64,000 nucleotides of DNA from the NCBI GenBank assembly GCA_027459505.1, contig DAIDIE010000031.1, forward strand, positions 124,001 to 188,000, given 5' to 3'. A program made the translations under genes and the position numbers. The first letter of the stretch is position 1; each line of letters begins with the position of its first letter. A model generated the notes under the pieces. It did no database searches. It had not been told where the DNA came from and saw nothing but the letters and a program-made list of their open reading frames with translations. Of the stretch, positions 1 to 64,000 are shown in pieces. This stretch comes from Acidobacteriota bacterium (GTDB taxonomy: Bacteria > Acidobacteriota > Terriglobia > Terriglobales > SCQP01).

Positions 1-222
1 ACTGTCCCGCTCCCGGAGAGAGCGGCGCTGGGGCGGAGGCGGTGACCGGAAACTGGCCACCGGTGCAAGCGGCGAGCCGGCGCTGGACGCTTTGCCCAAG
101 CGTGGCTGTTTGCGCCCCGCCGTTCACGGCCCTGTCGTTCACTGAACCGACTTTTTCAATCCCGGCCTTACCAGCTCTGTCTTTGGACGCGACGCTTCCA
201 CTCCGCAGGTGGGCCGGGCAGA

Positions 223-250
223 GCTCTACCATCCGTGCTCTACCATCCGT
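223..250. repeat. Tandem 14-bp duplication upstream of the DUF4142 gene
   Basis: The 14-bp unit GCTCTACCATCCGT occurs twice head to tail (223-236, 237-250), about 60 bp upstream of the first gene. The rest of 1-310 shows no gene I can support. The repeat could be a duplicated regulatory site or simple slippage; its function is unknown. Confidence 0.6.
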
Positions 251-310
251 TGGGCAGCCAATTGCCATCAGAGGTTAGCAGTTTCGACTCCTTGTACAGG
301 AAGGGTTGTT

Positions 311-1261
311 ATGAAGACAGCACGAGTACTTGCAATTGTTTCGCTCAGCGGATGCCTGAGTCTGGCGCTGCCGGCCCTGGCACAGGACACGGGCGCGGCG
401 GCTTCTCAGAGCCAGGCGGGCACCAGCGCGCAAAGCCAGGGCGGTCAATACGGGCAAAACTCCAGCGCGGGGCAGAGCTCAAGCAGCGGACAAAGCGCAA
501 ACCAGCCCGCGGCACAAACGGGCGCGGGCCAGAGCGCAGCGGCCTCTCCCGCCGGTTCCGCGGCGTCGAACGTGGACCAGCACGTGGCGAATCTGATCAA
601 CACGATCAACCAGGGGGAAATCGACCTGGCTAATGATGTGAAGTCGCGCAGCCAGAATTCAACGGTGCAGGATCTGGCCAACAAACTCTCCAACGATCAC
701 CAGCAGGCGCAATCGCAATTGCAGAGCGTGGCGCAGCAGGCGAATCTGACGCTGGGAAGCGTGAACCGCATGCAAAACAACGAACAGCGTTTCAAGTCGC
801 GGCTTGACAACATGCAGGGCGCAAAATTGGACCGCGCCTATGTGCATCACGAAATTCAGGATCACCGGATGGCGATCCACCGGCTGCAAGCGCTGCAGAA
901 CCGGGTGCAGAACCCGGCGCTGAAGTCATATGTGCAGCAGGTGATTCCGCAACTGCAATCGCATTTGCAGGCGGCGCGCAGCGCGGCCAAATCGTTGCGC
1001 TCGGGTCAGTCGTCGGCCACTCCGGGGGCGGCGAATCCGGCGGGACAAGCCACATCCTCGCAAACCGCGAATGCCGATCAGCCGGAGGCAGGAGGCAGCG
1101 CGGCCGATGAGAACGCCGGTCAGAGCGCGAACGCGGGTCAGGCGGGGACAACGCATCACCGGGCAGGCGCGATGCCAGCGACCGGAAGTCCGCTGGGGCT
1201 GCTGGTACTGCTGGGCGCCGGCCTGACCGGAACCGGACTGCTGCGGCGCAAGCGCAGCTAG
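311..1261 (+). CDS. Secreted DUF4142 protein with LPXTG-like C-terminal anchor
   Basis: A 316-residue protein. I chose the ATG at 311 because it gives a clean signal peptide (MKTARVLAIVSLSGCLSLALP, cleaved near ALA-QD) and has an AGGAAGGG ribosome site just upstream; longer starts would bury the signal peptide. Residues about 30-90 are a low-complexity Gln/Ser/Gly/Ala region. Residues about 95-240 match DUF4142: a helical bundle with NDHQQAQSQL, LDRAYVHHEIQDH and NPALKSYVQQVIPQLQSHL. A second low-complexity segment follows, then PATGSPLG, a hydrophobic stretch and RRKRS, the layout of an LPXTG-type sorting or membrane-anchor signal. DUF4142 is common in envelope proteins of soil bacteria; its biochemical role is unknown. 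No sortase is visible nearby. Confidence 0.85.
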   Translation: MKTARVLAIVSLSGCLSLALPALAQDTGAAASQSQAGTSAQSQGGQYGQNSSAGQSSSSGQSANQPAAQTGAGQSAAASPAGSAASNVDQHVANLINTINQGEIDLANDVKSRSQNSTVQDLANKLSNDHQQAQSQLQSVAQQANLTLGSVNRMQNNEQRFKSRLDNMQGAKLDRAYVHHEIQDHRMAIHRLQALQNRVQNPALKSYVQQVIPQLQSHLQAARSAAKSLRSGQSSATPGAANPAGQATSSQTANADQPEAGGSAADENAGQSANAGQAGTTHHRAGAMPATGSPLGLLVLLGAGLTGTGLLRRKRS

Positions 1262-1269
1262 AGGGCACA

Positions 1270-1314
1270 GCCGCGCCCAAGCTAGCCGCGCCTAAGCTAG
1301 CCGCGCCTAGGCTA
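1270..1314. repeat. Three tandem 15-bp repeats after the DUF4142 gene
   Basis: Three consecutive 15-bp units (1270-1284, 1285-1299, 1300-1314) of the form GCCGCGCC-C/T-A-A/G-GCTA begin 9 bp after the DUF4142 stop codon. Each unit boundary creates a GCTAGC-like palindrome. No function is assigned. Confidence 0.8.
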
Positions 1315-1436
1315 TAGCTCCGATTTTGTCTCCCGGCTGGGCCTCCAGATGGTCCTCAACAGCGGCGGACTCTGCGCGTGTGATGGAATCCTGCAGACGA
1401 ACGCGCGTTTCCCAGGAGCCCGCCTTCTGGCGCGCA

Positions 1437-1475
1437 GGCCCGCCGCGACGACCTCCGCGGTGGGCCTTTTTCTTT
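1437..1475 (+). terminator. Strong intrinsic (Rho-independent) terminator
   Basis: An 11-bp stem (1437-1447 with 1456-1466, one G-U pair) encloses an 8-nt loop and is followed at once by TTTTTCTTT. This is the clearest intrinsic terminator in the window. It lies 175 bp downstream of the DUF4142 stop codon and about 100 bp upstream of the DedA start, so it could end the first transcript or a small RNA encoded in 1315-1475. Confidence 0.85.
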
Positions 1476-1576
1476 GGGTCCAAGCCGCCGTTCGGGAAAC
1501 GGGAACGGTAGCCGAAGCCGGGGCGGGTCTGAGCGAGATTTTAGGCGGCGCAGAACGGCGGCTGTTAAGCTGGCTC

Positions 1577-2206
1577 ATGTCTTCCGTGGTTCGCGACGCC
1601 GTCCAGCAGTACCAAAGCGCGCTGCTGAGTTATGGCGCGGGCGGCATGTTTGTGGTCGGTTTCGTGGAGTCGTGCAGCATTCCGATCCCGCTTGAGCTGC
1701 TGCTGATTCCGCTGGCGCTCGCGCATCCCGAACACCTTTTGGCCTACGTTCTGGTGGCCACGGCGGCAAGCGTGCTGGGCAGCCTGGTGATCTTTACGCT
1801 GGCGCGGCGGCTGGGCAGCGGATGGGTGAAGCGCCGCCTGCCGGCGCGGGTCTACAACCGGGTACACCGCAACGTCGAGCTTTACGACGGGCTCGCCATC
1901 GGGGTGCCGGCGATGATGCCGCCGTTTTTTCCCTTCATGGCGTTTGTGATGGTGGCGGGGCTGTTTGAGATGACGCTGGCGGGTTTCACCGTGCCGATGT
2001 TCATCGGGCGCAGCATTCGCTACTGGCTGGAGGCGTGGCTGGCGCTTCGCTATGGCGCCGCGCTGCTGCGGATGGTGGAACTGCACCCCTGGAGCAGCGT
2101 GGGGATCGGGGCGGGTCTGCTGCTGCTGGGGCTGGGGCTGGGCCGCTGGCGCGCCGCCGCGCAGGGCGGGAAAGAGCTGGCGGCGGGGGCGGCGGCCGGA
2201 CGCTAG
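1577..2206 (+). CDS. DedA/VTT-family (YqaA-like) inner-membrane protein
   Basis: A 209-residue polytopic membrane protein. The ATG at 1577 is preferred because upstream in-frame sequence runs through the terminator and has no membrane-protein character. Hydrophobic segments include [26 protein letters not shown], with the Glu-rich, Pro-interrupted re-entrant stretch typical of the SNARE-associated/VTT domain, followed by a segment with the ARRLG motif, PPFFPFMAF and a C-terminal Leu/Gly-rich helix. DedA/VTT proteins are linked to lipid-carrier or phospholipid flipping and envelope homeostasis; the substrate here cannot be told. It stands alone on its strand ahead of leuB. Confidence 0.8.
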
Positions 2207-2270
2207 CGGCGGCCGCGCGGCGAATCGTATTGATCCAGACCAGGACAACTTGATTCCGGGGCAGTTCGGG

Positions 2271-2307
2271 GCTTGTGCAACTGGCTTGTGCAACTGGCTC
2301 GTGCAAC
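2271..2307. repeat. 13-bp tandem repeat, about 2.8 units
   Basis: GCTTGTGCAACTG repeats with a 13-bp period from 2271, the third copy being imperfect. It lies in the 241-bp gap between the DedA gene and leuB. A looser direct repeat (CCATYCATCGCAA) follows at about 2347-2374. No regulatory role can be shown. Confidence 0.6.
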
Positions 2308-2447
2308 CGCGCGGCAGGGGCGGCGCCCGTCCTAGGCGCCTGGGGCCATCCATCGCAAGGCCATTCATCGCAATCGCGTTTCCTGCTCGCGGCGCACAGG
2401 GTTGGTCCTGTAAACTAGCCATTCACTTTAGCTCTCAGGAAAGCGCA

Positions 2448-3512
2448 ATGTCCTCATCTCCGTTCCGTTTATGTCTGTTGCCGGGCGACGGCATCGGTCC
2501 CGAAGTGGTTGACGCGGCAGTCACGGTGCTGCGAGAAGTGGCGCGGCGGCATGGGCTGGCGCTGGAAACCAGCACGCATCTGATCGGGGGATGCGCGGTG
2601 CGGGCGACGGGGAAGCCGCTGCCGGAGGAGACGCTGCAGGCGGCGCTGGGCAGCAACGCCGTGCTGCTGGGGGCGGTGGGGGCGCCGGAGTTTGACAAGG
2701 AGCCGCCGGCGCGCAAGCCGGAGACGGGGCTGCTGGCGATCCGCAAGGCGTTGAACTGTTTCGCCAACCTGCGTCCGGTGTTCCGCATTGCGGGGGCGGG
2801 GGCGACGCCGGTGAAAGACGAAATTGTGGAGGGCACCGACTTTGTGGTGGTGCGGGAGTTGACGGGGAGCCTGTACTTCGCCGAGCCGCGAGGATTCGGG
2901 CCGGAGCGCGGCTGGGCGCAGAACACGATGAAGTACACGGTGGAGGAGATCGAGCGGCTGGCGCGGGTGAGCTTCGAGCTGGCGCGCGGGCGGCGGAAGA
3001 AACTGACCAGCGTGGACAAGGCGAACGTGCTGGAGACCAGCCAGTTGTGGCGGGAAGTCTTTGTGCGGGTAGGGAAAGAGTACGGGGACGTGGAACTGAG
3101 CCATCTCTACGTGGACAACTGCGCGATGCAGATCATTTTGCGGCCGCGGGAGTTTGACGTGATCGCGACGGAGAACCTGTTTGGGGACATTCTGAGCGAC
3201 GAGGCGGGGGTGCTGGCGGGGTCGCTGGGGATGCTGCCGTCGGCGTCGCTGGGGGGCCAGGTGGGGCTGTACGAGCCGGTGCACGGGTCGGCGCCGGATA
3301 TCGCGGGCAAGGGGCTGGCGAACCCGACGGGGGCGATTCTGTCGGTGGCGATGCTGCTGCGGCACTCGTGGGGGCAGGAGCAGGCGGCGCAGCAGGTGGA
3401 GCGGGCGGTACGGGCGGTGCTGCAGCGGGGCGTGCGGACCAAGGACATAGCCGGGGGCGGGGCAGCTGTGAGCACTGGGGAGATGACCCAGGCGGTGGTT
3501 GGGGCGCTCTAG
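2448..3512 (+). CDS. leuB: 3-isopropylmalate dehydrogenase
   Basis: A 354-residue cytosolic NAD-dependent enzyme of leucine biosynthesis that oxidises and decarboxylates 3-isopropylmalate to 2-oxoisocaproate. The start is set by ATG 2448 with CAGGAAAG upstream and by the N-terminal [11 protein letters not shown] motif. Family signatures in order are [22 protein letters not shown], the substrate and metal segment [21 protein letters not shown] and the nucleotide-binding [15 protein letters not shown]. Length is normal for the family. It appears monocistronic; other leu genes are not in the window. The absence of the extra residues of tartrate or isocitrate dehydrogenases supports LeuB. Confidence 0.95.
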
Positions 3513-3586
3513 GTCAGAAAAGACTCGCGAGGCTATACCGCCGCCTCAGCATTTGGATTCGAAGGCAATCGTCAGGCCGTGGCGGA

Positions 3587-3629
3587 GCGACATTGCGAGT
3601 GTTGCGGTCCGCAACACTCGCAATGTCGC
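3587..3629. terminator. Perfect 19-bp inverted repeat between convergent genes
   Basis: Positions 3587-3605 and 3611-3629 are perfectly complementary over 19 bp and are separated by GGTCC. The hairpin lies between leuB (ends 3512, plus strand) and fcl (ends 3666, minus strand). There is no T-run on either side, so it is not a canonical intrinsic terminator. Its position between two gene ends suggests a bidirectional transcript end or 3' RNA stabiliser. Confidence 0.5.
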
Positions 3630-3665
3630 CAAATAACTGAGTGCATCCGGTCCGGGTTGCTTGCG

Positions 3666-4625
<960 letters not shown>

Positions 4626-5678
4626 TTATTTCTCCAGAGAGGCTGCCGCAATTCGTTTCTGTTCGCCGGATAAAGGGCGTACGCCTTCGACGAGGCGGCG
4701 TGCCTCCTCCATATCCGCATCAACCATCATGCGCACGAGCTCACGAAAAGAGACCTTGGGTTGCCAGCCAAGTTTTGTACGAGCCTTGCTGGCATCACCG
4801 AGCAATGTCTCGACTTCGGCGGGCCGAAAATAACGGGAGTCTACCTCGACATAGCGCTTCCAATCCAATCCGGAATAACCGAACGCTTCGTCCAGGAAGT
4901 CACGAACGGAATACTGTTCCCCAGTGGCAATAACGTAGTCATCCGGCTGGTCCTGCTGCAGCATCAGCCACATCGCTTCCACGTAGTCGCCGGCAAAGCC
5001 CCAGTCGCGCTTGGCGTCCAAATTGCCAAGGTAAAGCTTGTCTTGCAGCTTGTAATGAATACGCGCCAAAGCCCTGGTTATCTTCCGGGTAACAAATGTT
5101 GGGCCTCGGCGAGGAGACTCGTGATTGAACAAGATGCCGCTCGACACATGCCACCCGTAGCTCTCGCGGTAATTGACTGCAAGCCAGTGACTGTAAACCT
5201 TAGCGACAGCGTACGGACTACGCGGGTAAAATGGAGTGGTTTCCCGTTGCGGGATCTCCTGTACTAGACCGAACATTTCACTGCTGGAGGCTTGATAAAA
5301 GCGCGCCTGCACCCCCGTTTCGCGCATGGCTTCCAAAAGGCGGACGGTCCCCAATGCGGTCACATCGGCGGTGTATTCCGGGACGTCGAAACTTACACGA
5401 ACGTGGCTTTGTGCACCCAGGTTGTAAATCTCTGTCGGCTGCACTGTTCGTAGCGTGCGCGCCAGCGCACTTGCATCGCTCAGGTCGCCATAAAGCAAGT
5501 GCAGCCGGGCGTGGGGGCGATGAGGATCTTCGTAAATTCCCTCAAGCCGTTCTGTGTTAAACGAGCTCGACCGGCGGACTATACCGAAGACTTCATAATC
5601 TTTTTGCAGCAGCAATTCCGCAAGATATGACCCATCTTGACCGGTAATGCCGGTGATCAGCGCGCGACGTGTTGACAT
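4626..5678 (-). CDS. gmd: GDP-mannose 4,6-dehydratase
   Basis: A 350-residue dehydratase making GDP-4-keto-6-deoxy-D-mannose from GDP-D-mannose, the first step to GDP-L-fucose. Diagnostic stretches are [13 protein letters not shown] (NADP binding), [27 protein letters not shown], the catalytic SSEMFG with [10 protein letters not shown], and [10 protein letters not shown]. Length and motif order match GMD enzymes. It is the first gene of the gmd-fcl minus-strand pair. No other GDP-mannose synthesis gene is present, so GDP-mannose must come from elsewhere in the genome. Confidence 0.95.
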
Positions 5679-5959
5679 AATCGTGGTGGTAGCGTTTGAA
5701 GTTTACTGAGGTCGGAAACCGTGACGGGGACCTGCGCATGAATGGCCCGGATCGCAAAGCCGGCACTACGAAGTCCACCTGCAGATGCGGCCGCTAAGCC
5801 GGCCGGGAGACCTGAATAATTTTAGAGCCAGAGCCTATGCGAAACAACGAAAAAAGTCGAGTCTAGGATCGCTGCACTTCACTGCCCGCTCCCGACCAGG
5901 TTCAGGCACAAAGCTCGCAAGTGGTTTTGTCGCTGCCGGAATTAAAAGGGTGTGTCCTC

Positions 5960-6365
5960 GATTCTGGAGCGTGATCAAGAGGCATGCGCGATGGAAGAAG
6001 GCTCGATAAACGGAGACCAGCCGCTCAAGACGCACCACCTATGGCGAAAGTTGCTGAGCCAGGCGAACATGCGCTCGACTTTTCATCGGCGATTGTACCG
6101 GCGCAGCGGCGGTCCATCTTGGGTTTTGCAACGATTACGGCGATTGCGCGATGAGCTGCAGATTGCGGCGCTTTAGTCGCTGACGAAGATGGTTGCTGCG
6201 CAGGCTTTATCGGCGATGGTGCGCCTCGGCGTTCGCCGACAGGCCCGACCGCGGTCGTTCGTCAACTTAATCTCATCCAACGTGGGCTCCAGCAAATTCA
6301 CCTCCGCCGGCGAGGTAGACGTGATGGGTACTCCCTCAGGGAGTATCCTTGCCACAGTGGAAGTG
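5960..6365 (-). pseudogene. Fragment of an IS5-type DDE transposase (middle to C-terminal part)
   Basis: Read on the minus strand, about 6355-6173 encodes TSTSPAEVNLLEPTLDEI followed by an IADKA segment, matching the interior of IS5-family transposases. It continues, after a frame change near 6145, as RNRRNRCKTQDGPPLRRY, a TGA where Trp is expected, then KVERMFAWLSNFRHRW, the family's YREK/E-region signature. The reading frame is broken by at least one frameshift and one stop codon, so it cannot be functional. The usual C-terminal tail is missing here but occurs on the other strand at about 6627-6690. Confidence 0.7.
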
Positions 6366-6390
6366 CTCTGGCACTCCGCACAAACACAAT

Positions 6391-6695
6391 GGCAAAGCGC
6401 TGGAACGCAAGCGGCCGGGATTGGGAAGTGATTGAGCCGGTATTGAGGCCGCAGCGGCGGAAGGGTGGGCCTGGAAGGACACGCGCGAGGTGCTGAACGG
6501 CGTGCTTTGGGAGCTGGGAAGCGGAGTCACGTTGGAGCGAGGTGCCGCAGCGATACCCGCCATACCAGACCTGCCATCGCCGCCTGCAATAATGGGTGCA
6601 GCAGGGCCAGTTGCGAAACGTACTGCGAATACCACGTCGAGAAGTTCCTCGGAATGGTTCAACTCGGCTGCCTCACAATCCTGCTGAGACAGCCT
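6391..6695 (+). pseudogene. Fragments of an IS5-type transposase (N-terminal part plus C-terminal tail)
   Basis: On the plus strand, three frames in succession give WEVIEPVLRPQRRKGGPGRT, then EVLNGVLWELGSG, then PQRYPPYQTCHRRLQ and GQLRNVLR. This is the conserved N-terminus of IS5-family transposases broken by frameshifts and a stop. Immediately afterwards (6627-6690) the frame jumps to YHVEKFLGMVQLGCLTILLR, the family's C-terminal tail. The missing middle corresponds to the piece on the opposite strand at 5960-6365, so one ancestral element may have been rearranged. Confidence 0.7.
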
Positions 6696-6735
6696 TCTAG
6701 GGTGTATTGGGCTGGGGTATGAGGCACGAAAAGGC

Positions 6736-6765
6736 TTGTCATTCGAGCTTCTCTCGGCGTAATCT
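6736..6765 (+). promoter_or_regulatory. Possible sigma-70 promoter ahead of the exopolysaccharide operon
   Basis: TTGTCA (6736-6741) and TAATCT (6760-6765) are separated by 18 bp, about 230 bp upstream of the BY-kinase start. A small hairpin (GGGAGC, ATAA, GCTCCC at 6795-6810) lies in the would-be leader. This is a motif match only. Confidence 0.3.
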
Positions 6766-6992
6766 GATTGCCTACACAGCACTCTAAAAGGGCGGGGAGC
6801 ATAAGCTCCCGATGGGGCGCCCACGCGGAAAAGGCACCACGGAATGTGGGTCAGAGGACGGAGGTCTGTCCACGGAGGGCGATCAGGCGGTCTGGCGTGT
6901 CCTAAGCCCCTGCTTCCCTCTCCCAGGCAGGTTGGTACTGCCGTCGGATCCCACGGGCCGCTCGATTGATCCGCAATGTTGTGTGATTTCCT

Positions 6993-9224
6993 ATGCCGAA
7001 CACTGCAACGCAACAATTAAACCCGGTGCACCTCCAGTCGCAGTTCGAATATTCGTCCTTCACGCCAGGCCATGAGCCTGGCGGCGAGGCAGAGGGCATG
7101 CCGCTGAGCTTTTACGGACTGATTCTGCGGCGCTACCGGAAATGGATACTGTCCACGGTTCTCTGCTTCACCGCGGTGGCCACGCTCATAGCGGTTGTGC
7201 TGCCCAAGCGTTATGAGGCTACGGCAACGGTTCGCATCGATCCGCAGGGGACACGAACGGTGGGAGAAGAAGCTGGCGCCAACTCGATTCAATTCAGCGC
7301 TCGCGAACTGGTGACCACCGAGGCGAAAGTCGTGCAGAGTCCCGCGGTGGTCATGAAAACGATTGAGGAGTTGCATCTCGACAGAGACCCGGAATTTTCG
7401 CCAGATTACAAACGGCTTGCCGCATCCGGGCAGGCGATGACTCTGTCGCAAAAGAATGTTGTTCTGCGCAATGTGACCAAGGAAATCAGTATCGATCAGC
7501 CGCTGGGCACGTTCCTGTTGAGCGTATCTTTTCGGGCGAGTTCTCCTCAAACAGCCGCGAGCGTGGCTAATCAGCTGGTGCAGAGCCTTATCGAACACGA
7601 TTATTCCACGCGGGTGCGCGCCCTAATGGGATCCTCGCAATCGATGCAAGCTCAAGTCAACGACCTGCGCGCCAAGATGGAGCAGAGCCAAAAGGACTTG
7701 GTCGATTACGAAAGCAGTCATGACGTGCTTGCGCCCGATTCCAAAGACAACATCATGCAAGCCCGGCTGACCGAAGTCAATCAGGATCTGGGCGTGGCGC
7801 AGTCGAAACGCATTGCCCTGGAGGCCGACTACGCCACGATTCGAAGCGGCGATCTCGACGCTCTCCTTGCCTCGCCCCGCGGGCTGTCCCTGGTGCCGCT
7901 TCAGAACCGGCTTCTCCGAGACCAGAGCCGTCTAGCTCAGGATGCTCAAGTCTACGGGCCGAACTTCCCGCTGTACCGCGAGCAGGCCGCGGTGGTGGCC
8001 CATGATAAAGGGGTGCTCAAAAGCGGTGAACAGCACGTCGCGCGTCAAATCGCCGCGGAATATGCCGGTGCCCGCGCCCGCGAAGAATTATTGCGCGCCG
8101 AACTCACGTTGCAGAAGCGCCGTATGGACGACTTCAATCTGAAGGCCATCCGCTACCATGCATTAAAAGCCGCCGCGGACAGCTACTCCACCCTTTATTA
8201 TCAGTTACAGCAGCGCATCCAGGATGTTGCGGTGGCAGCCAATCTGCATTCGGAGATGATGCGCCTGATCAGCCCGGCTCTACCCGACCCCAAGCCGGTT
8301 TTCCCGCGCCCTGTGCTTACGGCCATTCTTACTTTTCTTCTCTCGACGATCCTGGCTTGTTCCGTGGCCATTCTTGCCGGTCTTATGGATCGCCGTATCT
8401 CCAACCCGGAACAGGTGGAACACTGGTTTCAGTTGCCGGTCTTAGCGGCGCTGCCGCTTATTGAGGGCAGTGCCGCGGTCGAGACGGCTAATCTGCTAGT
8501 TGCCCCAATACACAGATTGAGTGATGGGGCTTCCGGTACCCCGGTACTATCACCATTTCGAGAAGCCATTTTTAATCTCCATAGCGCACTCGCTTTTGCC
8601 CAAGGTGGTGGCAGCCGTCAAGTTTTAGCGCTTACCAGTACCCTTCCCGCAGAGGGAAAGTCTACGACTTCCAGCCACTTGGCTTGTGCCTTTGCCGACT
8701 TGCGGCAAAATACGGTTCTAGTGGACGCCGATCTGCGTAAACCCACCGTGCACCGCCGCTTTGGCATCTCTAATCGTTTGGGCCTTTCGACTGTCCTTAA
8801 CGGCCAGTGCAGCGTGGACGAGGCGCTCTGCCACATTGAGGGTCGCCCGGGCCTCACGATTCTTCCCGCCGGCCCAGTCCCAGGCCGTCCCGTTGAACTT
8901 CTGCACCTTGGGATGGCGGATCTGATCGAACAGCTGCGGGCACGTTTTGAGTGCGTCATTCTGGACTGCCCCCCCATGCTGGGGTTTGCCGACGCCGCCG
9001 CGATTGGAAACCTCGCCGACGGCGTGGTTGTTATCGCTCGCGCGGGAGGTACCGAGCGAACGCAGGTCCTGAATACATTGCGCAGCCTCCGTGCGGCCCG
9101 AGCCAATATTCTAGGCTTGGTGCTCAATGCCGTGAATCGAACGCACGGTAGCTATTATAATTACTACGAGACTTATCAGCGTTATTACGGAGGAGAGGCG
9201 GAGGCTGTGGGTGCCGAACCCTGA
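6993..9224 (+). CDS. Polysaccharide co-polymerase / BY-kinase (Wzc-type)
   Basis: A 743-residue inner-membrane protein that would regulate chain length and export through autophosphorylation on tyrosines. The N-terminal Wzz domain starts near residue 40, with the first membrane helix at about 51-71. A long periplasmic coiled-coil region follows (about 180-430), with a second helix at about 438-458 preceded by a Pro-rich PDPKPVFPRP segment. The cytoplasmic kinase has Walker A LPAEGKST (about 550), Walker A' VLVDADLRKP (about 574) and Walker B CVILDCPP (about 653). The tail YYNYYETYQRYY is the Tyr cluster expected of an autokinase. It heads the plus-strand polysaccharide genes. Confidence 0.93.
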   Translation: MPNTATQQLNPVHLQSQFEYSSFTPGHEPGGEAEGMPLSFYGLILRRYRKWILSTVLCFTAVATLIAVVLPKRYEATATVRIDPQGTRTVGEEAGANSIQFSARELVTTEAKVVQSPAVVMKTIEELHLDRDPEFSPDYKRLAASGQAMTLSQKNVVLRNVTKEISIDQPLGTFLLSVSFRASSPQTAASVANQLVQSLIEHDYSTRVRALMGSSQSMQAQVNDLRAKMEQSQKDLVDYESSHDVLAPDSKDNIMQARLTEVNQDLGVAQSKRIALEADYATIRSGDLDALLASPRGLSLVPLQNRLLRDQSRLAQDAQVYGPNFPLYREQAAVVAHDKGVLKSGEQHVARQIAAEYAGARAREELLRAELTLQKRRMDDFNLKAIRYHALKAAADSYSTLYYQLQQRIQDVAVAANLHSEMMRLISPALPDPKPVFPRPVLTAILTFLLSTILACSVAILAGLMDRRISNPEQVEHWFQLPVLAALPLIEGSAAVETANLLVAPIHRLSDGASGTPVLSPFREAIFNLHSALAFAQGGGSRQVLALTSTLPAEGKSTTSSHLACAFADLRQNTVLVDADLRKPTVHRRFGISNRLGLSTVLNGQCSVDEALCHIEGRPGLTILPAGPVPGRPVELLHLGMADLIEQLRARFECVILDCPPMLGFADAAAIGNLADGVVVIARAGGTERTQVLNTLRSLRAARANILGLVLNAVNRTHGSYYNYYETYQRYYGGEAEAVGAEP

Positions 9225-9406
9225 GATAGCGCTCGACCCCGCTCGCGATTGGAAGACGAGCTCAGGGCGTGGGTTTGGGTCCTTAAAACTTCGTGGCGCT
9301 CTCTTTGAACCCACCAATCAGAGAGGGCCCAATTGGGCTGATTGTCACTGTTCAGTAGCTCATTGCTTGGCTGGGCCTACAGTCCTCGCCGAGGTCACCA
9401 TTTGTC

Positions 9407-10876
9407 ATGGCTCGAACTATCGTACAGCCTGAGCACCAGATTCTGCGGCGGCTTCTAATTGGTGCCGACGCAACTGCCATGGTTGCGGCGTTTATCGCGT
9501 CTTATTATCTCCTTCCGCTCTACCGCCCGCTCCTGGTCAACGGGGCGGTCCAGATCGGCTCCTTGCGCAGCGAGTTGTGGCCGCTGCTGGTGCTCCTCCC
9601 GGTGGAAATCTGGATGGGGGAGCGCTTCGACCTCTACAACAGCCTGCATGCCCCCTGGCCTACATTCCTGGGGGTACTGGCGCGCACTCAGGCGGTGACC
9701 GTCGGACTGTTTGCCGGTTTTATCTTCTTGTTTCATCTTCAGGCGCAGACCAGCCGCTTGCTCATTTTGGGATGTTTTGTGCTGTATCTGCCCGCCGATG
9801 TTTCGCTGCGCTGGTCGTTGAAAGTTTGGGCCAAGAGTCGTCGCAGGCATACCTACGGCACCACAAAAACCGTTCTCATTGGCAGCTCCAGCACTGCGGC
9901 GGCGTTTCAACGCTTAGCCGTAGAGCAAGCCTGGCAAAGCACGGAAATAGTCGGCTATTTTAGTTGCGAGTCTTCCGAGGACCGGGAAGCGTCGCGCGTC
10001 ACCGGGATCCCTTATCTGGGGGACCTCTCCGCATTCCAGCCCTTCATTTTCGGCCATCCCGTCGACGTGGTTGCGGTCAGCTCGGAGCCGCTGAATGCTC
10101 CGGTACGGCAGCACATTGAGGCAGCGTTGAACATCGGCTTGCGGGTCCATCTGCTTCCGCGCTATGTTCTCGATGAGCGCGACTTGGCGTTCGAGTCTTC
10201 GGAACTGAAGTTTGAACGGCAATTTGGTCTTCCGGTCGTGGTTCTCTCAGAGATCAGGAGCCAGCGCGCCGGATACCTGATTCTGAAACGGATCATAGAT
10301 GTGGTGCTTTCAAGTGTCTTGCTGGTTCTTCTGGCGCCGGTTTTTGCTTTGATCGCGCTGGCCATCAAGCTGGAAGCGCCACGCGATCCGGTCCTGTTTC
10401 CCTGGCGTGTTCTGGGCCGGAACAACAAGCCGTTCGTCGGCTATAAGTTCCGCACCATGGTTCCTGACGCTGAACGGCTCAAAGCGGAACTGCTGCGTTT
10501 CAATGAAGTTAAGGGAGCGGCGTTCAAAATGCGCAACGATCCGCGTGTCACCCGCGTCGGGCGAGTGCTGCGGCGCTTTAGCCTAGACGAGCTGCCGCAA
10601 CTCTACAGCGTCTGGAGGGGCGACATGAGCCTGGTTGGCCCCCGCCCTCCCAACAAGAACGAAGCCGATCAATTCGAGTTCTGGCAGAGGCGTAAGCTAT
10701 GCGTGAAGCCTGGCATCACGTGCTTGTGGCAAGTTAACGGGAGGAGCGAGATCCGCGATTTCTCCGACTGGGTGCGGCTCGATCTCGAGTACATCCAAAA
10801 GGCCTCGCTTTGGCTGGATTGCAAGATCCTGCTGAAGACCATCCCCATCGTACTTTGGGGCCGAGGCGCCTACTAA
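9407..10876 (+). CDS. Undecaprenyl-phosphate sugar phosphotransferase (WbaP/WcaJ type)
   Basis: A 489-residue initiating enzyme that would transfer a hexose-1-phosphate from a nucleotide sugar to undecaprenyl phosphate at the inner membrane. N-terminal hydrophobic helices cover about residues 15-135. A Rossmann-like middle domain starts at TKTVLIGSSSTAA, and a further membrane helix (about 292-318) leads into the catalytic domain. Catalytic motifs are GYKFRTMV, SLDELPQLYSVWRGDMSLVG, PRPP and GITCLWQVNGRSE. The start at 9407 has GAGG upstream. The sugar cannot be told from sequence; glucose, galactose and fucose-type substrates are all known in the family. Confidence 0.93.
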   Translation: MARTIVQPEHQILRRLLIGADATAMVAAFIASYYLLPLYRPLLVNGAVQIGSLRSELWPLLVLLPVEIWMGERFDLYNSLHAPWPTFLGVLARTQAVTVGLFAGFIFLFHLQAQTSRLLILGCFVLYLPADVSLRWSLKVWAKSRRRHTYGTTKTVLIGSSSTAAAFQRLAVEQAWQSTEIVGYFSCESSEDREASRVTGIPYLGDLSAFQPFIFGHPVDVVAVSSEPLNAPVRQHIEAALNIGLRVHLLPRYVLDERDLAFESSELKFERQFGLPVVVLSEIRSQRAGYLILKRIIDVVLSSVLLVLLAPVFALIALAIKLEAPRDPVLFPWRVLGRNNKPFVGYKFRTMVPDAERLKAELLRFNEVKGAAFKMRNDPRVTRVGRVLRRFSLDELPQLYSVWRGDMSLVGPRPPNKNEADQFEFWQRRKLCVKPGITCLWQVNGRSEIRDFSDWVRLDLEYIQKASLWLDCKILLKTIPIVLWGRGAY

Positions 10877-10916
10877 CCAGCTGGCCGCTTCCAGCCATGC
10901 CCCCGTCCAAACCCCC

Positions 10917-12335
10917 TTGCCGAGTGCAGACCCAACCCCTCTTCGTCCTACCGATCAGCCTCGGCTGACGAGGCCTGTTAGCTTGTGGGATGAACCCGCG
11001 CAGCTCCGTTTTCAGGCTTCAGGTCCAAGACGTCCTTGGCGCGTCCTGGAAACCGGTTACCTTGCGGCTTTGGTCCTGAGCTGCTTTCTGGACCTGTGGA
11101 CAGCCGGAATCCCAATTGGGCAGCTCCACTTTCGCCTGTCCGAAATCCTGGTCTTTCCCGGAATGCTCTTTCTGGCCGGGTATCGACCCCGAGCCGGCGG
11201 CCAAGGTCGCTTGCCGCCGTATGCAATAACCTCACTGGCGCTGCCAGGCTTTTTTCTGGGTTGGACACTTATCAATTCGCTCGATCCAGCCCTTGCCCTA
11301 GCCCACTCCGTGCTACTAACGATAAATGTATTGCACTACTGGGTGATCGCGGTGCTTGCAGGACGGGATTGGGAGCGCTACTATCGAGTGCTCCGCTGGG
11401 TTGGAGTCTGCATTTCCCTCATGGGTGCATGGATGGGCCTTTCCTATGTGCTGGGATCCCGTGGCTTGCTCAACGTCGGCACGATGGAGGGCATGGCCAT
11501 GGGTGCTGGGCTCCATGGTGGTCAGACTTACCGGTTGTCGTACGGGGTCCTGGCCGGCTGTTTCGGCTCGTGGGCTGCAGTCGTCTGCCTCGGCGGCTTT
11601 CTAGGTGCTGGTAAGCAGCGGAAACAGATGCTTATTGGCGCCCTGGCCGGAGGGTTCATTATGGTCCTTGGCCTCTCTCGCGGCGCCATAGTCTGCGTGG
11701 TAGTGGGTTTAATAGTCTATATTCTCTTGCTGTTGCGCCAAGGCCGCATCCGTCAAATACTTGCCGGGCTGCTCTTGACGGGTTTAGCCGCCGTACTGAT
11801 TGGCTGGGGTCTGCTGACCTTTTTCCCCTCCTCCGCGCTCACAGCGACTTTCGTCGGCAGGCTTGCGCTCTTGCTTCACCGCAGCGGCTACGACTCTGGT
11901 ACAGTGGTCGCACGGTTGCAGAGTTGGCACTTCATGTGGAATGACATCCGCCGCAATCCATTTTGGGGGCAGGGCGGCGACAGCTACCATATCTACTTTC
12001 CACGGGAGATCAAGGACAGCGAGAACTTCTTCTTGGAAATCCTCCACGCCACTGGCATTTGGGGAGGGCTGACGGCACTGATCCTGATCATCGGAGTTAC
12101 CCTTCGCGCCTATCGCACGATCTTTGCGCAGGGGCTTACGTCCGGACAACGCGACAGTATCGCAGGGGTGTTGGCGGCGTTTTTGGGCCTATTTGTTGCC
12201 TCTCAAACGAATCCAATTGGGTGGTCGGCTCTTTTCTGGCTGGCACTGGGTCTAGTGGCTGCTACCACCCGCCTGCCCGCGAAGCCTACTGCTTCCAAGT
12301 TGCAGCGCCGCAGCCAATTGGCCGGAGCGGTATGA
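10917..12335 (+). CDS. O-antigen ligase/polymerase-family membrane protein (first copy)
   Basis: A 472-residue polytopic protein with about 10-12 hydrophobic segments and the Wzy_C-type stretch GLSRGAIVCVVVGLI, followed by a large loop with the conserved WHFMWNDIRRNPFWGQGGDSYH and FFLEILHATG. Such proteins polymerise or ligate lipid-linked repeat units in the periplasm. The start is TTG 10917; no in-frame ATG gives a full N-terminus, so the start is uncertain. The stop overlaps the flippase start by 4 nt, implying translational coupling. A second member of the family lies at 21857; which is the polymerase cannot be decided from sequence. Confidence 0.85.
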   Translation: MPSADPTPLRPTDQPRLTRPVSLWDEPAQLRFQASGPRRPWRVLETGYLAALVLSCFLDLWTAGIPIGQLHFRLSEILVFPGMLFLAGYRPRAGGQGRLPPYAITSLALPGFFLGWTLINSLDPALALAHSVLLTINVLHYWVIAVLAGRDWERYYRVLRWVGVCISLMGAWMGLSYVLGSRGLLNVGTMEGMAMGAGLHGGQTYRLSYGVLAGCFGSWAAVVCLGGFLGAGKQRKQMLIGALAGGFIMVLGLSRGAIVCVVVGLIVYILLLLRQGRIRQILAGLLLTGLAAVLIGWGLLTFFPSSALTATFVGRLALLLHRSGYDSGTVVARLQSWHFMWNDIRRNPFWGQGGDSYHIYFPREIKDSENFFLEILHATGIWGGLTALILIIGVTLRAYRTIFAQGLTSGQRDSIAGVLAAFLGLFVASQTNPIGWSALFWLALGLVAATTRLPAKPTASKLQRRSQLAGAV

Positions 12336-13777
12336 GTTTGCGCCGGCTGTACCTGAGGAACAGTGGTGCTATGGTCATGGGAAACGCTGTGGCTCAGCCC
12401 CTGTTGCTCCTCTCCACAGTGCTCTTAGCACGGGAGTTGGGCCCATCTCGGTTCGGCGTCTTCTCTTTTTCTTTCACTGTTGCTACGTTAGCGGGGCTTG
12501 CAGCGGGGCTTGGGACTGATAACATCCTGATTCGAGAGACGAACCATTCCCCGGAACACCGCGGCACCCTTCTCGGCTCCGCCGCACTGCTCCGGTTAGT
12601 AGCAGCCTTGCTTGTAATAGCTATCGTTTTGCTTGCTGTTCGAGCTCTGGGATATGGACTCGAATATAGGAAAGCGCTGATGTTAGCGTCCCCTTATGTC
12701 GTCATCACGACGTTTTGGTATTTACAAGAAGCATTTTTTAAGTCGAGTTTGGATATGCACATCGCGGCCAGCATGCGCATCGGCGCAAGGGCGCTACTGC
12801 TGTCGGGCGTGTTGGCTTTAGGATGGTTGCTGCGAGTAATGAGCGTTGCAAACGCCATCTTTATCACCACCCTTGCGCAAGCCATTCCGCTGCTCATTAT
12901 TGCTCCGGTAGTGGTTAGGAGGTCGCGTCCATCGTTGTCCGCGAAGAGGAGCTTCGTCTTCCTGCTTTTACGTGAGGGATGGCCGCTGGCATTGACTGAT
13001 GTACTCGTGGTGATCTTTCTTCGCCTGGACGTGCTTTTCCTTTCACATATGACGAGCCCGGCGAACGTTGGCCGCTACTATGCCGCTGCGCGGCTTGCCG
13101 AATGGCTAGGCGCGATTCCCATGGCTCTTCAAGCGACTGCGCTCCCTGTTCTCTCAAAGGCGTATTCGGAACGCGACCCGAGCGCGTTCGCCAAAGCCTT
13201 TCAAACAGCGCTCGACCTGCTCGCTCTGGTGCTGGTACCAGCTTGCCTATTGATCAGCTACTTGGCGGCACGCTGGATCCGGCTTTTGGTCGGAGCGGAT
13301 TATGTGTCGGCATGGCCGGCGCTATCGATTTTGGCGTGGGCTCAAGTGGCTGGGGTCACCTACACGTTTTCGACCACGGCCCTCATTGCACTGCGGCGCC
13401 AGAAAATGTGCATCATCCTTTCGCTCATGGCGGTTTGCGTTGCGGGATGTCTGAGTTGGCTGCTCATCCCTGCCTGGGGTATTACCGGTGCGGCTGTAGC
13501 GGCGACGGTGGCGTGGGGTTCGGGCACAGCGTGGATGCTGTGGAGTCCGTTTGGACGCTCGTTGCTGGGCGGCTTTTTGCGTTCCCTGCGTCTGCCGTGC
13601 GGCGGAGCAGCCGTCATGCTCTTTACCCTTCACTTTCTGATGCCCTGGTATATGGGCGCCCTGGTCTCTTTACTTTCCTACCTTGCCGTCATATATCTTT
13701 TTAGGTCTTATCTTCATCCCGCGCCGCCCGAGATCGCGCTCTTTCCGGACGCCCCCGCGCTATCTATTCGCGCATGA
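12332..13777 (+). CDS. Polysaccharide flippase (Wzx/MATE-like)
   Basis: A 481-residue protein with about 12-14 predicted membrane helices. It has the N-terminal GNAVAQPLLLLSTVLLARELGP segment and the internal FLRLDVLFLSHMTSPANVGRYYAAARL stretch typical of oligosaccharide flippases. It would move undecaprenyl-linked repeat units across the inner membrane. I take ATG 12332, which overlaps the upstream TGA, over longer in-frame starts that lie inside the previous gene. It overlaps the next gene by 4 nt. Together with the sugar transferase, BY-kinase and Wza-type protein this indicates a Wzx/Wzy-dependent pathway. Confidence 0.9.
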   Translation: MSLRRLYLRNSGAMVMGNAVAQPLLLLSTVLLARELGPSRFGVFSFSFTVATLAGLAAGLGTDNILIRETNHSPEHRGTLLGSAALLRLVAALLVIAIVLLAVRALGYGLEYRKALMLASPYVVITTFWYLQEAFFKSSLDMHIAASMRIGARALLLSGVLALGWLLRVMSVANAIFITTLAQAIPLLIIAPVVVRRSRPSLSAKRSFVFLLLREGWPLALTDVLVVIFLRLDVLFLSHMTSPANVGRYYAAARLAEWLGAIPMALQATALPVLSKAYSERDPSAFAKAFQTALDLLALVLVPACLLISYLAARWIRLLVGADYVSAWPALSILAWAQVAGVTYTFSTTALIALRRQKMCIILSLMAVCVAGCLSWLLIPAWGITGAAVAATVAWGSGTAWMLWSPFGRSLLGGFLRSLRLPCGGAAVMLFTLHFLMPWYMGALVSLLSYLAVIYLFRSYLHPAPPEIALFPDAPALSIRA

Positions 13778-14655
13778 GGCTTCGAGGCTCTGACCCGAGT
13801 TTATCGAGAAAGCAAAATATGAACTTTGATCGCACGATTCGGCGCTTGTCGTATTCTGCAACCCTACGGCGGCTAGTGCGAACTTTCGGGCTCGCCGATG
13901 TGGCCCGCAATGTTTACCTTAAAACCTATGCCGATAAGCATCAACGATGCACGTATGAAGTGGCCGGCTACAAAGGGAGCTTTTGGGCACGTACACCATC
14001 AGAGCTACGGGTCATTGAGGCGATCACATTCCGGGAGACGGCGCTTCCCGTCCTTCTCAAGCATGTGCGTCCTGGCGAAACCATAATGGATGTGGGCGCG
14101 AATCGGGGTGTTTACACCATCCTTTTGGCGCAGGCAGTGGGCGCCAGCGGACACTTGCTCGCCTTAGAACCGGACTCGCGAAGCTTCGAGCGCTTGGCGG
14201 AAAATGTTCAACTGAATGACTTGGGCGACCGGGTTTTCTCATTCAAGCTGGCGCTTGGCCGTGAAGCCGGCACTGCCGAACTTTGTTTATTTGACGAGGC
14301 AATGGCGGCGATCTCTCAGGTTCGGGAAGATGCGGCGGATGTGCCAAGGGAGATCATTTCAGTCCTTTCCGGGGACGAGTTCATTGCTAAATATCGTCTT
14401 CCACACCCCAACGTCGTGAAGATCGACGTCGAGGGGTTCGAGTTTGCGGTTCTTCAAGGTCTATCTGAAACTCTTCGCCAAAGTACCTGCCGCCTCATCT
14501 GCTGTGAGGTGCATCCTGACAAGTTGCCGAGCGGCATTTCGGGCGAGCTGGTGAGGGAACTTCTCATGGATCACGGTTTCTCCGCGATGAAGATACTCCC
14601 CTGTCCGCCGGAGTACCATCTTTTCGCCGCGCGTTCTAATGCGGAGCTTGATTGA
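13774..14655 (+). CDS. FkbM-family methyltransferase
   Basis: A 293-residue SAM-dependent methyltransferase, probably O-methylating a sugar of the polymer. Motif I is IMDVGANRGVYTILLA; LLALEPDSRSFERLAENV follows as motif II, and PNVVKIDVEGFEFAVLQGL is the FkbM signature, with CEVHPDK near the C-terminus. The start at 13774 overlaps the flippase stop by 4 nt; ATG 13819 (MNFDRTI) with GAGAAAG upstream is an equally plausible start. It is the last gene before the IS4-family insertion, which separates it from the glycosyltransferases downstream. Confidence 0.88.
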   Translation: MRLRGSDPSLSRKQNMNFDRTIRRLSYSATLRRLVRTFGLADVARNVYLKTYADKHQRCTYEVAGYKGSFWARTPSELRVIEAITFRETALPVLLKHVRPGETIMDVGANRGVYTILLAQAVGASGHLLALEPDSRSFERLAENVQLNDLGDRVFSFKLALGREAGTAELCLFDEAMAAISQVREDAADVPREIISVLSGDEFIAKYRLPHPNVVKIDVEGFEFAVLQGLSETLRQSTCRLICCEVHPDKLPSGISGELVRELLMDHGFSAMKILPCPPEYHLFAARSNAELD

Positions 14656-14676
14656 AGTTATCGGGTACTTGGATAT

Positions 14677-14687
14677 AGGAGACCACT
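14677..14687. repeat. Left target-site duplication of the IS4-family element
   Basis: AGGAGACCACT is repeated exactly at 16180-16190, flanking the element on both sides. Eleven bp fits the usual 9-13 bp duplications of IS4-family elements. Confidence 0.8.
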
Positions 14688-16179
14688 CTTCCGTCCAAAT
14701 TAGGTTTTGACGAACACGGCGGCAGCCCGGCTCGGGCGGCGGCGTAGCGGCGGACGCCTCTGGTAAGTTGAAGTGGGTCCATAGCAAGACCACTTTGACC
14801 GCCGAAGGAGCCCGCCGTGAATCGAGTATGTAGCATTTTCAGCCAACTACTCCAGTTGTTCCCCCGTCCCGAGTTCGAAGCCGCCGTTCGCCAGCACCGC
14901 GCCGAGCGCCATGCTCGGGGTTTTACCTGCTGGGGGCAGTTCATCGCCATGCTGTTTTGCCAACTCGGGCGAGCACATAGCGTCAACGAGATCACCCAGG
15001 GGCTGGCCGCCTCCGAAGGCAAACTGAAGCACCTCGGGCTGGCGGCGCCGTCGAAGTCGACGCTCGCCTACGCCAACCAGCATCGGCCATGGGAGCTTTA
15101 CCAGACCATCTTCGAGCAACTCCTCGCACGGTGTCAGTCCATGGCAGGAGAGCGTCGGAAGACCTTTCGTTTCAAGAACAAGCTGGTCTCGCTGGATGCC
15201 ACCGTCATCGATCTCTGCCTCGCCATGTACGACTGGGCAGCCTTTCGTCGCACCAAGGGCGCGATCAAGCTTCACATGCTGCTCGATCACGACGGCCACC
15301 TGCCCACCTTCGCCCATATTACCGAGGGCAAGGCGCACGAGATCAAGATCGCCCGTGGGTTGCGCTTCGATGCCGGCACCATTGTGGTCTTTGATCGCGG
15401 CTACGCCGACTACAACTGGTTTGAGGGCCTCACGCGGGATCGCGTTTGGTTCGTCACCCGCATGAAGGACAACGCCGACTACGTCGTCATTGAAGAACGG
15501 TCGCGCACTCATCCAGCCGTCCGTCAGGACCAGATCATCTCGGTTTTCCGCCATGCCCGTGAAGGCAAGGAGGTCTTCTTTCGCCGCATCGTCTTCCGGG
15601 ACGAGGCCAATCAGCGCGAGCTGGTCTTCCTGACCAATCATCTCGACTTCGCCGCTTCCACCATCGCCGCCATCTACAAAGAGCGCTGGCGGATCGAGTT
15701 GTTCTTCAAGTCGCTCAAACAGCTCTGCAAGATCAAAACCTTCGTGGGCACCAGCGCCAATGCCGTCAAGACTCAGGTATGGACCGCGCTCATTGCCATG
15801 CTGCTGCTCCGCTTCCTGCAGCTCAAGGCCAAGTTCGGCTGGGCCACTTCCAACCTGCTGGCGCTGCTGCGCCAACAACTGTTCGTTTACCGTGACCTGT
15901 GGGCCTGGATCGACGATCCGTTCCAGCCTCCGCCGCTGCCGCCGCATGTGCAATTGGCGCTCCCGCTCTAACTCGGACAGCACAACCGCCCGTTCAGCCC
16001 CCAAACCCAGGAGACTCCGCCCATCCTCAACCCTAACTGGGACAGCAGAATCGCTCCCAGCACAACCAGAAGCCGGCTCGGCGCCCCCAACCTGAACGCG
16101 CGCGGGCGTCTACGCCCCCGCTTTCCCCAACGTTTTCACTACCGGTCCAACTCGATTCGCGTTAATTTGGACGGCAGTG
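14688..16179 (+). mobile_element. Intact IS4-family insertion sequence
   Basis: An element of about 1.49 kb bounded by an exact 11-bp direct repeat (14677-14687 and 16180-16190). The ends share the inverted sequence CCGTCCAAATTA (14691-14702) and its complement (16163-16174), with imperfect outer tips. It carries one intact transposase. The intact frame and clean target duplication point to recent activity. It sits between the FkbM methyltransferase and a GT4 glycosyltransferase. A near-identical 150-bp copy of its right end lies in opposite orientation at 32314-32463. Confidence 0.88.
14817..15971 (+). CDS. IS4-family transposase (DDE, YREK type)
   Basis: A 384-residue transposase with GTG start 14817 and a good AAGGAG upstream. 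The N-terminal region (FSQLLQLFPRPEF through HSVNEITQGL) resembles the DUF4372 domain of this IS4 group. Catalytic residues are Asp in SLDATVIDLC, Asp in VVFDRGYADY and Glu in YKERWRIELFFKSLK, which matches Y-x2-R-x3-E-x6-K. It is full length and uninterrupted. The long minus-strand frame over the same DNA is a codon-bias shadow. Confidence 0.95.
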   Translation: MNRVCSIFSQLLQLFPRPEFEAAVRQHRAERHARGFTCWGQFIAMLFCQLGRAHSVNEITQGLAASEGKLKHLGLAAPSKSTLAYANQHRPWELYQTIFEQLLARCQSMAGERRKTFRFKNKLVSLDATVIDLCLAMYDWAAFRRTKGAIKLHMLLDHDGHLPTFAHITEGKAHEIKIARGLRFDAGTIVVFDRGYADYNWFEGLTRDRVWFVTRMKDNADYVVIEERSRTHPAVRQDQIISVFRHAREGKEVFFRRIVFRDEANQRELVFLTNHLDFAASTIAAIYKERWRIELFFKSLKQLCKIKTFVGTSANAVKTQVWTALIAMLLLRFLQLKAKFGWATSNLLALLRQQLFVYRDLWAWIDDPFQPPPLPPHVQLALPL

Positions 16180-16190
16180 AGGAGACCACT
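16180..16190. repeat. Right target-site duplication of the IS4-family element
   Basis: AGGAGACCACT is identical to 14677-14687 on the left side of the element. Confidence 0.8.
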
Positions 16191-16322
16191 CATAAGGCGC
16201 TGCGCGAAGGGACGCTCGAGTCGAAATCTGGCGTTGCGCTTCTTGAGGCTTCGGAGCCTGTAGGGGGTGTTTGTTGCTTCAACCTGGGGCGGTGGAACAT
16301 GGTCTTGGCCGATTGCTTCCTA

Positions 16323-16609
16323 ACGAGCCAGGGCCGAGTCAAACTGCTTTCGGGTTCGAAATCGCGGGCCGAAGTGAAAGCCAAGTCCGGGGTTGCCGTT
16401 GGGTCCCGCATCGCTGGCGACGCCCGAGTTGGTCACCAGGCGAGTCGTTGGAGCGGAGAAGGTCCGGCTTTTCTCAACAGGGAAAGCCGCATGCCTCTAG
16501 ATTGCCGAAGCGCCATTGTGACGAACTCGGGCTAGTAAAGCACGAGCCACCATCCAAGATCTTCGTCGGCCGGAGACCGAAGAGGGTAGAATAAAAGCGA
16601 CCGTGCCGC
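16323..16609 (+). repeat. Dispersed structured repeat, copy A (interrupted)
   Basis: This copy begins ACGAGCCAGGGCCGAGTC and continues through the first hairpin (TTTCGGGTTCGAAA) to CTGGCGAC at 16421. It is then interrupted by a 111-bp insertion and resumes at TAGTAAAGC (16533), ending with AATAAAAGCGACCGTGCCGC. Removing the insertion restores a copy collinear with the intact ones. The second hairpin has diverged. It lies between the IS4 element and the GT4 gene at 16886. Confidence 0.88.
16422..16532. mobile_element. 111-bp MITE-like insertion inside repeat copy A
   Basis: The segment is bounded by 15-bp terminal inverted repeats, GCCCGAGTTGGTCAC (16422-16436) and GTGACGAACTCGGGC (16518-16532), which match at 14 of 15 positions. 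It has no coding capacity and an internal 7-bp stem (CGGCTTT/AAAGCCG). The uninterrupted site is known from the other copies (GGCGAC-TAGTAAAG), so the borders are exact. No target duplication longer than a base or two is visible. Confidence 0.75.
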
Positions 16610-16885
16610 ACTACAGGGTGCCGGATGCTTCCCCTTCGGACGCCGGAGTCGAGGGGGGTAAAGTTTGTGGAAACGGTCCTTGCGGTAATGGCAGCGGGGT
16701 GGATTGTAGTGGGCCGGCCCTGGCTGGGGGATCGGGCGAGATAGAGAGATATGCTCGCTGCCTCTATTTCCCGGATTGCTTCGGCCGCCGGGTTGTGTGC
16801 CTGCTTTAGAGCTAAAAGCGATTCGATCGAAGGATTCGTGGTTTACTGTTAGCTGATCCTTGGTAATTAGGTCCTTTGTCAGTCC

Positions 16886-18109
16886 ATGCGCATCGCCATC
16901 GACACGAGCTTCGAACACCCCAATCTCTTCAGTAGCGCGCTGGATTACCTCCGCGCTATGGTGGAATGGTTGGCCCGAGTGGGGGGTGAGCACGAATTTG
17001 AGATTCTGGTCAGCACTCAAATGCGCCGCCATTTCGTGCCTCTGGTTCGTGATAACGTCACGCTGGTTGGCGGGATTATTTCAAACGAGCGCCGCAATTT
17101 GCGCATCTTTTCACAGCAGGTCCTGTTTCCACCCCTGCTCCGTGGCCGCCATGTTGACGCGCTGTTCGCACCCGGAAACGTCTGTCCAATTCTGTCCTCT
17201 GTTCCGACAGTTCTCAAGATCAACACCTTGCATCACCTGCAAACGCCGGAAGCCGTTAGCCGCTTGCGGTCTTGGTACCGCGGTATCGCTTTTCAACGCT
17301 CCGCGGAACGCGCGAACGTGATTATCGCAAATTCCCAGTACACGCGAGACGCGATCTGTCGCCTGATGGGGATTTCTCCGGCAAAGGTGCGCGTTGTCTA
17401 CGAGGCCGCTGACGCGACGTTTGAAGAGGATTGTTCAGAGCAGGCCGCGCACGCCCAAGTGGAATGGATGGCTCAGCAGGGCCTTTTGGGGCGGCGCTAC
17501 TTGCTTTATCCAGCCGCTCTTTGGCCTTATAAGAACCACTTGAACCTTCTCCACGCCTTTGCGCTCGTGGCCAATTCGTTCCCGGACTGTGATCTGCTAC
17601 TGGTAGGACGGGACGATCCTATGAATGCACCAGACCCGGGAGGTAACTTCCCCAGCTATCGTGCCCGGTTGGAATCCGTGGCGGAAAATTTGAAGATCGC
17701 GCGGCGAGTGCATTTTGCGGGTTTTGTGCCAATCTCGAGGATGCCGTTCATCTATGCCCATGCCGAGGCGCTCGTGTACCCTTCGCAGGCGGAGACGTTT
17801 GGAAAGCCGCTGGTTGAGGCTATGTGGAGCGGGTGCCCAGTCGTTGGGGGCGAGGCCACTTGCATACCCGAGATCTTAGGGGGAGCCGGCCTCCTTGCCG
17901 ACGTGCACGATCCGGCTGCCCTTGCAGCTAAGTTGCGTCTGGTGCTGGCTTCGACCGAACTGCGACAGGAGATGCGCGACAAGGGTTTCCGGCGGGCCCG
18001 AGAGTTTTCCTGGGAGACCCAAGCGAGCGCGACGCTAGAGCTTATTGTTGAGGCAGCCGCAAGCGCGGTCGCAGCCCGGGGCAGGTTGGGTGCCGATGAG
18101 CAAACTTAG
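16886..18109 (+). CDS. GT4-family glycosyltransferase
   Basis: A 407-residue GT-B fold glycosyltransferase that would add a sugar to the lipid-linked repeat unit on the cytoplasmic face. The N-terminal acceptor domain has DALFAPGNVCP and VPTVLKINTLHHLQTP; the donor domain has RRYLLYPAALWPYKNH, VHFAGFVP and the E-x7-E signature ETFGKPLVEAMWSGCP. It is the first gene after the IS4 element and the interrupted repeat, whose intergenic region (16191-16885) holds no other gene I can support. It overlaps the next gene by 14 nt. Donor and acceptor are unknown. Confidence 0.88.
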   Translation: MRIAIDTSFEHPNLFSSALDYLRAMVEWLARVGGEHEFEILVSTQMRRHFVPLVRDNVTLVGGIISNERRNLRIFSQQVLFPPLLRGRHVDALFAPGNVCPILSSVPTVLKINTLHHLQTPEAVSRLRSWYRGIAFQRSAERANVIIANSQYTRDAICRLMGISPAKVRVVYEAADATFEEDCSEQAAHAQVEWMAQQGLLGRRYLLYPAALWPYKNHLNLLHAFALVANSFPDCDLLLVGRDDPMNAPDPGGNFPSYRARLESVAENLKIARRVHFAGFVPISRMPFIYAHAEALVYPSQAETFGKPLVEAMWSGCPVVGGEATCIPEILGGAGLLADVHDPAALAAKLRLVLASTELRQEMRDKGFRRAREFSWETQASATLELIVEAAASAVAARGRLGADEQT

Positions 18110-19304
18110 ACGCATCTTGATGTTTTCCCATGGTTCGGGCAGCTTTTATCGTGCCAGGGGCTTTGCCGAGCAGCTTGCAAAACGAGGCTACGAGGTGGAT
18201 GTCGTCACCATCGCTCCCACGGCGCGGATAAGTGGCCACGTCGATGATTTTGGGGCAATGCGGATCATTTACGCGCCCGATCTTTTCTCCGGGCGTTTGC
18301 GTACCGGTTGGGATCCCTGGGATACGCTTTGGCGCATTATTCGGATTAAGGGCCGTTTTGACTTTGTGCATTCCTATGACACGCGCCCGGTGAGCATCCT
18401 GCCCGCACTGGTCGCTGCAAAACGCTACGGTGCTCCACTCATGACCAATTGGGGAGATTGGTGGGGTCATGGAGGTACGGCGTTTGAGCGGTGTGTAGGT
18501 ACTACCCATCGGTTGGACCGCTGGTTCAGCCCAATTGAGACCTATTTTGAAGAGGCCTTCCATCGTCACGCCGAAGGAGTAGTCGTCATGTCCAGAGCGC
18601 TGCGAGAGCGGGCTATTGGCCTCGGTGTGGCGCCGAACCGCCTCCGGATCATCCACTTTGGCGTAGATCTCGAACGGGTCAAGCCGCAAGACAAGGCAGA
18701 AGCTCGCAAAGCGCTCGGCCTCCCTCTCTCTGCTCCGGTCTACGGGTATTGTGGAAAGATCTTTCCGCGCGATGCTCAGCTGTTCTTTAACGGGCACGGC
18801 ATTGTGCAGAGCTCGATTCCTGGAGCCCTCGGCGTATTAATCGGCAACTGCACCTACGAACACTCCGGCCCGATGCCTCCGCATTTAATTCGGACAGGGC
18901 CGATAAGTCATCAATCACTGCGAAATTGGTTGGCCGCATGCGACCTGCTGCTGCTTCCCTTGTGCGATTCGCTGGCCAACCGTGGACGCTGGCCATCGAA
19001 GGTGCCGGAGTACCTCGCTATGGAGCGGCCAGTGGTCGCTACCGCGGTTGGAGATATTGCGGACTTTTTCGCCGACGGTCAGATCGGCATCGCTACCGAC
19101 GCCTCTCCGGAGGCCTTTGCGAAGGGAATAGTGGACATCTATTCACGCTCTGATCGTGATGAAATGGGGCGTCGTGGTCGCATTTTTGCCCAAAGATATC
19201 TATCGTGGAGCGTACAGACTGATGCACTTGAGGCGTTTATGGAAGAGATTTGGAGTGGATCAAATCCTCGATCGCGGAGGGCCGCTTCGTTAGCTGCTAC
19301 CTGA
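18096..19304 (+). CDS. Glycosyltransferase (GT4-like)
   Basis: A 402-residue GT-B glycosyltransferase with start ATG 18096, inside the end of the preceding gene. The N-terminal ILMFSHGSGSFYRARGFAEQLAKRGYEVDVVT is the usual acceptor-domain opening; FDFVHSYDTRPVSILPA and GYCGKIFPRD follow, and WPSKVPEYLAMERPVVAT is the donor-site segment. It probably assembles the same repeat unit as the upstream enzyme. Sugar specificity cannot be told. Confidence 0.85.
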   Translation: MSKLRRILMFSHGSGSFYRARGFAEQLAKRGYEVDVVTIAPTARISGHVDDFGAMRIIYAPDLFSGRLRTGWDPWDTLWRIIRIKGRFDFVHSYDTRPVSILPALVAAKRYGAPLMTNWGDWWGHGGTAFERCVGTTHRLDRWFSPIETYFEEAFHRHAEGVVVMSRALRERAIGLGVAPNRLRIIHFGVDLERVKPQDKAEARKALGLPLSAPVYGYCGKIFPRDAQLFFNGHGIVQSSIPGALGVLIGNCTYEHSGPMPPHLIRTGPISHQSLRNWLAACDLLLLPLCDSLANRGRWPSKVPEYLAMERPVVATAVGDIADFFADGQIGIATDASPEAFAKGIVDIYSRSDRDEMGRRGRIFAQRYLSWSVQTDALEAFMEEIWSGSNPRSRRAASLAAT

Positions 19305-19453
19305 TCCGTCCGCATAGCCTTTCCAGATTTGAGACGAAGGGCCCGACCTAACCGCAACAGACTCGCGCCGCACCAGGGCGGCGGGTTGATTGGAATGAAT
19401 GGATACGGACTGTCTTGGCGGGCGCCTCGGGCGCGAGGCCAATGGAGTTACTT

Positions 19454-20512
19454 ATGAGTACTGTCAGAATATCAACTTATCGGCAGGTCAGCGGCATTCG
19501 TTGGCGGCGATGCGCCGGCGTGGCCAGTCTCTTGCTGAGCCTGCTCGCGCCTTTAACGGCGCAGGACGCAAATACCGACACCGCGCCACCGCCGACATTG
19601 GGACAAGAATACTCAAGCAGCATGCCCACGCCCGCGATGGAAGTGCCGCAAAGCATGGCGGCGGACCTGGTCGCGCCGGCGGCGGGCGACAGTTATGTCA
19701 TCGGACCGGATGACCTCTTGTCCGTCTTCGTCTACCAGATGCCAGCTCTGACTCGCCAGGTGCGGGTCGATCATGCCGGTAACATTTCTTTGCCGTTTGT
19801 CGCACAGCCGATTCATGCCAGCGGCGAGACCGCGCCGGAACTGAGCAGTACTGTGGCGCGGCTGCTGGAGACCCTGGGGTTGGCGCACGAGCCGCGAGTG
19901 CAACTGGTGGTGCGCCAAGTGATGAGTAAGCCTGTGATCGTCAACGGGGACGTGAGTCAACCGCTGACGCTACAAGCCGCTCGTCCGATTACTCTAGTCG
20001 AGGCTCTTTCCCGTGCCGGAGGGCTCACTCGTAACGCCGGCGATGTTCTGTTGCTGACGACGGGGTTGGATACCGCGAATCCAGTTACCAAGCGCCTTAG
20101 CTTGAATAGCATCATGCACCAAGCCGCCGCCAGCCGCTACAAACTGACCGGCAATGACGCCATTACCGTGCTGCCCGCGCCTCTGGTCTACGCCGTTGGC
20201 GATTTTAAGCTTCCGGGCGCCTTCCCGTTGCGCGCTGGGCAACCGATCACGGTTCTCCGCGCAATTGCGTTAGCGGAGGGACTGCACTCGACGGCAGACA
20301 AGAAAAAAGCGGTGATCATCCACACCAAGAGGGATGGCACGAGGACGATTACCAAGGTGAATATCGAGCGCATTCGTCACCAACTCATCGATCCGCAGCT
20401 ACAGCCCGGTGACGTCCTGTACGTACCCGTCAATGGGACCCGAATCGTGCTCGTCGAAGCGCTTAAGGACGCCGCGCAGGCGGGGGTAATCGCAGTCGGA
20501 TATCATTACTAG
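19454..20512 (+). CDS. SLBB-domain polysaccharide export protein (Wza-like)
   Basis: A 352-residue periplasmic/outer-membrane export protein. ATG 19454 has GGAG at good spacing and yields a signal peptide ending near LTAQDA. There is no lipobox Cys after the hydrophobic core, so it is not clearly a lipoprotein, unlike classical Wza. The Poly_export domain starts at YVIGPDDLLSVFVYQMP (about residue 78), followed by two SLBB-like units (PVIVNGDVSQPL, LVEALSRAGGLT; VYAVGDFKLPGAFPL, VLRAIALAEGL). It works with the BY-kinase at 6993, although the two are not adjacent. Confidence 0.9.
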   Translation: MSTVRISTYRQVSGIRWRRCAGVASLLLSLLAPLTAQDANTDTAPPPTLGQEYSSSMPTPAMEVPQSMAADLVAPAAGDSYVIGPDDLLSVFVYQMPALTRQVRVDHAGNISLPFVAQPIHASGETAPELSSTVARLLETLGLAHEPRVQLVVRQVMSKPVIVNGDVSQPLTLQAARPITLVEALSRAGGLTRNAGDVLLLTTGLDTANPVTKRLSLNSIMHQAAASRYKLTGNDAITVLPAPLVYAVGDFKLPGAFPLRAGQPITVLRAIALAEGLHSTADKKKAVIIHTKRDGTRTITKVNIERIRHQLIDPQLQPGDVLYVPVNGTRIVLVEALKDAAQAGVIAVGYHY

Positions 20513-20516
20513 ATCG

Positions 20517-21833
20517 GTGCCTCCAACTGTGCCGCATCCACTTAAACTGCGAGGGCTTCGCCGCTACGCCTTGGCGGCAAGCGCCAGTCTTGTACTCTTG
20601 ACGCTGGGCGCCACCGCGGTCTGTACCGCTATAGCGGGCTGGGATTTACGGCAAGCGATGGTCCCCGGAACGACGTCTTCTCGGATCGCTGAACTGATGA
20701 GCATGGCCATCCGCATGCGCCCCGATGTGGACCGCTACTGGCGGATTCGCGCCTCTGCGGATATGGAGCGGCATCCGCGTCGCGCGGAGCGCTACGCGGA
20801 GCATGCCGTCGAACTGGCGCCCACGGCATGGCGAAACTGGCGTCAACTGGCGTTGATCCAATACCAACTGGGAGACAGTGCGCAAGCGGAGGCCAGCTTG
20901 GTCCGCGCCGCTGGCTTGGACCGGGGCTATGTTCCTCACATGGAACTCGCCAATCTGGCTTGGTTGCTCGGCGACATGCCGCGTTTCTGGACCGAAAACG
21001 CCAAGGCACTCCGCATCAGCCCGGTCAAAGCGTACCCCGGTATCTTTAACGAGATTTATCACCTCGCCGGCGAGCATCCCCGGCAACTGGAACGCATCTT
21101 GCCGGTTGGGCAAGCGCCGCCCATCTGCGGCGCCATTCAGTTCCTCTGTGCACATCGGGCCGTGAAGGTCGCCACCAACGCTTGGCGTCTGATGCCGCGG
21201 CGTTGCCCGCAAGAGTGGGGATGGGCCTGCCAAACCGCAGCCTTGACCCTCTCCGGGGCATGGCTTACGGAAGCGCAAAAGTCTACTGCCTCTCCTCCAG
21301 CTCAGCGCTGCTTGGATTTCTGGAACCGCGCTGCTGCCGCCGGAGCCGTGGTTGCGCCCGCGGCAGAGGGTGCGATCACGGACGGCCGTTTCGGTTACCC
21401 TTGGATCGGTGGCCTGACGTGGAACCCGGGCCAAGCCCAATCCCTGCAGCGGATTCGAGTGGGCACCGGGGAGGAGGCCAACCGAGTCGTGCTTGCCTTC
21501 GATGGGAGCGAGCCCGATCACCAACAGTTGTTTTGGCAGTGGGTGATCGTACAGCCTAGCCAAACCTACCAGGTAACGTTCGACGTGCGCGGCGACCAGG
21601 TCCGGCGAGCCTCGGGGCTCGCGCTTTCCGCCATGCAGGGGAACGGAAAGCGTATTTGGGCCTTGCCGGCGCAAATCGGCGATAGCTGGCAGACAATGCG
21701 CGGAGTGTTCAGCGTCCCAGCCAACGTTCATGCGATTTTGCTGGCCTTCACTTATGACCGGCCCCTCGGTGTGCCTTCGGCGCGTGGACAGGTATTGTTG
21801 TCCAATGTCCATATGACCGCGACCGCGCATTAG
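20517..21833 (+). CDS. Membrane-anchored periplasmic TPR-type protein of the polysaccharide locus
   Basis: A 438-residue protein with GTG start 20517, 5 nt after the Wza-like gene. An N-terminal anchor (about residues 18-42) is followed by TPR-like helices (RYAEHAVELAPTAWRNWRQLALIQYQLGDSAQAEASLVRAAGL). The C-terminal half is beta-rich (GGLTWNPGQAQS, YQVTFDVRGDQ, GVFSVPANVHAILLAFTYDRP) and resembles carbohydrate-binding-module folds. I do not recognise a named family. Its place just before an O-antigen ligase-type gene suggests a periplasmic partner in polymerisation or ligation; this is inference. Confidence 0.65.
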   Translation: MPPTVPHPLKLRGLRRYALAASASLVLLTLGATAVCTAIAGWDLRQAMVPGTTSSRIAELMSMAIRMRPDVDRYWRIRASADMERHPRRAERYAEHAVELAPTAWRNWRQLALIQYQLGDSAQAEASLVRAAGLDRGYVPHMELANLAWLLGDMPRFWTENAKALRISPVKAYPGIFNEIYHLAGEHPRQLERILPVGQAPPICGAIQFLCAHRAVKVATNAWRLMPRRCPQEWGWACQTAALTLSGAWLTEAQKSTASPPAQRCLDFWNRAAAAGAVVAPAAEGAITDGRFGYPWIGGLTWNPGQAQSLQRIRVGTGEEANRVVLAFDGSEPDHQQLFWQWVIVQPSQTYQVTFDVRGDQVRRASGLALSAMQGNGKRIWALPAQIGDSWQTMRGVFSVPANVHAILLAFTYDRPLGVPSARGQVLLSNVHMTATAH

Positions 21834-21856
21834 GATCCAGGCGAGCTTTCAGCACA

Positions 21857-23230
21857 ATGACAGGGTATTCGACAGATTCACTCCACCGGAGGCAAGTTCC
21901 GCAACGGCGGTCGAGCATCCCGCCAGTCGCCCGGTCCAGGCGTAATTGGACCTTGCCAACAGTACTGGTCCCTGTGTTGGCGGCAATCGCTGGATTTGGG
22001 GGAGCTTACAGCTACATCTGGGTTCCAGTCACTCTTGTCCTGTATGCGGCGACGGCGTACCTGCTCTGGCCGAAGCCAAGCGGGAATGGAACCTTGGCCT
22101 GGCATCCGATCCTGCTCCCGATGTTCGCCTTTGGGGTGCTGGTTAGCGTCCAGTGGCTCCTCCGGTTATCCGTTTACCCCGCCGCTAGCCTTACAGAAAC
22201 GATAAAACTGGCTGCCGCCGGCTGTACGTTTTACCTAACGCTGAATGCATTGCGGTTGCCAGGAGCGCAACGCCAAGTCGCTCGCGTTCTATGGCTCTTT
22301 TGTGGTCTCCTGGCGGCCGAGGCCATCTTTCAACTTTTTTCAGCCAATGGTAGGATTTACTGGTTTCACGATGCGAGCTACGGCACTCCCGTGGGGCCGT
22401 TCGTTTATCACAATCACTTCGGTGGCTGCATGGACTTGCTCTTGCCGCCAGCAATTGCCTTCGCGCTGGAAGATAATGGCCATCATTGCACTTGGGCGGA
22501 CCGGGCGCGGCGTGGTCTTCTTCCCGCTCTCGGTCTGGCGGCGGTCGTTCTGTCTCTGTCGCGAGGAGCCATTCTTGCCATCTCGTTGGAAGCGGCACTT
22601 GCCTTGATACTTTTCTGGCGGCAGTTTACCGCAACTCGCAACGCACGGATCGCGACGATTGTGGTGAGCCTGGCGCTCCTAGGGTTTATGTTGCTGGGCA
22701 ACGCCCGGGGAATGGTGGCACGATTTCATCATTTGGCGCACAACAAGATTAATCATTTCACCTTAAGAATAAAGGTTGCCCAGTCGGCGTGGGCCATCTT
22801 CCGCCAGCATCCTTGGCTCGGCACTGGCTTTGGCACCTTTGCCGTCGAGTACCCGCGTTACAAATACTGGGACAACAACCAGCGCGTTCTCGATGCTCAC
22901 GACGACTACATTCAGGCACTTTCGGAAACAGGCTTGGCTGGCGCATTCTGTGTGCTTTCCTTTGCCGGCATCTGGCTGTGGGACTTCCGAAAGCATTGTA
23001 GCGAAATCACGATGAAAGCGCCGCTGCGCATTTCCTTTCACATCGCGGCTGCAGGATTCCTCTTTCACAGCATCGGCGATTTCGAGTTTCACTCTTTCGC
23101 CGATGCTTTGTTATTCTATGTCGTCCTGGGGGCGGCGCTGGCCGTTTCGCGGGTCCCGCCGAAGGCTAGCGCCGCCGAAGCTTTCAATAACGAAGCGGTC
23201 AAGGCGCACCCGCTTATCCCTGGTATTTAG
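21857..23230 (+). CDS. O-antigen ligase/polymerase-family membrane protein (second copy)
   Basis: A 457-residue polytopic membrane protein with about 10-12 helices. The Wzy_C region includes FVYHNHFGGCMDLLLPPAIAF, LSLSRGAILAISLEAALALIL and the periplasmic loop IFRQHPWLGTGFGTFAVEYPRY, then HDDYIQALSETGLAG, close to the WaaL/PglL-type consensus. It would join or polymerise lipid-linked glycans. It follows the TPR-type protein by 23 nt and precedes the transaldolase-like gene by 12 nt, so it belongs to the long plus-strand operon that carries the heptose genes. Confidence 0.88.
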   Translation: MTGYSTDSLHRRQVPQRRSSIPPVARSRRNWTLPTVLVPVLAAIAGFGGAYSYIWVPVTLVLYAATAYLLWPKPSGNGTLAWHPILLPMFAFGVLVSVQWLLRLSVYPAASLTETIKLAAAGCTFYLTLNALRLPGAQRQVARVLWLFCGLLAAEAIFQLFSANGRIYWFHDASYGTPVGPFVYHNHFGGCMDLLLPPAIAFALEDNGHHCTWADRARRGLLPALGLAAVVLSLSRGAILAISLEAALALILFWRQFTATRNARIATIVVSLALLGFMLLGNARGMVARFHHLAHNKINHFTLRIKVAQSAWAIFRQHPWLGTGFGTFAVEYPRYKYWDNNQRVLDAHDDYIQALSETGLAGAFCVLSFAGIWLWDFRKHCSEITMKAPLRISFHIAAAGFLFHSIGDFEFHSFADALLFYVVLGAALAVSRVPPKASAAEAFNNEAVKAHPLIPGI

Positions 23231-23242
23231 AGGAGTGTTTCT

Positions 23243-23998
23243 ATGAACGAAGTTCCCGCCGTGTCGCAGCTGAAGGTGCAGATATTCGCCGACGGCGCCG
23301 AGTTGCCGGGCATGCTCAAGCTCTATCAGAATCCTCTGATAAAGGGCTTCACCACGAACCCCACCTTGATGCGCAAGGCCGGTATCGCCGACTACCCAGC
23401 GTTCGCCAGGAAAGTGCTGGCGGCTATCCCCGACCGCCCCATTTCCTTCGAGGTTTTCTCCGATGATTTCGACGAAATGGTTCGTCAGGGCGAGGAGATC
23501 GCCAGTTGGGGTGGCCAGGTGAATGTCAAGATACCTGTCACTAACACCAAGGGTGTCCCCACCGAGCCGGTTGTACGCGCTTTGGCTGCTAAAGGCGTGC
23601 GTTTGAACGTTACCGCGTTGATGACGCTTAAGCAAGTGCGCGAAGTCACGGCTTGGCTGACCGATGCGCCACCTAGTTTCATCTCCGTCTTCGCTGGCCG
23701 CGTTGCCGACACTGGCCGCGATCCATTGCCCCTCATGGCGGAGTCCGTGCGAGTGTTGCAGGCGCACTCGAATCTGCAGTTGATTTGGGCCAGCCCTCGC
23801 GAACTGCTCAATATTTTCCATGCGGATCAGGTGGGATGTCAGGTAATTACGGTGACGCACGACATGCTCGGCAAGCTTTCCAACGTGGGGCGGGATTTGG
23901 ACGAATTCTCGCTCGATACCGTGAAAATGTTCCGCACTGACGCGGTGGCGGCTGGCTTCAGCCTCACTTCGCAAGGGGTCACCGCGCATCATGCCTAA
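23243..23998 (+). CDS. Transaldolase-like (TalC/FSA-type) aldolase
   Basis: A 251-residue TIM-barrel aldolase. Signatures are LIKGFTTNPTLMRKAG near the N-terminus, the Schiff-base lysine in VNVKIPVTN, GVRLNVTALMTLKQV, ISVFAGRVADTGRD and LIWASPRELLNI. Small transaldolases interconvert fructose-6-phosphate/erythrose-4-phosphate and sedoheptulose-7-phosphate/glyceraldehyde-3-phosphate. It is the first gene of a block that makes an activated heptose, so a dedicated role in supplying sedoheptulose-7-phosphate is likely but inferred. It overlaps the next gene by 8 nt and has AGGAG upstream. Confidence 0.88.
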   Translation: MNEVPAVSQLKVQIFADGAELPGMLKLYQNPLIKGFTTNPTLMRKAGIADYPAFARKVLAAIPDRPISFEVFSDDFDEMVRQGEEIASWGGQVNVKIPVTNTKGVPTEPVVRALAAKGVRLNVTALMTLKQVREVTAWLTDAPPSFISVFAGRVADTGRDPLPLMAESVRVLQAHSNLQLIWASPRELLNIFHADQVGCQVITVTHDMLGKLSNVGRDLDEFSLDTVKMFRTDAVAAGFSLTSQGVTAHHA

Positions 23999-24929
23999 GA
24001 TTCTGATCACCGGCGTGGCCGGCTTTATCGGCAGCAACTTGGCGGATTGCCTGTTGGCGCGCGGCTACAGCGTGACCGGTATCGACGATCTTTCCCAAGG
24101 CGTGGCCGAAAACGTTCCAGACGGGGTGGATTTCATTCAAAGTGATATTGTCTCGCCGGAGATTTACCGGCATTTCGTGGGGCACGACGCGGTCTTCCAT
24201 TTGGCCGCAAAGAACTGTATCAGTGACTGTCAGAGGGACCCCGTCGCAACCTCTCTGGCCAATGTGCAGGGGACCGTTAACGTGCTGGAGGCGGCCCGCC
24301 GTGCATCGGTGGGCAAAGTGATTTATGCCGAGAGTTCCGCTCTTTACGAGGGTGCCCCCCAATTGCCAACCCCGGAGAGCGCCGAGGCGCCGCGGAGTTT
24401 TTATGCACTCAGTAAAGCGGCCGGACGCCTCTTCGCCGAGGGATATCGCCATTCGTTTGGCCTTCGCACCACGGCATTGCGCTACTTTTGCGTCTATGGA
24501 CCGCGCCAAGATTATCGCCGCAGTGTTCCACCGCTGATGAGTGCGTTCATTATCCGCTTGCTGCGCGGCGAACGCCCGACCATTTACGGCGACGGCAGCA
24601 AACGACGGGATTTTGTCTATATCGACGATATTAATCGTTTTCATTTGCAGTGCCTGGAGGATACGCGTACCGACGGCGGCGTCTACAACCTTGGTAGCGG
24701 TGTCGATTATTCAGTAGCCGAAATTCTGGCGGTGATTAGTGGCCAGTTGGGGATCAAAGTCGATCCCCTGTATTGTCCCGATCTTCCGGGCGAGGCGATA
24801 CGAACCTTGGCAGACATTTCCGCCGCACGGCAGTTGGGCTGGGCTCCTCAAGTCAACCTCGAACAGGGATTGCGCCAAATGATTTCCTACATCCGCGCCA
24901 ACGTTCAACTTCAAGAAGCGCAGGCATGA
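23991..24929 (+). CDS. NAD-dependent nucleotide-sugar epimerase/dehydratase
   Basis: A 312-residue extended SDR with ILITGVAGFIGSNLAD at the N-terminus, VFHLAAKNCISDCQRDP, AESSALYEG, the catalytic YALSKAAG (Tyr-x3-Lys), RYFCVYGPRQDYRR and IYGDGSKRRDFVYIDDINR. It is most like UDP-sugar 4-epimerases, but inside a GDP-heptose block it could act on a GDP-heptose. It overlaps the transaldolase-like gene by 8 nt and hddC by 4 nt. Confidence 0.85.
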   Translation: MPKILITGVAGFIGSNLADCLLARGYSVTGIDDLSQGVAENVPDGVDFIQSDIVSPEIYRHFVGHDAVFHLAAKNCISDCQRDPVATSLANVQGTVNVLEAARRASVGKVIYAESSALYEGAPQLPTPESAEAPRSFYALSKAAGRLFAEGYRHSFGLRTTALRYFCVYGPRQDYRRSVPPLMSAFIIRLLRGERPTIYGDGSKRRDFVYIDDINRFHLQCLEDTRTDGGVYNLGSGVDYSVAEILAVISGQLGIKVDPLYCPDLPGEAIRTLADISAARQLGWAPQVNLEQGLRQMISYIRANVQLQEAQA

Positions 24930-25669
24930 AGACGGTCGACACAGATGTTCTTGTCCTTGCTGCCGGGGCAAGTCAGCGCCTGCAAGAGGTCCTGCAAGGC
25001 CGTCCCAAACCGCTCATCGATGTGGCTGGGGAGCCGGTGTTGCGGAGGAATTTGCGTTGGCTGGCGCAAGGCGGCGTGCGCCAGTGCTGGATCAACCTTC
25101 ATTGCGGCGCTGCCGAGATCCAGTCCGCACTTCGGGGCGGCGAAGACTTAGGATTGCGGTTGAACTATTCCTACGAGCGGCAACTTCTCGGTACGGCCGG
25201 TGCGGCACGGGCCTTGGCCGGTCTTTGGCGCGAGTCGCTGCTTGTCGTTTACGGCGACAGCTTGCTGCGCTTCTCCCTGGAAGGTCTGATTTCCCGCGCC
25301 ATGGTCATTCGCGGAGCCCAAATCGCAGTCTTCGACCCTGGTGTTCATCTTCACACCGGCATCGCAGGCGGAGTGCTGGAAGTGGACAGTGAGAAGCGTG
25401 TTACGGCGCTCCGCGAAACCCGCAGTGGAACGGCTAGCGCCGGAAACTGGGTTTCGGCCGGGGTATACCTTATGCCTGCTGCTTGGGTGCGCGAACTTCC
25501 GGAGCGTTATCCAATCGACTTTGCCCAGCATGTCTTTCCAAGTTGGCTTGAACAAGGACGGCCGCTCTACGCATACCCGATAGACGGCTATTGCTTGGGA
25601 ATGGATACCCCGGAAACTTATCGTCAAGCGCTGGAGATAATTAGTACTAAAGGACTATTAGGATCATGA
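24926..25669 (+). CDS. hddC: Heptose-1-phosphate nucleotidyltransferase (HddC-like)
   Basis: A 247-residue sugar-1-phosphate nucleotidyltransferase. The nucleotide-binding N-terminus VLVLAAGASQRL is followed by GRPKPLIDVAGEPVLRRNL, the typical PKPL-x-V motif, then GTAGAARAL and VYGDSLLRF with the metal-binding Asp. The start at ATG 24926 overlaps the previous stop. Context (adjacent HddA-type kinase, GmhB phosphatase and SIS isomerase) assigns it to GDP-activation of D-glycero-D-manno-heptose-1-phosphate. Sequence alone would say only nucleotidyltransferase. Confidence 0.8.
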   Translation: MKTVDTDVLVLAAGASQRLQEVLQGRPKPLIDVAGEPVLRRNLRWLAQGGVRQCWINLHCGAAEIQSALRGGEDLGLRLNYSYERQLLGTAGAARALAGLWRESLLVVYGDSLLRFSLEGLISRAMVIRGAQIAVFDPGVHLHTGIAGGVLEVDSEKRVTALRETRSGTASAGNWVSAGVYLMPAAWVRELPERYPIDFAQHVFPSWLEQGRPLYAYPIDGYCLGMDTPETYRQALEIISTKGLLGS

Positions 25670-26724
25670 TTGTGACGCGAACCCCGTTCCGGATCACTCT
25701 GGGAGGCGGCGGCACCGATTTGCCGTCGTTTTATTCCGAACATGGCGGCTTCATCTTCGCCATGGGAATTGATAAATATCTATATGTGATGCTCAATCCG
25801 TCGCTCATAGACCGCAAGATCCGTCTGCACTATACCCAAAGCGAGACGGTGGATCACGTCACCGAGCTACGTCACGAGCTGGCTAGGGAGGCGTTGCGCC
25901 TACACCAAGTCGAGGATGGCATCGAAATCTCGTCGTTGGCGGATTTGCCAGCGGGTACCGGAATGGGATCGTCCAGTTGCTATTTGGTTGGGTTGCTGAC
26001 CGCACTTCGTCAACTGCGGCAGGATTTCGCGCCACTGCATGAGGTTGCGGAGGAGGCCTGCAGGATTGAGCTGGAGACTTTGAACAAGGGTATCGGCAAG
26101 CAAGATCAATATATGGCCACCTTCGGTGGACTGACGGTCCTGAACATTGGCCGCGACGGTTCGGTCGAGGTGAAGCGGGTCAAGGTAGGGGTAGCTGCTT
26201 TTTCTGCTCTGCTGGCGAACGCGCACCTCTATTACACCGGCCTACGGCGCGATGCCGCGGAAGTGCTGGCTGACCAGAACTCCGCAATGAGGGGCACGGC
26301 GGCCATCAAGCGGCCCGTGGCGGAAAGCTTGCTGGCGATTAAGGATCTCGGCCATCGCATTTTGGAGGCGGTTTCCGCCGAGAACTTTGACACCTTTGGG
26401 CGCCTGATGCACGAGCATTGGTGTTTTAAGAAGGCGATGTCCCAAAAGATCAGCGTCACTCACGTGGATCAGCTCTACGATCATGTGCGCCGCGAATTTG
26501 GGGTTCTGGGCGGGAAGCTGGTGGGCGCTGGCGGCGGCGGGTTCCTTATGCTTTACGCCCCGCACAAGCATCGTGAACTGGAGGAGTACATGTTGAGCAA
26601 TGGCATGCCGCGGCTACATTACACCCTGGAACTTGAAGGCAGCAAGGTCGTTTCCAGCCTCGGCAACACTCTGCTCCACTCAATGCAACAACCTCGCCGC
26701 GCCATGGCTCTAGGCGGAAACTGA
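25666..26724 (+). CDS. hddA: D-glycero-D-manno-heptose 7-phosphate kinase (GHMP kinase, HddA-like)
   Basis: A 352-residue GHMP kinase that phosphorylates heptose-7-phosphate at C1. It opens with TRTPFRITLGGGGTDLPSFY, has the ATP-binding glycine/serine motif AGTGMGSSSCYLVG and ends with the third GHMP motif KLVGAGGGGFLMLY; LNKGIGKQDQYMATFGGL is typical of the HddA/FKP branch. Length is normal. It overlaps hddC by 4 nt. The enzyme identity is strong and the exact substrate rests on the neighbouring heptose genes. Confidence 0.9.
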   Translation: MIVTRTPFRITLGGGGTDLPSFYSEHGGFIFAMGIDKYLYVMLNPSLIDRKIRLHYTQSETVDHVTELRHELAREALRLHQVEDGIEISSLADLPAGTGMGSSSCYLVGLLTALRQLRQDFAPLHEVAEEACRIELETLNKGIGKQDQYMATFGGLTVLNIGRDGSVEVKRVKVGVAAFSALLANAHLYYTGLRRDAAEVLADQNSAMRGTAAIKRPVAESLLAIKDLGHRILEAVSAENFDTFGRLMHEHWCFKKAMSQKISVTHVDQLYDHVRREFGVLGGKLVGAGGGGFLMLYAPHKHRELEEYMLSNGMPRLHYTLELEGSKVVSSLGNTLLHSMQQPRRAMALGGN

Positions 26725-26736
26725 AGGAAGCGGTTC

Positions 26737-27780
26737 ATGAGGTCTCCTCTTCGAGTTGGTATTGTTGGATACGGCCTGATCGGACGCCGGCGCGCGGAAA
26801 TTGTCGCCAGCGATGAACGGGTCCTCTTGGCCGGCATCGCCGATCCTTCTCCGGTGGCCCGGGCGGCGGCGGAACAACGTTTTGGCGTCCCAGCTGGGGC
26901 CGATACCGATGAACTTCTCAGCCGCGCCGAAATTGTCATTGTAGCCACGCCCAATGCTCTTGCCGTCCCTGTAGTCGTGGCCGCGCTCCAGCGTGGTTGC
27001 CATGTTCTCGTGGAAAAGCCGCCGGGCGCCAGCGCCGCCGATTGCCGCGCCATGGCGCGAGCGGCCCGTCAAGCGAGGCGGATCCTTAAGATTGGCTTTA
27101 ATCATCGTTATCACCCCGCCATCGCTCGGCTCATCGCTGGCGTGCGCGCGGGCGACATCGGTGAAGTCATCAACGTTAGGGCCCGCTACGGACATGGTGG
27201 GCGGCAAGGCTATGAGAGCGAGTGGCGTGGAAATGCGGCGTTGTCCGGGGGTGGCGAGCTGCTTGACCAAGGGGTCCATCTTCTAGATCTGCTGCACGCG
27301 GTGCTAGGACTTCCAGAGTCGGTCCATGGGGCGCTCCAGACGGCGGTCTGGCCGGTCGCGCCGCTGGAAGACAACGGCTTCGCGCTCCTAAGATACACCG
27401 GCGGGGCGATCGCGAGCCTGCATTCCAGCTGGACCCAATGGAAGAATCTGTTTTCCTTGGAGGTCTTCGGCACGCAGGGGGCGCTGCTCGCAGAAGGTCT
27501 CGGCGGGAGCTACGGTGTGGAGCGGTCAATCTGGTATCGCCGCAGACCTGAGGGCGGTGTGCCTGAAATGGTCGAGGAGGCCTTTAGCGGGCCGGATGAA
27601 TCCTGGAGCCTGGAGTGGAGAGAGTTCATGGGCGCGATTCTTTCCGGCTTGGCATATCAAGGCACGCCCGCCGAGGGTCTGGCCGTCATGACAGTGCTGG
27701 AGGCGATCTATCGCTCGGCGCGCAGCGGGCGAACCGTCCGTCTCACTCGCGCGCGGCTAAGAGCATCGCAGCCGCAATGA
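26737..27780 (+). CDS. Gfo/Idh/MocA-family oxidoreductase
   Basis: A 347-residue NAD(P)-dependent sugar oxidoreductase. The Rossmann motif is VGIVGYGLIGRRRAE, the central motif VLVEKPPGASAADC, and GFNHRYHPAI and GGGELLDQGVHLLDLLHAVLG carry the usual catalytic Asp/His. It lies 12 nt after hddA. Members of this family oxidise or reduce nucleotide-sugar or free-sugar ring hydroxyls; in this block it may modify an activated heptose. The substrate is unknown. Confidence 0.85.
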   Translation: MRSPLRVGIVGYGLIGRRRAEIVASDERVLLAGIADPSPVARAAAEQRFGVPAGADTDELLSRAEIVIVATPNALAVPVVVAALQRGCHVLVEKPPGASAADCRAMARAARQARRILKIGFNHRYHPAIARLIAGVRAGDIGEVINVRARYGHGGRQGYESEWRGNAALSGGGELLDQGVHLLDLLHAVLGLPESVHGALQTAVWPVAPLEDNGFALLRYTGGAIASLHSSWTQWKNLFSLEVFGTQGALLAEGLGGSYGVERSIWYRRRPEGGVPEMVEEAFSGPDESWSLEWREFMGAILSGLAYQGTPAEGLAVMTVLEAIYRSARSGRTVRLTRARLRASQPQ

Positions 27781-27826
27781 TCACGCGTTTGCTTTAGAGC
27801 TTCAACCGACCGAAGAACACACAATC

Positions 27827-28456
27827 ATGACTATCTCATCTGCCGCACCGGCTTTTGCCGGAATTTATCTCCGGGAGTCGATCACTATCCTGGAACAACT
27901 TGCTGCGAGTTCCGCCTCCGACATAGACCGGATGGCCGCGGCGCTGGCCGCTGTTCGGGATAGCGGTGGCCGCCTGTTTATTCTTGGAGTCGGAGGTGGC
28001 GCAGGCCACGCATCCCACGCGGTTTGCGACTTCCGTAAAATCGCTCAGTTTGAGGCATACGCGCCTAGTGACAACGTCTCGGAATTGACGGCGCGTACCA
28101 ACGATGAAGGCTGGAACAGCGTGTACGAAGCCTGGTTGCGTGGTAGCCGTCTGAGCGGCGCCGATGCGCTACTGGTGTTTTCCGTAGGCGGTGGCGACCG
28201 CGACCGCAACATTAGCGCCAACCTCGTAGCCGCACTGGACCTAGCCGCGGATCGCGGTTCGGTTATCGCGGCCGTGGTCGGACGCGACGGCGGGCATGCT
28301 GGCAGGGTAGCTCAACATCGCGTCGTGGTTCCGACCGTTGCCAGCGAACGCATTACGCCTCACACTGAATCAATGCAAGCGCTAGTCTGGCACTTGCTCG
28401 TGTCCCATCCGTTGCTGGCCAAAGCGCAGACAAAATGGGAATCAGCGGTAAAATGA
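27827..28456 (+). CDS. SIS-domain sugar-phosphate isomerase (GmhA-like)
   Basis: A 209-residue SIS protein. GRLFILGVGGGAGHASHAVCDFRK replaces the usual GmhA GNGGSA motif, and ALLVFSVGGGDRDRNISANL replaces the usual S-x-SGNS segment, so it is a divergent member. C-terminal TESMQALVWHLLVSHP aligns with the conserved His region of GmhA. Given hddA, gmhB and hddC beside it, the likely reaction is isomerisation of sedoheptulose-7-phosphate to D-glycero-D-manno-heptose-7-phosphate. The altered phosphate-binding motif leaves the activity less certain. It overlaps gmhB by 4 nt. Confidence 0.75.
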   Translation: MTISSAAPAFAGIYLRESITILEQLAASSASDIDRMAAALAAVRDSGGRLFILGVGGGAGHASHAVCDFRKIAQFEAYAPSDNVSELTARTNDEGWNSVYEAWLRGSRLSGADALLVFSVGGGDRDRNISANLVAALDLAADRGSVIAAVVGRDGGHAGRVAQHRVVVPTVASERITPHTESMQALVWHLLVSHPLLAKAQTKWESAVK

Positions 28457-28995
28457 AGCGCCGTGCGGTCTTTCTCGACCGGGACGGTGTCCTTAACCGG
28501 ACGACTTGGATTGCTGGCATTCCCCGTTCGCCGGCCACTGTTCAAGAAATGGAAATTCTGCCAGGTGTGCCTGCAGCTTGCCAGCGTCTGGCGGTCGCGG
28601 GGTTTCTGTTGATCGTTGTGACGAACCAACCCGACGTGGCCCGCGGCAAGCTAGAACGCGCCGAAGTCGAAGCTATGCACCGCCGCTTATCGTTGCTGGT
28701 CCCCGTCGATGATGTATATGTCTGTCTTCATGACGACGCCGACCGCTGCGTCTGCCGCAAACCTAAACCGGGACTGCTGCTCGCGGCGGCGCTGAAGTGG
28801 GGGATCGACTTGGCAGCAAGCTTCATGATCGGCGATCGGGACAAGGATATCCACGCTGGCCAACAAGCTGGATGTACGTCCATCCTGGTTGGCGATCATA
28901 TCGGCAGCGCGCTCCCGGACTTCCATTGCGCGGATTTGCCGACGGCGACGGAGTGGATTCTTTCGCAGCTTTCCGCGGATGTCCAGGGCGCATGA
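28453..28995 (+). CDS. gmhB: D-glycero-D-manno-heptose 1,7-bisphosphate phosphatase
   Basis: A 180-residue HAD phosphatase. The nucleophile motif is VFLDRDGVLN, motif II is VVTNQPDVARG, the GmhB-type Cys/His zinc loop is CLHDDADRCVCRKPKPG, and motif IV is MIGDRDKDIHAG. It removes the C7 phosphate from heptose-1,7-bisphosphate, between the HddA and HddC steps. The ATG at 28453 overlaps the SIS gene stop by 4 nt, and the stop overlaps the SDR gene by 4 nt, which supports one translationally coupled unit. Confidence 0.92.
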   Translation: MKRRAVFLDRDGVLNRTTWIAGIPRSPATVQEMEILPGVPAACQRLAVAGFLLIVVTNQPDVARGKLERAEVEAMHRRLSLLVPVDDVYVCLHDDADRCVCRKPKPGLLLAAALKWGIDLAASFMIGDRDKDIHAGQQAGCTSILVGDHIGSALPDFHCADLPTATEWILSQLSADVQGA

Positions 28996-29816
28996 GCGAG
29001 TTGTCCTCATTGTCGGTGTTAATAACAGGGGCAGGCCGTGGAATCGGCTTGGCTACGGCGCGTGCTTTCGCTCAAAGAGGCGCCCGCCTCACAATTGTTG
29101 CCCGTTCCCAAGCTGAGATCCGGGAGGCCGCCGCAAGCCTGCCGGGCGCCCCGGCGCACGCTGCCTACGCCGCGGATGTCGGCGATCCTGAACAATGCGG
29201 TCAGGCCGTGGCTCACGCCGTGGCGCGCTTTGGGGGCCTAAGCGTACTCATCAATGCCGCGGGCATTCATGGCGCCATCGGCAATTTCTGGACGATCGAA
29301 CCAGAGGACTGGCTGAACGCCGTTCGGATTAATCTTCAGGGCACCTGGGCAATGATGCGCTATGCGGTTCCTCACCTGGCTAGGACCCGAGGCTCGATCA
29401 TTAATTTTGCTGGTGGCGGTGATGGACCTATGTCTGGGTTTAGTGCGTACGGCGCTTCCAAAGCGGCCGTTATCCGCTTCACGGAGACAGCGGCAGAGGA
29501 GCTGCGGCCAGTCGGCGTTCGGGTGAATGTCATAGCTCCTGGCGCGGTGAATACCCGTTTGCTGGATCGGGCGCTTGCCGCAGGTGAAGAGCGCGTTGGT
29601 CCCCATCATTACCAGGCGCTGCTTAGACAGCGCGAAAGCGGGGGCGTTTCCGCCGAACATGCCGCCGAGCTCTGCCTCTTTCTAGCCAGCTCCCGCGCTG
29701 AATCGCTTACCGGCAAATATTTGAGTGCGGTCTGGGACGATTGGCGGAATTGGAATGACGAAGAGATTCAAGCGATTGCGGGGTCGACGCGCCTGAACCT
29801 CCGCCGGATCAAGTAA
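28992..29816 (+). CDS. SDR-family oxidoreductase of the heptose block
   Basis: A 274-residue classical SDR with LITGAGRGIGLATARAF, LINAAGIHGA and the catalytic YGASKAAV (Tyr-x3-Lys). The serine normally 13 residues before the Tyr is replaced (INFAGGGDGPMSGFSAYG), so the catalytic triad is atypical and another Ser may serve. It is the last gene of the operon and overlaps gmhB by 4 nt. It could reduce a keto-sugar intermediate such as a GDP-keto-heptose. Substrate unknown. Confidence 0.8.
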   Translation: MSELSSLSVLITGAGRGIGLATARAFAQRGARLTIVARSQAEIREAAASLPGAPAHAAYAADVGDPEQCGQAVAHAVARFGGLSVLINAAGIHGAIGNFWTIEPEDWLNAVRINLQGTWAMMRYAVPHLARTRGSIINFAGGGDGPMSGFSAYGASKAAVIRFTETAAEELRPVGVRVNVIAPGAVNTRLLDRALAAGEERVGPHHYQALLRQRESGGVSAEHAAELCLFLASSRAESLTGKYLSAVWDDWRNWNDEEIQAIAGSTRLNLRRIK

Positions 29817-29838
29817 TTGTTGCCTGGGTGTACTCGAA

Positions 29839-31989
29839 TCAGCGCAGGATGCGAATGTAGTAGTTTTGAGGATTGGCTGTGATGGCTGCTGCTGCGCGGT
29901 TGCACAGTTCGACCGTTACGGTGTCGGCAGCACTTATGAAGGAGCCTTCAATTGCCAACCCAATGGCCTCGCCGCTTGCCGGCGTCACCACGACGGCCAT
30001 CCCAGGGGTGGCGCCCGCCACAGCCACGCTTGTGCTCGCGCAAGTTCCCGCAGCGATTACTCCAGGCCCCCATGCGTTGAGTGTGGCAGATATGGGCAAT
30101 TGATTCGCTAAAGCTGGTGGCGCGCCAGCATCCGCCAAATCATAGCCGTTAGCTGCAAGTTCAACTGCATTTCCGCTTGCTCCCGCCGCCTCCAACCCCA
30201 CAACGAAGAGATCGCCTTGATTGTTGTCGTCGAATTTGAGGCGATGGCTGCCGCTGTCGGCCCATACCCAATCCGCCCCGCCCGCCCCGCCCGCGTTTCC
30301 CAACTCCTCTAGGCGTTCCACCCCATGCAACTCCTCGGGTAGCGGCGTTCCCGCACCGGCTTGATTGCTGGTCATCGCCGTTCCCGACCCTTGATCCAAT
30401 ACCGGCGTTCCCGCACTTTGGGAAAAAAAGTGATTGCCGCTGACGATCGCGTTGGAGGTGGACGAACCAATTAGGAGGTCGTAGCTGGGCGCGTTTACGC
30501 CGCTCGAGCTGTTATCGACAATGCTGGGGTCAGAGTCGTCGTTCGGCTGAGTTGCGGACAAAAGATAGCCGTCGCGGCCCGGCGTCAGGCAGCGGTTCCC
30601 GATCGCAGAGTCGTTTTTCAGAAATGTGCCCGCTTCAGTTATCGCGGAATCGTCCCACGTAATACAGTCCAGTTTCGGCCTGATGATCGTGTTGTCAGCG
30701 GCTGTCTCATCCTCGGCGATTTGACCATTGAATCCCCGGAATCGAATTCCGGTTTGGCCCACATTTTCAATATAGTTACCTATCGCTCTGTTGCCGATCG
30801 CGTCGAAGCCGGGAATGGCAGCCATCTGTATCCCATCTGTATCCACACCGAGAGCGCTGTTTTGCCCGACGTTCCGTATGACGTTGTGGCTTGCGAGGTT
30901 GTAGCGCCCACCGCCGAAGTCGATGGCGTTAGAGGCCAAGTCGTGGAAGGTGTTCCCTTGTATTACCATGTGCTGGGAGCCGCCGCCAGCAAGGACCCCC
31001 TCGTTGCCGCCGTTTCGGAACTCACACGCTTCGATCAGCCAGCCATCGTTGTACCCTCCGGTATTCACCTCGTCGCCCCCCCACCCCTCCAGCGTGTCAT
31101 CCTCCAGGGTGACGCGCGTGCTGCCAGCGTCCCTCCATGCGCAGGTTCCGTCAGCGACGGTAGCGCCAGAGATCGCCGGCCAAGGATTCGCGGGCATATT
31201 CGCTGCGGACGGCTCCTGCGCAGAGCTGACGCAGGAGGTTGCCATCTCGACATAGTACCGTCCGTTCTCTTGTCCACCGCTCAGTGTCGGGACCACGGTC
31301 GCCCCTGCTCGATATGGGGCTGATGGCGACCATGTGTCATATCCACCATTAACTCCCATAACGCTACTTGCAGTTCCAGGTCCCACCAGATCGCAATGCT
31401 CAATGATGTCTCCGGCGCTTACGTCTATGCCGGCACCGGTAACGCTGGTACTCCATACGATTGCCGTTTCCCGTCGATTGGCGCAGTTTAGCCGCATTGA
31501 TGGAGGCGCCCGCAAGGTGGCGTTTATAACGTAATGCCCTGGTGGAACGTCGACGGAAGTTGTCCCGCTGCCAGCCAAAGCGTTCATCGCCTCTTGAAAT
31601 CCGGCAGTTGCCGAGATCACGTTCACCCTTCCGGGGTGGGCGTGGGCGAACACCGCAGTAAACTGGCACTCGCTGCTATTCGCATGGCAGTTGGTCCAGG
31701 TGGGAATCACAATTTCGGCTGCCTCGCCAGTGTCGACTAGCAACGGCGTTCCCACGCTAATCGCGGGCTCGGTACCGCGCCCAGCGACTGTGAAAGAACC
31801 GTTTTCCACTGCGAGCGTGGCCGTGCCGGGCGCGGCATTACCTGATTCGATGATTGCGACCCAATTGGAAAATTCGCGGGGCGTGAGGCTTCGAAATGTC
31901 TGCCCGGAAACGCTGGTCGCCAGCGCGCCGAGAGAGAGGATAAAGATTGTCATGAAGCGCCGCGCGTTTCGATGCAGTTCCACCGCCAT
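29839..31989 (-). CDS. Secreted right-handed beta-helix protein
   Basis: A 716-residue exported protein. ATG 31989 is chosen over the adjacent TTG because AGGAG lies 9 nt upstream; a signal peptide ends near SVSGQ. Residues about 90-560 contain many short N/G-rich turns (HNVIRNVGQNSALGVDTDGI, NYIENVGQTGIRFRGF, GNTFHDLASNAIDFGGG) typical of pectate-lyase/parallel beta-helix domains, with paired Cys. The C-terminal ~90 residues form a separate beta-rich module with two Cys. It is transcribed against the heptose operon, which ends 22 bp away. A glycan lyase, epimerase or depolymerase acting on the locus product is a reasonable guess; no catalytic residue can be named. Confidence 0.75.
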   Translation of the reverse strand: MAVELHRNARRFMTIFILSLGALATSVSGQTFRSLTPREFSNWVAIIESGNAAPGTATLAVENGSFTVAGRGTEPAISVGTPLLVDTGEAAEIVIPTWTNCHANSSECQFTAVFAHAHPGRVNVISATAGFQEAMNALAGSGTTSVDVPPGHYVINATLRAPPSMRLNCANRRETAIVWSTSVTGAGIDVSAGDIIEHCDLVGPGTASSVMGVNGGYDTWSPSAPYRAGATVVPTLSGGQENGRYYVEMATSCVSSAQEPSAANMPANPWPAISGATVADGTCAWRDAGSTRVTLEDDTLEGWGGDEVNTGGYNDGWLIEACEFRNGGNEGVLAGGGSQHMVIQGNTFHDLASNAIDFGGGRYNLASHNVIRNVGQNSALGVDTDGIQMAAIPGFDAIGNRAIGNYIENVGQTGIRFRGFNGQIAEDETAADNTIIRPKLDCITWDDSAITEAGTFLKNDSAIGNRCLTPGRDGYLLSATQPNDDSDPSIVDNSSSGVNAPSYDLLIGSSTSNAIVSGNHFFSQSAGTPVLDQGSGTAMTSNQAGAGTPLPEELHGVERLEELGNAGGAGGADWVWADSGSHRLKFDDNNQGDLFVVGLEAAGASGNAVELAANGYDLADAGAPPALANQLPISATLNAWGPGVIAAGTCASTSVAVAGATPGMAVVVTPASGEAIGLAIEGSFISAADTVTVELCNRAAAAITANPQNYYIRILR

Positions 31990-32313
31990 CAAGGACGTCT
32001 CCTGGTTTCATCAATCGGTGTTCGACGGCCACTCAAACCCGGGGGCAGATCGGACCTGATCGGGCAGGGCGGCGACGTCGCAGCGACAATTGTCGTATGT
32101 TTTGCGCTTGCTCATGGAGCAAGCCATCGCTGCTACATATGATGGTGCTAAATCCACCTGAAGGTGCCTCTTGAATTGTGACTTAATATTGGCATAAATG
32201 TGACATTACTGGAATTTCGCTTCGACGTCCGTTTGGAGGCAAATAGTGTGGCAGGCGATCCAAACCAGGTTTTGGCGTGTCTTCACGCCTCCTTCCCGAG
32301 GTAAACGCAGCTA

Positions 32314-32463
32314 CACTGCTGTCCAAATTAACGCGAATCGGGTTGGACCGGTAGTGAAAACGTTGGGGAAAGCGGGGGCGTAGACGCCCGCGCGCGTTCA
32401 TGTTGGGGGCGCCGAGCCGGCTTCTGGTTGTGCTGGGAGCGATTCTGCTGTCCCAGTTAGGGT
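32314..32463 (-). mobile_element. Solo right end of the IS4-family element
   Basis: These 150 bp match the reverse complement of the right 150 bp of the IS4 element (16030-16179) with only about three differences. They begin at the terminal CACTG and stop abruptly at CAGTTAGGG, after which the sequences are unrelated. No transposase is attached. It is either a deletion remnant or the far end of a former composite arrangement. Confidence 0.88.
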
Positions 32464-33047
32464 TACGGAAGTGACGCAGCTAGGCTTTGCCCTCTTTATC
32501 TCCGAGGGCAGCAGCGGCCAGGCGCTGCAGAGGGGATTTATGCGAGAACAAAGCCGGTAACGGCGAAGAAACGGAAGCAATGCTTGGCAGTCCGTGACTG
32601 CCGCTTTCAACCGGGAAATGTCGCTGATGGGAGAACTGAAATTGGGCGGTTGCGGCGCACGGTTGGCGCCGGTTTTCCAGGAGAAGGCGCCCGCAACTGC
32701 CTGGCCAAGCATGAGGGGTTTACGAAAGTCGCTTTGCGCCCGCAAGCTGCTTGCGCCAAACAGAGTCAATAAAGCAAAGGTCCGTTGGAAGCGCGAAGGC
32801 TGCCTCAAGCCGGTGTCACGGCCGAGGGCCGCGCTGCTCTGGAATACTAAGTAAGATGGGTGGAGGTCCGCGGGCGGGTGTTTTCTGAATTGTCACTTTT
32901 TTGTCGCATTATTGTTACGAACTCCGCAGCTGGTGAAGTTAGCTGGACCATGCCAGGGAGGCGGCTGGAGACAAGCTGCAGTTTTGAGGCGCAGGAGCGG
33001 TATGTGCGCTGCGCCGCCACCTGCTTTCGCCGTGTGAGTTTCCTCTG
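32464..33047. other. Region without a recognisable gene
   Basis: Together with 31990-32313 this gap separates the beta-helix gene from the broken epimerase. Short open frames exist on both strands; the longest runs into the IS4 end and looks spurious. An AT-richer patch (32170-32215) just upstream of the beta-helix gene could hold its promoter. I see no RNA gene. Confidence 0.5.
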
Positions 33048-34000
33048 CTACTGGGCAGCGGCGCGGCTGGTCTCCTGCTGGCGGCACCAATCGAGCGTCA
33101 GGCGCAGTCCTTCTTCAACGCCGACAGCGGGATGATCGCCAAGGTCGCGAGCGGCTTCGGAGATGTCAGCAAGCGAGTGTTTAACTTCGCCGCTGCGTTC
33201 CGGTCTATAGTTGGGGCGCACCGCGCTTCCAACCTCGGAAGCGAGAAGTCATAAATTTAGTTGAGTGTAACCCGCGGGCTGCAGCCGACGCTATAAGCGC
33301 GCCCGAGGGGCGCGGCAGATTGCCGCGCCAGCAGGTTGGCGGAAATCACGGTGTCGATGTAAGTGAAGTCGCGGGAGGTCTCACCATCGCCGTTAATGGT
33401 GCAGGGCTGGCCGCGCAGCAAGCGGGTGATGAAGACGGAGAGCACGCCAGAGTAAGGGGAACCCGGGTCCTGGGCTGGGCCAAACACGTTGAAATAGCGC
33501 AGTGTCACGGTTTCGAGTCCGTGGCAGAGGGTAAAGGCGCGGCAGTACTGTTCACCGGCAAGCTTCGCGACCGCGTAAGGGGAACGTGGCGCGACGGGCA
33601 TATCGTCGCGTTTGGGCAGGGTAGGGGTGTCGCCGTAAGCCGACGAGGAGCCGGCGTAAACGACGCGCTTGACGCCGTTGCGATGGGCGGCCCATAGCAG
33701 ATTGACGGTTCCGGTGGCGCAGGCGTGGTGGGAGGAGATTGGATCGGCAACCGAGCGCGGCACAGACGGAAGCGCGGCCTGGTGAAACACGAAATCAACG
33801 CCGCGGCAGGCGGCTTCGCAGGTAGCGAGATCGGTGATGTCACCTTCCATGAGCTCGGCGCGTTCGAGGCCGGTCAAGTTATGGCGGTGGCCGGTTGCAA
33901 AATTGTCCAGAATCCGGACCTGCTCACCTTGCGAGAGAAGCCGCCGGATCAGGTTTGAGCCGATAAAACCGGCGCCGCCGGTTACGAGATTGAGGGGCAT
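33048..34000 (-). pseudogene. Broken UDP-sugar 4-epimerase (WbpP/GalE-like)
   Basis: The intact N-terminal frame (34000 down to 33257) has LVTGGAGFIGSNLIRRLL, FHQAALPSVPRSV, SSSAYGDTPTLP, YAVAKLAGEQY and RYFNVFGP, characteristic of UDP-GlcNAc/UDP-glucose 4-epimerases. It stops early at TAA after SPRVTLN. The expected C-terminus continues in the next frame (EVGSAVRPNYRPERSGEVKH to LDWCRQQ, ending at 33048). Two lesions are needed to explain this: a GAA-to-TAA type nonsense change and a 1-nt deletion about 15 nt further. Two closely spaced lesions favour true decay over sequencing error. Confidence 0.82.
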
Positions 34001-34177
34001 TCGATTATTCTCGAACGAATTGCGGAGGCCGCAACACAGAAAGTAATTTGGATGGCATCCATTAAAGCCGGAGTCGCGGCACCGACCATCGGGCCGCCCC
34101 TTCTCCAGCTTATCAAACGCGCGCCTGCCGCAACAGAGCGGCAGAACCTGCGAGTGATGGCCGCTTCAAAAGACAAT

Positions 34178-34723
34178 TTAGTCCCGCAGTTCGGTTTGGC
34201 TGAGCAGGGGGGCGGCTCGATCTTTGGCGGAAAGCAGCGGAGGTTGCGACAGGGGCCAATCGATCGCCAAGGCGGGATCATCCCAGCGAATCGAGCGCTG
34301 TTGCTGTGGAGCGTAATAGGCGGTCAGCCTGTAGAGCACTTCAGCACGTTCCGACATCACCAGGAAGCCATGAGCGAAACCGGGAGGAATCCACATCTGG
34401 CGGCGGTTTTCGGCCGAGAGCAACTCGGCCGCCCACTGGCCGAAAGTAGGTGAGTCAGGGCGGATATCCACGGCTACGTCAAAGATCGATCCCTGGATGG
34501 CGCGCACCAGTTTGCCCTGGGGCTGGCGAATCTGATAGTGCAGGCCGCGCAGCACGTTGTGGCTGGATTGCGAGTGGTTCTCCTGCACAAACATCACTGG
34601 AGCGCCCGCCGCCTCGTCAAAGGCTTGTTGGTTATAGCTCACCATCAAAAATCCGCGTTCGTCGTGAAAAACTTCCGGTTCCAGCAGGAGCAGGCCAGGA
34701 ATTGAGAGTTGATGAAATTTCAA
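34178..34723 (-). CDS. rfbC: dTDP-4-dehydrorhamnose 3,5-epimerase
   Basis: A 181-residue cupin-fold epimerase of dTDP-L-rhamnose synthesis. It has the N-terminal [37 protein letters not shown] with the catalytic His, [19 protein letters not shown], and [10 protein letters not shown]. The start is TTG 34723, overlapping the rfbA stop as TTGA, so coupling is likely. The final enzyme of the pathway, RfbD, is not encoded next to it. Confidence 0.93.
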
Positions 34724-35604
34724 CGATCTTTCCCTTCGTTGAGAAGTTGGGTGAGGTACTTTCCGTAGCTGTTGTTGGCCAGGCTGGCAGCCAAGGCGGC
34801 CAATTGGGGCACGTCAATCCATCCCTGGCGAAAGGCAATCTCCTCCGGGCAGGCGATCTTCTGCCCCTGACGCTGTTCAAGAGTGGCAATGAACTGCCCA
34901 GCCTGCAGCAGCGATTCGTGCGTGCCGGTGTCGAGCCAGGCAAAGCCGCGGCCCATGATTTCAACGGTGAGCTTGTGCCGTTGCAGGTAGAGGCGGTTCA
35001 GGTCGGTGATTTCCAACTCCCCGCGGGGCGAAGGGTTCAACTGTGTGGCCAGCTCAGGAGCGGCGCCGTCATAAAAATAGAGGCCCGTGACGGCAAAGGG
35101 AGAGCGCGGTTGAGCGGGCTTCTCTTCAATGCTGGCGGCGTTACCCGCGGCGTCAAAACAAACCACGCCATAGCGCTGAGGAGTATCGACATGGTAGGCG
35201 AAGATAGTGGCGCCCTCGGTTCTGGCCGCCGCGCGGACCAGCAAGGCCGATAGTTCGTGGCCGTAAAAAAGGTTGTCGCCAAGGGCCAGCGCGCAAGGCG
35301 CTCCGGCGAGGAATTCGCGGGCTATGATCAAAGCTTGCGCCAGGCCCTCTGGGCGCGGCTGCACTGCGTAGGAAATGAACATTCCCCACTGTGTGCCGTC
35401 CGACAGGAGCTGCTGGAAGCGAGGTGTGTCCTGCGGTGTGGAGATGACCAGGACCTCGCGAATACCCGCCAGCATGAGAGTACTGAGCGGGTAATAAATC
35501 ATGGGCTTGTCGAAGACCGGGAGGAGCTGTTTCGAGATGGCGATCGTAGCGGGATGGAGGCGGGTGCCGGCACCGCCCGCCAAAATAATGCCTTTGCGAT
35601 TCAC
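34720..35604 (-). CDS. rfbA: Glucose-1-phosphate thymidylyltransferase
   Basis: A 294-residue enzyme making dTDP-glucose. The N-terminus [17 protein letters not shown] carries the nucleotide-binding motif; [28 protein letters not shown] with the metal-binding Asp, and [10 protein letters not shown] follow. The start is GTG 35604 with AAGGAG upstream. Dispersed repeat copy B lies immediately upstream (35616-35808), between rfbB and rfbA, so an intrinsic-terminator-like hairpin sits inside an otherwise classical rfbBAC order. Confidence 0.95.
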
Positions 35605-35615
35605 ACACTCTCCTT

Positions 35616-35808
35616 ACGAGCCAGGGCCGAGTCGAACTGCTTTCGAGTTCGAAATCGCAGGCCGAAGCGCTAGCAAAGGTCCGGGGTTGCCTTCAAGGTT
35701 CCGCACCGCTGGCGACTAGTAAAGCCCGGCCACCATTCGTGAGCTTCGGCCGGTCGTGAGCTTCGGCCGGAGGCCGAAGCGGGTGGAATAAAAACGGCCG
35801 TTCCGCCT
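35616..35808 (+). repeat. Dispersed structured repeat, copy B
   Basis: A nearly full copy, from ACGAGCCAGGGCCGAGTC to GGAATAAAAACGGCCGTTCCGCC. Hairpin 1 is TTTCGAGTTCGAAA. The GAGCTTCGGCCGG half of hairpin 2 is duplicated in tandem (about 35738-35770). It separates rfbB from rfbA. Read leftward from rfbB, its end is reached 62 nt after the rfbB stop codon. Confidence 0.92.
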
Positions 35809-35869
35809 CCGGAACCAGGGTCGCGCTCTATCTGCGGACCTGCAGAAGGGCGCCCTGAGCAGTTGCCGC

Positions 35870-36931
35870 CTAAGAGGCGCCGTACTGGCGCTCGATCCAC
35901 GTCCGGTAGGCGCCGGATGCTACCTCGTTGTTGACCCAGCTCTTATTTTCGAGGTACCAGTTTACCGTCTTGCGCAGGCCAGACTGAAAAGTTTCGCGGG
36001 GCCGCCAGTTTAGTTCTCTGACGAGTTTTGAGCTGTCGATGGCATAGCGGCGGTCATGGCCGGGGCGATCGGCAACGAAAGAAATCTGCTGGCGGTATGT
36101 TTGGCCGTCGGGCCGCGGTTTTTGCTCATCAAGGATTGCACAAAGACTTTCGACCAGCTCGATATTGCTCCGTTCCGTACCGGCGCCGATGTTGTAGGTC
36201 TCCCCCACCCGGCCGCCGCTCAAAACCATCCTGATGGCGGCGCAGTGATCGCCGACGTAGAGCCAGTCGCGCACGTTTTTGCCATCACCGTAGATGGGTA
36301 AGGGCTGACCGTTCACGGCGCGATGGATGACCAGGGGAATCAGTTTTTCCGGGAACTGGAACGGGCCATAGTTGTTGGAGCAGTTGGTGGTGAGTACCGG
36401 AAGGCCGTAGGTGTGGTGGTAAGCGCGCACCAGATGATCGGAGCCGGCCTTGCTGGCCGAATACGGGCTGTTGGGTTCGTAGCGATTGGTCTCGCGGAAA
36501 GGCGGATCATCAGGACCGAGCGAACCGTAGACCTCGTCAGTCGAAACATGCAGGAAACGGAATTGGGATCTGGTTGGCTCGGGCAAGGAACTCCAGTACT
36601 GCCGGACAGCCTGCAGAAGGCGGAAGGTTCCGACCACGTTGGTCTGAATGAAGTCTTCCGGGCCGTGGATGGAGCGGTCCACGTGGGACTCAGCGGCGAA
36701 GTTGACCACGGCGCGCACGGAGTGGCGGCGGAGCAGTTCGGCCACCAGCCCTTCATCGCCGATATCGCCGCGCACAAAGATGTGGCGATCCGGCGGGAGG
36801 CCGTGCAAGTTCTGCAGGTTGCCCGCGTAGGTGAGCTTGTCGAGGTTGAGGACGGGCTCGGGGCCTGTCCGCAGCCAGTCTTGAACGAAATTGGCGCCAA
36901 TGAAGCCGGCGCCGCCGGTAACGAGAATCAT
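35870..36931 (-). CDS. rfbB: dTDP-glucose 4,6-dehydratase
   Basis: A 353-residue extended SDR. Signatures are ILVTGGAGFIGANFV, FAAESHVDRSIHGP, the catalytic HVSTDEVYGSLG (Asp-Glu) with YSASKAGSDHLV, and NNYGPFQFPEKLIP. It converts dTDP-glucose to the 4-keto-6-deoxy sugar used by RfbC. AGGA lies 9 nt before the ATG. It is the first gene of the rfb set, followed by repeat copy B and rfbA. Confidence 0.95.
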   Translation of the reverse strand: MILVTGGAGFIGANFVQDWLRTGPEPVLNLDKLTYAGNLQNLHGLPPDRHIFVRGDIGDEGLVAELLRRHSVRAVVNFAAESHVDRSIHGPEDFIQTNVVGTFRLLQAVRQYWSSLPEPTRSQFRFLHVSTDEVYGSLGPDDPPFRETNRYEPNSPYSASKAGSDHLVRAYHHTYGLPVLTTNCSNNYGPFQFPEKLIPLVIHRAVNGQPLPIYGDGKNVRDWLYVGDHCAAIRMVLSGGRVGETYNIGAGTERSNIELVESLCAILDEQKPRPDGQTYRQQISFVADRPGHDRRYAIDSSKLVRELNWRPRETFQSGLRKTVNWYLENKSWVNNEVASGAYRTWIERQYGAS

Positions 36932-37088
36932 TTCTGTCCTGCGGACATCCGTTGCGCGCTCGCGGAGGCGGTCGGCAACGGACTTTGAGGAGGATACGAA
37001 ATGACTAGGATAGCACCCTCCCCGGCGGGGCGTTTTGATTGCTGATTCAGCGCTCCGGGCGTGTCTTTTCGTTGGTTGCCACGATCTG

Positions 37089-37739
37089 CTAACGGCCGGT
37101 ATCGATTTCAGCCAGAGCCGGAGTGTTCTTTAGCGATTGCGCTTTGCGCCGCGTCTGCAGCCATGCGGTGGCGGGGCGGGCGGCGAGCAGCAGGGCCAAC
37201 CCCAAGGCGGCGAGGATGGGTGCGCTGTGGTCGGCCTTCTGCATCCAGTAATAGTGCACGATGCCGAGAGCGAGCGCGGCGTAGACCAGGCGGTGCAGCA
37301 GAGCCCAGCGCCGGCCGCCGAGGCGGCGGATCCAGCCGTTGGTGGAGGTCATCGCCAGCGGGATCAGCAGCGTCCAGCCGAGCAATCCCACCAGGATGAA
37401 GTGATGCTTCTCAACGTCGTGCACAATCGCGGGGCCGTTGAAGTCCTGGTCAAACCAGACGTAGGTCAGCAGGTGCAGACAGCCGTAAAAAAAGGCAAAC
37501 AGGCCCAAGAGGCGGCGGAAGCGGATCAGGTCGTTCCAGCCGGTCAGGCGGCGCAGCGGGGTGATGGCCAGGGTGGCGAAGAGCAGGTAAAGGATGCCGC
37601 TGCCGGTAAAGTGTTCCAGCGCGCGTTGCGGATTGGCGCCAAGATTGTTGGTCACGGCCAGCCACACCTCCCAGGGAATGGGGGCCAGCACGCCAATCCA
37701 GAGGGCTGTTTTGATGGCGATCAGGGAACGGTGGCGCAT
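37089..37739 (-). CDS. msrQ: Protein-methionine-sulfoxide reductase heme-binding membrane subunit
   Basis: A 216-residue integral membrane cytochrome b with about six helices and heme-ligand-type His residues in FFYGCLHLLTYV, EKHHFILVGLLGW and WALLHRLVYAAL. With MsrP it passes electrons from the quinone pool or a flavin reductase to periplasmic methionine sulfoxide. It starts 15 nt after the msrP stop, in the usual msrPQ order. Confidence 0.92.
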   Translation of the reverse strand: MRHRSLIAIKTALWIGVLAPIPWEVWLAVTNNLGANPQRALEHFTGSGILYLLFATLAITPLRRLTGWNDLIRFRRLLGLFAFFYGCLHLLTYVWFDQDFNGPAIVHDVEKHHFILVGLLGWTLLIPLAMTSTNGWIRRLGGRRWALLHRLVYAALALGIVHYYWMQKADHSAPILAALGLALLLAARPATAWLQTRRKAQSLKNTPALAEIDTGR

Positions 37740-37754
37740 CAGGTCCGATTCTCC

Positions 37755-38762
37755 TCAGTGGAATTTGCGTAGGTCCATGCCGGCGTACAGGCTGGCGACC
37801 TCGTTATAGCCGTTAAACAGCCGGGTGGGAATGCGGTGCAGGTCGGCGAAGAAGTTGCCGGTAATGCGCCGCTCCGTGCGCTGGCTCCAGGGGACTGTAT
37901 CCACATCGGGGTTGACGTTGGAATAGAAGCCATACTCATTCGGTGCGTAAAGGTTCCAGGTGGTAGGTGGCTGGCGGTCGACAAAGCGGATGCGTGATAT
38001 GGTCTTGGCGGACTTGTAGCCGTACTTCCAGGGCACATGCAGGCGCATTGGCGCACCATTCTGATTGGGAAGATACTGGCCGTAGAGGCCAAAGACCAGC
38101 ATGGCGAGGGGGTGCATGGCTTCGTCCATGCGCAAGCCTTCACTGTAGGGCCACTGCAGCAGATGGTTGCTTTCGCCGGGGAGCTGGCGGGGATCTTCGA
38201 GCGTAATGAACTGGATGTACTTGGCTTTGCCCAGGGGCTGGGCGTACTTGATAAGCTCCGAGAGCGAGAAGCCGTCCAGCGGCATCACCATCGACCAGCC
38301 CTCCACGCATCGATGGCGATAGATGCGCTCCTCAATGGGGTGCAGGCGCATGAGGGCGTCGATATCGATGGTGCGGGGCTTCTTCACCAGGCCTTCGATG
38401 TGCACGGCCCACGGGCGGGGCTTCAGGCGCCAGGCGTTTTTCGCGGGGTCGGACTTGCCGGTACCGAATTCATAGAAGTTGTTGTAAGTGGTGATGTCCT
38501 TGAACGGGGTCTCCGTCTCGCTGGTGCGGTAGGGACCGGGACGGACATTGGGAATGCGGTTATCGGCGCGGACGCGGGCGGAAGGGTTCAGGGTTTCAAA
38601 CAGGCCTTCACCCAGTGCGGCGGTTGCGGCAACCGCCAGGCCCGCGCCCAGTAAGCGGCGGCGCGAGAGGCGGGCCTCGGAGCTTTGCGACTGGCGGTAG
38701 GCGGTCTCACTCGTGATTTCCGAGGAGGCGGGTTGATTGGGGTGCTTGCCGCGGATGAGCAT
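37755..38762 (-). CDS. msrP: Protein-methionine-sulfoxide reductase catalytic subunit
   Basis: A 335-residue periplasmic molybdoenzyme of the YedY/sulfite-oxidase family, repairing oxidised methionine. ATG 38762 (MLIRGKHPN) matches the usual MsrP N-terminus; six more in-frame residues upstream are possible. A Tat signal (SRRRLLGAG then a hydrophobic stretch) lies at about residues 34-55. The molybdopterin-Mo Cys is in [11 protein letters not shown] (about 150), and [16 protein letters not shown] is the conserved C-terminal part. Repeat copy C lies just upstream. Confidence 0.93.
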
Positions 38763-38802
38763 GGTCCCTCGCTTTGGCACTGCTGAGGCGGTCTACTAAA
38801 TG

Positions 38803-39000
38803 ACGAGCCAGCGCCGAATCCAACTTCATTCGAGTTCGAAATCACAGGCCGAAGCGATAGCAAGGGTCCGGATTTGCCTTTAAGGTCCCGCACCGCTGGC
38901 GACTAGTTAAGCACGTAGTTAAGCACGGCCACCGTCCGTGAGCTTCGGCCGGGTGGGGCCGGATACCGAAGCGGGTGGGATAAAAGCGACCGTGCCGCCT
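38803..39000 (+). repeat. Dispersed structured repeat, copy C
   Basis: This is the most diverged 5' half (ACGAGCCAGCGCCGAATCCAA), followed by CATTCGAGTTCGAAAT, GGTCCCGCACCGCTGGCGACTAG, a short duplication (TAGTTAAGCACG) and hairpin 2. GTGGGGCCGG is inserted after CTTCGGCCGG, a possible scar of the extra palindrome seen in copies E and G. Read leftward it ends the DUF2231 transcript 160 nt after that gene and lies 41 bp upstream of msrP. Confidence 0.88.
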
Positions 39001-39159
39001 GCGTTTCATGAGAGTACGGGCAGGCGCGAGGGTTTCAAAATAGTGGAGAGTGGATGGCGGGAGCGGCGGGCTGAAGATGTAGAGCAACGGCAATCGGGAA
39101 GCGCCCGCCCCTGCAGGCGGGGCGCTTCGACACCCGCGGGCGACCTCTATATTGCGCGG

Positions 39160-39711
39160 CTAGCCGATTTTCTCTTTCAGTTTGCGGGCGCCGCGTTTCG
39201 CCTCGGCCACACGAATCTCGAGTTGGGTAGGTTTGGACTCAATCTCCTGCTGCGGGGGCTCCAGCGGGCCAACGCGCATGCCGTTTTGATAGACGAGCGA
39301 GCCTCCAATGTAGCCGGAGGTCAGCAGCAGGGCTTGCAGCGCGGCCTGGGTAGCGGCCAGTTCTTTGGATGGCCGTTCGGCCCACTTGTTGTCGCTGCGC
39401 AATTTGGCGCTCACCGCGCTCAGTCCCGCGACTGCGACATTCAAGCCGAGATGAACGGTGGCCCAATTGAAGGTGGAACGATCGTCGATATCGACGTAAT
39501 CGGCCAAACCGGATGCGACAGCGGGAATAGCAGCGGTAAGCGCCACCAGATTGGCATAGCCGGCCGCCCGTTGCAGTTCCTCGCTGGGAGCGGCAACGGA
39601 GAGCAGGTCGAGGATGCCGCTGGTGAGCCACGCGCCAAGGGGAAGGTGAATCAGGGCGGGATGCAGTGGGTGCTTCATCCAGCGTCCCTGGAGCAGGTGT
39701 TTCCAATTCAT
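39160..39711 (-). CDS. DUF2231-family membrane protein
   Basis: A 183-residue protein opening with HPLHPALIHLPLGAWLTSGILDLL, the signature of the DUF2231 family (predicted four-helix membrane proteins with conserved His residues). Further helices are YANLVALTAAIPAVASGLADY, VHLGLNVAVAGLSAV and ALQALLLTSGYIGGSLVY. AGAGGAG lies 5 nt before the ATG. The function is not established; a heme- or metal-binding redox role has been suggested for relatives. It is monocistronic. Confidence 0.85.
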   Translation of the reverse strand: MNWKHLLQGRWMKHPLHPALIHLPLGAWLTSGILDLLSVAAPSEELQRAAGYANLVALTAAIPAVASGLADYVDIDDRSTFNWATVHLGLNVAVAGLSAVSAKLRSDNKWAERPSKELAATQAALQALLLTSGYIGGSLVYQNGMRVGPLEPPQQEIESKPTQLEIRVAEAKRGARKLKEKIG

Positions 39712-39860
39712 GGCCGCTCCTCTGTTAAGTGCTTGTCATAAGAACTAGAGGAGCGGGGCCGCGGCGGGGTTGTGTGGAAGTGCTGAGAGGCTGCAGGCGC
39801 CACTGTGGCGCTGCCCTGAGGGGGACAAAAGAGCTCACTGACCAGGGGAGTTGAACGCTC

Positions 39861-42800
39861 TTACGCAGGAGAGTTGGACGCTTCCGCGGCTTGGGCTCCG
39901 GCTGCCATGGGCACGGGCAGTTCGATCCATGCGCCGAGCAGCGGGAAATACAGTGCGGTGCGGACTGGGAACCGCTGCCGCAGTTGCATGATGGCGGCGT
40001 AGGTGGCTAATTGGGGTGCGTAGCGGCGGGCTTCGTTTTCAAGAAACGCCTGCAGCCCGGCGCCCTGGTGGGTACTGGTTTTGTAGTCGATTACCCAGCA
40101 GACGTTGTCTTCCACGAAGCTGCGATCCAGTACCGCCTTACGGAGTTGACCATCCAGTACGGCGGTGAGTGCGAGTTCACTGGCATGCTGGGGGCGAGCC
40201 TTGAGGATCCAGCGGCCGCGCTCGTCGGCGAGTACGCCCTCCAGTGCGGCGCGCGTGCGGCGCACGGCCTCCTCCATCTCGGCCGGGAGGACTCCCTGTG
40301 TGTGCAGGGCGGCGGTGATTTGAGCGGAGTCGAGCGCAAATTGCTGGCTGCGGGTCCAGGCATGCAGTATCTGGTGGACGGCGCTGCCAACCTGACGCAG
40401 CAGTTCTCCAGCCCAATCGAAGGTGATTGGTGCAGCGGTGGAGGGGGCAGGAGGCGGTAGATGCCATGCGATGGCGCCGCGTACGGGAGGCGCCTGCCAA
40501 TGGGCCGCCAGCCGCACCAAAGGCCGCGTCCGCACAATGCCCGGGGTGGATTGCGCTGCGATTCGCTCATCGCTCGCCATGGCTGCGGATTGAGAAGCGG
40601 CCTTGAGTTGCAGCTGGAAATGAGGCTGCAGCAGGTCCCAGAGGCGTTCGGCGTGGCTACGCGCGTGTACCACAACCTCCCCTTGGCTATTCACCCGAGC
40701 GGAGGCGAACAGGTGCAGGGCGTGGCGAGCGCGGGTGGCGGCGACATAGAGCAAGCGTCCCGCTTCGAGTTCCTGTCCCTGAGCGCGGCGGCGCCACAGG
40801 TAATCGAAGGTCTTGTCGCTGGTGGCGCCTTTGGGATGAATTGGACTGAGCAGAAGCCGCGGCTCAAGGCGATGCGCGGCGCTGGATTCTTCCCAAATCA
40901 GCAGTGGCTTTTCGTCGTTGCGTGGCTTGCGTCCCAGGCCGGGCAGCAGCACAACGTCGAATTCCAGGCCCTTTGCGTTGTGCACGGTCATCACCTGAAC
41001 GGGGTTTTCAGCGGGTAGCGGGGACGCAAATAGTTTTTCAAGCCGGCGTTGCAGATTGCCGAGGTCCAATGACCAGCCGGAGGCAAGCTCGCGCAACAGG
41101 TCCAGGAAGGTGCGCGCATCAGGCAATTCGTTCTCCGCCACGCACGCAGGTCCCCCAAGACGGCACCAGAGGCGCTCGACGGCCAACGCAAGCGGCAGGC
41201 GGTCGCGCAGCTCAAAAACCGCGGCAAAAGATTTCAGCAGGCGTGTCAAGGCGGGCCGTACCGGGGGGCTGAGGCGGCCCGGTAGTTGTGCGTCTTGCAG
41301 TTCGCTCCAGATCGAGCTGTTGCGGGCGCGGGCGCCTAACAGCAGAAGGTCGGCAAGCGTGAAGCCGCACCAGGGAGCGCGAAGCACCGCCATCCACGCA
41401 ACGTTATCCAACGAGTGCAGCAAGGCGCGCGTCAGCGCGGTCAGATCGCGGACCACCGGACGGCTCTCCAGGCTATCCATGGCGACGGCCTGCACGGGGA
41501 TGCCGTTGGCGCTCAGCACCTCGATGGCCGCTCGTGCGTGAGCGCGCGAACGGACCAGGATGGCAATTGAGGCGGCAGCGCGCTTCGCCCGCTCCTGGCC
41601 TACCACGCTGAGAATCGTTGCGGCCTCGTCAGCGCCGGCAGCGTTCCGGCCGTCCAAAAACGTATGGATCTCAACGGCCGGGCCATTCTCGCCGGTCGGT
41701 CCGGGAGGAACTGCACAGGGCGTGAAGGCGACCGCTCCCGTCGACAAATCTTCCTGGCAGGGAAAGACCTTGGGGAACTGTTGGTTGAACCAGGCGAGCA
41801 ATGCGGGTTGGGAGCGGAAGTTTACGGTGAGCTGCAGGGATTGCAGCGGCAGATTGCCGAGTCCCTCACGCCGCGTTTTCAAAAACAAAGCGACGTTGGC
41901 CTCCCGGAAGCGGTAAATCGACTGCATGGGGTCGCCCACGAGAAACAGTGTGCGGCCGTCTCCGGGCGCCCACTCGCTGGTGAGAGCGCGAAGCAGTTGG
42001 TATTGGGAGTAGGAGGTATCCTGAAACTCGTCGACCAGCAGATGCTGGATGCGGCCATCCAGGGAGTAGGCCAATTGCGAGGGCGCCGCCTGGTCGCTGA
42101 GGGCGGTGCAGGCGCGCACGGCTATTTCGCTGAAGTCGGCAATTCCCGAGGACTGAAACACCAGTTGCAGCTCGGCGACCGCGCGCCGGAGCACTTCCAA
42201 AAGAGCCCGCAGCACTTGCCATTGTTCTTCCGGAAAGTGGGCCGCCGGCAACACGCGCAGCGCCTCCAGGCTTGCGGTGAATTCGGCATCGAGGCGATCC
42301 ACCAAGCCGAGGAAGCGTTGCTTCCAGTTCTTTTCCTCCTTAGGGAACCCGCAGTTGACAGTGAGGCTTCGGCGCACGGTTCCAGCCTTGACAAGGAGTA
42401 AATGGCTGATCGCGAGCCAGTCATCGAGCGCTTCCCAGCGAGGAGGGGGCAATTGCGGCAGGGAGGAGCAGGCCGCCACCAGTTCCATGCCGCTGTGCAG
42501 CTTTGGCAATTGGCCCAGATTTTTACCTGCGAAGCGCAGCAATGCCAGCAGTTCGCGGCAGTCTTCCGCTGAGGGCAGGTGAGCTTGCGCGCGCAGCAGT
42601 TCGTCTTCGATGCAGGACTGCATGGCTGTTTCCAGCAGTTCGCGCAGGCTGCTCGGATCTTCGCCGATGATGTGGCGCAACCACTGATCGCGGCGCGCCA
42701 GCATGTTGACCAGCAGTTCCTCGGCGAATCCCACGTTGTTGTCGAGGTGCAGCAACAAGGTGGCAATGTTGCTGGCCAGTGTGCCTGGCCGCAGTTCGCC

Positions 42801-43289
42801 GCCTTCCAACAGGCGCAGAGTGGCGCGTGCCGCTTCGCGGTAGAGGGGCTCGGGATCGTCGGTGGTCCGCAGCGGTGCACCCAGCCGCGCTAGCCAGGGC
42901 ATGCGCGTCACCAGCGTGGCGCAAAAGCTGTCGATGGTTTGAATCCGCAGCCGGTTGGGATTGCGCAGCAGGTTCCAGCCGCACGCCTGATCCTGGCGCA
43001 GCACCGCCTGAGCCAGTTTCCAGGTTTCCTTCCTGAAAGACTCCGCGGGTTCTGCCTCGCTTGCGTCGGCTAGGGCTTGCAACAGCCGCGAGCGCATCTC
43101 GCCGGCGGCTTTGCGGGTGAAGGTAATGGCCACAACGGATTCCGGTTCCTGGACCGTGGCGAGCAGCACCAGCAATCGTTGAATCAATAGCGCGGTCTTT
43201 CCGGAACCTGCGGGCGCCTGTACGATGAACGAGGCACCCGGGTCGAGGGCGCGCTGCCGGGCTTTCGCGTCTGCCAGGGGGGCGCTCAC
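39861..43289 (-). CDS. addA: AddA-like UvrD helicase/nuclease
   Basis: A 1142-residue helicase-nuclease for double-strand break processing. GTG 43289 overlaps the upstream TGA (GTGA). Walker A is APAGSGKTALL (about residue 24-32), followed by AITFTRKAAGEM (Ia), LLVDEFQDTSYSQ (II, about 420), GDPMQSIYRFR (III), VNFRSQPALLAW (IV), VMTVHNAKGLEFDVVLLPG (V) and LYVAATRARHAL (VI). The C-terminal RecB-type nuclease has CWVIDYKTS (about 1065) and QLATYAAIM. The name AddA rather than RecB rests on its AddB-like partner. Confidence 0.9.
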   Translation of the reverse strand: MSAPLADAKARQRALDPGASFIVQAPAGSGKTALLIQRLLVLLATVQEPESVVAITFTRKAAGEMRSRLLQALADASEAEPAESFRKETWKLAQAVLRQDQACGWNLLRNPNRLRIQTIDSFCATLVTRMPWLARLGAPLRTTDDPEPLYREAARATLRLLEGGELRPGTLASNIATLLLHLDNNVGFAEELLVNMLARRDQWLRHIIGEDPSSLRELLETAMQSCIEDELLRAQAHLPSAEDCRELLALLRFAGKNLGQLPKLHSGMELVAACSSLPQLPPPRWEALDDWLAISHLLLVKAGTVRRSLTVNCGFPKEEKNWKQRFLGLVDRLDAEFTASLEALRVLPAAHFPEEQWQVLRALLEVLRRAVAELQLVFQSSGIADFSEIAVRACTALSDQAAPSQLAYSLDGRIQHLLVDEFQDTSYSQYQLLRALTSEWAPGDGRTLFLVGDPMQSIYRFREANVALFLKTRREGLGNLPLQSLQLTVNFRSQPALLAWFNQQFPKVFPCQEDLSTGAVAFTPCAVPPGPTGENGPAVEIHTFLDGRNAAGADEAATILSVVGQERAKRAAASIAILVRSRAHARAAIEVLSANGIPVQAVAMDSLESRPVVRDLTALTRALLHSLDNVAWMAVLRAPWCGFTLADLLLLGARARNSSIWSELQDAQLPGRLSPPVRPALTRLLKSFAAVFELRDRLPLALAVERLWCRLGGPACVAENELPDARTFLDLLRELASGWSLDLGNLQRRLEKLFASPLPAENPVQVMTVHNAKGLEFDVVLLPGLGRKPRNDEKPLLIWEESSAAHRLEPRLLLSPIHPKGATSDKTFDYLWRRRAQGQELEAGRLLYVAATRARHALHLFASARVNSQGEVVVHARSHAERLWDLLQPHFQLQLKAASQSAAMASDERIAAQSTPGIVRTRPLVRLAAHWQAPPVRGAIAWHLPPPAPSTAAPITFDWAGELLRQVGSAVHQILHAWTRSQQFALDSAQITAALHTQGVLPAEMEEAVRRTRAALEGVLADERGRWILKARPQHASELALTAVLDGQLRKAVLDRSFVEDNVCWVIDYKTSTHQGAGLQAFLENEARRYAPQLATYAAIMQLRQRFPVRTALYFPLLGAWIELPVPMAAGAQAAEASNSPA

Positions 43290-45943
43290 GCCATGAACTC
43301 CTCGTCGATTTCGTCCTGCCCCTGGTCCAAACCGGATTCGTCCTCCACGCGGCAGAGCGTTTGCAGATGACATTGATCGCAGGTGATTTGTCCGTCGCGT
43401 GGGTCCACGAGCGCGTTGCCATCGATGAAGTTCTGGGCGAGGGCGGCGAGATCCCGCGCCCACTCTTGCAACTGCGCTTGCCAGTCTTTGCTTGCATTGC
43501 AACCGGGAAGCACGTTGTTTTCGCGGGTGAGGCCGGCGAAGCGCAGCTTGCCGGCCGCCAGGACCGCAAACGCCACTCCGGCGGGCGCCTCCTTAAGGGT
43601 TATGGCGTAGAGGGGAAGCTGCGCGTCGGATGGGCGGTTGGATTGCCACAGCGCGGGCGAGTGGTCGCTGGACTTATAGTCAATCACCAGCGGCGCTTCC
43701 CGGCTCTCTCCCGGGGACAGCTCAAGGCGAACATGATCCACGCGGTCCAGGCGCAAGTCCAGACTGAGTCCCGCGAACTGGACGTTGGTGTCGTACTCTT
43801 GCCGCTCAATGGTGAAGGGCAGGACCCGGCTGCGTTCCAACGCGATCCATTCTTCAAGCAAGCGGCCTAAGCGGCGGCCCTCCAGTTGCAGCAGCCGCGT
43901 TCCCCGCAGTTGCGGTGACTCTTTATCGAGAGCGACGCTGATGGCCTGCTCAATCAGTTCTTTTTGCTGGGTTGCCGTCAGTTCGGCCAATCGAGCGGAG
44001 CCTCCTAGTTGTGCCCAAAGGTGATGCAGGGCGCTGTGAAGAATGCGTCCGCGCCGGTCAGCGGGAATGCCGGGGCTGCTCTCCGGCATCAGCGTGGCGC
44101 CCAGCCGTACTATGGCAAACGCTTTGAATGGGCAAGCCGCCTGCAACGTAAGCAGTTGGCTGCCGCGCGTGCCGCGCTCGCCGGGCGCAACGGGCGGTGC
44201 TTGGTGGTCGTCGAGCTGTTCCAGTTCTCCGGCCGGCTGAATCTGCTGGGCGCGAGCCAGCGCCGGTGGCCCGGTAAGTTCACGCGGAGCGCCTGGAAAA
44301 TCCAGAATCAAGCTGCTGGGCCGCAGCTCCAAATCGCCTTCCCGGCGCGGATAACTGAAGACAACCTGAGGCGCCGCATGGCGCAACTCGCGCAGCATGC
44401 GTTCCGAAAAGGCGGTGGCAATTTCCGCGCTGGACAGTGGCAGCCGGTGCTGACGTTGCAGAGCGTGCGGGATGAAGGGATTGGGTTGAGGAGCAGCCGG
44501 CCATTGCCGGTCCTCAAGACCGGTCAGCCACAGGCCAGTGAATGACAGGCCGGTGGTTTCCAGTAGCCCCATAATTTGAACCGGCGCCGGGGCGCTGCGC
44601 GGCTGAAATATGCGTTCCGCGGCCATGGACTGGAGTCTCTGCAAAGCCTCCACAGCGGAGGGGGGCGGCGCCACCCTGTCCAAAGTGCGGAAGCCGGTGA
44701 GCAGGGAATGCCAGGCTTCCACCGCCTGAAATTCGGCGCTGTTGAGCGTGCGTTCTCCGGGCCAGCCGAAAGAACGCAAGAGGCGAGCGAACTCCTGTGC
44801 CCATGCGGCATAGGATTGCGATTTCGGCCAGCCCGAGGCCGCACTCTGTTGCGCAGCGCGCGCCAGCGGTCCTTCAAATTGCGCCAGAGAACGCAACGTG
44901 ATTTCAGTGTAATTGCGGTCGAGTAATTGAAGGTGCAATGCGGCGCCTTGCAGCAGGTCGCCGGCGCCGGATAGGAATGGCGACTGCAGCCAGCTGGCTT
45001 CGCTGATATCGAGACCCCGGAAAATCAAACGCAACGTTTGCAGCGCCGCCGTGACGACTGGCCACTCAGAGAGGCTGGGGCCCGATGACAGGTTAAAGAG
45101 CAATCCCTCGCCGGAATCGCCCCCTTCAATTCGTTCCGGATGCAGGATTTGCAAGAACGTGTTGTGGACTTCGGCATGGCGGCTGGCCAGGTCAGGAATC
45201 ACCACCGCCAACTGCGGCTGTTGACTGGTGCGAGCCGCCTCCAGTTGTACTCGTATCCAGCGCGCGGCCATCTCCAGTTCGTGCGCGGAATTTTCGCAGG
45301 GCAACACCTGAGTTGTGGCGGCACGACCCGCCGCGGCAAGCCAGCGCAGGCTGCAGTCACTCTTTTCCAGATTGGAAAAGAAGTTGCGCTGCAATGGGCT
45401 GGGATCAGAAAAGCCGTCGAGCAGCAGCGGGGACCGGCGCAACCCGGCTGGAATGCCACGTTTTAAGAGGAGTGCGGGGACGTCTTCCAGCCGGGCCAGC
45501 CGCTGGCTTCGACATCGCCCACTGACTTGGTCGGACCAGTGTTGAAACCAATGGCTTTCGGCGGTGTGCGCCCAATCGTCGCCGTGCAGGGGAATTTGCC
45601 AGTTGCGCGCCAGCCGCCAGGTGTCCTGAGCAGCTCGAGCCGCGGCCCCCGGGTTGAGCAGAGGATGCTGCTGACCGCTGGCTTCCACCGCCTCTTCCCA
45701 CAGCCATAGCTCCTGTGCCGGGTTGAGCAGGAGAGCGTCAGGGTAAGCGGGCTGGAGATATTCGTTCCAGAGTCCTGCGAGCCAGGTCTCCCAGCTCAAG
45801 ATGCTGGCCGTCGGCCAGCACGGCAGGCCTCGCGCTTGTTGTGCGGCGTCGTAGGCGGCCATGCGTGTTCGCGCCAGGCGCGCGTTGGGGGTGAGCAACA
45901 CGGCGCCGTCCTGGAGCTGCTGAACCGCGGCGGCATCAAGCAT
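43286..45943 (-). CDS. addB: AddB-like PD-(D/E)XK nuclease with probable Fe-S cluster
   Basis: An 885-residue partner of the AddA-like helicase. ATG 45943 is taken; longer frames run through the hpt promoter region. The N-terminal part resembles an inactivated helicase (LLTPNARLARTRMAAYD; no intact Walker A). The nuclease domain starts at LQAACPFKAFAIVRLGA (about 608), has PLVIDYKSSDHSPAL (about 756) and QLPLYAITL, and ends with CDQCHLQTLC. One Cys before and three after the nuclease core is the pattern of the AddB 4Fe-4S cluster. Confidence 0.88.
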   Translation of the reverse strand: MLDAAAVQQLQDGAVLLTPNARLARTRMAAYDAAQQARGLPCWPTASILSWETWLAGLWNEYLQPAYPDALLLNPAQELWLWEEAVEASGQQHPLLNPGAAARAAQDTWRLARNWQIPLHGDDWAHTAESHWFQHWSDQVSGRCRSQRLARLEDVPALLLKRGIPAGLRRSPLLLDGFSDPSPLQRNFFSNLEKSDCSLRWLAAAGRAATTQVLPCENSAHELEMAARWIRVQLEAARTSQQPQLAVVIPDLASRHAEVHNTFLQILHPERIEGGDSGEGLLFNLSSGPSLSEWPVVTAALQTLRLIFRGLDISEASWLQSPFLSGAGDLLQGAALHLQLLDRNYTEITLRSLAQFEGPLARAAQQSAASGWPKSQSYAAWAQEFARLLRSFGWPGERTLNSAEFQAVEAWHSLLTGFRTLDRVAPPPSAVEALQRLQSMAAERIFQPRSAPAPVQIMGLLETTGLSFTGLWLTGLEDRQWPAAPQPNPFIPHALQRQHRLPLSSAEIATAFSERMLRELRHAAPQVVFSYPRREGDLELRPSSLILDFPGAPRELTGPPALARAQQIQPAGELEQLDDHQAPPVAPGERGTRGSQLLTLQAACPFKAFAIVRLGATLMPESSPGIPADRRGRILHSALHHLWAQLGGSARLAELTATQQKELIEQAISVALDKESPQLRGTRLLQLEGRRLGRLLEEWIALERSRVLPFTIERQEYDTNVQFAGLSLDLRLDRVDHVRLELSPGESREAPLVIDYKSSDHSPALWQSNRPSDAQLPLYAITLKEAPAGVAFAVLAAGKLRFAGLTRENNVLPGCNASKDWQAQLQEWARDLAALAQNFIDGNALVDPRDGQITCDQCHLQTLCRVEDESGLDQGQDEIDEEFMA

Positions 45944-45951
45944 GGCAAGCC

Positions 45952-45957
45952 AGTATA
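45952..45957 (-). promoter_or_regulatory. TATACT -10 element close to the addB start
   Basis: On the minus strand TATACT ends 8 nt before the addB ATG, preceded at 17 bp by TGTACG. A start 6-8 nt downstream would make the transcript leaderless or nearly so. No ribosome site precedes the ATG. Motif evidence only. Confidence 0.35.
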
Positions 45958-46050
45958 GCTGTCCTCTGGTGCTCCGTACAGCACTTGAAAGCCTGGCAAC
46001 GTCATCTGCTCGTTTGTCCGCCGAAGGAGGGCTTCGTATTACCATTCCGT

Positions 46051-46614
46051 ATGGTTTCCACAGGGCCGGAAGAGACCGCCGCGAGCGAACTCGAGCCACT
46101 CCTGACGGCGCAGCAGATTGCTGTGCGCGTGGCGGAAATGGGCGTGCGGATTTCCGCCGATTATGAGCCCGAGCCGGTTCTGCTGGTGGGAGTGCTGAAG
46201 GGGGCGGCGATTTTTCTCGCCGATCTGGCGCGCTCATTGCATCTCGAAGCCAGCTACGATTTCCTGGCCGCTTCCAGCTACGGGCAGGGCACGCGAAGCT
46301 CGGGCGTAGTGCGTCTGATAAAAGATCTCAGTGAGGACATCAGTTCGCGCCATGTGATTGTGGTGGAGGATATTCTCGACACCGGTCTCACGCTGAATTA
46401 CCTCTGCCGGTTATTGCGGGAACGTCACCCGAAGTCCTTGCGGACAGCGGTCTTGCTCGACAAGCCCTCGCGGCGGCAGGTGCCGTTTAAAGCCGATTAC
46501 GTGGGCTTCACCATTCCCGACGAATTTGTGGTGGGTTACGGCCTGGACTTTCAGGAGCGCTATCGCAATCTCCCCGGAGTGTATCGGCTCGGAGGCTCCA
46601 TTGCGAAGGTGTAG
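46051..46614 (+). CDS. hpt: Hypoxanthine phosphoribosyltransferase
   Basis: A 187-residue purine-salvage enzyme. ATG 46051 is chosen; an upstream in-frame TTG would add 22 residues of no recognisable character. It has PVLLVGVLKGAAIFLADL, the PRPP-binding VIVVEDILDTGLTL, VLLDKPSRRQVPFKADYVGF and FVVGYGLDFQERYRNLP. It converts hypoxanthine or guanine with PRPP to IMP or GMP. It is divergent from addB across about 107 bp and is followed by repeat copy D and deoC, another nucleoside-salvage gene. Confidence 0.93.
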   Translation: MVSTGPEETAASELEPLLTAQQIAVRVAEMGVRISADYEPEPVLLVGVLKGAAIFLADLARSLHLEASYDFLAASSYGQGTRSSGVVRLIKDLSEDISSRHVIVVEDILDTGLTLNYLCRLLRERHPKSLRTAVLLDKPSRRQVPFKADYVGFTIPDEFVVGYGLDFQERYRNLPGVYRLGGSIAKV

Positions 46615-46633
46615 CAGCCGGACCACCCGCCAC

Positions 46634-46713
46634 ACGAGCCAGGGCCGAGTCAAACTGATTTCGAGTTCGAAATCGGACACCGAAGCGGGTGGAATACACG
46701 CGGCCGTGCCGCC
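46634..46713 (+). repeat. Dispersed structured repeat, copy D (internally deleted, 80 bp)
   Basis: The 5' end and hairpin 1 (ACGAGCCAGGG to TTTCGAGTTCGAAATCG) are fused directly to GACACCGAAGCGGGTGGAAT and CGGCCGTGCCGCC. About 95 bp between the two conserved ends are missing, and the A-run before the last stem is changed to ACACG. It lies between hpt and deoC, both on the plus strand. Confidence 0.85.
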
Positions 46714-46730
46714 TTGCGAGGCGCCAGCGG

Positions 46731-46736
46731 TACACT
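46731..46736 (+). promoter_or_regulatory. TACACT -10 element close to the deoC start
   Basis: TACACT ends 7 nt before the deoC ATG, the TANNNT spacing typical of leaderless genes. There is no Shine-Dalgarno sequence between it and the ATG. The element begins 18 nt after the end of repeat copy D. Motif evidence only. Confidence 0.35.
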
Positions 46737-46743
46737 AGAGCGC

Positions 46744-47511
46744 ATGGACGGCGCCCCGGAATTTCCCTTTGAGTTGCCAGTGGACGGAGTTGCTTCGCAA
46801 GCCGCGGAGGCAGGCCCCGGCATGGCGGTTTCTGATCCAGCCTCTTCCGAGGTGCCTTCACTGATTGACCACACGCTCTTGCGGCCAGAGGCGACACGGA
46901 GCGAAATTGCCCAATTGTGTGATGAGGCCTTGCGGTACGGCTTCTTTGCCGTCTGCGTGGCGCCGGTATGGGTTGCGGAAGCGGCCGCACGTCTCAATGG
47001 CAGTCCGGTCCGGGTGGCCACGGTAGTGGGTTTTCCGCTGGGTGCGAGCATGACTCCGGTAAAGCGTTTGGAAACTGAGCTGGCCTTGCGCTGCGGAGCG
47101 CAGGAGATTGATATGGTGGTGGACCTGGGCGCATTGAAGGCTGGCGATGGGGCGCGGGTTCACAACGACATCCTGGGAGTGGTGGAGCTGGCCTCGGCTG
47201 GTGGCGCTTTGACCAAAGTCATCTTGGAAACCGGTCTGCTCAGCGACGAACAGAAGCGCATGGGAGCGGAACTGGCGGTGCGCGCCGGTGCGGCATTCGT
47301 TAAGACTTCCACGGGATTCAGCCATCAGGGAGCGACAGGGTCGGACGTTACTCTTTTGCGGCGCGCCGTTGGCTCCCACGCGGGCGTGAAGGCCGCGGGC
47401 GGAATCCGCAGCTACAGCGATCTGCTCGCCATGGTGCGTGCGGGCGCGAATCGCATTGGGACCAGCGCTGGTGTGAGCATCGTGGAGCAGGCGCGAGGGA
47501 GCCGGCAGTGA
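46744..47511 (+). CDS. deoC: Deoxyribose-phosphate aldolase
   Basis: A 255-residue class I aldolase splitting 2-deoxyribose-5-phosphate to glyceraldehyde-3-phosphate and acetaldehyde. The N-terminal ~35 residues are an unstructured extension, then SLIDHTLLRPEATRSEI, VATVVGFPLGASM, QEIDMVVDLGALK, KVILETGLL, and the Schiff-base segment AFVKTSTGFSHQGAT with GVKAAGGIRSY. The start is ATG 46744. The stop overlaps the next gene's GTG (GTGA). Confidence 0.93.
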   Translation: MDGAPEFPFELPVDGVASQAAEAGPGMAVSDPASSEVPSLIDHTLLRPEATRSEIAQLCDEALRYGFFAVCVAPVWVAEAAARLNGSPVRVATVVGFPLGASMTPVKRLETELALRCGAQEIDMVVDLGALKAGDGARVHNDILGVVELASAGGALTKVILETGLLSDEQKRMGAELAVRAGAAFVKTSTGFSHQGATGSDVTLLRRAVGSHAGVKAAGGIRSYSDLLAMVRAGANRIGTSAGVSIVEQARGSRQ

Positions 47512-49292
47512 GCGAGCGCCATTCCGCCGCGGATACGTCTCAAACCGGTGTGACCCAGCATCATGCCGCCGCGCTCGGGGCGCCCGGGCTGGCGGAGTTC
47601 CTGCTGGACATCAGCGACGCCGTCAGCGGCACGCTGGATTTGGATACCATACTCAGCCGCGTGGCCAGCATCACGCGACGCGTGCTGGATTACCAGATCT
47701 TTGCGATTTTACTGGTCAATGAGCGTAGCGCCGACATGCGCATCCGCTTCGCCGTGGGACACCTGCCTGAGGTGGTGGAAAACGTCCGGGTGGGCATCGG
47801 TCAGGGTCTGACCGGGGCGGCGGCGCAGAACATGGCTACTGTGCGGGTCAACGACGTGAGTGCCGACCCCCGCTATATTCCCGCCTTGCCGGGCATCGGC
47901 AGTGAAGTGGCGGTCCCCATCATCTGGAACAAACAGGTGATCGGGGTGATTGATGTGCAATCGTTGCACAAGAACAGCTTTACGGAAGAACATCAGCGCG
48001 CCCTGGAACTGGTGGCGAGCCGCATCGCCAATGCGATTGAAAACGCCAAGCTGTACCGCAACGCGGTGGCGCGTGAGAAGACGCTGGCCCTGCTCAACGA
48101 TATCAGCCGGGAAATGACGGCGATTCTTTCCCTGGATGAGCTGTTGACCCGCACCGCGGAGATGGTGCGGCGGGTTATCGACTATCACCTGTTCAGCGTG
48201 CTTCTGTTGAACCGCCGCACCAACAAGCTGGAACACCGGGCGTCGGTGCGGCTGGGCGAGAACATTCAGATCAAACACGACATCCCGCTGGACAAGGGTT
48301 TGGTGGGAGCGGCGGCCACCGAACGCAAAGCGGTCGTGGTCAAGGATGTGCGCGAGGATGTCCGCTATGTGGCGCTGAATCCGGAGATTCGCTCCGAACT
48401 GGTGATTCCTCTGCTCTACAAGGATGAGGTGATCGGGGTTATCGATCTTGAGCACACCCGCAAGGGCTACTACACCGAGCGGCACGTGCGCACACTCTCC
48501 ACCCTGGCGAGCCAGATGGCGATTGCGATTGCGAATGCCCGGCTTTATGAGCGGGTACGCTTGGCGGAAAGCCGCATGGAACGGGAGATGAAGCTGGCGC
48601 AGGCGGTGCAGAAAGAATTATTGCCTGCTTCGGCGCCGAGAATGCCCGGTCTCGATTTGGCGGCGCGCACGGTTCCGGCGCGTGAGCTGGGAGGCGATCT
48701 TTACGATTACCTGCCCTACAAGTCGCAGCGCTTGGGTATCGCTCTGGGGGATGTCTCCGGCAAGGGAGCGGGCGCCGCATTGTACGGCGCCATGTTCAGC
48801 GGACTGCTGCGCTCGCAACAGGAGATCCAAAGTCCGGGGGCGGTGCTGCAGGCGCTGAACCAGGCATTGCTGGAGCGGCGCATTGAAAGCCAGTTCATGA
48901 CCTTGTTGCTCGGGATTTGGCATGAGCGCAGCCGTAAGCTGGTGTTATCCAATTCCGGCCTGCCCTATCCCATTCATTGTTCGGCGGCGGGCACGCACCA
49001 GGTACGTGTGGCCGGCCTGCCGCTGGGGATGCTGCCCGCCGCGGGTTATGACGAGGCGACGGTGGCGCTGCAGCCGGGTGACCTGCTGGTCATGGTCAGT
49101 GACGGAATCACGGAAACGCAAAACGGTAAAGGTGAAGAATACGGGCGCACCCGGCTGGAACGGCTTCTGCGCGAGGCACAGCAGCAACCGCTTGCGGTAC
49201 TGCTGGATCTGCTCTTTGCCGATGTGGCGCATTTTGGCGAGCACCGGCCGGCGGCCGACGACCGCACCGTGGTGGTCCTGCGCGCGCGTTAA
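47508..49292 (+). CDS. GAF-GAF-SpoIIE (PP2C) serine phosphatase
   Basis: A 594-residue signalling protein. Two GAF domains lie at about residues 40-190 (ILLVNERSADMRIRFAVGH to VASRIANAIENAKLY) and 205-365 (VLLLNRRTNKLEHRASV to LASQMAIAIANARLY). A coiled linker (AQAVQKELLPAS) leads to the SpoIIE-type phosphatase with ARELGGDLYDY, LGDVSGKGAGAALYGAMF, GLPLGMLP and LLVMVSDGITETQN. Such proteins dephosphorylate anti-sigma antagonists in response to ligands. No partner STAS or anti-sigma gene is nearby. The GTGA overlap with deoC is notable because no functional link is known. Confidence 0.9.
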   Translation: MSERHSAADTSQTGVTQHHAAALGAPGLAEFLLDISDAVSGTLDLDTILSRVASITRRVLDYQIFAILLVNERSADMRIRFAVGHLPEVVENVRVGIGQGLTGAAAQNMATVRVNDVSADPRYIPALPGIGSEVAVPIIWNKQVIGVIDVQSLHKNSFTEEHQRALELVASRIANAIENAKLYRNAVAREKTLALLNDISREMTAILSLDELLTRTAEMVRRVIDYHLFSVLLLNRRTNKLEHRASVRLGENIQIKHDIPLDKGLVGAAATERKAVVVKDVREDVRYVALNPEIRSELVIPLLYKDEVIGVIDLEHTRKGYYTERHVRTLSTLASQMAIAIANARLYERVRLAESRMEREMKLAQAVQKELLPASAPRMPGLDLAARTVPARELGGDLYDYLPYKSQRLGIALGDVSGKGAGAALYGAMFSGLLRSQQEIQSPGAVLQALNQALLERRIESQFMTLLLGIWHERSRKLVLSNSGLPYPIHCSAAGTHQVRVAGLPLGMLPAAGYDEATVALQPGDLLVMVSDGITETQNGKGEEYGRTRLERLLREAQQQPLAVLLDLLFADVAHFGEHRPAADDRTVVVLRAR

Positions 49293-49354
49293 GCTTCGCG
49301 TTTCGCCGCTGGGCTAAACTGGAAGTTCATCCTCAACGTCCGGATCCAACAACC

Positions 49355-50686
49355 TTGAGTTCATCCAAAAAAACGAACCGGCGCGACGGGTCGCGCTCCT
49401 CCGCACTTTCGCCAATCCGCCGCCCCTTTCAATACGAAGGCGCCGAGTTGAAATGCGCTGGCGTCGCGCTGGAGCCCTTGGCCCGGCGCTATGGGACGCC
49501 GCTTTACGTTTATCACTGGGAAACCATCGCCGCCAGCTTCGCCCAGTACCGGCAGGCTTTCGCCGCGAGGCCGCACCTGATCTGCGCTTCGGTGAAGGCG
49601 AATGGCAATTTGAGCTTGCTGCACGGTCTGGCGCACCTGGGCTCCGGCTTTGATATTGTCTCCGGCGGAGAACTGCAACGCGTGCTCGCCGCGGGTGGAG
49701 ATGCCGGCAAAGTGGTTTTTTCCGGTGTGGGCAAGACGGCGGAAGAAATGGATGCGGCACTCGATGCGGGCATTTTGTTGTTTAATGTCGAATCGGCGCC
49801 AGAGCTGAAACTGCTGGCGGAGCGGGCACGGCGCAAGCGGGTGCGTGCTCGTTTCGGCATTCGTGTGAATCCCGACGTGGAGGCGTCCACTCATCCCTAT
49901 ATCGCGACCGGCCTGCACCGGCACAAGTTCGGGGTCACGGCGGCGGCGGCGGAGAAGCTGTACCGGGAGTACAGCCGCCATCCCTGGCTGGAAGCGGCGG
50001 CGCTGAGTTTCCATATCGGCTCACAAATCCTCGACACCGCGCCCTTTGGTGAAGCGGTTGCGAAAATGGTTCAGTTTATCCGCACCCTGCGGGCCCATGG
50101 CGTGGGCCTGCGTTATTTCGACCTGGGCGGCGGTTTGGGTATCGCCTATCATCAAGGCCAGAAACCACCTGCCGTGAACGCCTACGCGGCCACTATTCAT
50201 AAGGCGCTGGGCGATCTGGGGTGCACGCTGTTGCTGGAGCCTGGGCGCCGGCTGATGGCGTCGGCTGGCGCCCTGCTGACCCGCGTGCTGTACGTGAAAG
50301 ACAATGAGCAGCGGCATTTTGTGATTGCGGATGCGGGCTTCAATGATCTCATCCGGCCCGTGCTCTACTCCGCGCACCATGAGATAGCGCCGGTGCAGCG
50401 CCGCAAGGGCAGCCTGACAGTGGATGTCGTGGGACCCATCTGTGAGAGTTCCGACGCCTTTGCGCGGGAACGTAAGTTGTCCAGGGTGCAGAGCGGCGAT
50501 CTGCTGGCGATCCTGGATGCGGGCGCCTACGGGTTTTCGATTGCCTCAAATTACAACAGCCGACCGCGCGTTGCCGAGGTTTTGCTCAAGGGAGGCAAGC
50601 CGCGGCTCATCAGGCGGCGTGAGCGGCTCGACGAGCTGTTTGAGGCCGAGCGGGAGTGCCTCCCCAAAGACCGTTCGCCGCGCTAA
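49355..50686 (+). CDS. lysA: Diaminopimelate decarboxylase
   Basis: A PLP enzyme of about 443 residues catalysing the last step of lysine synthesis. The PLP lysine is in ICASVKANGNLSLL (about 80); GSGFDIVSGGEL, SFHIGSQI, FDLGGGLGIAY, LLEPGRRLMASAG and VGPICESSDAFAR follow. The proposed TTG start at 49355 is uncertain: the first ~28 residues are basic and not part of the family core, and a later start is possible. It follows the phosphatase gene by 62 bp and converges with thpR, whose stop lies 11 bp away. Confidence 0.93.
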   Translation: MSSSKKTNRRDGSRSSALSPIRRPFQYEGAELKCAGVALEPLARRYGTPLYVYHWETIAASFAQYRQAFAARPHLICASVKANGNLSLLHGLAHLGSGFDIVSGGELQRVLAAGGDAGKVVFSGVGKTAEEMDAALDAGILLFNVESAPELKLLAERARRKRVRARFGIRVNPDVEASTHPYIATGLHRHKFGVTAAAAEKLYREYSRHPWLEAAALSFHIGSQILDTAPFGEAVAKMVQFIRTLRAHGVGLRYFDLGGGLGIAYHQGQKPPAVNAYAATIHKALGDLGCTLLLEPGRRLMASAGALLTRVLYVKDNEQRHFVIADAGFNDLIRPVLYSAHHEIAPVQRRKGSLTVDVVGPICESSDAFARERKLSRVQSGDLLAILDAGAYGFSIASNYNSRPRVAEVLLKGGKPRLIRRRERLDELFEAERECLPKDRSPR

Positions 50687-50697
50687 AAAACTTATCT

Positions 50698-51228
50698 TTA
50701 CAAGGGAAAAGTTTGGAGCCTGCGATAGTGCGCGCCTTTGGGCGAGAGCTTGCTTTCGTAGAGGTGGTAGGCGCCCGCCGTCCAGCACAGCGGCTCAGGG
50801 CCGGCGAGCGGGAGCGTCCGCAAGAGTCCCATTTGGTTGCTGCGCGCCAGAGTGATATGCGGGCGGAAGTCGCGGCTTTCGGCTGGGATCCCCACCGCCT
50901 CTAACTGACGTTCAATGCGGGCGGCCAGCTCCGCCAGGGCCGGGGAAGTTTCGACTTCAAGCCAGAGAACTCGCGCCTGCCTTCCGGAGGGAGTGATTGC
51001 CAGCTGGCCGGTGCGCACCAGGAAGGGTTCCGCTTGAATCCGCCGCAACAATGGCGGGATTTCCGGCAGCCGGGTCTCGGGAAACTCACCGATGAATTTC
51101 AAAGTGACGTGGGTGTCTAAAGGGCCGGTCCAGCGCGCCAGTGGCGCCTGTGTGCGCAGCGGTTGCAGGACCGTCTGTAATCGCGACAGAGCGTCCGCGG
51201 GAATATCCAGAGCGCAGAACAGACGCAT
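50698..51228 (-). CDS. thpR: RNA 2',3'-cyclic phosphodiesterase (2H family)
   Basis: A 176-residue 2H phosphoesterase. The two active-site motifs are HVTLKFIGE and HITLARS (H-x-T-x), with the N-terminal MRLFCALDIP. It hydrolyses 2',3'-cyclic phosphates of RNA ends. ATG 51228 is chosen from the conserved N-terminus; the frame remains open upstream into repeat copy E, but that is repeat sequence. It converges with lysA. Confidence 0.92.
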   Translation of the reverse strand: MRLFCALDIPADALSRLQTVLQPLRTQAPLARWTGPLDTHVTLKFIGEFPETRLPEIPPLLRRIQAEPFLVRTGQLAITPSGRQARVLWLEVETSPALAELAARIERQLEAVGIPAESRDFRPHITLARSNQMGLLRTLPLAGPEPLCWTAGAYHLYESKLSPKGAHYRRLQTFPL

Positions 51229-51246
51229 AAAAAGAGTGCGGTCACC

Positions 51247-51482
51247 ACGAGCCAGGGCCGAGTCGAACTGATTTAGAGAGCCTTTAACGGTCTCCTGGAT
51301 TCGAAATCGCAGGCCGGAGCCGTCGCGAAGGTCCAAGGTTGCCGTTCAGGTCCCGCACCGCTGGCGACTAGTAAAAGGCGGCCGCCATCCCTGAGCTTCG
51401 GCCGGGGTCTCCATGCCGCGTCGCGCGGCATGGGGAGGGTCCGGACACCGGAGCAGGTGGAATAAAAGCGGCCGTGCCGCCT
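51247..51482 (+). repeat. Dispersed structured repeat, copy E (with GC-rich palindrome)
   Basis: A full-length copy with two changes. The loop of hairpin 1 is replaced by a longer imperfect stem (TTTAGAGAGCC, TTTAAC, GGTCTCCTGGATTCGAAA). A perfect 10-bp palindrome (51411-51420 with 51424-51433, TCG loop) is inserted right after CTTCGGCCGG in hairpin 2. It lies between thpR and pgmB. Read leftward, its terminator-like end begins 8 nt after the pgmB stop. Confidence 0.92.
51461..51480 (-). terminator. Terminator-like end of repeat copy E
   Basis: On the minus strand the sequence reads GCGGC-ACG-GCCGC followed by TTTTATT. It starts 10 nt after the pgmB stop codon. The stem is short (5 bp) but all G-C with a 3-nt loop. 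Confidence 0.5.
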
Positions 51483-51490
51483 CCGGGCTG

Positions 51491-52183
51491 CTAATAAGAG
51501 ACCTTCGGATCTATACGGAGTTGTCCATGGGACAGTTCTTCAAAATCCGATAGAACCGTTTCCGCACCGCAGGCGCTCAGGTCAGCGGCGCTGCTGGCCC
51601 CGGCAATTCCAATGCACCGCATACCGGCAGCCCGGGCGGCGCGAACCCCCGCCGCGGCGTCCTCAAAAACTATGCACTCCCGCGGCGCCACTCCAAGCCT
51701 GGCTGCCGCCAACAGAAACACCTCCGGGTCGGGCTTGCCTTTGCGCACGTCTTCTTCAGTCACGGTTGCCTGCACGAGTTCCAGCATTTGTAACTGAGCC
51801 AGCATCTGCAGGCAGTTTTCCCGCGGGGCGGAGGTGGCCACGGCACACGGTATGAGAGCGTGCCGCAAGGCGCGCAGAAAGTCCAGCGCACCTTTAACGG
51901 CTGAGAGTTCCGCGGCGGCCAGCAGGCGAAACCTCTCTTCCTTGCCGCGGGCGAGTGTTTCCGCTTGCGGCAAAGTCAACCCTGGCTGTATTTGAAGCAC
52001 GATTTCCGGATTGCGGCGGCCCGCAATCAAAGCCTGAATCCCGGCGTCGCTGTAATTCAGTCCCAGGCCGGCCAGGGTCTGCCGCCACGCTTTTATATGC
52101 AGGCGGTTGCTGTCGGCAAGCACCCCGTCCAAATCGAAAATGATCGCGCTGGCGGGCGGAAGGGAAATGGGTGGGTGGGGCAA
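51491..52183 (-). CDS. HAD-family beta-phosphoglucomutase-like hydrolase
   Basis: A 230-residue HAD protein with TTG start 52183. Motif I AIIFDLDGVLADS carries the two catalytic Asp; the cap-domain segment is HIKAWRQTLAGLGL; motif II is CAVATSAPREN, motif III KGKPDPEVFLLAA and motif IV CIVFEDAAAGVRAA. This set fits beta-phosphoglucomutase and related sugar phosphatases. No sugar phosphorylase is nearby, so mutase versus phosphatase cannot be settled. An ATG start is absent, so the first ~10 residues are uncertain. Confidence 0.8.
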   Translation of the reverse strand: MPHPPISLPPASAIIFDLDGVLADSNRLHIKAWRQTLAGLGLNYSDAGIQALIAGRRNPEIVLQIQPGLTLPQAETLARGKEERFRLLAAAELSAVKGALDFLRALRHALIPCAVATSAPRENCLQMLAQLQMLELVQATVTEEDVRKGKPDPEVFLLAAARLGVAPRECIVFEDAAAGVRAARAAGMRCIGIAGASSAADLSACGAETVLSDFEELSHGQLRIDPKVSY

Positions 52184-52249
52184 GGGTTTCGCAAAAGAAA
52201 AACCGCCTCGGGTTGGCTGAAGGCCGAGGCGGTGGGTTAGCGCAAGAAA

Positions 52250-52501
52250 CTAGCGTTTGGCCTGACGAGCGGCCCGAACCTTGGCCCAGCGGCGCTTTTG
52301 CGCTTCGGCAATGCGTCTCCGCCCCTCAGCGGAAATCTTGCGGGCGCCACGGCCCTTGGAAGCAGCGCCGGAGGCGGAAGAGGTGGCGCGGACCGGAGCA
52401 CTGCCCGATCCCGAGTCCAGGCCACGAAGGACGCGCAGCGCGGATTCAATCCGTTGCTGCTCCGCTTCCAGCTCCTGAATTACTTTCGCTATGTTCGACA
52501 T
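52250..52501 (-). CDS. Small basic protein with coiled coil and Lys/Arg-rich tail
   Basis: An 83-residue protein. ATG 52501 has AGGAG 4 nt upstream. Residues 1-30 (SNIAKVIQELEAEQQRIESALRVL) form an amphipathic coiled coil, residues 31-55 are an Ala/Ser/Gly linker, and the tail GARKISAEGRRRIAEAQKRRWAKVRAARQAK is strongly basic and helical. The layout suggests a dimeric nucleic-acid-binding, histone-like protein. I do not know a characterised homologue. The region from 52502 to 52814 holds no other supportable gene. Confidence 0.7.
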   Translation of the reverse strand: MSNIAKVIQELEAEQQRIESALRVLRGLDSGSGSAPVRATSSASGAASKGRGARKISAEGRRRIAEAQKRRWAKVRAARQAKR

Positions 52502-52814
52502 TGTTCTCCTCGAAGTATGCTCCGCTAATTTACTAATCTTGCGGATTGCCAAAATTATACGCTCAATCGGAAGTTAGAATCCAGCACGAAACTGCCGCCG
52601 CTCCGGCGCTTAGTGGGCGCGACGCTTCATTGTGGTCATAACAGCCGATAAGCAGCTTCGTTGCTGGTTGGACTCTGTGTCTTCCTGGGCGGCGCTGAAC
52701 CGGTCAACAGAGTGATGAGCGGCCTTATTTTGGTGACCAGAATCGCCGCTAGCGGCGGCGCCGGATTTGCGCCATCCCGCATTCTCAAGAATGACTGTGC
52801 AACCCGCGCGCAAC

Positions 52815-52982
52815 ACGAGCCAGGGCCGAGTCGAACCGATTTCGAGCTCGAAATCGCAGGCCGAACTAGTGGCAAAGGTTCAAGGTTGCCGTTGAGGTCC
52901 CGCACCGCTGGCCACTAGTAAAGCAGGGCCATCATCGGCGAGCGTCGGCCGGACACCGAAGCAATAGAAGTGGCCGTGCCGC
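52815..52982 (+). repeat. Dispersed structured repeat, copy F
   Basis: A full-length but degraded copy. Hairpin 1 is kept (TTTCGAGCTCGAAA, loop changed but the pairing preserved). Hairpin 2 is weakened (GCGTCGGCCGGACACCGAAGC), and the A-run is altered (CAATAGAAGTGGCCGTGCCGC). It lies between the small basic protein gene and copy G, in about 1 kb without a gene. Confidence 0.88.
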
Positions 52983-53275
52983 TTTCTACGCCCTTCCGAC
53001 TAACTGACAAAGGCAGGCCGCATCTTTGAAGGTGAACTCGCGAGGCGAACGCGGTTTTTACTTTGCCGGAGCCCGCGAAGACTCCGGAGCGGCGACGGTG
53101 AAAGAGCATGATCTGGCCAGCTTTCCTAAGCCCGTCTAGCTCTGCTGCGGGCCTGCGCCGGTCCACTTTCGTTGTGACGCGGCGTGCCGCTCAAAGCTGG
53201 CAGCCGCCGCTAAGTTGTTCTGGCGCAGGCGTTTTAACGAACCGCTTTGCCGCGCTGCGTGGAGTCTGCATTGCA

Positions 53276-53510
53276 ACCAGCCAGGTCGAGTCGAACTGAT
53301 TTCGAGTTCGAAATCGCAGGCCGAAGTGGCAAAAGTTCGGGGTTGCCGTTTAGATCCCGCACCGCTGGTGACTGGTAAGCGCGGCCACCATCCGTGCGCT
53401 TCGGCCGGGGTCCCCACGCCGCGCCGCGCGGCGTGGGGTGGGGCCGGGGTCCCCGCGCCGCGCCGCGCGGCGTGGGGTGGGGTGGGGGCTGGGGTTCCTT
53501 GGCCGCGCTA
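53276..53510 (+). repeat. Dispersed structured repeat, copy G (two tandem GC-rich palindromes, 3' end lost)
   Basis: This copy starts at ACCAGCCAGGTCGAGTC and keeps hairpin 1. After CTTCGGCCGG it carries two tandem ~38-bp units, each a long palindrome: 53412-53423 with 53427-53438 (12 bp, perfect) and 53451-53462 with 53466-53477 (one mismatch). The usual 3' end (ACACCGAAG to GCCGCC) is missing. It lies 65 bp upstream of the HDOD start. Confidence 0.88.
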
Positions 53511-53574
53511 CGGGAGCCATTCTTATGAAGCGCTAAAGTGGGTGGCTGCATTCGTCGATGAAGTAGAGGTCGCG

Positions 53575-54447
53575 ATGAGTGCGCACGTTCCCCAATCCGG
53601 TGCCGCTAACGGCAGTAGCGCAGGGCGAGGCAATCTGTTGCGTTGGCTCGACCAGGGCTTAGCCTGCCTGCCGGAACGCGTTAAGGAACTGAACCGGCAA
53701 TTGGGGCGCACGCCCATTGACTTGGGGGCCTTGAGTCAGGCCATTGAGTCTGACTTGGGGCTGGCGCGGCATCTACGGCAGGTCTGTGGCATTTTCGCCG
53801 AGCAGGTTGAGGACCGGCGTCCCTCGCTGGAGGATGCCGTGATCCTGCTCGGGCCGGAACGGCTGCGCAGTGTCGCGATCGGGTTCTGGCTGCAGCACTG
53901 TGAAACGCTGGCCCCGCGATGGATGGAGCAGGCGCTTGGGTTTGCGCGCGTGGCGGAACGTGTGGCGCGCCTGAGCGGTTATGGCATGCCGGAACGCGCT
54001 TATGTGGCGGCGCTGCTCAGAGATGTGGCCTTGATTTGTCTAAGTGGCGAATTGCAGGACGGCGATGGACGGAGCGTCGACTGTGAGCGGCAACTCTATG
54101 GCATCGATCATTGCCAGTTCGGCCGCTGGCTGGCCGAGGCTTGGGGCTTCCCGGCGGACTTGGTGGAGGTGCTAGAATGGCAGCACCAACCGGGGGCCGG
54201 GGTTGCCGACCGGCATTTGCTTGGGGTAGTAGTCTTCGCCGGAAAATTGGCGGCCGCTATGACGGGCGTTGCGCCCGCCACCGCGGTTGGCCCCGACGGC
54301 GCCCTGCGGGAGTGGCTTTCCTTGTGCTTCCCGCAACTGGACAAGGATGCTCGCCTGCACCTGATCGAGGCGCTGGAAAACGATCTGGTATATATTGTGC
54401 CGCAGCGGGTTACCGCGGCGGCGATGGCACGAGGCGCCCGGCAGTGA
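53575..54447 (+). CDS. HDOD-domain regulator with degenerate HD motif
   Basis: A 290-residue protein opening the chemotaxis operon. I take ATG 53575; the frame is open further upstream but only through repeat copy G. HDOD features are the N-terminal LLRWLDQGLACLPERVKELNRQL, AIESDLGLARHLRQVCG, DAVILLGPERLRSVAIGFWL and ARVAERVARLSGYG. The metal-binding HD dyad is replaced by RD (LLRDVALICL), so it is probably a non-enzymatic signalling domain. A second HDOD gene lies between cheR and cheB. Confidence 0.85.
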   Translation: MSAHVPQSGAANGSSAGRGNLLRWLDQGLACLPERVKELNRQLGRTPIDLGALSQAIESDLGLARHLRQVCGIFAEQVEDRRPSLEDAVILLGPERLRSVAIGFWLQHCETLAPRWMEQALGFARVAERVARLSGYGMPERAYVAALLRDVALICLSGELQDGDGRSVDCERQLYGIDHCQFGRWLAEAWGFPADLVEVLEWQHQPGAGVADRHLLGVVVFAGKLAAAMTGVAPATAVGPDGALREWLSLCFPQLDKDARLHLIEALENDLVYIVPQRVTAAAMARGARQ

Positions 54448-54466
54448 ACTGGAACGGGAGATGTGA

Positions 54467-54847
54467 ATGGCGAAAAAGCGTGTGCTGATCGTGGATGATT
54501 CCGCCGTAATGCGCAAAATTGTCGAGCGCTCGCTGCGGCAGGCTGGACTCGACCTGGGCGAGGTGCTGGAGGCCAACAATGGCATCGAAGCCCTTTCCAT
54601 GGTGCGGCAAAACAGTATCGACCTCATCCTGACCGACATCAACATGCCCGCGATGGATGGACTGGAGTTGGTTCGTCAGCTGGCCGCCATGGAAGCTGCC
54701 CGCGGAGTACCCGTCGTGATGATCACCACCGAAGCCAGTGAATCCCGTGTGGTCGAAGCGCTCTCTTGTGGCGCTCGCGGTTACATCCGCAAGCCTTTCA
54801 CGCCAGATCAGATCAAGGACCACGTCGCGCCTCTGCTGGAGGGCTGA
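54467..54847 (+). CDS. cheY: CheY-type single-domain response regulator
   Basis: A 126-residue receiver. It has the acidic pair LIVDDSAVMRKIVE, phospho-acceptor Asp in LILTDINMPAMDG, the switch Thr in VMITTEAS and the conserved Lys in IRKPFTPDQI. There is no output domain, so phosphorylation by CheA would act through protein contacts, for instance with a motility apparatus. It lies 19 bp after the HDOD gene and 5 bp before cheX. Confidence 0.93.
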   Translation: MAKKRVLIVDDSAVMRKIVERSLRQAGLDLGEVLEANNGIEALSMVRQNSIDLILTDINMPAMDGLELVRQLAAMEAARGVPVVMITTEASESRVVEALSCGARGYIRKPFTPDQIKDHVAPLLEG

Positions 54848-54852
54848 TCACC

Positions 54853-55347
54853 ATGGACCCTGCCCTGGACTTCAACATGTATAGCCGCATTCAGCCCAGC
54901 GAGGGCTGGGTGCTGCTTCTGGAGACCTCCGCCCGCGAAGTCTTCGAGGTGATGCTCGGCACCGAACTGACCCAGATGGGTGAAGTCGAAGTCCCCCTGA
55001 CCGCTCACTGCACAGCAATGGTGGGTTTGGCGGGACGCTTGTGCGGGGTTTTGAGCCTGCGTTGTACGGCCGAGACTGCGGGCTGCATGGCCGCCAAAAT
55101 GCTCGGCTCCGAAGTGGGTGCGGCCGAGTACACCATCCGCGACGCCATTGCTGAAATCTGCAACATGGTGGCGGGAAACTTCAAAACGAAAATTCCCGGC
55201 CTGGCCGAGGGCTGCATGCTGTCGGTTCCGTCGGTCATAACAGGGAAGCACTACCAGATGCATTCCCTGGCGGACGGTGAGCGTGTAGAGGTTTGCCTCA
55301 GTTTTGACGGCCACCCGCTCTGGATTGGTCTGCACCTGGACCGCTAA
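54853..55347 (+). CDS. cheX: CheX-family CheY-phosphate phosphatase
   Basis: A 164-residue protein with the CheX/CheC catalytic pair in IAEICNMVAGNFK (Glu-x2-Asn). Upstream GVLSLRCTAETAGCMAAKMLG is the family's central segment. The start is ATG 54853. It is placed to dephosphorylate the adjacent CheY. Only one E-x2-N motif is visible, as in CheX rather than CheC. Confidence 0.88.
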   Translation: MDPALDFNMYSRIQPSEGWVLLLETSAREVFEVMLGTELTQMGEVEVPLTAHCTAMVGLAGRLCGVLSLRCTAETAGCMAAKMLGSEVGAAEYTIRDAIAEICNMVAGNFKTKIPGLAEGCMLSVPSVITGKHYQMHSLADGERVEVCLSFDGHPLWIGLHLDR

Positions 55348-55968
55348 CTGGCCTCCCGCCTTCTCTTTTGCCGATCCTCCATCTCCTGGCTGCATCCGGT
55401 CTGCGGGCGCAAATAGCCCTTGGCAGTAGTCATTAAAGTTTACTCAGGACGTGTCGATAGGAAAGACATGCGCTTGAAGCCCATCACATCGCATGGCGGT
55501 GTGCCGCGTAAGCGAAGCTGGCCCTGCACCCGGCGCATGATCGCTCCCGCGCCGCCCTCGCCACTTGTCGTGGCGCGTCTGCGGCGGCGGCTGCGACAGC
55601 CTCCCAGCCCGCTGGAGTTGGCGACCGCGATGGTGGAGCGGCTGGGTTGGGAACGCTTGTTGGCCTAAGTGCAAGCCGAGGAGGCGGTACGGCCGCTGCC
55701 TCTGCCTGACGCTGTGCTTGGCGGCACTTCCTGTCCTGGCTCCGGTCTGCCGGCTGCGTCCGGGCGGTAGGGGTGGCGGCTGTTTCCCTTATTCACACAA
55801 AATTTTTCGCAGGTTGAGCGCGGCAGGTGTGATACTTTTGGCGCACCTTCTGCAAGTTGCTGCCTGGAGAAGCCCGGATTTATGGGGGCCGCATTGAAAA
55901 TCCGCAATCCGGAGTTTCCTGCTGCAGTTTGTGGCCTTTTCGGCCGATAGGGGGAAGGTGGAGATGCA
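55348..55968. other. 621-bp gap inside the chemotaxis cluster
   Basis: No convincing gene. A frame at 55420-55668 (82 codons, Arg/Pro-rich) and an opposing one at 55444-55674 lack clear ribosome sites and recognisable motifs, so both look like GC-rich noise. The last part probably holds the MCP leader, with AAGGTGGAG 7 nt before its ATG. No dispersed repeat is present here. Confidence 0.5.
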
Positions 55969-57645
55969 ATGAAACTGAGACTTTCGATTGGTACACAACT
56001 GGCCGTAGGCTTTGGCTTGCTGCTGCTCTTGATGGTGTTGAGCTCCATTATTGTCTACGTCTCGATGGGCAAGATGAAGACGCTCAACAGCCAGCTCAGC
56101 AGCCAGCAGTATCCCCTCATTGTGGCTGGCTATGAGTTGGACAGCAGCCTGGATCACGCCCTGGCCTCCATGCGGGGCGCTGTTCTCAGCAATGGGAGTG
56201 CTCAGTTTCACGCTGAATTCAGCAGCGCCTGGCAGGAAGCGGCCAGCAGCGAAGGGCGGCTCAATCACATGCGCGGCGAGCTTGGCAACAGCCAGGATGA
56301 GCAGCGCCTGGAAGCGATTGACAAGGATGTCTGGAATCTGCGCACGGTGGAGAAGGCGGCGCTCGCCGCCAACGCCAAGGCGCGTGGCCCCTATTTGAAC
56401 CAGGCCGAGCAACTGCAGGAAGAGATCACGCAGAATCTGCATCCTCTGCTGCATTCGCAACAGGACCAAGCCAAGCAGGCCAGTGAAGACGTGCGCAGCG
56501 CCACCAGTTGGACTAACGGCACCATCCTGCTGAGCACCCTGTTAGCCGTGCTGCTGGGAGCGGTGATTGCCGCCTTTGTCGGGCGGCGGATGGCCAATGC
56601 GGTCCAAGCGTTGCTGGCTCGCGCCCGCGCCATTGCCGAAGGCGATTTGACCGGCAAAGAGATGGTGGCCAGCAACGACGATGAGCTGGGAGAGCTCACA
56701 AGTGCGATTAATCTCATGCAGGAAAACCTGCGCAACATGATCGAATCGGTGGCCAACACCACCGAACGAGTGGCCAGCGCCAGTGAGGAAATGTCCACCA
56801 CGGCCAATCAGCAGGCCCAGGGCGCTGAAACGCAGCGCGATCAGGCGCAGCAGGTGGCGACCGCCCTGCAGGAAATGGCGGCTACCGTATTGCAGGTTTC
56901 CGAGCACTCCAACCGCGCCTCCGATGCGGCGCGCGAAGCCGCCGACACCGCGCGGCAAGGCGGAATGATTGTGGAGCAGACGCTGGAGCGCATGCGTGCC
57001 ATCGCCGAAACGGTGGGGACCACCGCCGCGCGCGTCGAGGATCTGGGGCGCAGTTCGGATCAGATCGGTGAAATCATCGGCGTAATTGACGATATTGCCG
57101 ACCAGACCAACCTGCTGGCCCTTAACGCCGCGATTGAAGCGGCACGCGCCGGGGAACAGGGCCGCGGCTTTGCCGTGGTCGCCGACGAGGTGCGCAAACT
57201 GGCGGAACGCACCAGTAAGGCCACCAAGGAAATTGCCCAAATGATCAAGGGCATCCAGAGCGAAACCCAGAGCGCGGTCAGCGCCATGCAGATTGGAACA
57301 CAGCAGGTCGATCAGGGCGTGGCGACCACGGCCCAGGCCGGCGAAGCGCTGAACGAAATCATTCGCATGGCGGAGCAGGTGGGCGACATGGTGATGCATA
57401 TCGCAACCGCCGCGACGGAACAGTCCAGCGCCACCGACGAGGTCAACCTCAATATCGAGCAGATCTCCCGTATTACCCAGGAGGCGGCGGCGGGCGCGCA
57501 GCAATCTGCCAAGGCTTGCCACGAACTCTCGACGCTGGCTTTGGATCTGCAAAACATGGTCAGCCGCTTCAAGCTGAGCCAGTTGAACTACGGTAACAAC
57601 CTGCCGGCGGAGACCAGTACCTACGCCGCTTATGCCGGAGAGTAG
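55969..57645 (+). CDS. Methyl-accepting chemotaxis protein
   Basis: A 558-residue transmembrane receptor. Membrane helices lie at about residues 10-32 and 182-205, with a helical-bundle sensor between them. A HAMP domain follows (about 206-260, [15 protein letters not shown]), then a long coiled coil. The hairpin tip is [48 protein letters not shown], nearly invariant in MCPs. The C-terminus (STYAAYAGE) has no CheR/CheB pentapeptide tether. The ligand is unknown. It is followed by cheW 13 bp later. Confidence 0.95.
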
Positions 57646-57658
57646 GACGGAGGGGCTT

Positions 57659-58192
57659 ATGAAGAACTTCGGCGCAAGCGGCGGCGGGTACGAACATCAG
57701 GTCAGCGAACAGCTTTTGCAGCTGGTTAGCTTTCGCCTCGCCGGTGAGGAGTTTTGCCTGGAAATCCTGCGCATGCGCGAGATTATCCGCGCCCGCGAGC
57801 TGACGCGTGTTCCCAATAGCCCACCTTACGTGGAGGGGGTATTAAACCTGCGCGGCCGCATCATCCCGGTCGTCAATCTCCGGTTGCGGGTAGGGCTCAG
57901 GCGGGAGGAGGTATCCGCCGCGACCCGGATTATTGTGGTCGAGGTGAACAACAACCTGCTGGGTTTTGTGGTGGATTCGGTGAGCGAGGTGTTGCGGATT
58001 CCCGCCAGCAAAGTCGAGCCCCCGCCCCGCATCACCAAGGTGGAGCGGGAGTATATCGCCGGCGTGGCGCAGCTGGAAGACCGGCTGCTCCTGTTGCTGG
58101 ACCTGGACTATTTGTTGAGTCAGCAGGAAGAGCGCGAAGTTGAGGAACTGCGCGCGACGGAGCAGCAGTCCGCCGAATCGGCGTCCGCTTAG
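57659..58192 (+). CDS. cheW: CheW coupling protein
   Basis: A 177-residue adaptor linking the MCP to CheA. ATG 57659 has GGAGG 6 nt upstream. The CheW fold starts at LLQLVSFRLAGEEFCLEILRMREII and shows VPNSPPYVEGVLNLRGRIIPVVNLR, IIVVEVNNNLLGFVVDSVSEVLRI and LLLLLDLDYLL. A short acidic tail follows. Length is slightly above the usual 150-170 residues because of the tail. Confidence 0.94.
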   Translation: MKNFGASGGGYEHQVSEQLLQLVSFRLAGEEFCLEILRMREIIRARELTRVPNSPPYVEGVLNLRGRIIPVVNLRLRVGLRREEVSAATRIIVVEVNNNLLGFVVDSVSEVLRIPASKVEPPPRITKVEREYIAGVAQLEDRLLLLLDLDYLLSQQEEREVEELRATEQQSAESASA

Positions 58193-58225
58193 CAGCCCCC
58201 GTTGGGTTTCAAGACCGAGCCATCC

Positions 58226-59926
58226 ATGGACGACTTTTCTCAAGACCCGAGCCTTCTGCAGGACTACCTGGCCGAGTGCAACGAACTGCTGGAGCAGTTG
58301 GATCGCGACCTGGTGGATCTGGAACACAAAGGCAGCGATAGCGAGTTGCTCAACCGCGTCTTTCGCGCGGTGCATACCATCAAAGGCACTTCGGGGTTCA
58401 TGGGCTTCCAGCAGGTGGTGGATCTAACCCACGAAGGCGAGGACCTGCTGAACCTGCTGCGCAAGGGGGAGCGCCTCATCTCCCCGGCAGTGACCGATGT
58501 GCTGTTGAACCTGCTGGACCTGCTGCGCGCCATGATGTTGAGTATTGCTGCCGGAGGCCTGCAGGTGTTTGATATTGCGCCGGTCGTTGCCCGGCTGCGG
58601 GAATTGCAGCAGGCCGCTCCGGCGCCCGCATCGACGGCGCCTTCCGCCCCGGCCCCCCGGCCGGCGCCCGAGACTTCCGAAGCGGGCAGCCCGGTGCGCG
58701 AACCGGAGGAGCCGGCGCATGCCGCCGAAGCCGAGGCCAGCCGCACCATCCGTGTGGATGTCAATAAGCTCGACGATCTCATCAACATGGTCGGCGAGTT
58801 GGTCTTGGAGCGCAATCGCTTGCTACAGCTCAGCCGGGAGCTGGATCTGCAGGATAAGGACGGCAAGTACAAAGCGCTCGACGAGTGTGCACAGCGGTTG
58901 AGCTTCATTACCGGCGAGTTGCAGGCCGCCAGTCTGCGTACGCGCATGGTGCCGGTGGAGACAGTGCTGCGGCGTTTCCCGCGCCTGGTACGCGATCTCG
59001 CCAAAGCCCTGGGCAAGAATGTTGCACTGCAGATCGAGGGTGAAGACACCGAGCTGGACAAAAACATTGCCGAGCAAATTGGCGATCCGCTGCTGCATCT
59101 CGTGCGTAACGCCCTGGATCATGGCATTGAGTCGCCGGGGGAGCGGGCGGCGGCCGGTAAAAATGTGCAAGGCACTTTAACCATCCGGGCCATGCAGTTG
59201 GGCGATTACATCGAGCTTGCCATCATCGACGATGGGCGCGGCATGGATACGGAACGCATCGTCCGCAAGGCGGTTGAAAAGGGGCTGGTGACAGCCGAGC
59301 GCGTCCGCGGCATGCAGCGTTCCGAGATCCTTGACCTGATTTTCGTCGCGGGCTTCAGCACCGCGGAAAAGGTAAGCGACCTCTCCGGACGGGGCGTGGG
59401 CATGGATGTGGTGCGGGCCAACTTAAAGAAGCTCAACGGGGTGGTCGAAGTAGAAAGTGAACTGGGGCAGGGTAGCCGTATCCGGCTAAAGCTGCCGTTG
59501 ACGCTGGCGATTATGCCGGTGCTGCTGGTGGAAAGCCGGCCGGAAATTTACGGTCTGCCGTTGCGCGCCGTACAGGAAGTGCTTCGTGTTCCGGCGAATC
59601 AGATTCACGCGGTGGAGGGTGTGGAAGTTTTCCGCCGCCGCGATCGCGTTATTCCGTTGCAGCACCTGGCGAAATTCGTGGGGCGTAACGGCGGCGCCAG
59701 ACCCGAGATGCTGGAAATTGTGGTGCTGGCCGTGGGTGAAAGGCGAGTGGGTCTGGTGGTCGACCAGACGCTGGGACAGGAAGAGACGGTAATCAAGTCG
59801 CTGGGCTCCTACCTGGCGCATTACGATGGCCTGGCCGGCGCCACCATTGGCGGCGACGGGCAGGTCCGGTTGATTCTGGATCCGGCCGAAATTGCCGGAG
59901 TGGGAGAAACGCTGCAGGCCAATTGA
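58226..59926 (+). CDS. cheA: Chemotaxis histidine kinase CheA without P2 domain
   Basis: A 566-residue kinase. ATG 58226 is preferred over the TTG 24 nt upstream. The Hpt domain has the phospho-His in RAVHTIKGTSGFMG (about 49). Residues about 130-175 are only an Ala/Pro/Glu linker, so the CheY/CheB-docking P2 domain is absent. Then come the dimerisation segment (VDVNKLDDLINMVGELVLERNRL), the ATPase (HLVRNALDHGIESP, IIDDGRGMD, SGRGVGMDVVRANL) and a C-terminal CheW-like domain. It phosphorylates CheY and CheB. Confidence 0.94.
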   Translation: MDDFSQDPSLLQDYLAECNELLEQLDRDLVDLEHKGSDSELLNRVFRAVHTIKGTSGFMGFQQVVDLTHEGEDLLNLLRKGERLISPAVTDVLLNLLDLLRAMMLSIAAGGLQVFDIAPVVARLRELQQAAPAPASTAPSAPAPRPAPETSEAGSPVREPEEPAHAAEAEASRTIRVDVNKLDDLINMVGELVLERNRLLQLSRELDLQDKDGKYKALDECAQRLSFITGELQAASLRTRMVPVETVLRRFPRLVRDLAKALGKNVALQIEGEDTELDKNIAEQIGDPLLHLVRNALDHGIESPGERAAAGKNVQGTLTIRAMQLGDYIELAIIDDGRGMDTERIVRKAVEKGLVTAERVRGMQRSEILDLIFVAGFSTAEKVSDLSGRGVGMDVVRANLKKLNGVVEVESELGQGSRIRLKLPLTLAIMPVLLVESRPEIYGLPLRAVQEVLRVPANQIHAVEGVEVFRRRDRVIPLQHLAKFVGRNGGARPEMLEIVVLAVGERRVGLVVDQTLGQEETVIKSLGSYLAHYDGLAGATIGGDGQVRLILDPAEIAGVGETLQAN

Positions 59927-59930
59927 ACGT

Positions 59931-60824
59931 ATGGCAACGCTATCTCCAGCCCTGGCCCTCGGCGAGCAAGCTGCGGATCCGAATCTGCGCCGCATCCGCG
60001 ACCTCGTCTATCAGGTCGCCGGCATCTTCCAGCCGGAAAGCAAGTTCTACTACCTTGCCGACCGGTGCGGCCGCCGTATGAAGGTGGTTGGCATCGGCAG
60101 CTACCGCGATTACCTGCAATACCTGACTGCCAGCCCCTACCGCGAAACTGAGCTGCGGCAACTGCTCAATGAAATCACGGTGGGTGAGACCTGCTTTTTT
60201 CGCAATCAGCCGCAATTGGACGCGCTCCGCACCGTGGTTCTGCCGTCGGTGACGGCGGAAAAGGCGCGCTGGGGCTTCAACCACCTGCGCATCTGGAGCG
60301 CGGGATGCTCCACCGGGGAGGAACCCTACACTCTGGCCATGATCCTCATGGAGGAGATTCCACGCGCCCTCAAAGGCTGGACCTTTGAGGTTGTCGCTCA
60401 CGATCTCAACGATCGCTCTCTGGCCAAGGCGCGCGAAGCCACCTACACCGACTATTCCATGCGCCACGTCAGCGATTATTACCGCCAGAAGTACTTCATT
60501 CCGCGGAACAAAGGCCTGTCGGAGGTGCGCGACGAGGTCAAGGCGCGGGTCTCGTTCTCGCGCATGAATCTGCACGACAACTCCAAGATGCTGTTCATGA
60601 AGGGCATGGACATCATCTTCTGCTGTAACGTCCTGATCTATTTTGACGGCGATTCGAAGCGGCGCACCATTCAACACTTCTATAACAACCTTCTCCCCTC
60701 CGGGTATTTCTTCCTCGGACATTCCGAGTCGCTGTTTGGCGTCAACGACGATTTCCGCCTGGTGCACTTTCCCGGGACCACCGGCTATCGTAAATTTCCC
60801 GTTAAAACCGGAGCGGCAAAATGA
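59931..60824 (+). CDS. cheR: Chemotaxis protein methyltransferase
   Basis: A 297-residue SAM-dependent enzyme that methylates Glu residues of the receptor. ATG 59931 lies 4 nt after the cheA stop. The N-terminal helical domain includes YRDYLQYLTASPYRETELRQLLNEITVGETCFFRN; the SAM domain has RIWSAGCSTGEEPYTLAMIL, FEVVAHDLNDRSLAKAREATY, DIIFCCNVLIYFD and YFFLGHSESL. It overlaps the following HDOD gene by 4 nt. Confidence 0.95.
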   Translation: MATLSPALALGEQAADPNLRRIRDLVYQVAGIFQPESKFYYLADRCGRRMKVVGIGSYRDYLQYLTASPYRETELRQLLNEITVGETCFFRNQPQLDALRTVVLPSVTAEKARWGFNHLRIWSAGCSTGEEPYTLAMILMEEIPRALKGWTFEVVAHDLNDRSLAKAREATYTDYSMRHVSDYYRQKYFIPRNKGLSEVRDEVKARVSFSRMNLHDNSKMLFMKGMDIIFCCNVLIYFDGDSKRRTIQHFYNNLLPSGYFFLGHSESLFGVNDDFRLVHFPGTTGYRKFPVKTGAAK

Positions 60825-61720
60825 GTTCGCCCGCCCAGTTTTCGCCGTCGCCAGACCAGCGCCTGGCCGATATGGCGCAATCCGCCGCTGCTTGGGAAGG
60901 GTTGCTGGGGTTTCTGCTGGAGCGTTTGGGACAGGCGCCCGCGAGTGACGAGTGGCAGCTGCTGGAAGCGCATTTTCAGGGCGGCCGGTTGGAAGATTTT
61001 CTCGCCATTGCCAATTGCCATCTCGTATCCGGCGCCCATGCTCCCGTAGGCTCGCTGCGGCAGGGTTGGGAACTGCTTGGTCTGGACCGCTTCGTGGCGG
61101 TGCTGCTGGCGGCGGAAATGCTGTCCTGGTGCCGCAATTCCGCCGAACTCAGTGGGGCGGAAAACTTCTGGGCACACTGGCTGGGGTGCGCGCTGGTCAG
61201 CCAAGCTTTCGCGCAGCGGCTGGGGCTCGCCGGTGAACAAGCTTTTGCGGCAGGACTGGTGCACGACCTTGGGCAAATGGCCAATGCCCGTCTGCTCAAC
61301 GGCCATTATGCCGAGGTAGTCGCTCAGGCCCGCAATCAGGCCAATAGCCTGGATCAAAGCGAGCATACGGCCATGGGCTTTACCCACTGTGATAGTGGCG
61401 CGCTGTTGGCCCGGCAGTGGAATACGCCAGCGGCGCTGGTGCGCGTGATTGAGGCGCATCACCAGGCCGAATTCAACGCCGACGGTGACGAGTTGACTGC
61501 CGTGGTCAGCGTTGCGGATCAACTGTGCCGCTTGTGCGGACTGGGTTATGGTTTCTATGAGGCGCGACAGGTGGACATGACCGAGGAAGCTGCATGGCAA
61601 ATGCTTGCCCAGCGCTGTCCGGCGCTGCGCAGCTTCGACTTGGCGCGATTCACTTTCGAAATCAGCGAATATGCCGCCGAGGCTCGCAAGCTCGCCGGTA
61701 TCGCGAGCACGGAAGAATAA
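60821..61720 (+). CDS. HDOD-domain protein between cheR and cheB
   Basis: A 299-residue HDOD protein. Signatures are RQGWELLGLDRFVAVLLAAEM, FWAHWLGCALVSQAFAQRLGL, an intact HD dyad in AAGLVHDLGQMANARLL, and VIEAHHQAEF. HDOD proteins act in signalling and motility control. The start overlaps cheR by 4 nt and the stop abuts the cheB ATG, so it is embedded in the operon. The other HDOD protein here lacks the HD dyad. Confidence 0.88.
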   Translation: MSSPAQFSPSPDQRLADMAQSAAAWEGLLGFLLERLGQAPASDEWQLLEAHFQGGRLEDFLAIANCHLVSGAHAPVGSLRQGWELLGLDRFVAVLLAAEMLSWCRNSAELSGAENFWAHWLGCALVSQAFAQRLGLAGEQAFAAGLVHDLGQMANARLLNGHYAEVVAQARNQANSLDQSEHTAMGFTHCDSGALLARQWNTPAALVRVIEAHHQAEFNADGDELTAVVSVADQLCRLCGLGYGFYEARQVDMTEEAAWQMLAQRCPALRSFDLARFTFEISEYAAEARKLAGIASTEE

Positions 61721-62812
61721 ATGCCAACCTTCGACAAACCGGCGGTTCCTATCCGGGTCCTGATCGCCGACGACAGTGCGTTCATGCGCGCCGCCTTGAT
61801 CCGGATGCTGGAATCCGACCCACAGATCAAGGTTTTGGGGGCGGCGCAGAACGGTTTGGACGCGCTGGAAAAGACCGAACAACTTGACCCGGATGTGATC
61901 ACGCTGGATCTGGAGATGCCGCGGCTGGACGGCCTCAGCACCTTGCGCCACATCATGGAGAAGTACCCGCGCCCTGTCATTGTGGTGAGCTCGCAGACGC
62001 GTGAAGGCGCGGAAGCGACGCTGGAGGCCTTTGACCTGGGCGCCTTCGATTGCATTCCCAAGCAACTGGTGGAGGGCCGGCTGGGAATTATCAAGATTCG
62101 CGACGAGTTGGTGGCGAAGGTGAAAGCCGCGGCAGCACAAAAAATGCGCCGGCATCTGCGCACTCCCCGGCTTGGCCGCCCGGCCCCTCAGCCCCAGCCA
62201 GCCGCCGACGCGGTGGCGCCCTCGATTGTCGCCATGGGCAGCTCAACCGGCGGTCCGCAAGCTTTGCAGCAAATACTTTCGGCGCTTCCCGCCGATTTTC
62301 CGGTGCCGATTGTGGTCGTGCAACACATGCCGCTGGGCTTTACCGGTCCCTTTGCCGCGCGGCTGAACACCAACTGCCGCATTCATGTCAGCGAGGCCGC
62401 CCCCAATTTACCTCTGCGTCCGGGGTACGCGTGGATCGCCCCCGCCGGCTGGCAATTGCGGGTTGCCCGCAATGAGAGCGCCCAGGTTTGCCTGGATTTG
62501 AGCAAAGATCCACAGAATACCCCGCATATCCCCTCAGTCGACGTAATGATGCGCTCGGTCGCCGACGTTTATCGCAACCGCGCCATGGGCGTAATCCTGA
62601 CCGGCATGGGAGCGGACGGCATGCTGGGAATGAGCGCGATTTACAATTACGGAGGCTATACCGTTGGTCAGGATGAGCATAGCTGCGCCGTTTACGGCAT
62701 GCCTCGTGCCTCCGCCGAGGCCGGCGTCTTGCGCCGCGTGCTGCCGCTCTCCTCCATCGCCGACGAAATGATGATGGCCACTCGCATGAGTGCCGTCGCT
62801 CACCAGTCGTAA
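61721..62812 (+). CDS. cheB: Chemotaxis-specific protein-glutamate methylesterase
   Basis: A 363-residue receiver-esterase. The receiver has LIADDSAFMRAAL and phospho-Asp in ITLDLEMPRLDG (about 61). A Pro-rich linker (about 150-165) leads to the esterase with the Ser-His-Asp triad in VAMGSSTGGPQAL, VVVQHMPLGFTGPFA and ILTGMGADGMLGM. It removes methyl groups from the receptor. It is the last gene of the operon, followed by repeat copy H. Confidence 0.95.
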   Translation: MPTFDKPAVPIRVLIADDSAFMRAALIRMLESDPQIKVLGAAQNGLDALEKTEQLDPDVITLDLEMPRLDGLSTLRHIMEKYPRPVIVVSSQTREGAEATLEAFDLGAFDCIPKQLVEGRLGIIKIRDELVAKVKAAAAQKMRRHLRTPRLGRPAPQPQPAADAVAPSIVAMGSSTGGPQALQQILSALPADFPVPIVVVQHMPLGFTGPFAARLNTNCRIHVSEAAPNLPLRPGYAWIAPAGWQLRVARNESAQVCLDLSKDPQNTPHIPSVDVMMRSVADVYRNRAMGVILTGMGADGMLGMSAIYNYGGYTVGQDEHSCAVYGMPRASAEAGVLRRVLPLSSIADEMMMATRMSAVAHQS

Positions 62813-62836
62813 CGGTTTAGGGAAGGGTGCCTCCTC

Positions 62837-63011
62837 ACGAGCCAGGGCCGAGTCGAACTGCTTTCGAGTTCGAAATCGCAGGCCGAAGTCGTAGCGAAGG
62901 TCCGGGGTTGCCGTTTAGGTCCCGCACCGCTGGCCACTAGTAAAGCGCGGCCACCATCCGTGAGCTTCGGCCGGACACCGAAGCGGGTGGAATAAAAGCG
63001 GCCGTGCCGCC
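62837..63011 (+). repeat. Dispersed structured repeat, copy H (cleanest copy)
   Basis: A 175-bp full copy that best represents the consensus. It has hairpin 1 (CTGCTTTCGAGTTCGAAATCGCAG-type stem, written here in part), GGTCCCGCACCGCTGGCCACTAG, hairpin 2 (GCTTCGG, CCGGACA, CCGAAGC) framed by CCACC and GGTGG, and the end AATAAAAGCGGCCGTGCCGC. It lies between convergent cheB and the CBS gene. Confidence 0.93.
62991..63010 (-). terminator. Terminator-like end of repeat copy H
   Basis: On the minus strand the sequence reads GCGGC-ACG-GCCGC then TTTTATT, starting 31 nt after the stop codon of the CBS-domain gene. It is the same element as at copy E. Confidence 0.5.
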
Positions 63012-63040
63012 CCTGACCACTCCTTTCGCTTGTCGGATGT

Positions 63041-63466
63041 TCACGCCGCTTTTGGCCGCGACACGTCTTCCACCACTTTCTTTGCTTCGCCCGGTTTCTC
63101 TCGCGCAAAGTCCGCTAGCGCAATCACCCCGATCAGCCGTCCCTGTTTTTCCACCAGGATGCGGCGCAGTTGAAATTCCCGCATGCGATCTCGCGCCTCG
63201 TCAATATCGTCGTCGGCACTTACCGTGACCGGCGGGCTGGTCATGACCTCCCGGCAAAACACCTCTGAAGGCCGCCGGTCTTCCAGTCCCAGAAACAGTG
63301 CCGCGTCACGATCGGTGATCACGCCCACCGGAGACTGGTCATCACGGTTGTCGACGACCGGAACGGAACCCACATCGTGAGCTCGCATAATTTCCAGCGC
63401 ATCCATTAACCGTTCTTCGGGAACACAGAATTCTGGCGATGGGTTCATCAGTTCGGAACACTTCAT
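63041..63466 (-). CDS. CBS-domain pair protein
   Basis: A 141-residue protein of two CBS motifs. The first is VPEERLMDALEIMRAHDVGSVPVVDNRDDQSPVGVITDRDAAL, the second VSADDDIDEARDRMREFQLRRILVEKQGRLIGVIALADFA. The ATG has GGAGGAAA at good spacing. CBS pairs bind adenosyl nucleotides and regulate partner proteins; none is evident beside it. It converges with cheB across repeat copy H. Confidence 0.9.
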   Translation of the reverse strand: MKCSELMNPSPEFCVPEERLMDALEIMRAHDVGSVPVVDNRDDQSPVGVITDRDAALFLGLEDRRPSEVFCREVMTSPPVTVSADDDIDEARDRMREFQLRRILVEKQGRLIGVIALADFAREKPGEAKKVVEDVSRPKAA

Positions 63467-63559
63467 AGCCGCAATTTCCTCCGTTCAACAGTTGAGACGG
63501 ACTTTTGTCCGGTCCCGTTGTCCCGTACCTTTAACAGCGGCGCCCGCAAAGACTCGCAA

Positions 63560-63565
63560 TAAAAT
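63560..63565 (+). promoter_or_regulatory. TAAAAT -10 element before the aminotransferase
   Basis: TAAAAT ends 7 nt before GTG 63573, again the spacing of leaderless genes, and no ribosome site intervenes. No good -35 element is visible at 17 bp. Motif evidence only. Confidence 0.35.
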
Positions 63566-63572
63566 AGACGCT

Positions 63573-64000
63573 GTGTTTTCTCACCGCACGAGCTGGAACC
63601 TCAACCCCAACGAACTCACCGCGTTACAGCGTGGATTGCGAGTGCAATGGGATCTCACGATTTCAAACCCCACCCGTGTTGGCCTGCCCTATGACGAAGC
63701 CCTCATTCTGGATGCGCTGCAACGGCGGGAGGTGTTGCGCTATGAACCCGATCCCCGGGGCCTGTCCGCCGCCCGTGCCGCTGTCGCGCAGTATTATCGA
63801 GAGCGCAATGTCAGTCAGCAGCTCGACGAACTGATCCTGACTGCAAGTACCAGCGAGGCTTACGCTCACCTGTTCCGGTTGTTGTGCAACGCAGGCGAGG
63901 TGATTCATGTCCCCCGTCCCAGCTATCCGCTATTCCCGTTGCTGGCCGAACTGCAGGACGTGCACCTGGTCAGCTACCCGCTCATTTATGACCACGGATG
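63573..64000 (+). CDS. PLP-dependent aminotransferase, class I/II (partial, runs off the window)
   Basis: The first ~142 codons are present, from GTG 63573, with the frame open to the window edge. The N-terminal part has WDLTISNPTRVGLPYDEALIL, LRYEPDPRGLSAARAAVAQYY and ILTASTSEAYAHLFRLLCNAG, then VIHVPRPSYPLFPLLAEL, the order seen in aspartate-type aminotransferases. The PLP lysine would lie beyond the window. The start is inferred from the -10-like box and the frame; the substrate is unknown. Confidence 0.85.
   Translation, partial: MFSHRTSWNLNPNELTALQRGLRVQWDLTISNPTRVGLPYDEALILDALQRREVLRYEPDPRGLSAARAAVAQYYRERNVSQQLDELILTASTSEAYAHLFRLLCNAGEVIHVPRPSYPLFPLLAELQDVHLVSYPLIYDHG

Follow-up and report, generated by a model that had tools for sequence, protein, structure and literature searches.

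The 39-bp GC-rich palindrome considered here is an optional module of a dispersed element of about 174 bp, and it occupies one fixed site of that element: one to three units are found at the identical point in 34 of the 89 copies in which both flanks are kept. This agrees with the sequence-only reading of the 64,000-nt window (the whole stretch of DNA that was analysed), which had described the palindrome as an optional unit placed at a constant position of a repeat. The explanation that we favour, and which we hold to be fairly probable as a whole, is that of a boxB-like optional hairpin on the tip of the terminal hairpin (P4) of a mobile folded scaffold, which would have been gained in this lineage, spread by recombination, changed in number by slippage and sometimes homogenised in its arms.

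A dispersed element with two optional parts

The copies of the window, named A to H, are members of a small structured repeat that occurs more than 100 times in this acidobacterial genome (G000, a 4.06-Mb draft of 45 contigs). Genome-wide searches with up to three mismatches gave 118 matches for its 5' end (first 32 nt), 90 for the 24-nt junction and 91 for the 28-nt tail, and none for the reversed patterns used as controls of these three sequences. The copies were aligned from 88 DNA blocks around the matches (314 kb, window included). Only two of the 88 copies with both ends located lie inside a predicted gene. We take the element to be non-coding, mostly intergenic, mobile and probably non-autonomous, with a fold formed by the single strand. 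No match at the gathering scores of Rfam 15 was found in the window, and nothing was found that would identify the element as tRNA or tmRNA. A sub-threshold match to the RT-19 RNA (52004-52110, minus strand; 23 bits against a gathering score of 78.3) lies outside the element and inside an ORF, and it is probably due to chance. Most subscription journals lay outside the literature searched, in which nothing relevant was found on interspersed repeats in Acidobacteria, and the family appears to be undescribed before.

The element would fold into a 5' three-way junction (closing stem P1, hairpins P2 and P3), a linker, the long hairpin P4 and, at the 3' end, a short terminal hairpin. Two of its parts are optional: a block of about 113 bp can follow consensus position 101, and the palindrome module can follow position ~136. 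Its lengths are quantised at about 174, 213, 288, 327, 369 and 404 nt. The ~113-bp linker block, which has a hairpin of its own (GCGGCTTTTC...GAAAAGCCGC), is present in copy A and in about 25 long copies.

The eight copies of the window are all on the plus strand according to R1, a covariance model of the 5' domain with 71 positions. All eight were also delimited by blastn against the 174-bp consensus. Copy H (62837-63010) is an intact 174-bp element with 99% identity to the consensus, whose site is empty as previously noted. Copy F (52815-52982) has an empty site too, and so has copy B (35616-35806), which shows a local duplication of the junction (TCGTGAGCTTCGGCCGG twice). Copy A (16323-16609) is a long-form element with the linker block and no palindrome module. 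Besides, copy D (46634-46712) is internally deleted, its 5' part being fused to the tail; other internally deleted copies, with the 5' end joined directly to the module or to the tail, are found in the same genome at C12:28025-28100 and C5:18121-18259.

The palindrome module at the tip of P4

The long terminal hairpin P4 has the junction GCTTCGG-CCGGACA-CCGAAGC as its tip, and it is this tip (GCTTCGG/CCGAAGC) that is lengthened by the module. In copy E (51247-51480, plus strand), a full-length element with one module, folds and pair counts place the 5' arm GCTTCGG of the tip at 51395-51401, and it is followed by the left CCGG (51402-51405). The module (51406-51444) comes just after CTTCGGCCGG, is 39 nt long and ends in CCGG (51441-51444), an ending that had been pointed out from the letters of this copy and that proves to be general for clean units. 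The perfect 10-bp palindrome described there is present as CCATGCCGCG-TCG-CGCGGCATGG (51411-51433), with arms at 51411-51420 and 51424-51433 and a 3-nt loop. The 3' arm of the tip, CCGGAGC (consensus CCGAAGC), lies at 51448-51454. The same copy is matched by R1 at 51255-51359, and the alignment of copies shows that the P2 loop of its 5' domain holds a 21-nt insertion (51279-51299; AGCCTTTAACGGTCTCCTGGA).

Copy G (53276-53486) contains the two tandem units that had been reported, with a period of 39. The first (53409-53447) has a 12-bp stem (53412-53423 with 53427-53438), and the second (53448 to about 53486) has a 12-pair stem with one G.T and no terminal CCGG. The tail of the element is missing after unit 2, which the first reading had not mentioned. 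Copy C (38803-38998) keeps CCGG followed by GTGGGGCCGG (38953-38962), that is, the scar-like leftover recognised earlier, ending at 38962.

It could be argued that misassembly of a GC-rich palindrome produced the tandem units, as the genome is a draft of 45 contigs with palindromic high-GC repeats and the array of copy G has no tail. However, tandem arrays exist beyond copy G, one of three units on contig C1 and two of two units on C31 and C43, and their units are non-identical, so that a single assembly artefact is unlikely. With four independent arrays of non-identical units, and about 30 further loci in which a single module lies between unique flanks, we regard an artefactual origin as very improbable indeed.

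The junction was read in 100 tail-bearing copies. Both flanks are kept in 89 of them, and the site is empty in 52, carries one 39-bp unit in 31, two units in two and three units in one, and holds a remnant in three, figures that were tallied by hand from the copy list; this is the genome-wide alignment at the junction that had been proposed. The remaining tail-bearing copies comprise nine truncated ones, with the module directly against the tail, and two with internal deletions. A whole-genome scan with up to two mismatches gave 46 distinct module cores, each of them no more than 60 bp from a junction or tail of the element and none elsewhere; palindromes at random positions, which would have spoken against a fixed site, were thus sought genome-wide and none was seen. 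At three mismatches the list (119 matches against 11 for the reversed-pattern control) reaches into the control range. The reversed-pattern controls exclude a chance origin of the junction and module matches.

In 24 single-module copies, 95.1% of the cells of P4 tip plus module are paired, and covariation amounts to 0.103, against 0.048 after shuffling and at most 0.023 with the partners slid. The covariation in the module arms of these 24 modules comes mainly from two pairs (A-U, C-G, U-A, G-C and G.U types), and most other stem pairs hardly vary. The module would be an optional and independent hairpin seated on the P4 tip, working like boxB; because it folds independently, the scaffold would stay undisturbed whether there is no unit, one unit or a tandem of them.

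The sequence-only reading had also suggested that the unit moves or expands between CCGG boundaries. The units do end in CCGG, their number varies from zero to three and scars exist, but no module is found at any other CCGG and remnants break at GGGG(T) as well, so that only part of this proposal stands. Alternatively, the module could be a tiny REP-like mobile palindrome which duplicates 4 bp on insertion at CCGG, the element being merely its favoured target. Such a duplication would account for the CCGG at either end of clean insertions and for the single CCGG of the empty site. Nevertheless, CCGG is a common tetramer and all 46 modules are confined to the element, which argues that the position is set by the host element, namely by its terminal hairpin tip. 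Moreover, the only Y1 transposase genes, the class that underlies REP sequences, are two in G000 and one in G001, no element was found in the DNA around them, and there is none in the relative G006, which has at least 150 copies. A mobile palindrome of this kind therefore appears quite improbable.

Another possibility is that the module is ancestral and that strand slippage at the flanking CCGG repeats deleted the palindrome from the copies that are now empty. Palindromes located between short direct repeats are prone to precise deletion, and the three remnants (C8:162961, CCGGGTGGGGCCGG; C31:136694, CCGGGGTGGGGGCC; C10:98446, CCGGGGGCCGG) break at GGGG/GGGGT repeats, which fits what is expected from slippage. 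However, GGGGT is as good a substrate as CCGG and slippage predicts similar numbers of both products, whereas three GGGGT scars stand against 52 clean CCGG joints; most empty copies therefore probably never had a module. Besides, the P4 tip bears no such module in the elements of G006, G003 and G001, and since related lineages lack it there, the empty site is the likely ancestral state. An ancestral module is for these reasons doubtful, and we return to a gain within the lineage, where the module may have arisen once.

After this gain, the module could have spread between element copies by homologous recombination or gene conversion over the shared flanks (136 bp on the left and 38 bp on the right). 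In a tree of 85 copies, from whose alignment the junction columns had been left out, the presence of the module changes 20 times, against a shuffled mean of 26.3, and at least six of the changes are forced by well-supported branches. Near-identical copies exist that differ only by the module, for instance C8_34515 with it and C20_72770 without it. The types of module arm are randomly spread on the tree (12 changes against 11.3 when shuffled) and are common to short and long elements. These data suggest an exchange of modules between copies, for which the 20 changes and the random arm types are weak evidence because the resolution of the tree is poor, with 51 of its 82 inner branches open. All the double and triple arrays included in the tree form one strongly supported clade. 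The number of units would have changed by replication slippage between the short direct repeats CCGG and GGGG(T), with occasional loss. In several copies the left arms are exact mirrors of the right arms (CCCCACCCC/GGGGTGGGG at C26:6171; GGCCGCACCCC/GGGGTGCGGCC at C1:4914), which would be the expected product of template switching within the palindrome, and the arms may occasionally have been homogenised in this way. Whole-element recombination plus slippage is a better fit to these observations than a process specific to CCGG.

Related elements and comparable repeats

R1 gave 143 matches in the own genome, at least 150 in G006, 26 in G003, six in G008 and three in G001, and all these genomes belong to one family of Acidobacteriota. 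It had no matches in nine further genomes of that family and, with stricter filters, it matched only the own genome in a sample of 297 genomes of the phylum. In an exact-pattern search, from which records of the own genome were possibly excluded, the only named record with the element was Acidobacteria bacterium YP1.bin64 (JAKASR01), whose contigs match G006. The genus of the own genome is represented by one genome.

The support for the putative three-way junction is comparative. The arms of P1 differ by lineage and all of them pair (GCCAG/CTGGC, CGTTAA/TTAACG, CGTTGA/TTAACG and CGTTCA/TGAACG), and three pairs of the 5' domain differ on both sides between the two genera. Single-sequence folds of copies from G003 and G008 were no better than shuffles (z -1.27 and -1.33) and the three-way junction was not their minimum fold; copy E, folded as DNA, gave a z of -0.86.

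G006, from the sister genus, has an element of the same plan with hairpin modules of unrelated sequence, in tandem, at two fixed sites. The module of the P2 hairpin (GGCAATTTCGGAGAAATTGCC) is present as one to three units in 15 of 55 copies, and that of the linker (GCAATTCCGCAGGAATTGC) as one to four units with a period of 32, likewise in 15 of 55; one further linker array (L172) has five units within the stretch read. Hairpins that vary in number at fixed points thus characterise the family and are not an oddity of copies E and G. The element is a scaffold with sockets for hairpin modules, BOX-like in its working. The P2-loop insertion of copy E (51279-51299) lies at the place where the G006 elements bear modules, and the site of the ~113-bp block (consensus position 101) is the place of the G006 linker modules.

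The closest known parallel is the BOX element of Streptococcus pneumoniae, to which the acidobacterial element is likened in its architecture. BOX has the composition boxA-boxB(n)-boxC, with relatives in S. suis that contain other modules, and boxB interacts little with boxA and boxC when it folds, so that it may be absent or repeated (PMC3049150). Both elements are intergenic, high-copy and composite, with conserved flanking modules and a tandem, independently folding middle module at a fixed place, which in the acidobacterial element amounts to 0-3 units at one site. However, BOX has terminal inverted repeats and target-site duplications, and the acidobacterial element has no duplication and no convincing inverted repeats; because these two defining features fail, it is not classed as a member of BOX. 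It also differs in that its module is seated in a hairpin tip and that a second block is possible in the linker. ERIC (RU-1) of Enterobacteria is a structured intergenic repeat of about 127 bp with insertions at fixed internal positions. To our knowledge, it has no tandem hairpin array, and it belongs to another lineage, the comparison being made by description only. REP and BIME sequences are also short GC-rich intergenic palindromes with tandem arrangements, but unlike those of the REP/BIME-RAYT system the acidobacterial palindrome is never free-standing (0 of 46) and no Y1 transposase is near the element. MITEs are likewise small, non-coding, multi-copy, folded and presumably moved in trans, whereas the present element is GC-rich and lacks both target-site duplication and convincing terminal inverted repeats.

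A function as a mobile transcription terminator strengthened by the module was also considered. On the minus strand the 3' end reads GCGGCACGGCCGC-TTTTATT; in G008 the tail hairpin GCGGC/GCCGC is replaced by GTGGC/GCCAC with the A-tract retained; and copy E ends about 10 nt past the stop of a minus-strand ORF at 51491. Nevertheless, there is no preference of orientation, the genes beyond the tail pointing toward the element in 41 of 82 cases, and the module is placed away from the T-tract; we regard this role as rather unlikely.

The scaffold with its optional hairpins extends to Acidobacteriota the modular repeats of the BOX type that are known from streptococci, and its structural logic is clearer: one scaffold recurs in several genera, compensatory changes have replaced its stems, and places of the same kind hold different hairpin modules. 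This opens the question of whether hairpin modules join at structurally permitted points, and it offers a system for asking how bacterial chromosomes gain, tandemly multiply and lose palindromes. The module arrays could also serve for strain typing.

Insertion and orientation of the element

The element seems to spread without target-site duplication, as no correlation between left and right flanks was found in 83 copies. Terminal inverted repeats are not convincing either, the best being 11/20 in G000 (p 0.013), 7/20 in G006 (p 0.66) and 8/20 in G003 (p 0.49). In L162 (JAKASR010000018.1:1-8000), an element nested in another one splits CGCGCCTA^TTAACG and there is no duplication. In the own genome, 87 of 96 copies have a C four bases ahead of their left end, and so do 60 of 65 in G006. 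Within the window this conserved C is seen, for example, at 51243 and 62833, with three variable bases before the element.

A Y1/RAYT transposase as mover is unsupported, with none in the copy-rich G006 and no element near the Y1 genes. An autonomous parent, which would show a transposase between element ends 1-4 kb apart, was not seen by eye in the match lists, and the element had no match in viral contigs or plasmids.

Neighbouring copies tend to lie on the same strand. This is the case for 49 of 66 pairs in G000, against 33.7 expected (a value reached in 0 of 20,000 shuffles), and for 33 of 42 pairs among the best 66 matches of G006, against 20.8 expected (p about 1.5e-4). The coherence is unrelated to gene orientation. 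GC skew was considered as its cause and showed no clear relation in twenty 20-kb stretches plus the window. It is tempting, if rather speculative, to see here a new class of mobile elements, in which a folded scaffold would have its sockets filled with unrelated modules in each genus, amplified in place, and would insert without target-site duplication at a C in position -4, the strand coherence suggesting a link with the replication fork. Along contigs the coherence can be followed directly: the eight copies of the window (16331-62928) are all on the plus strand, and those of C31 are all on the minus strand.
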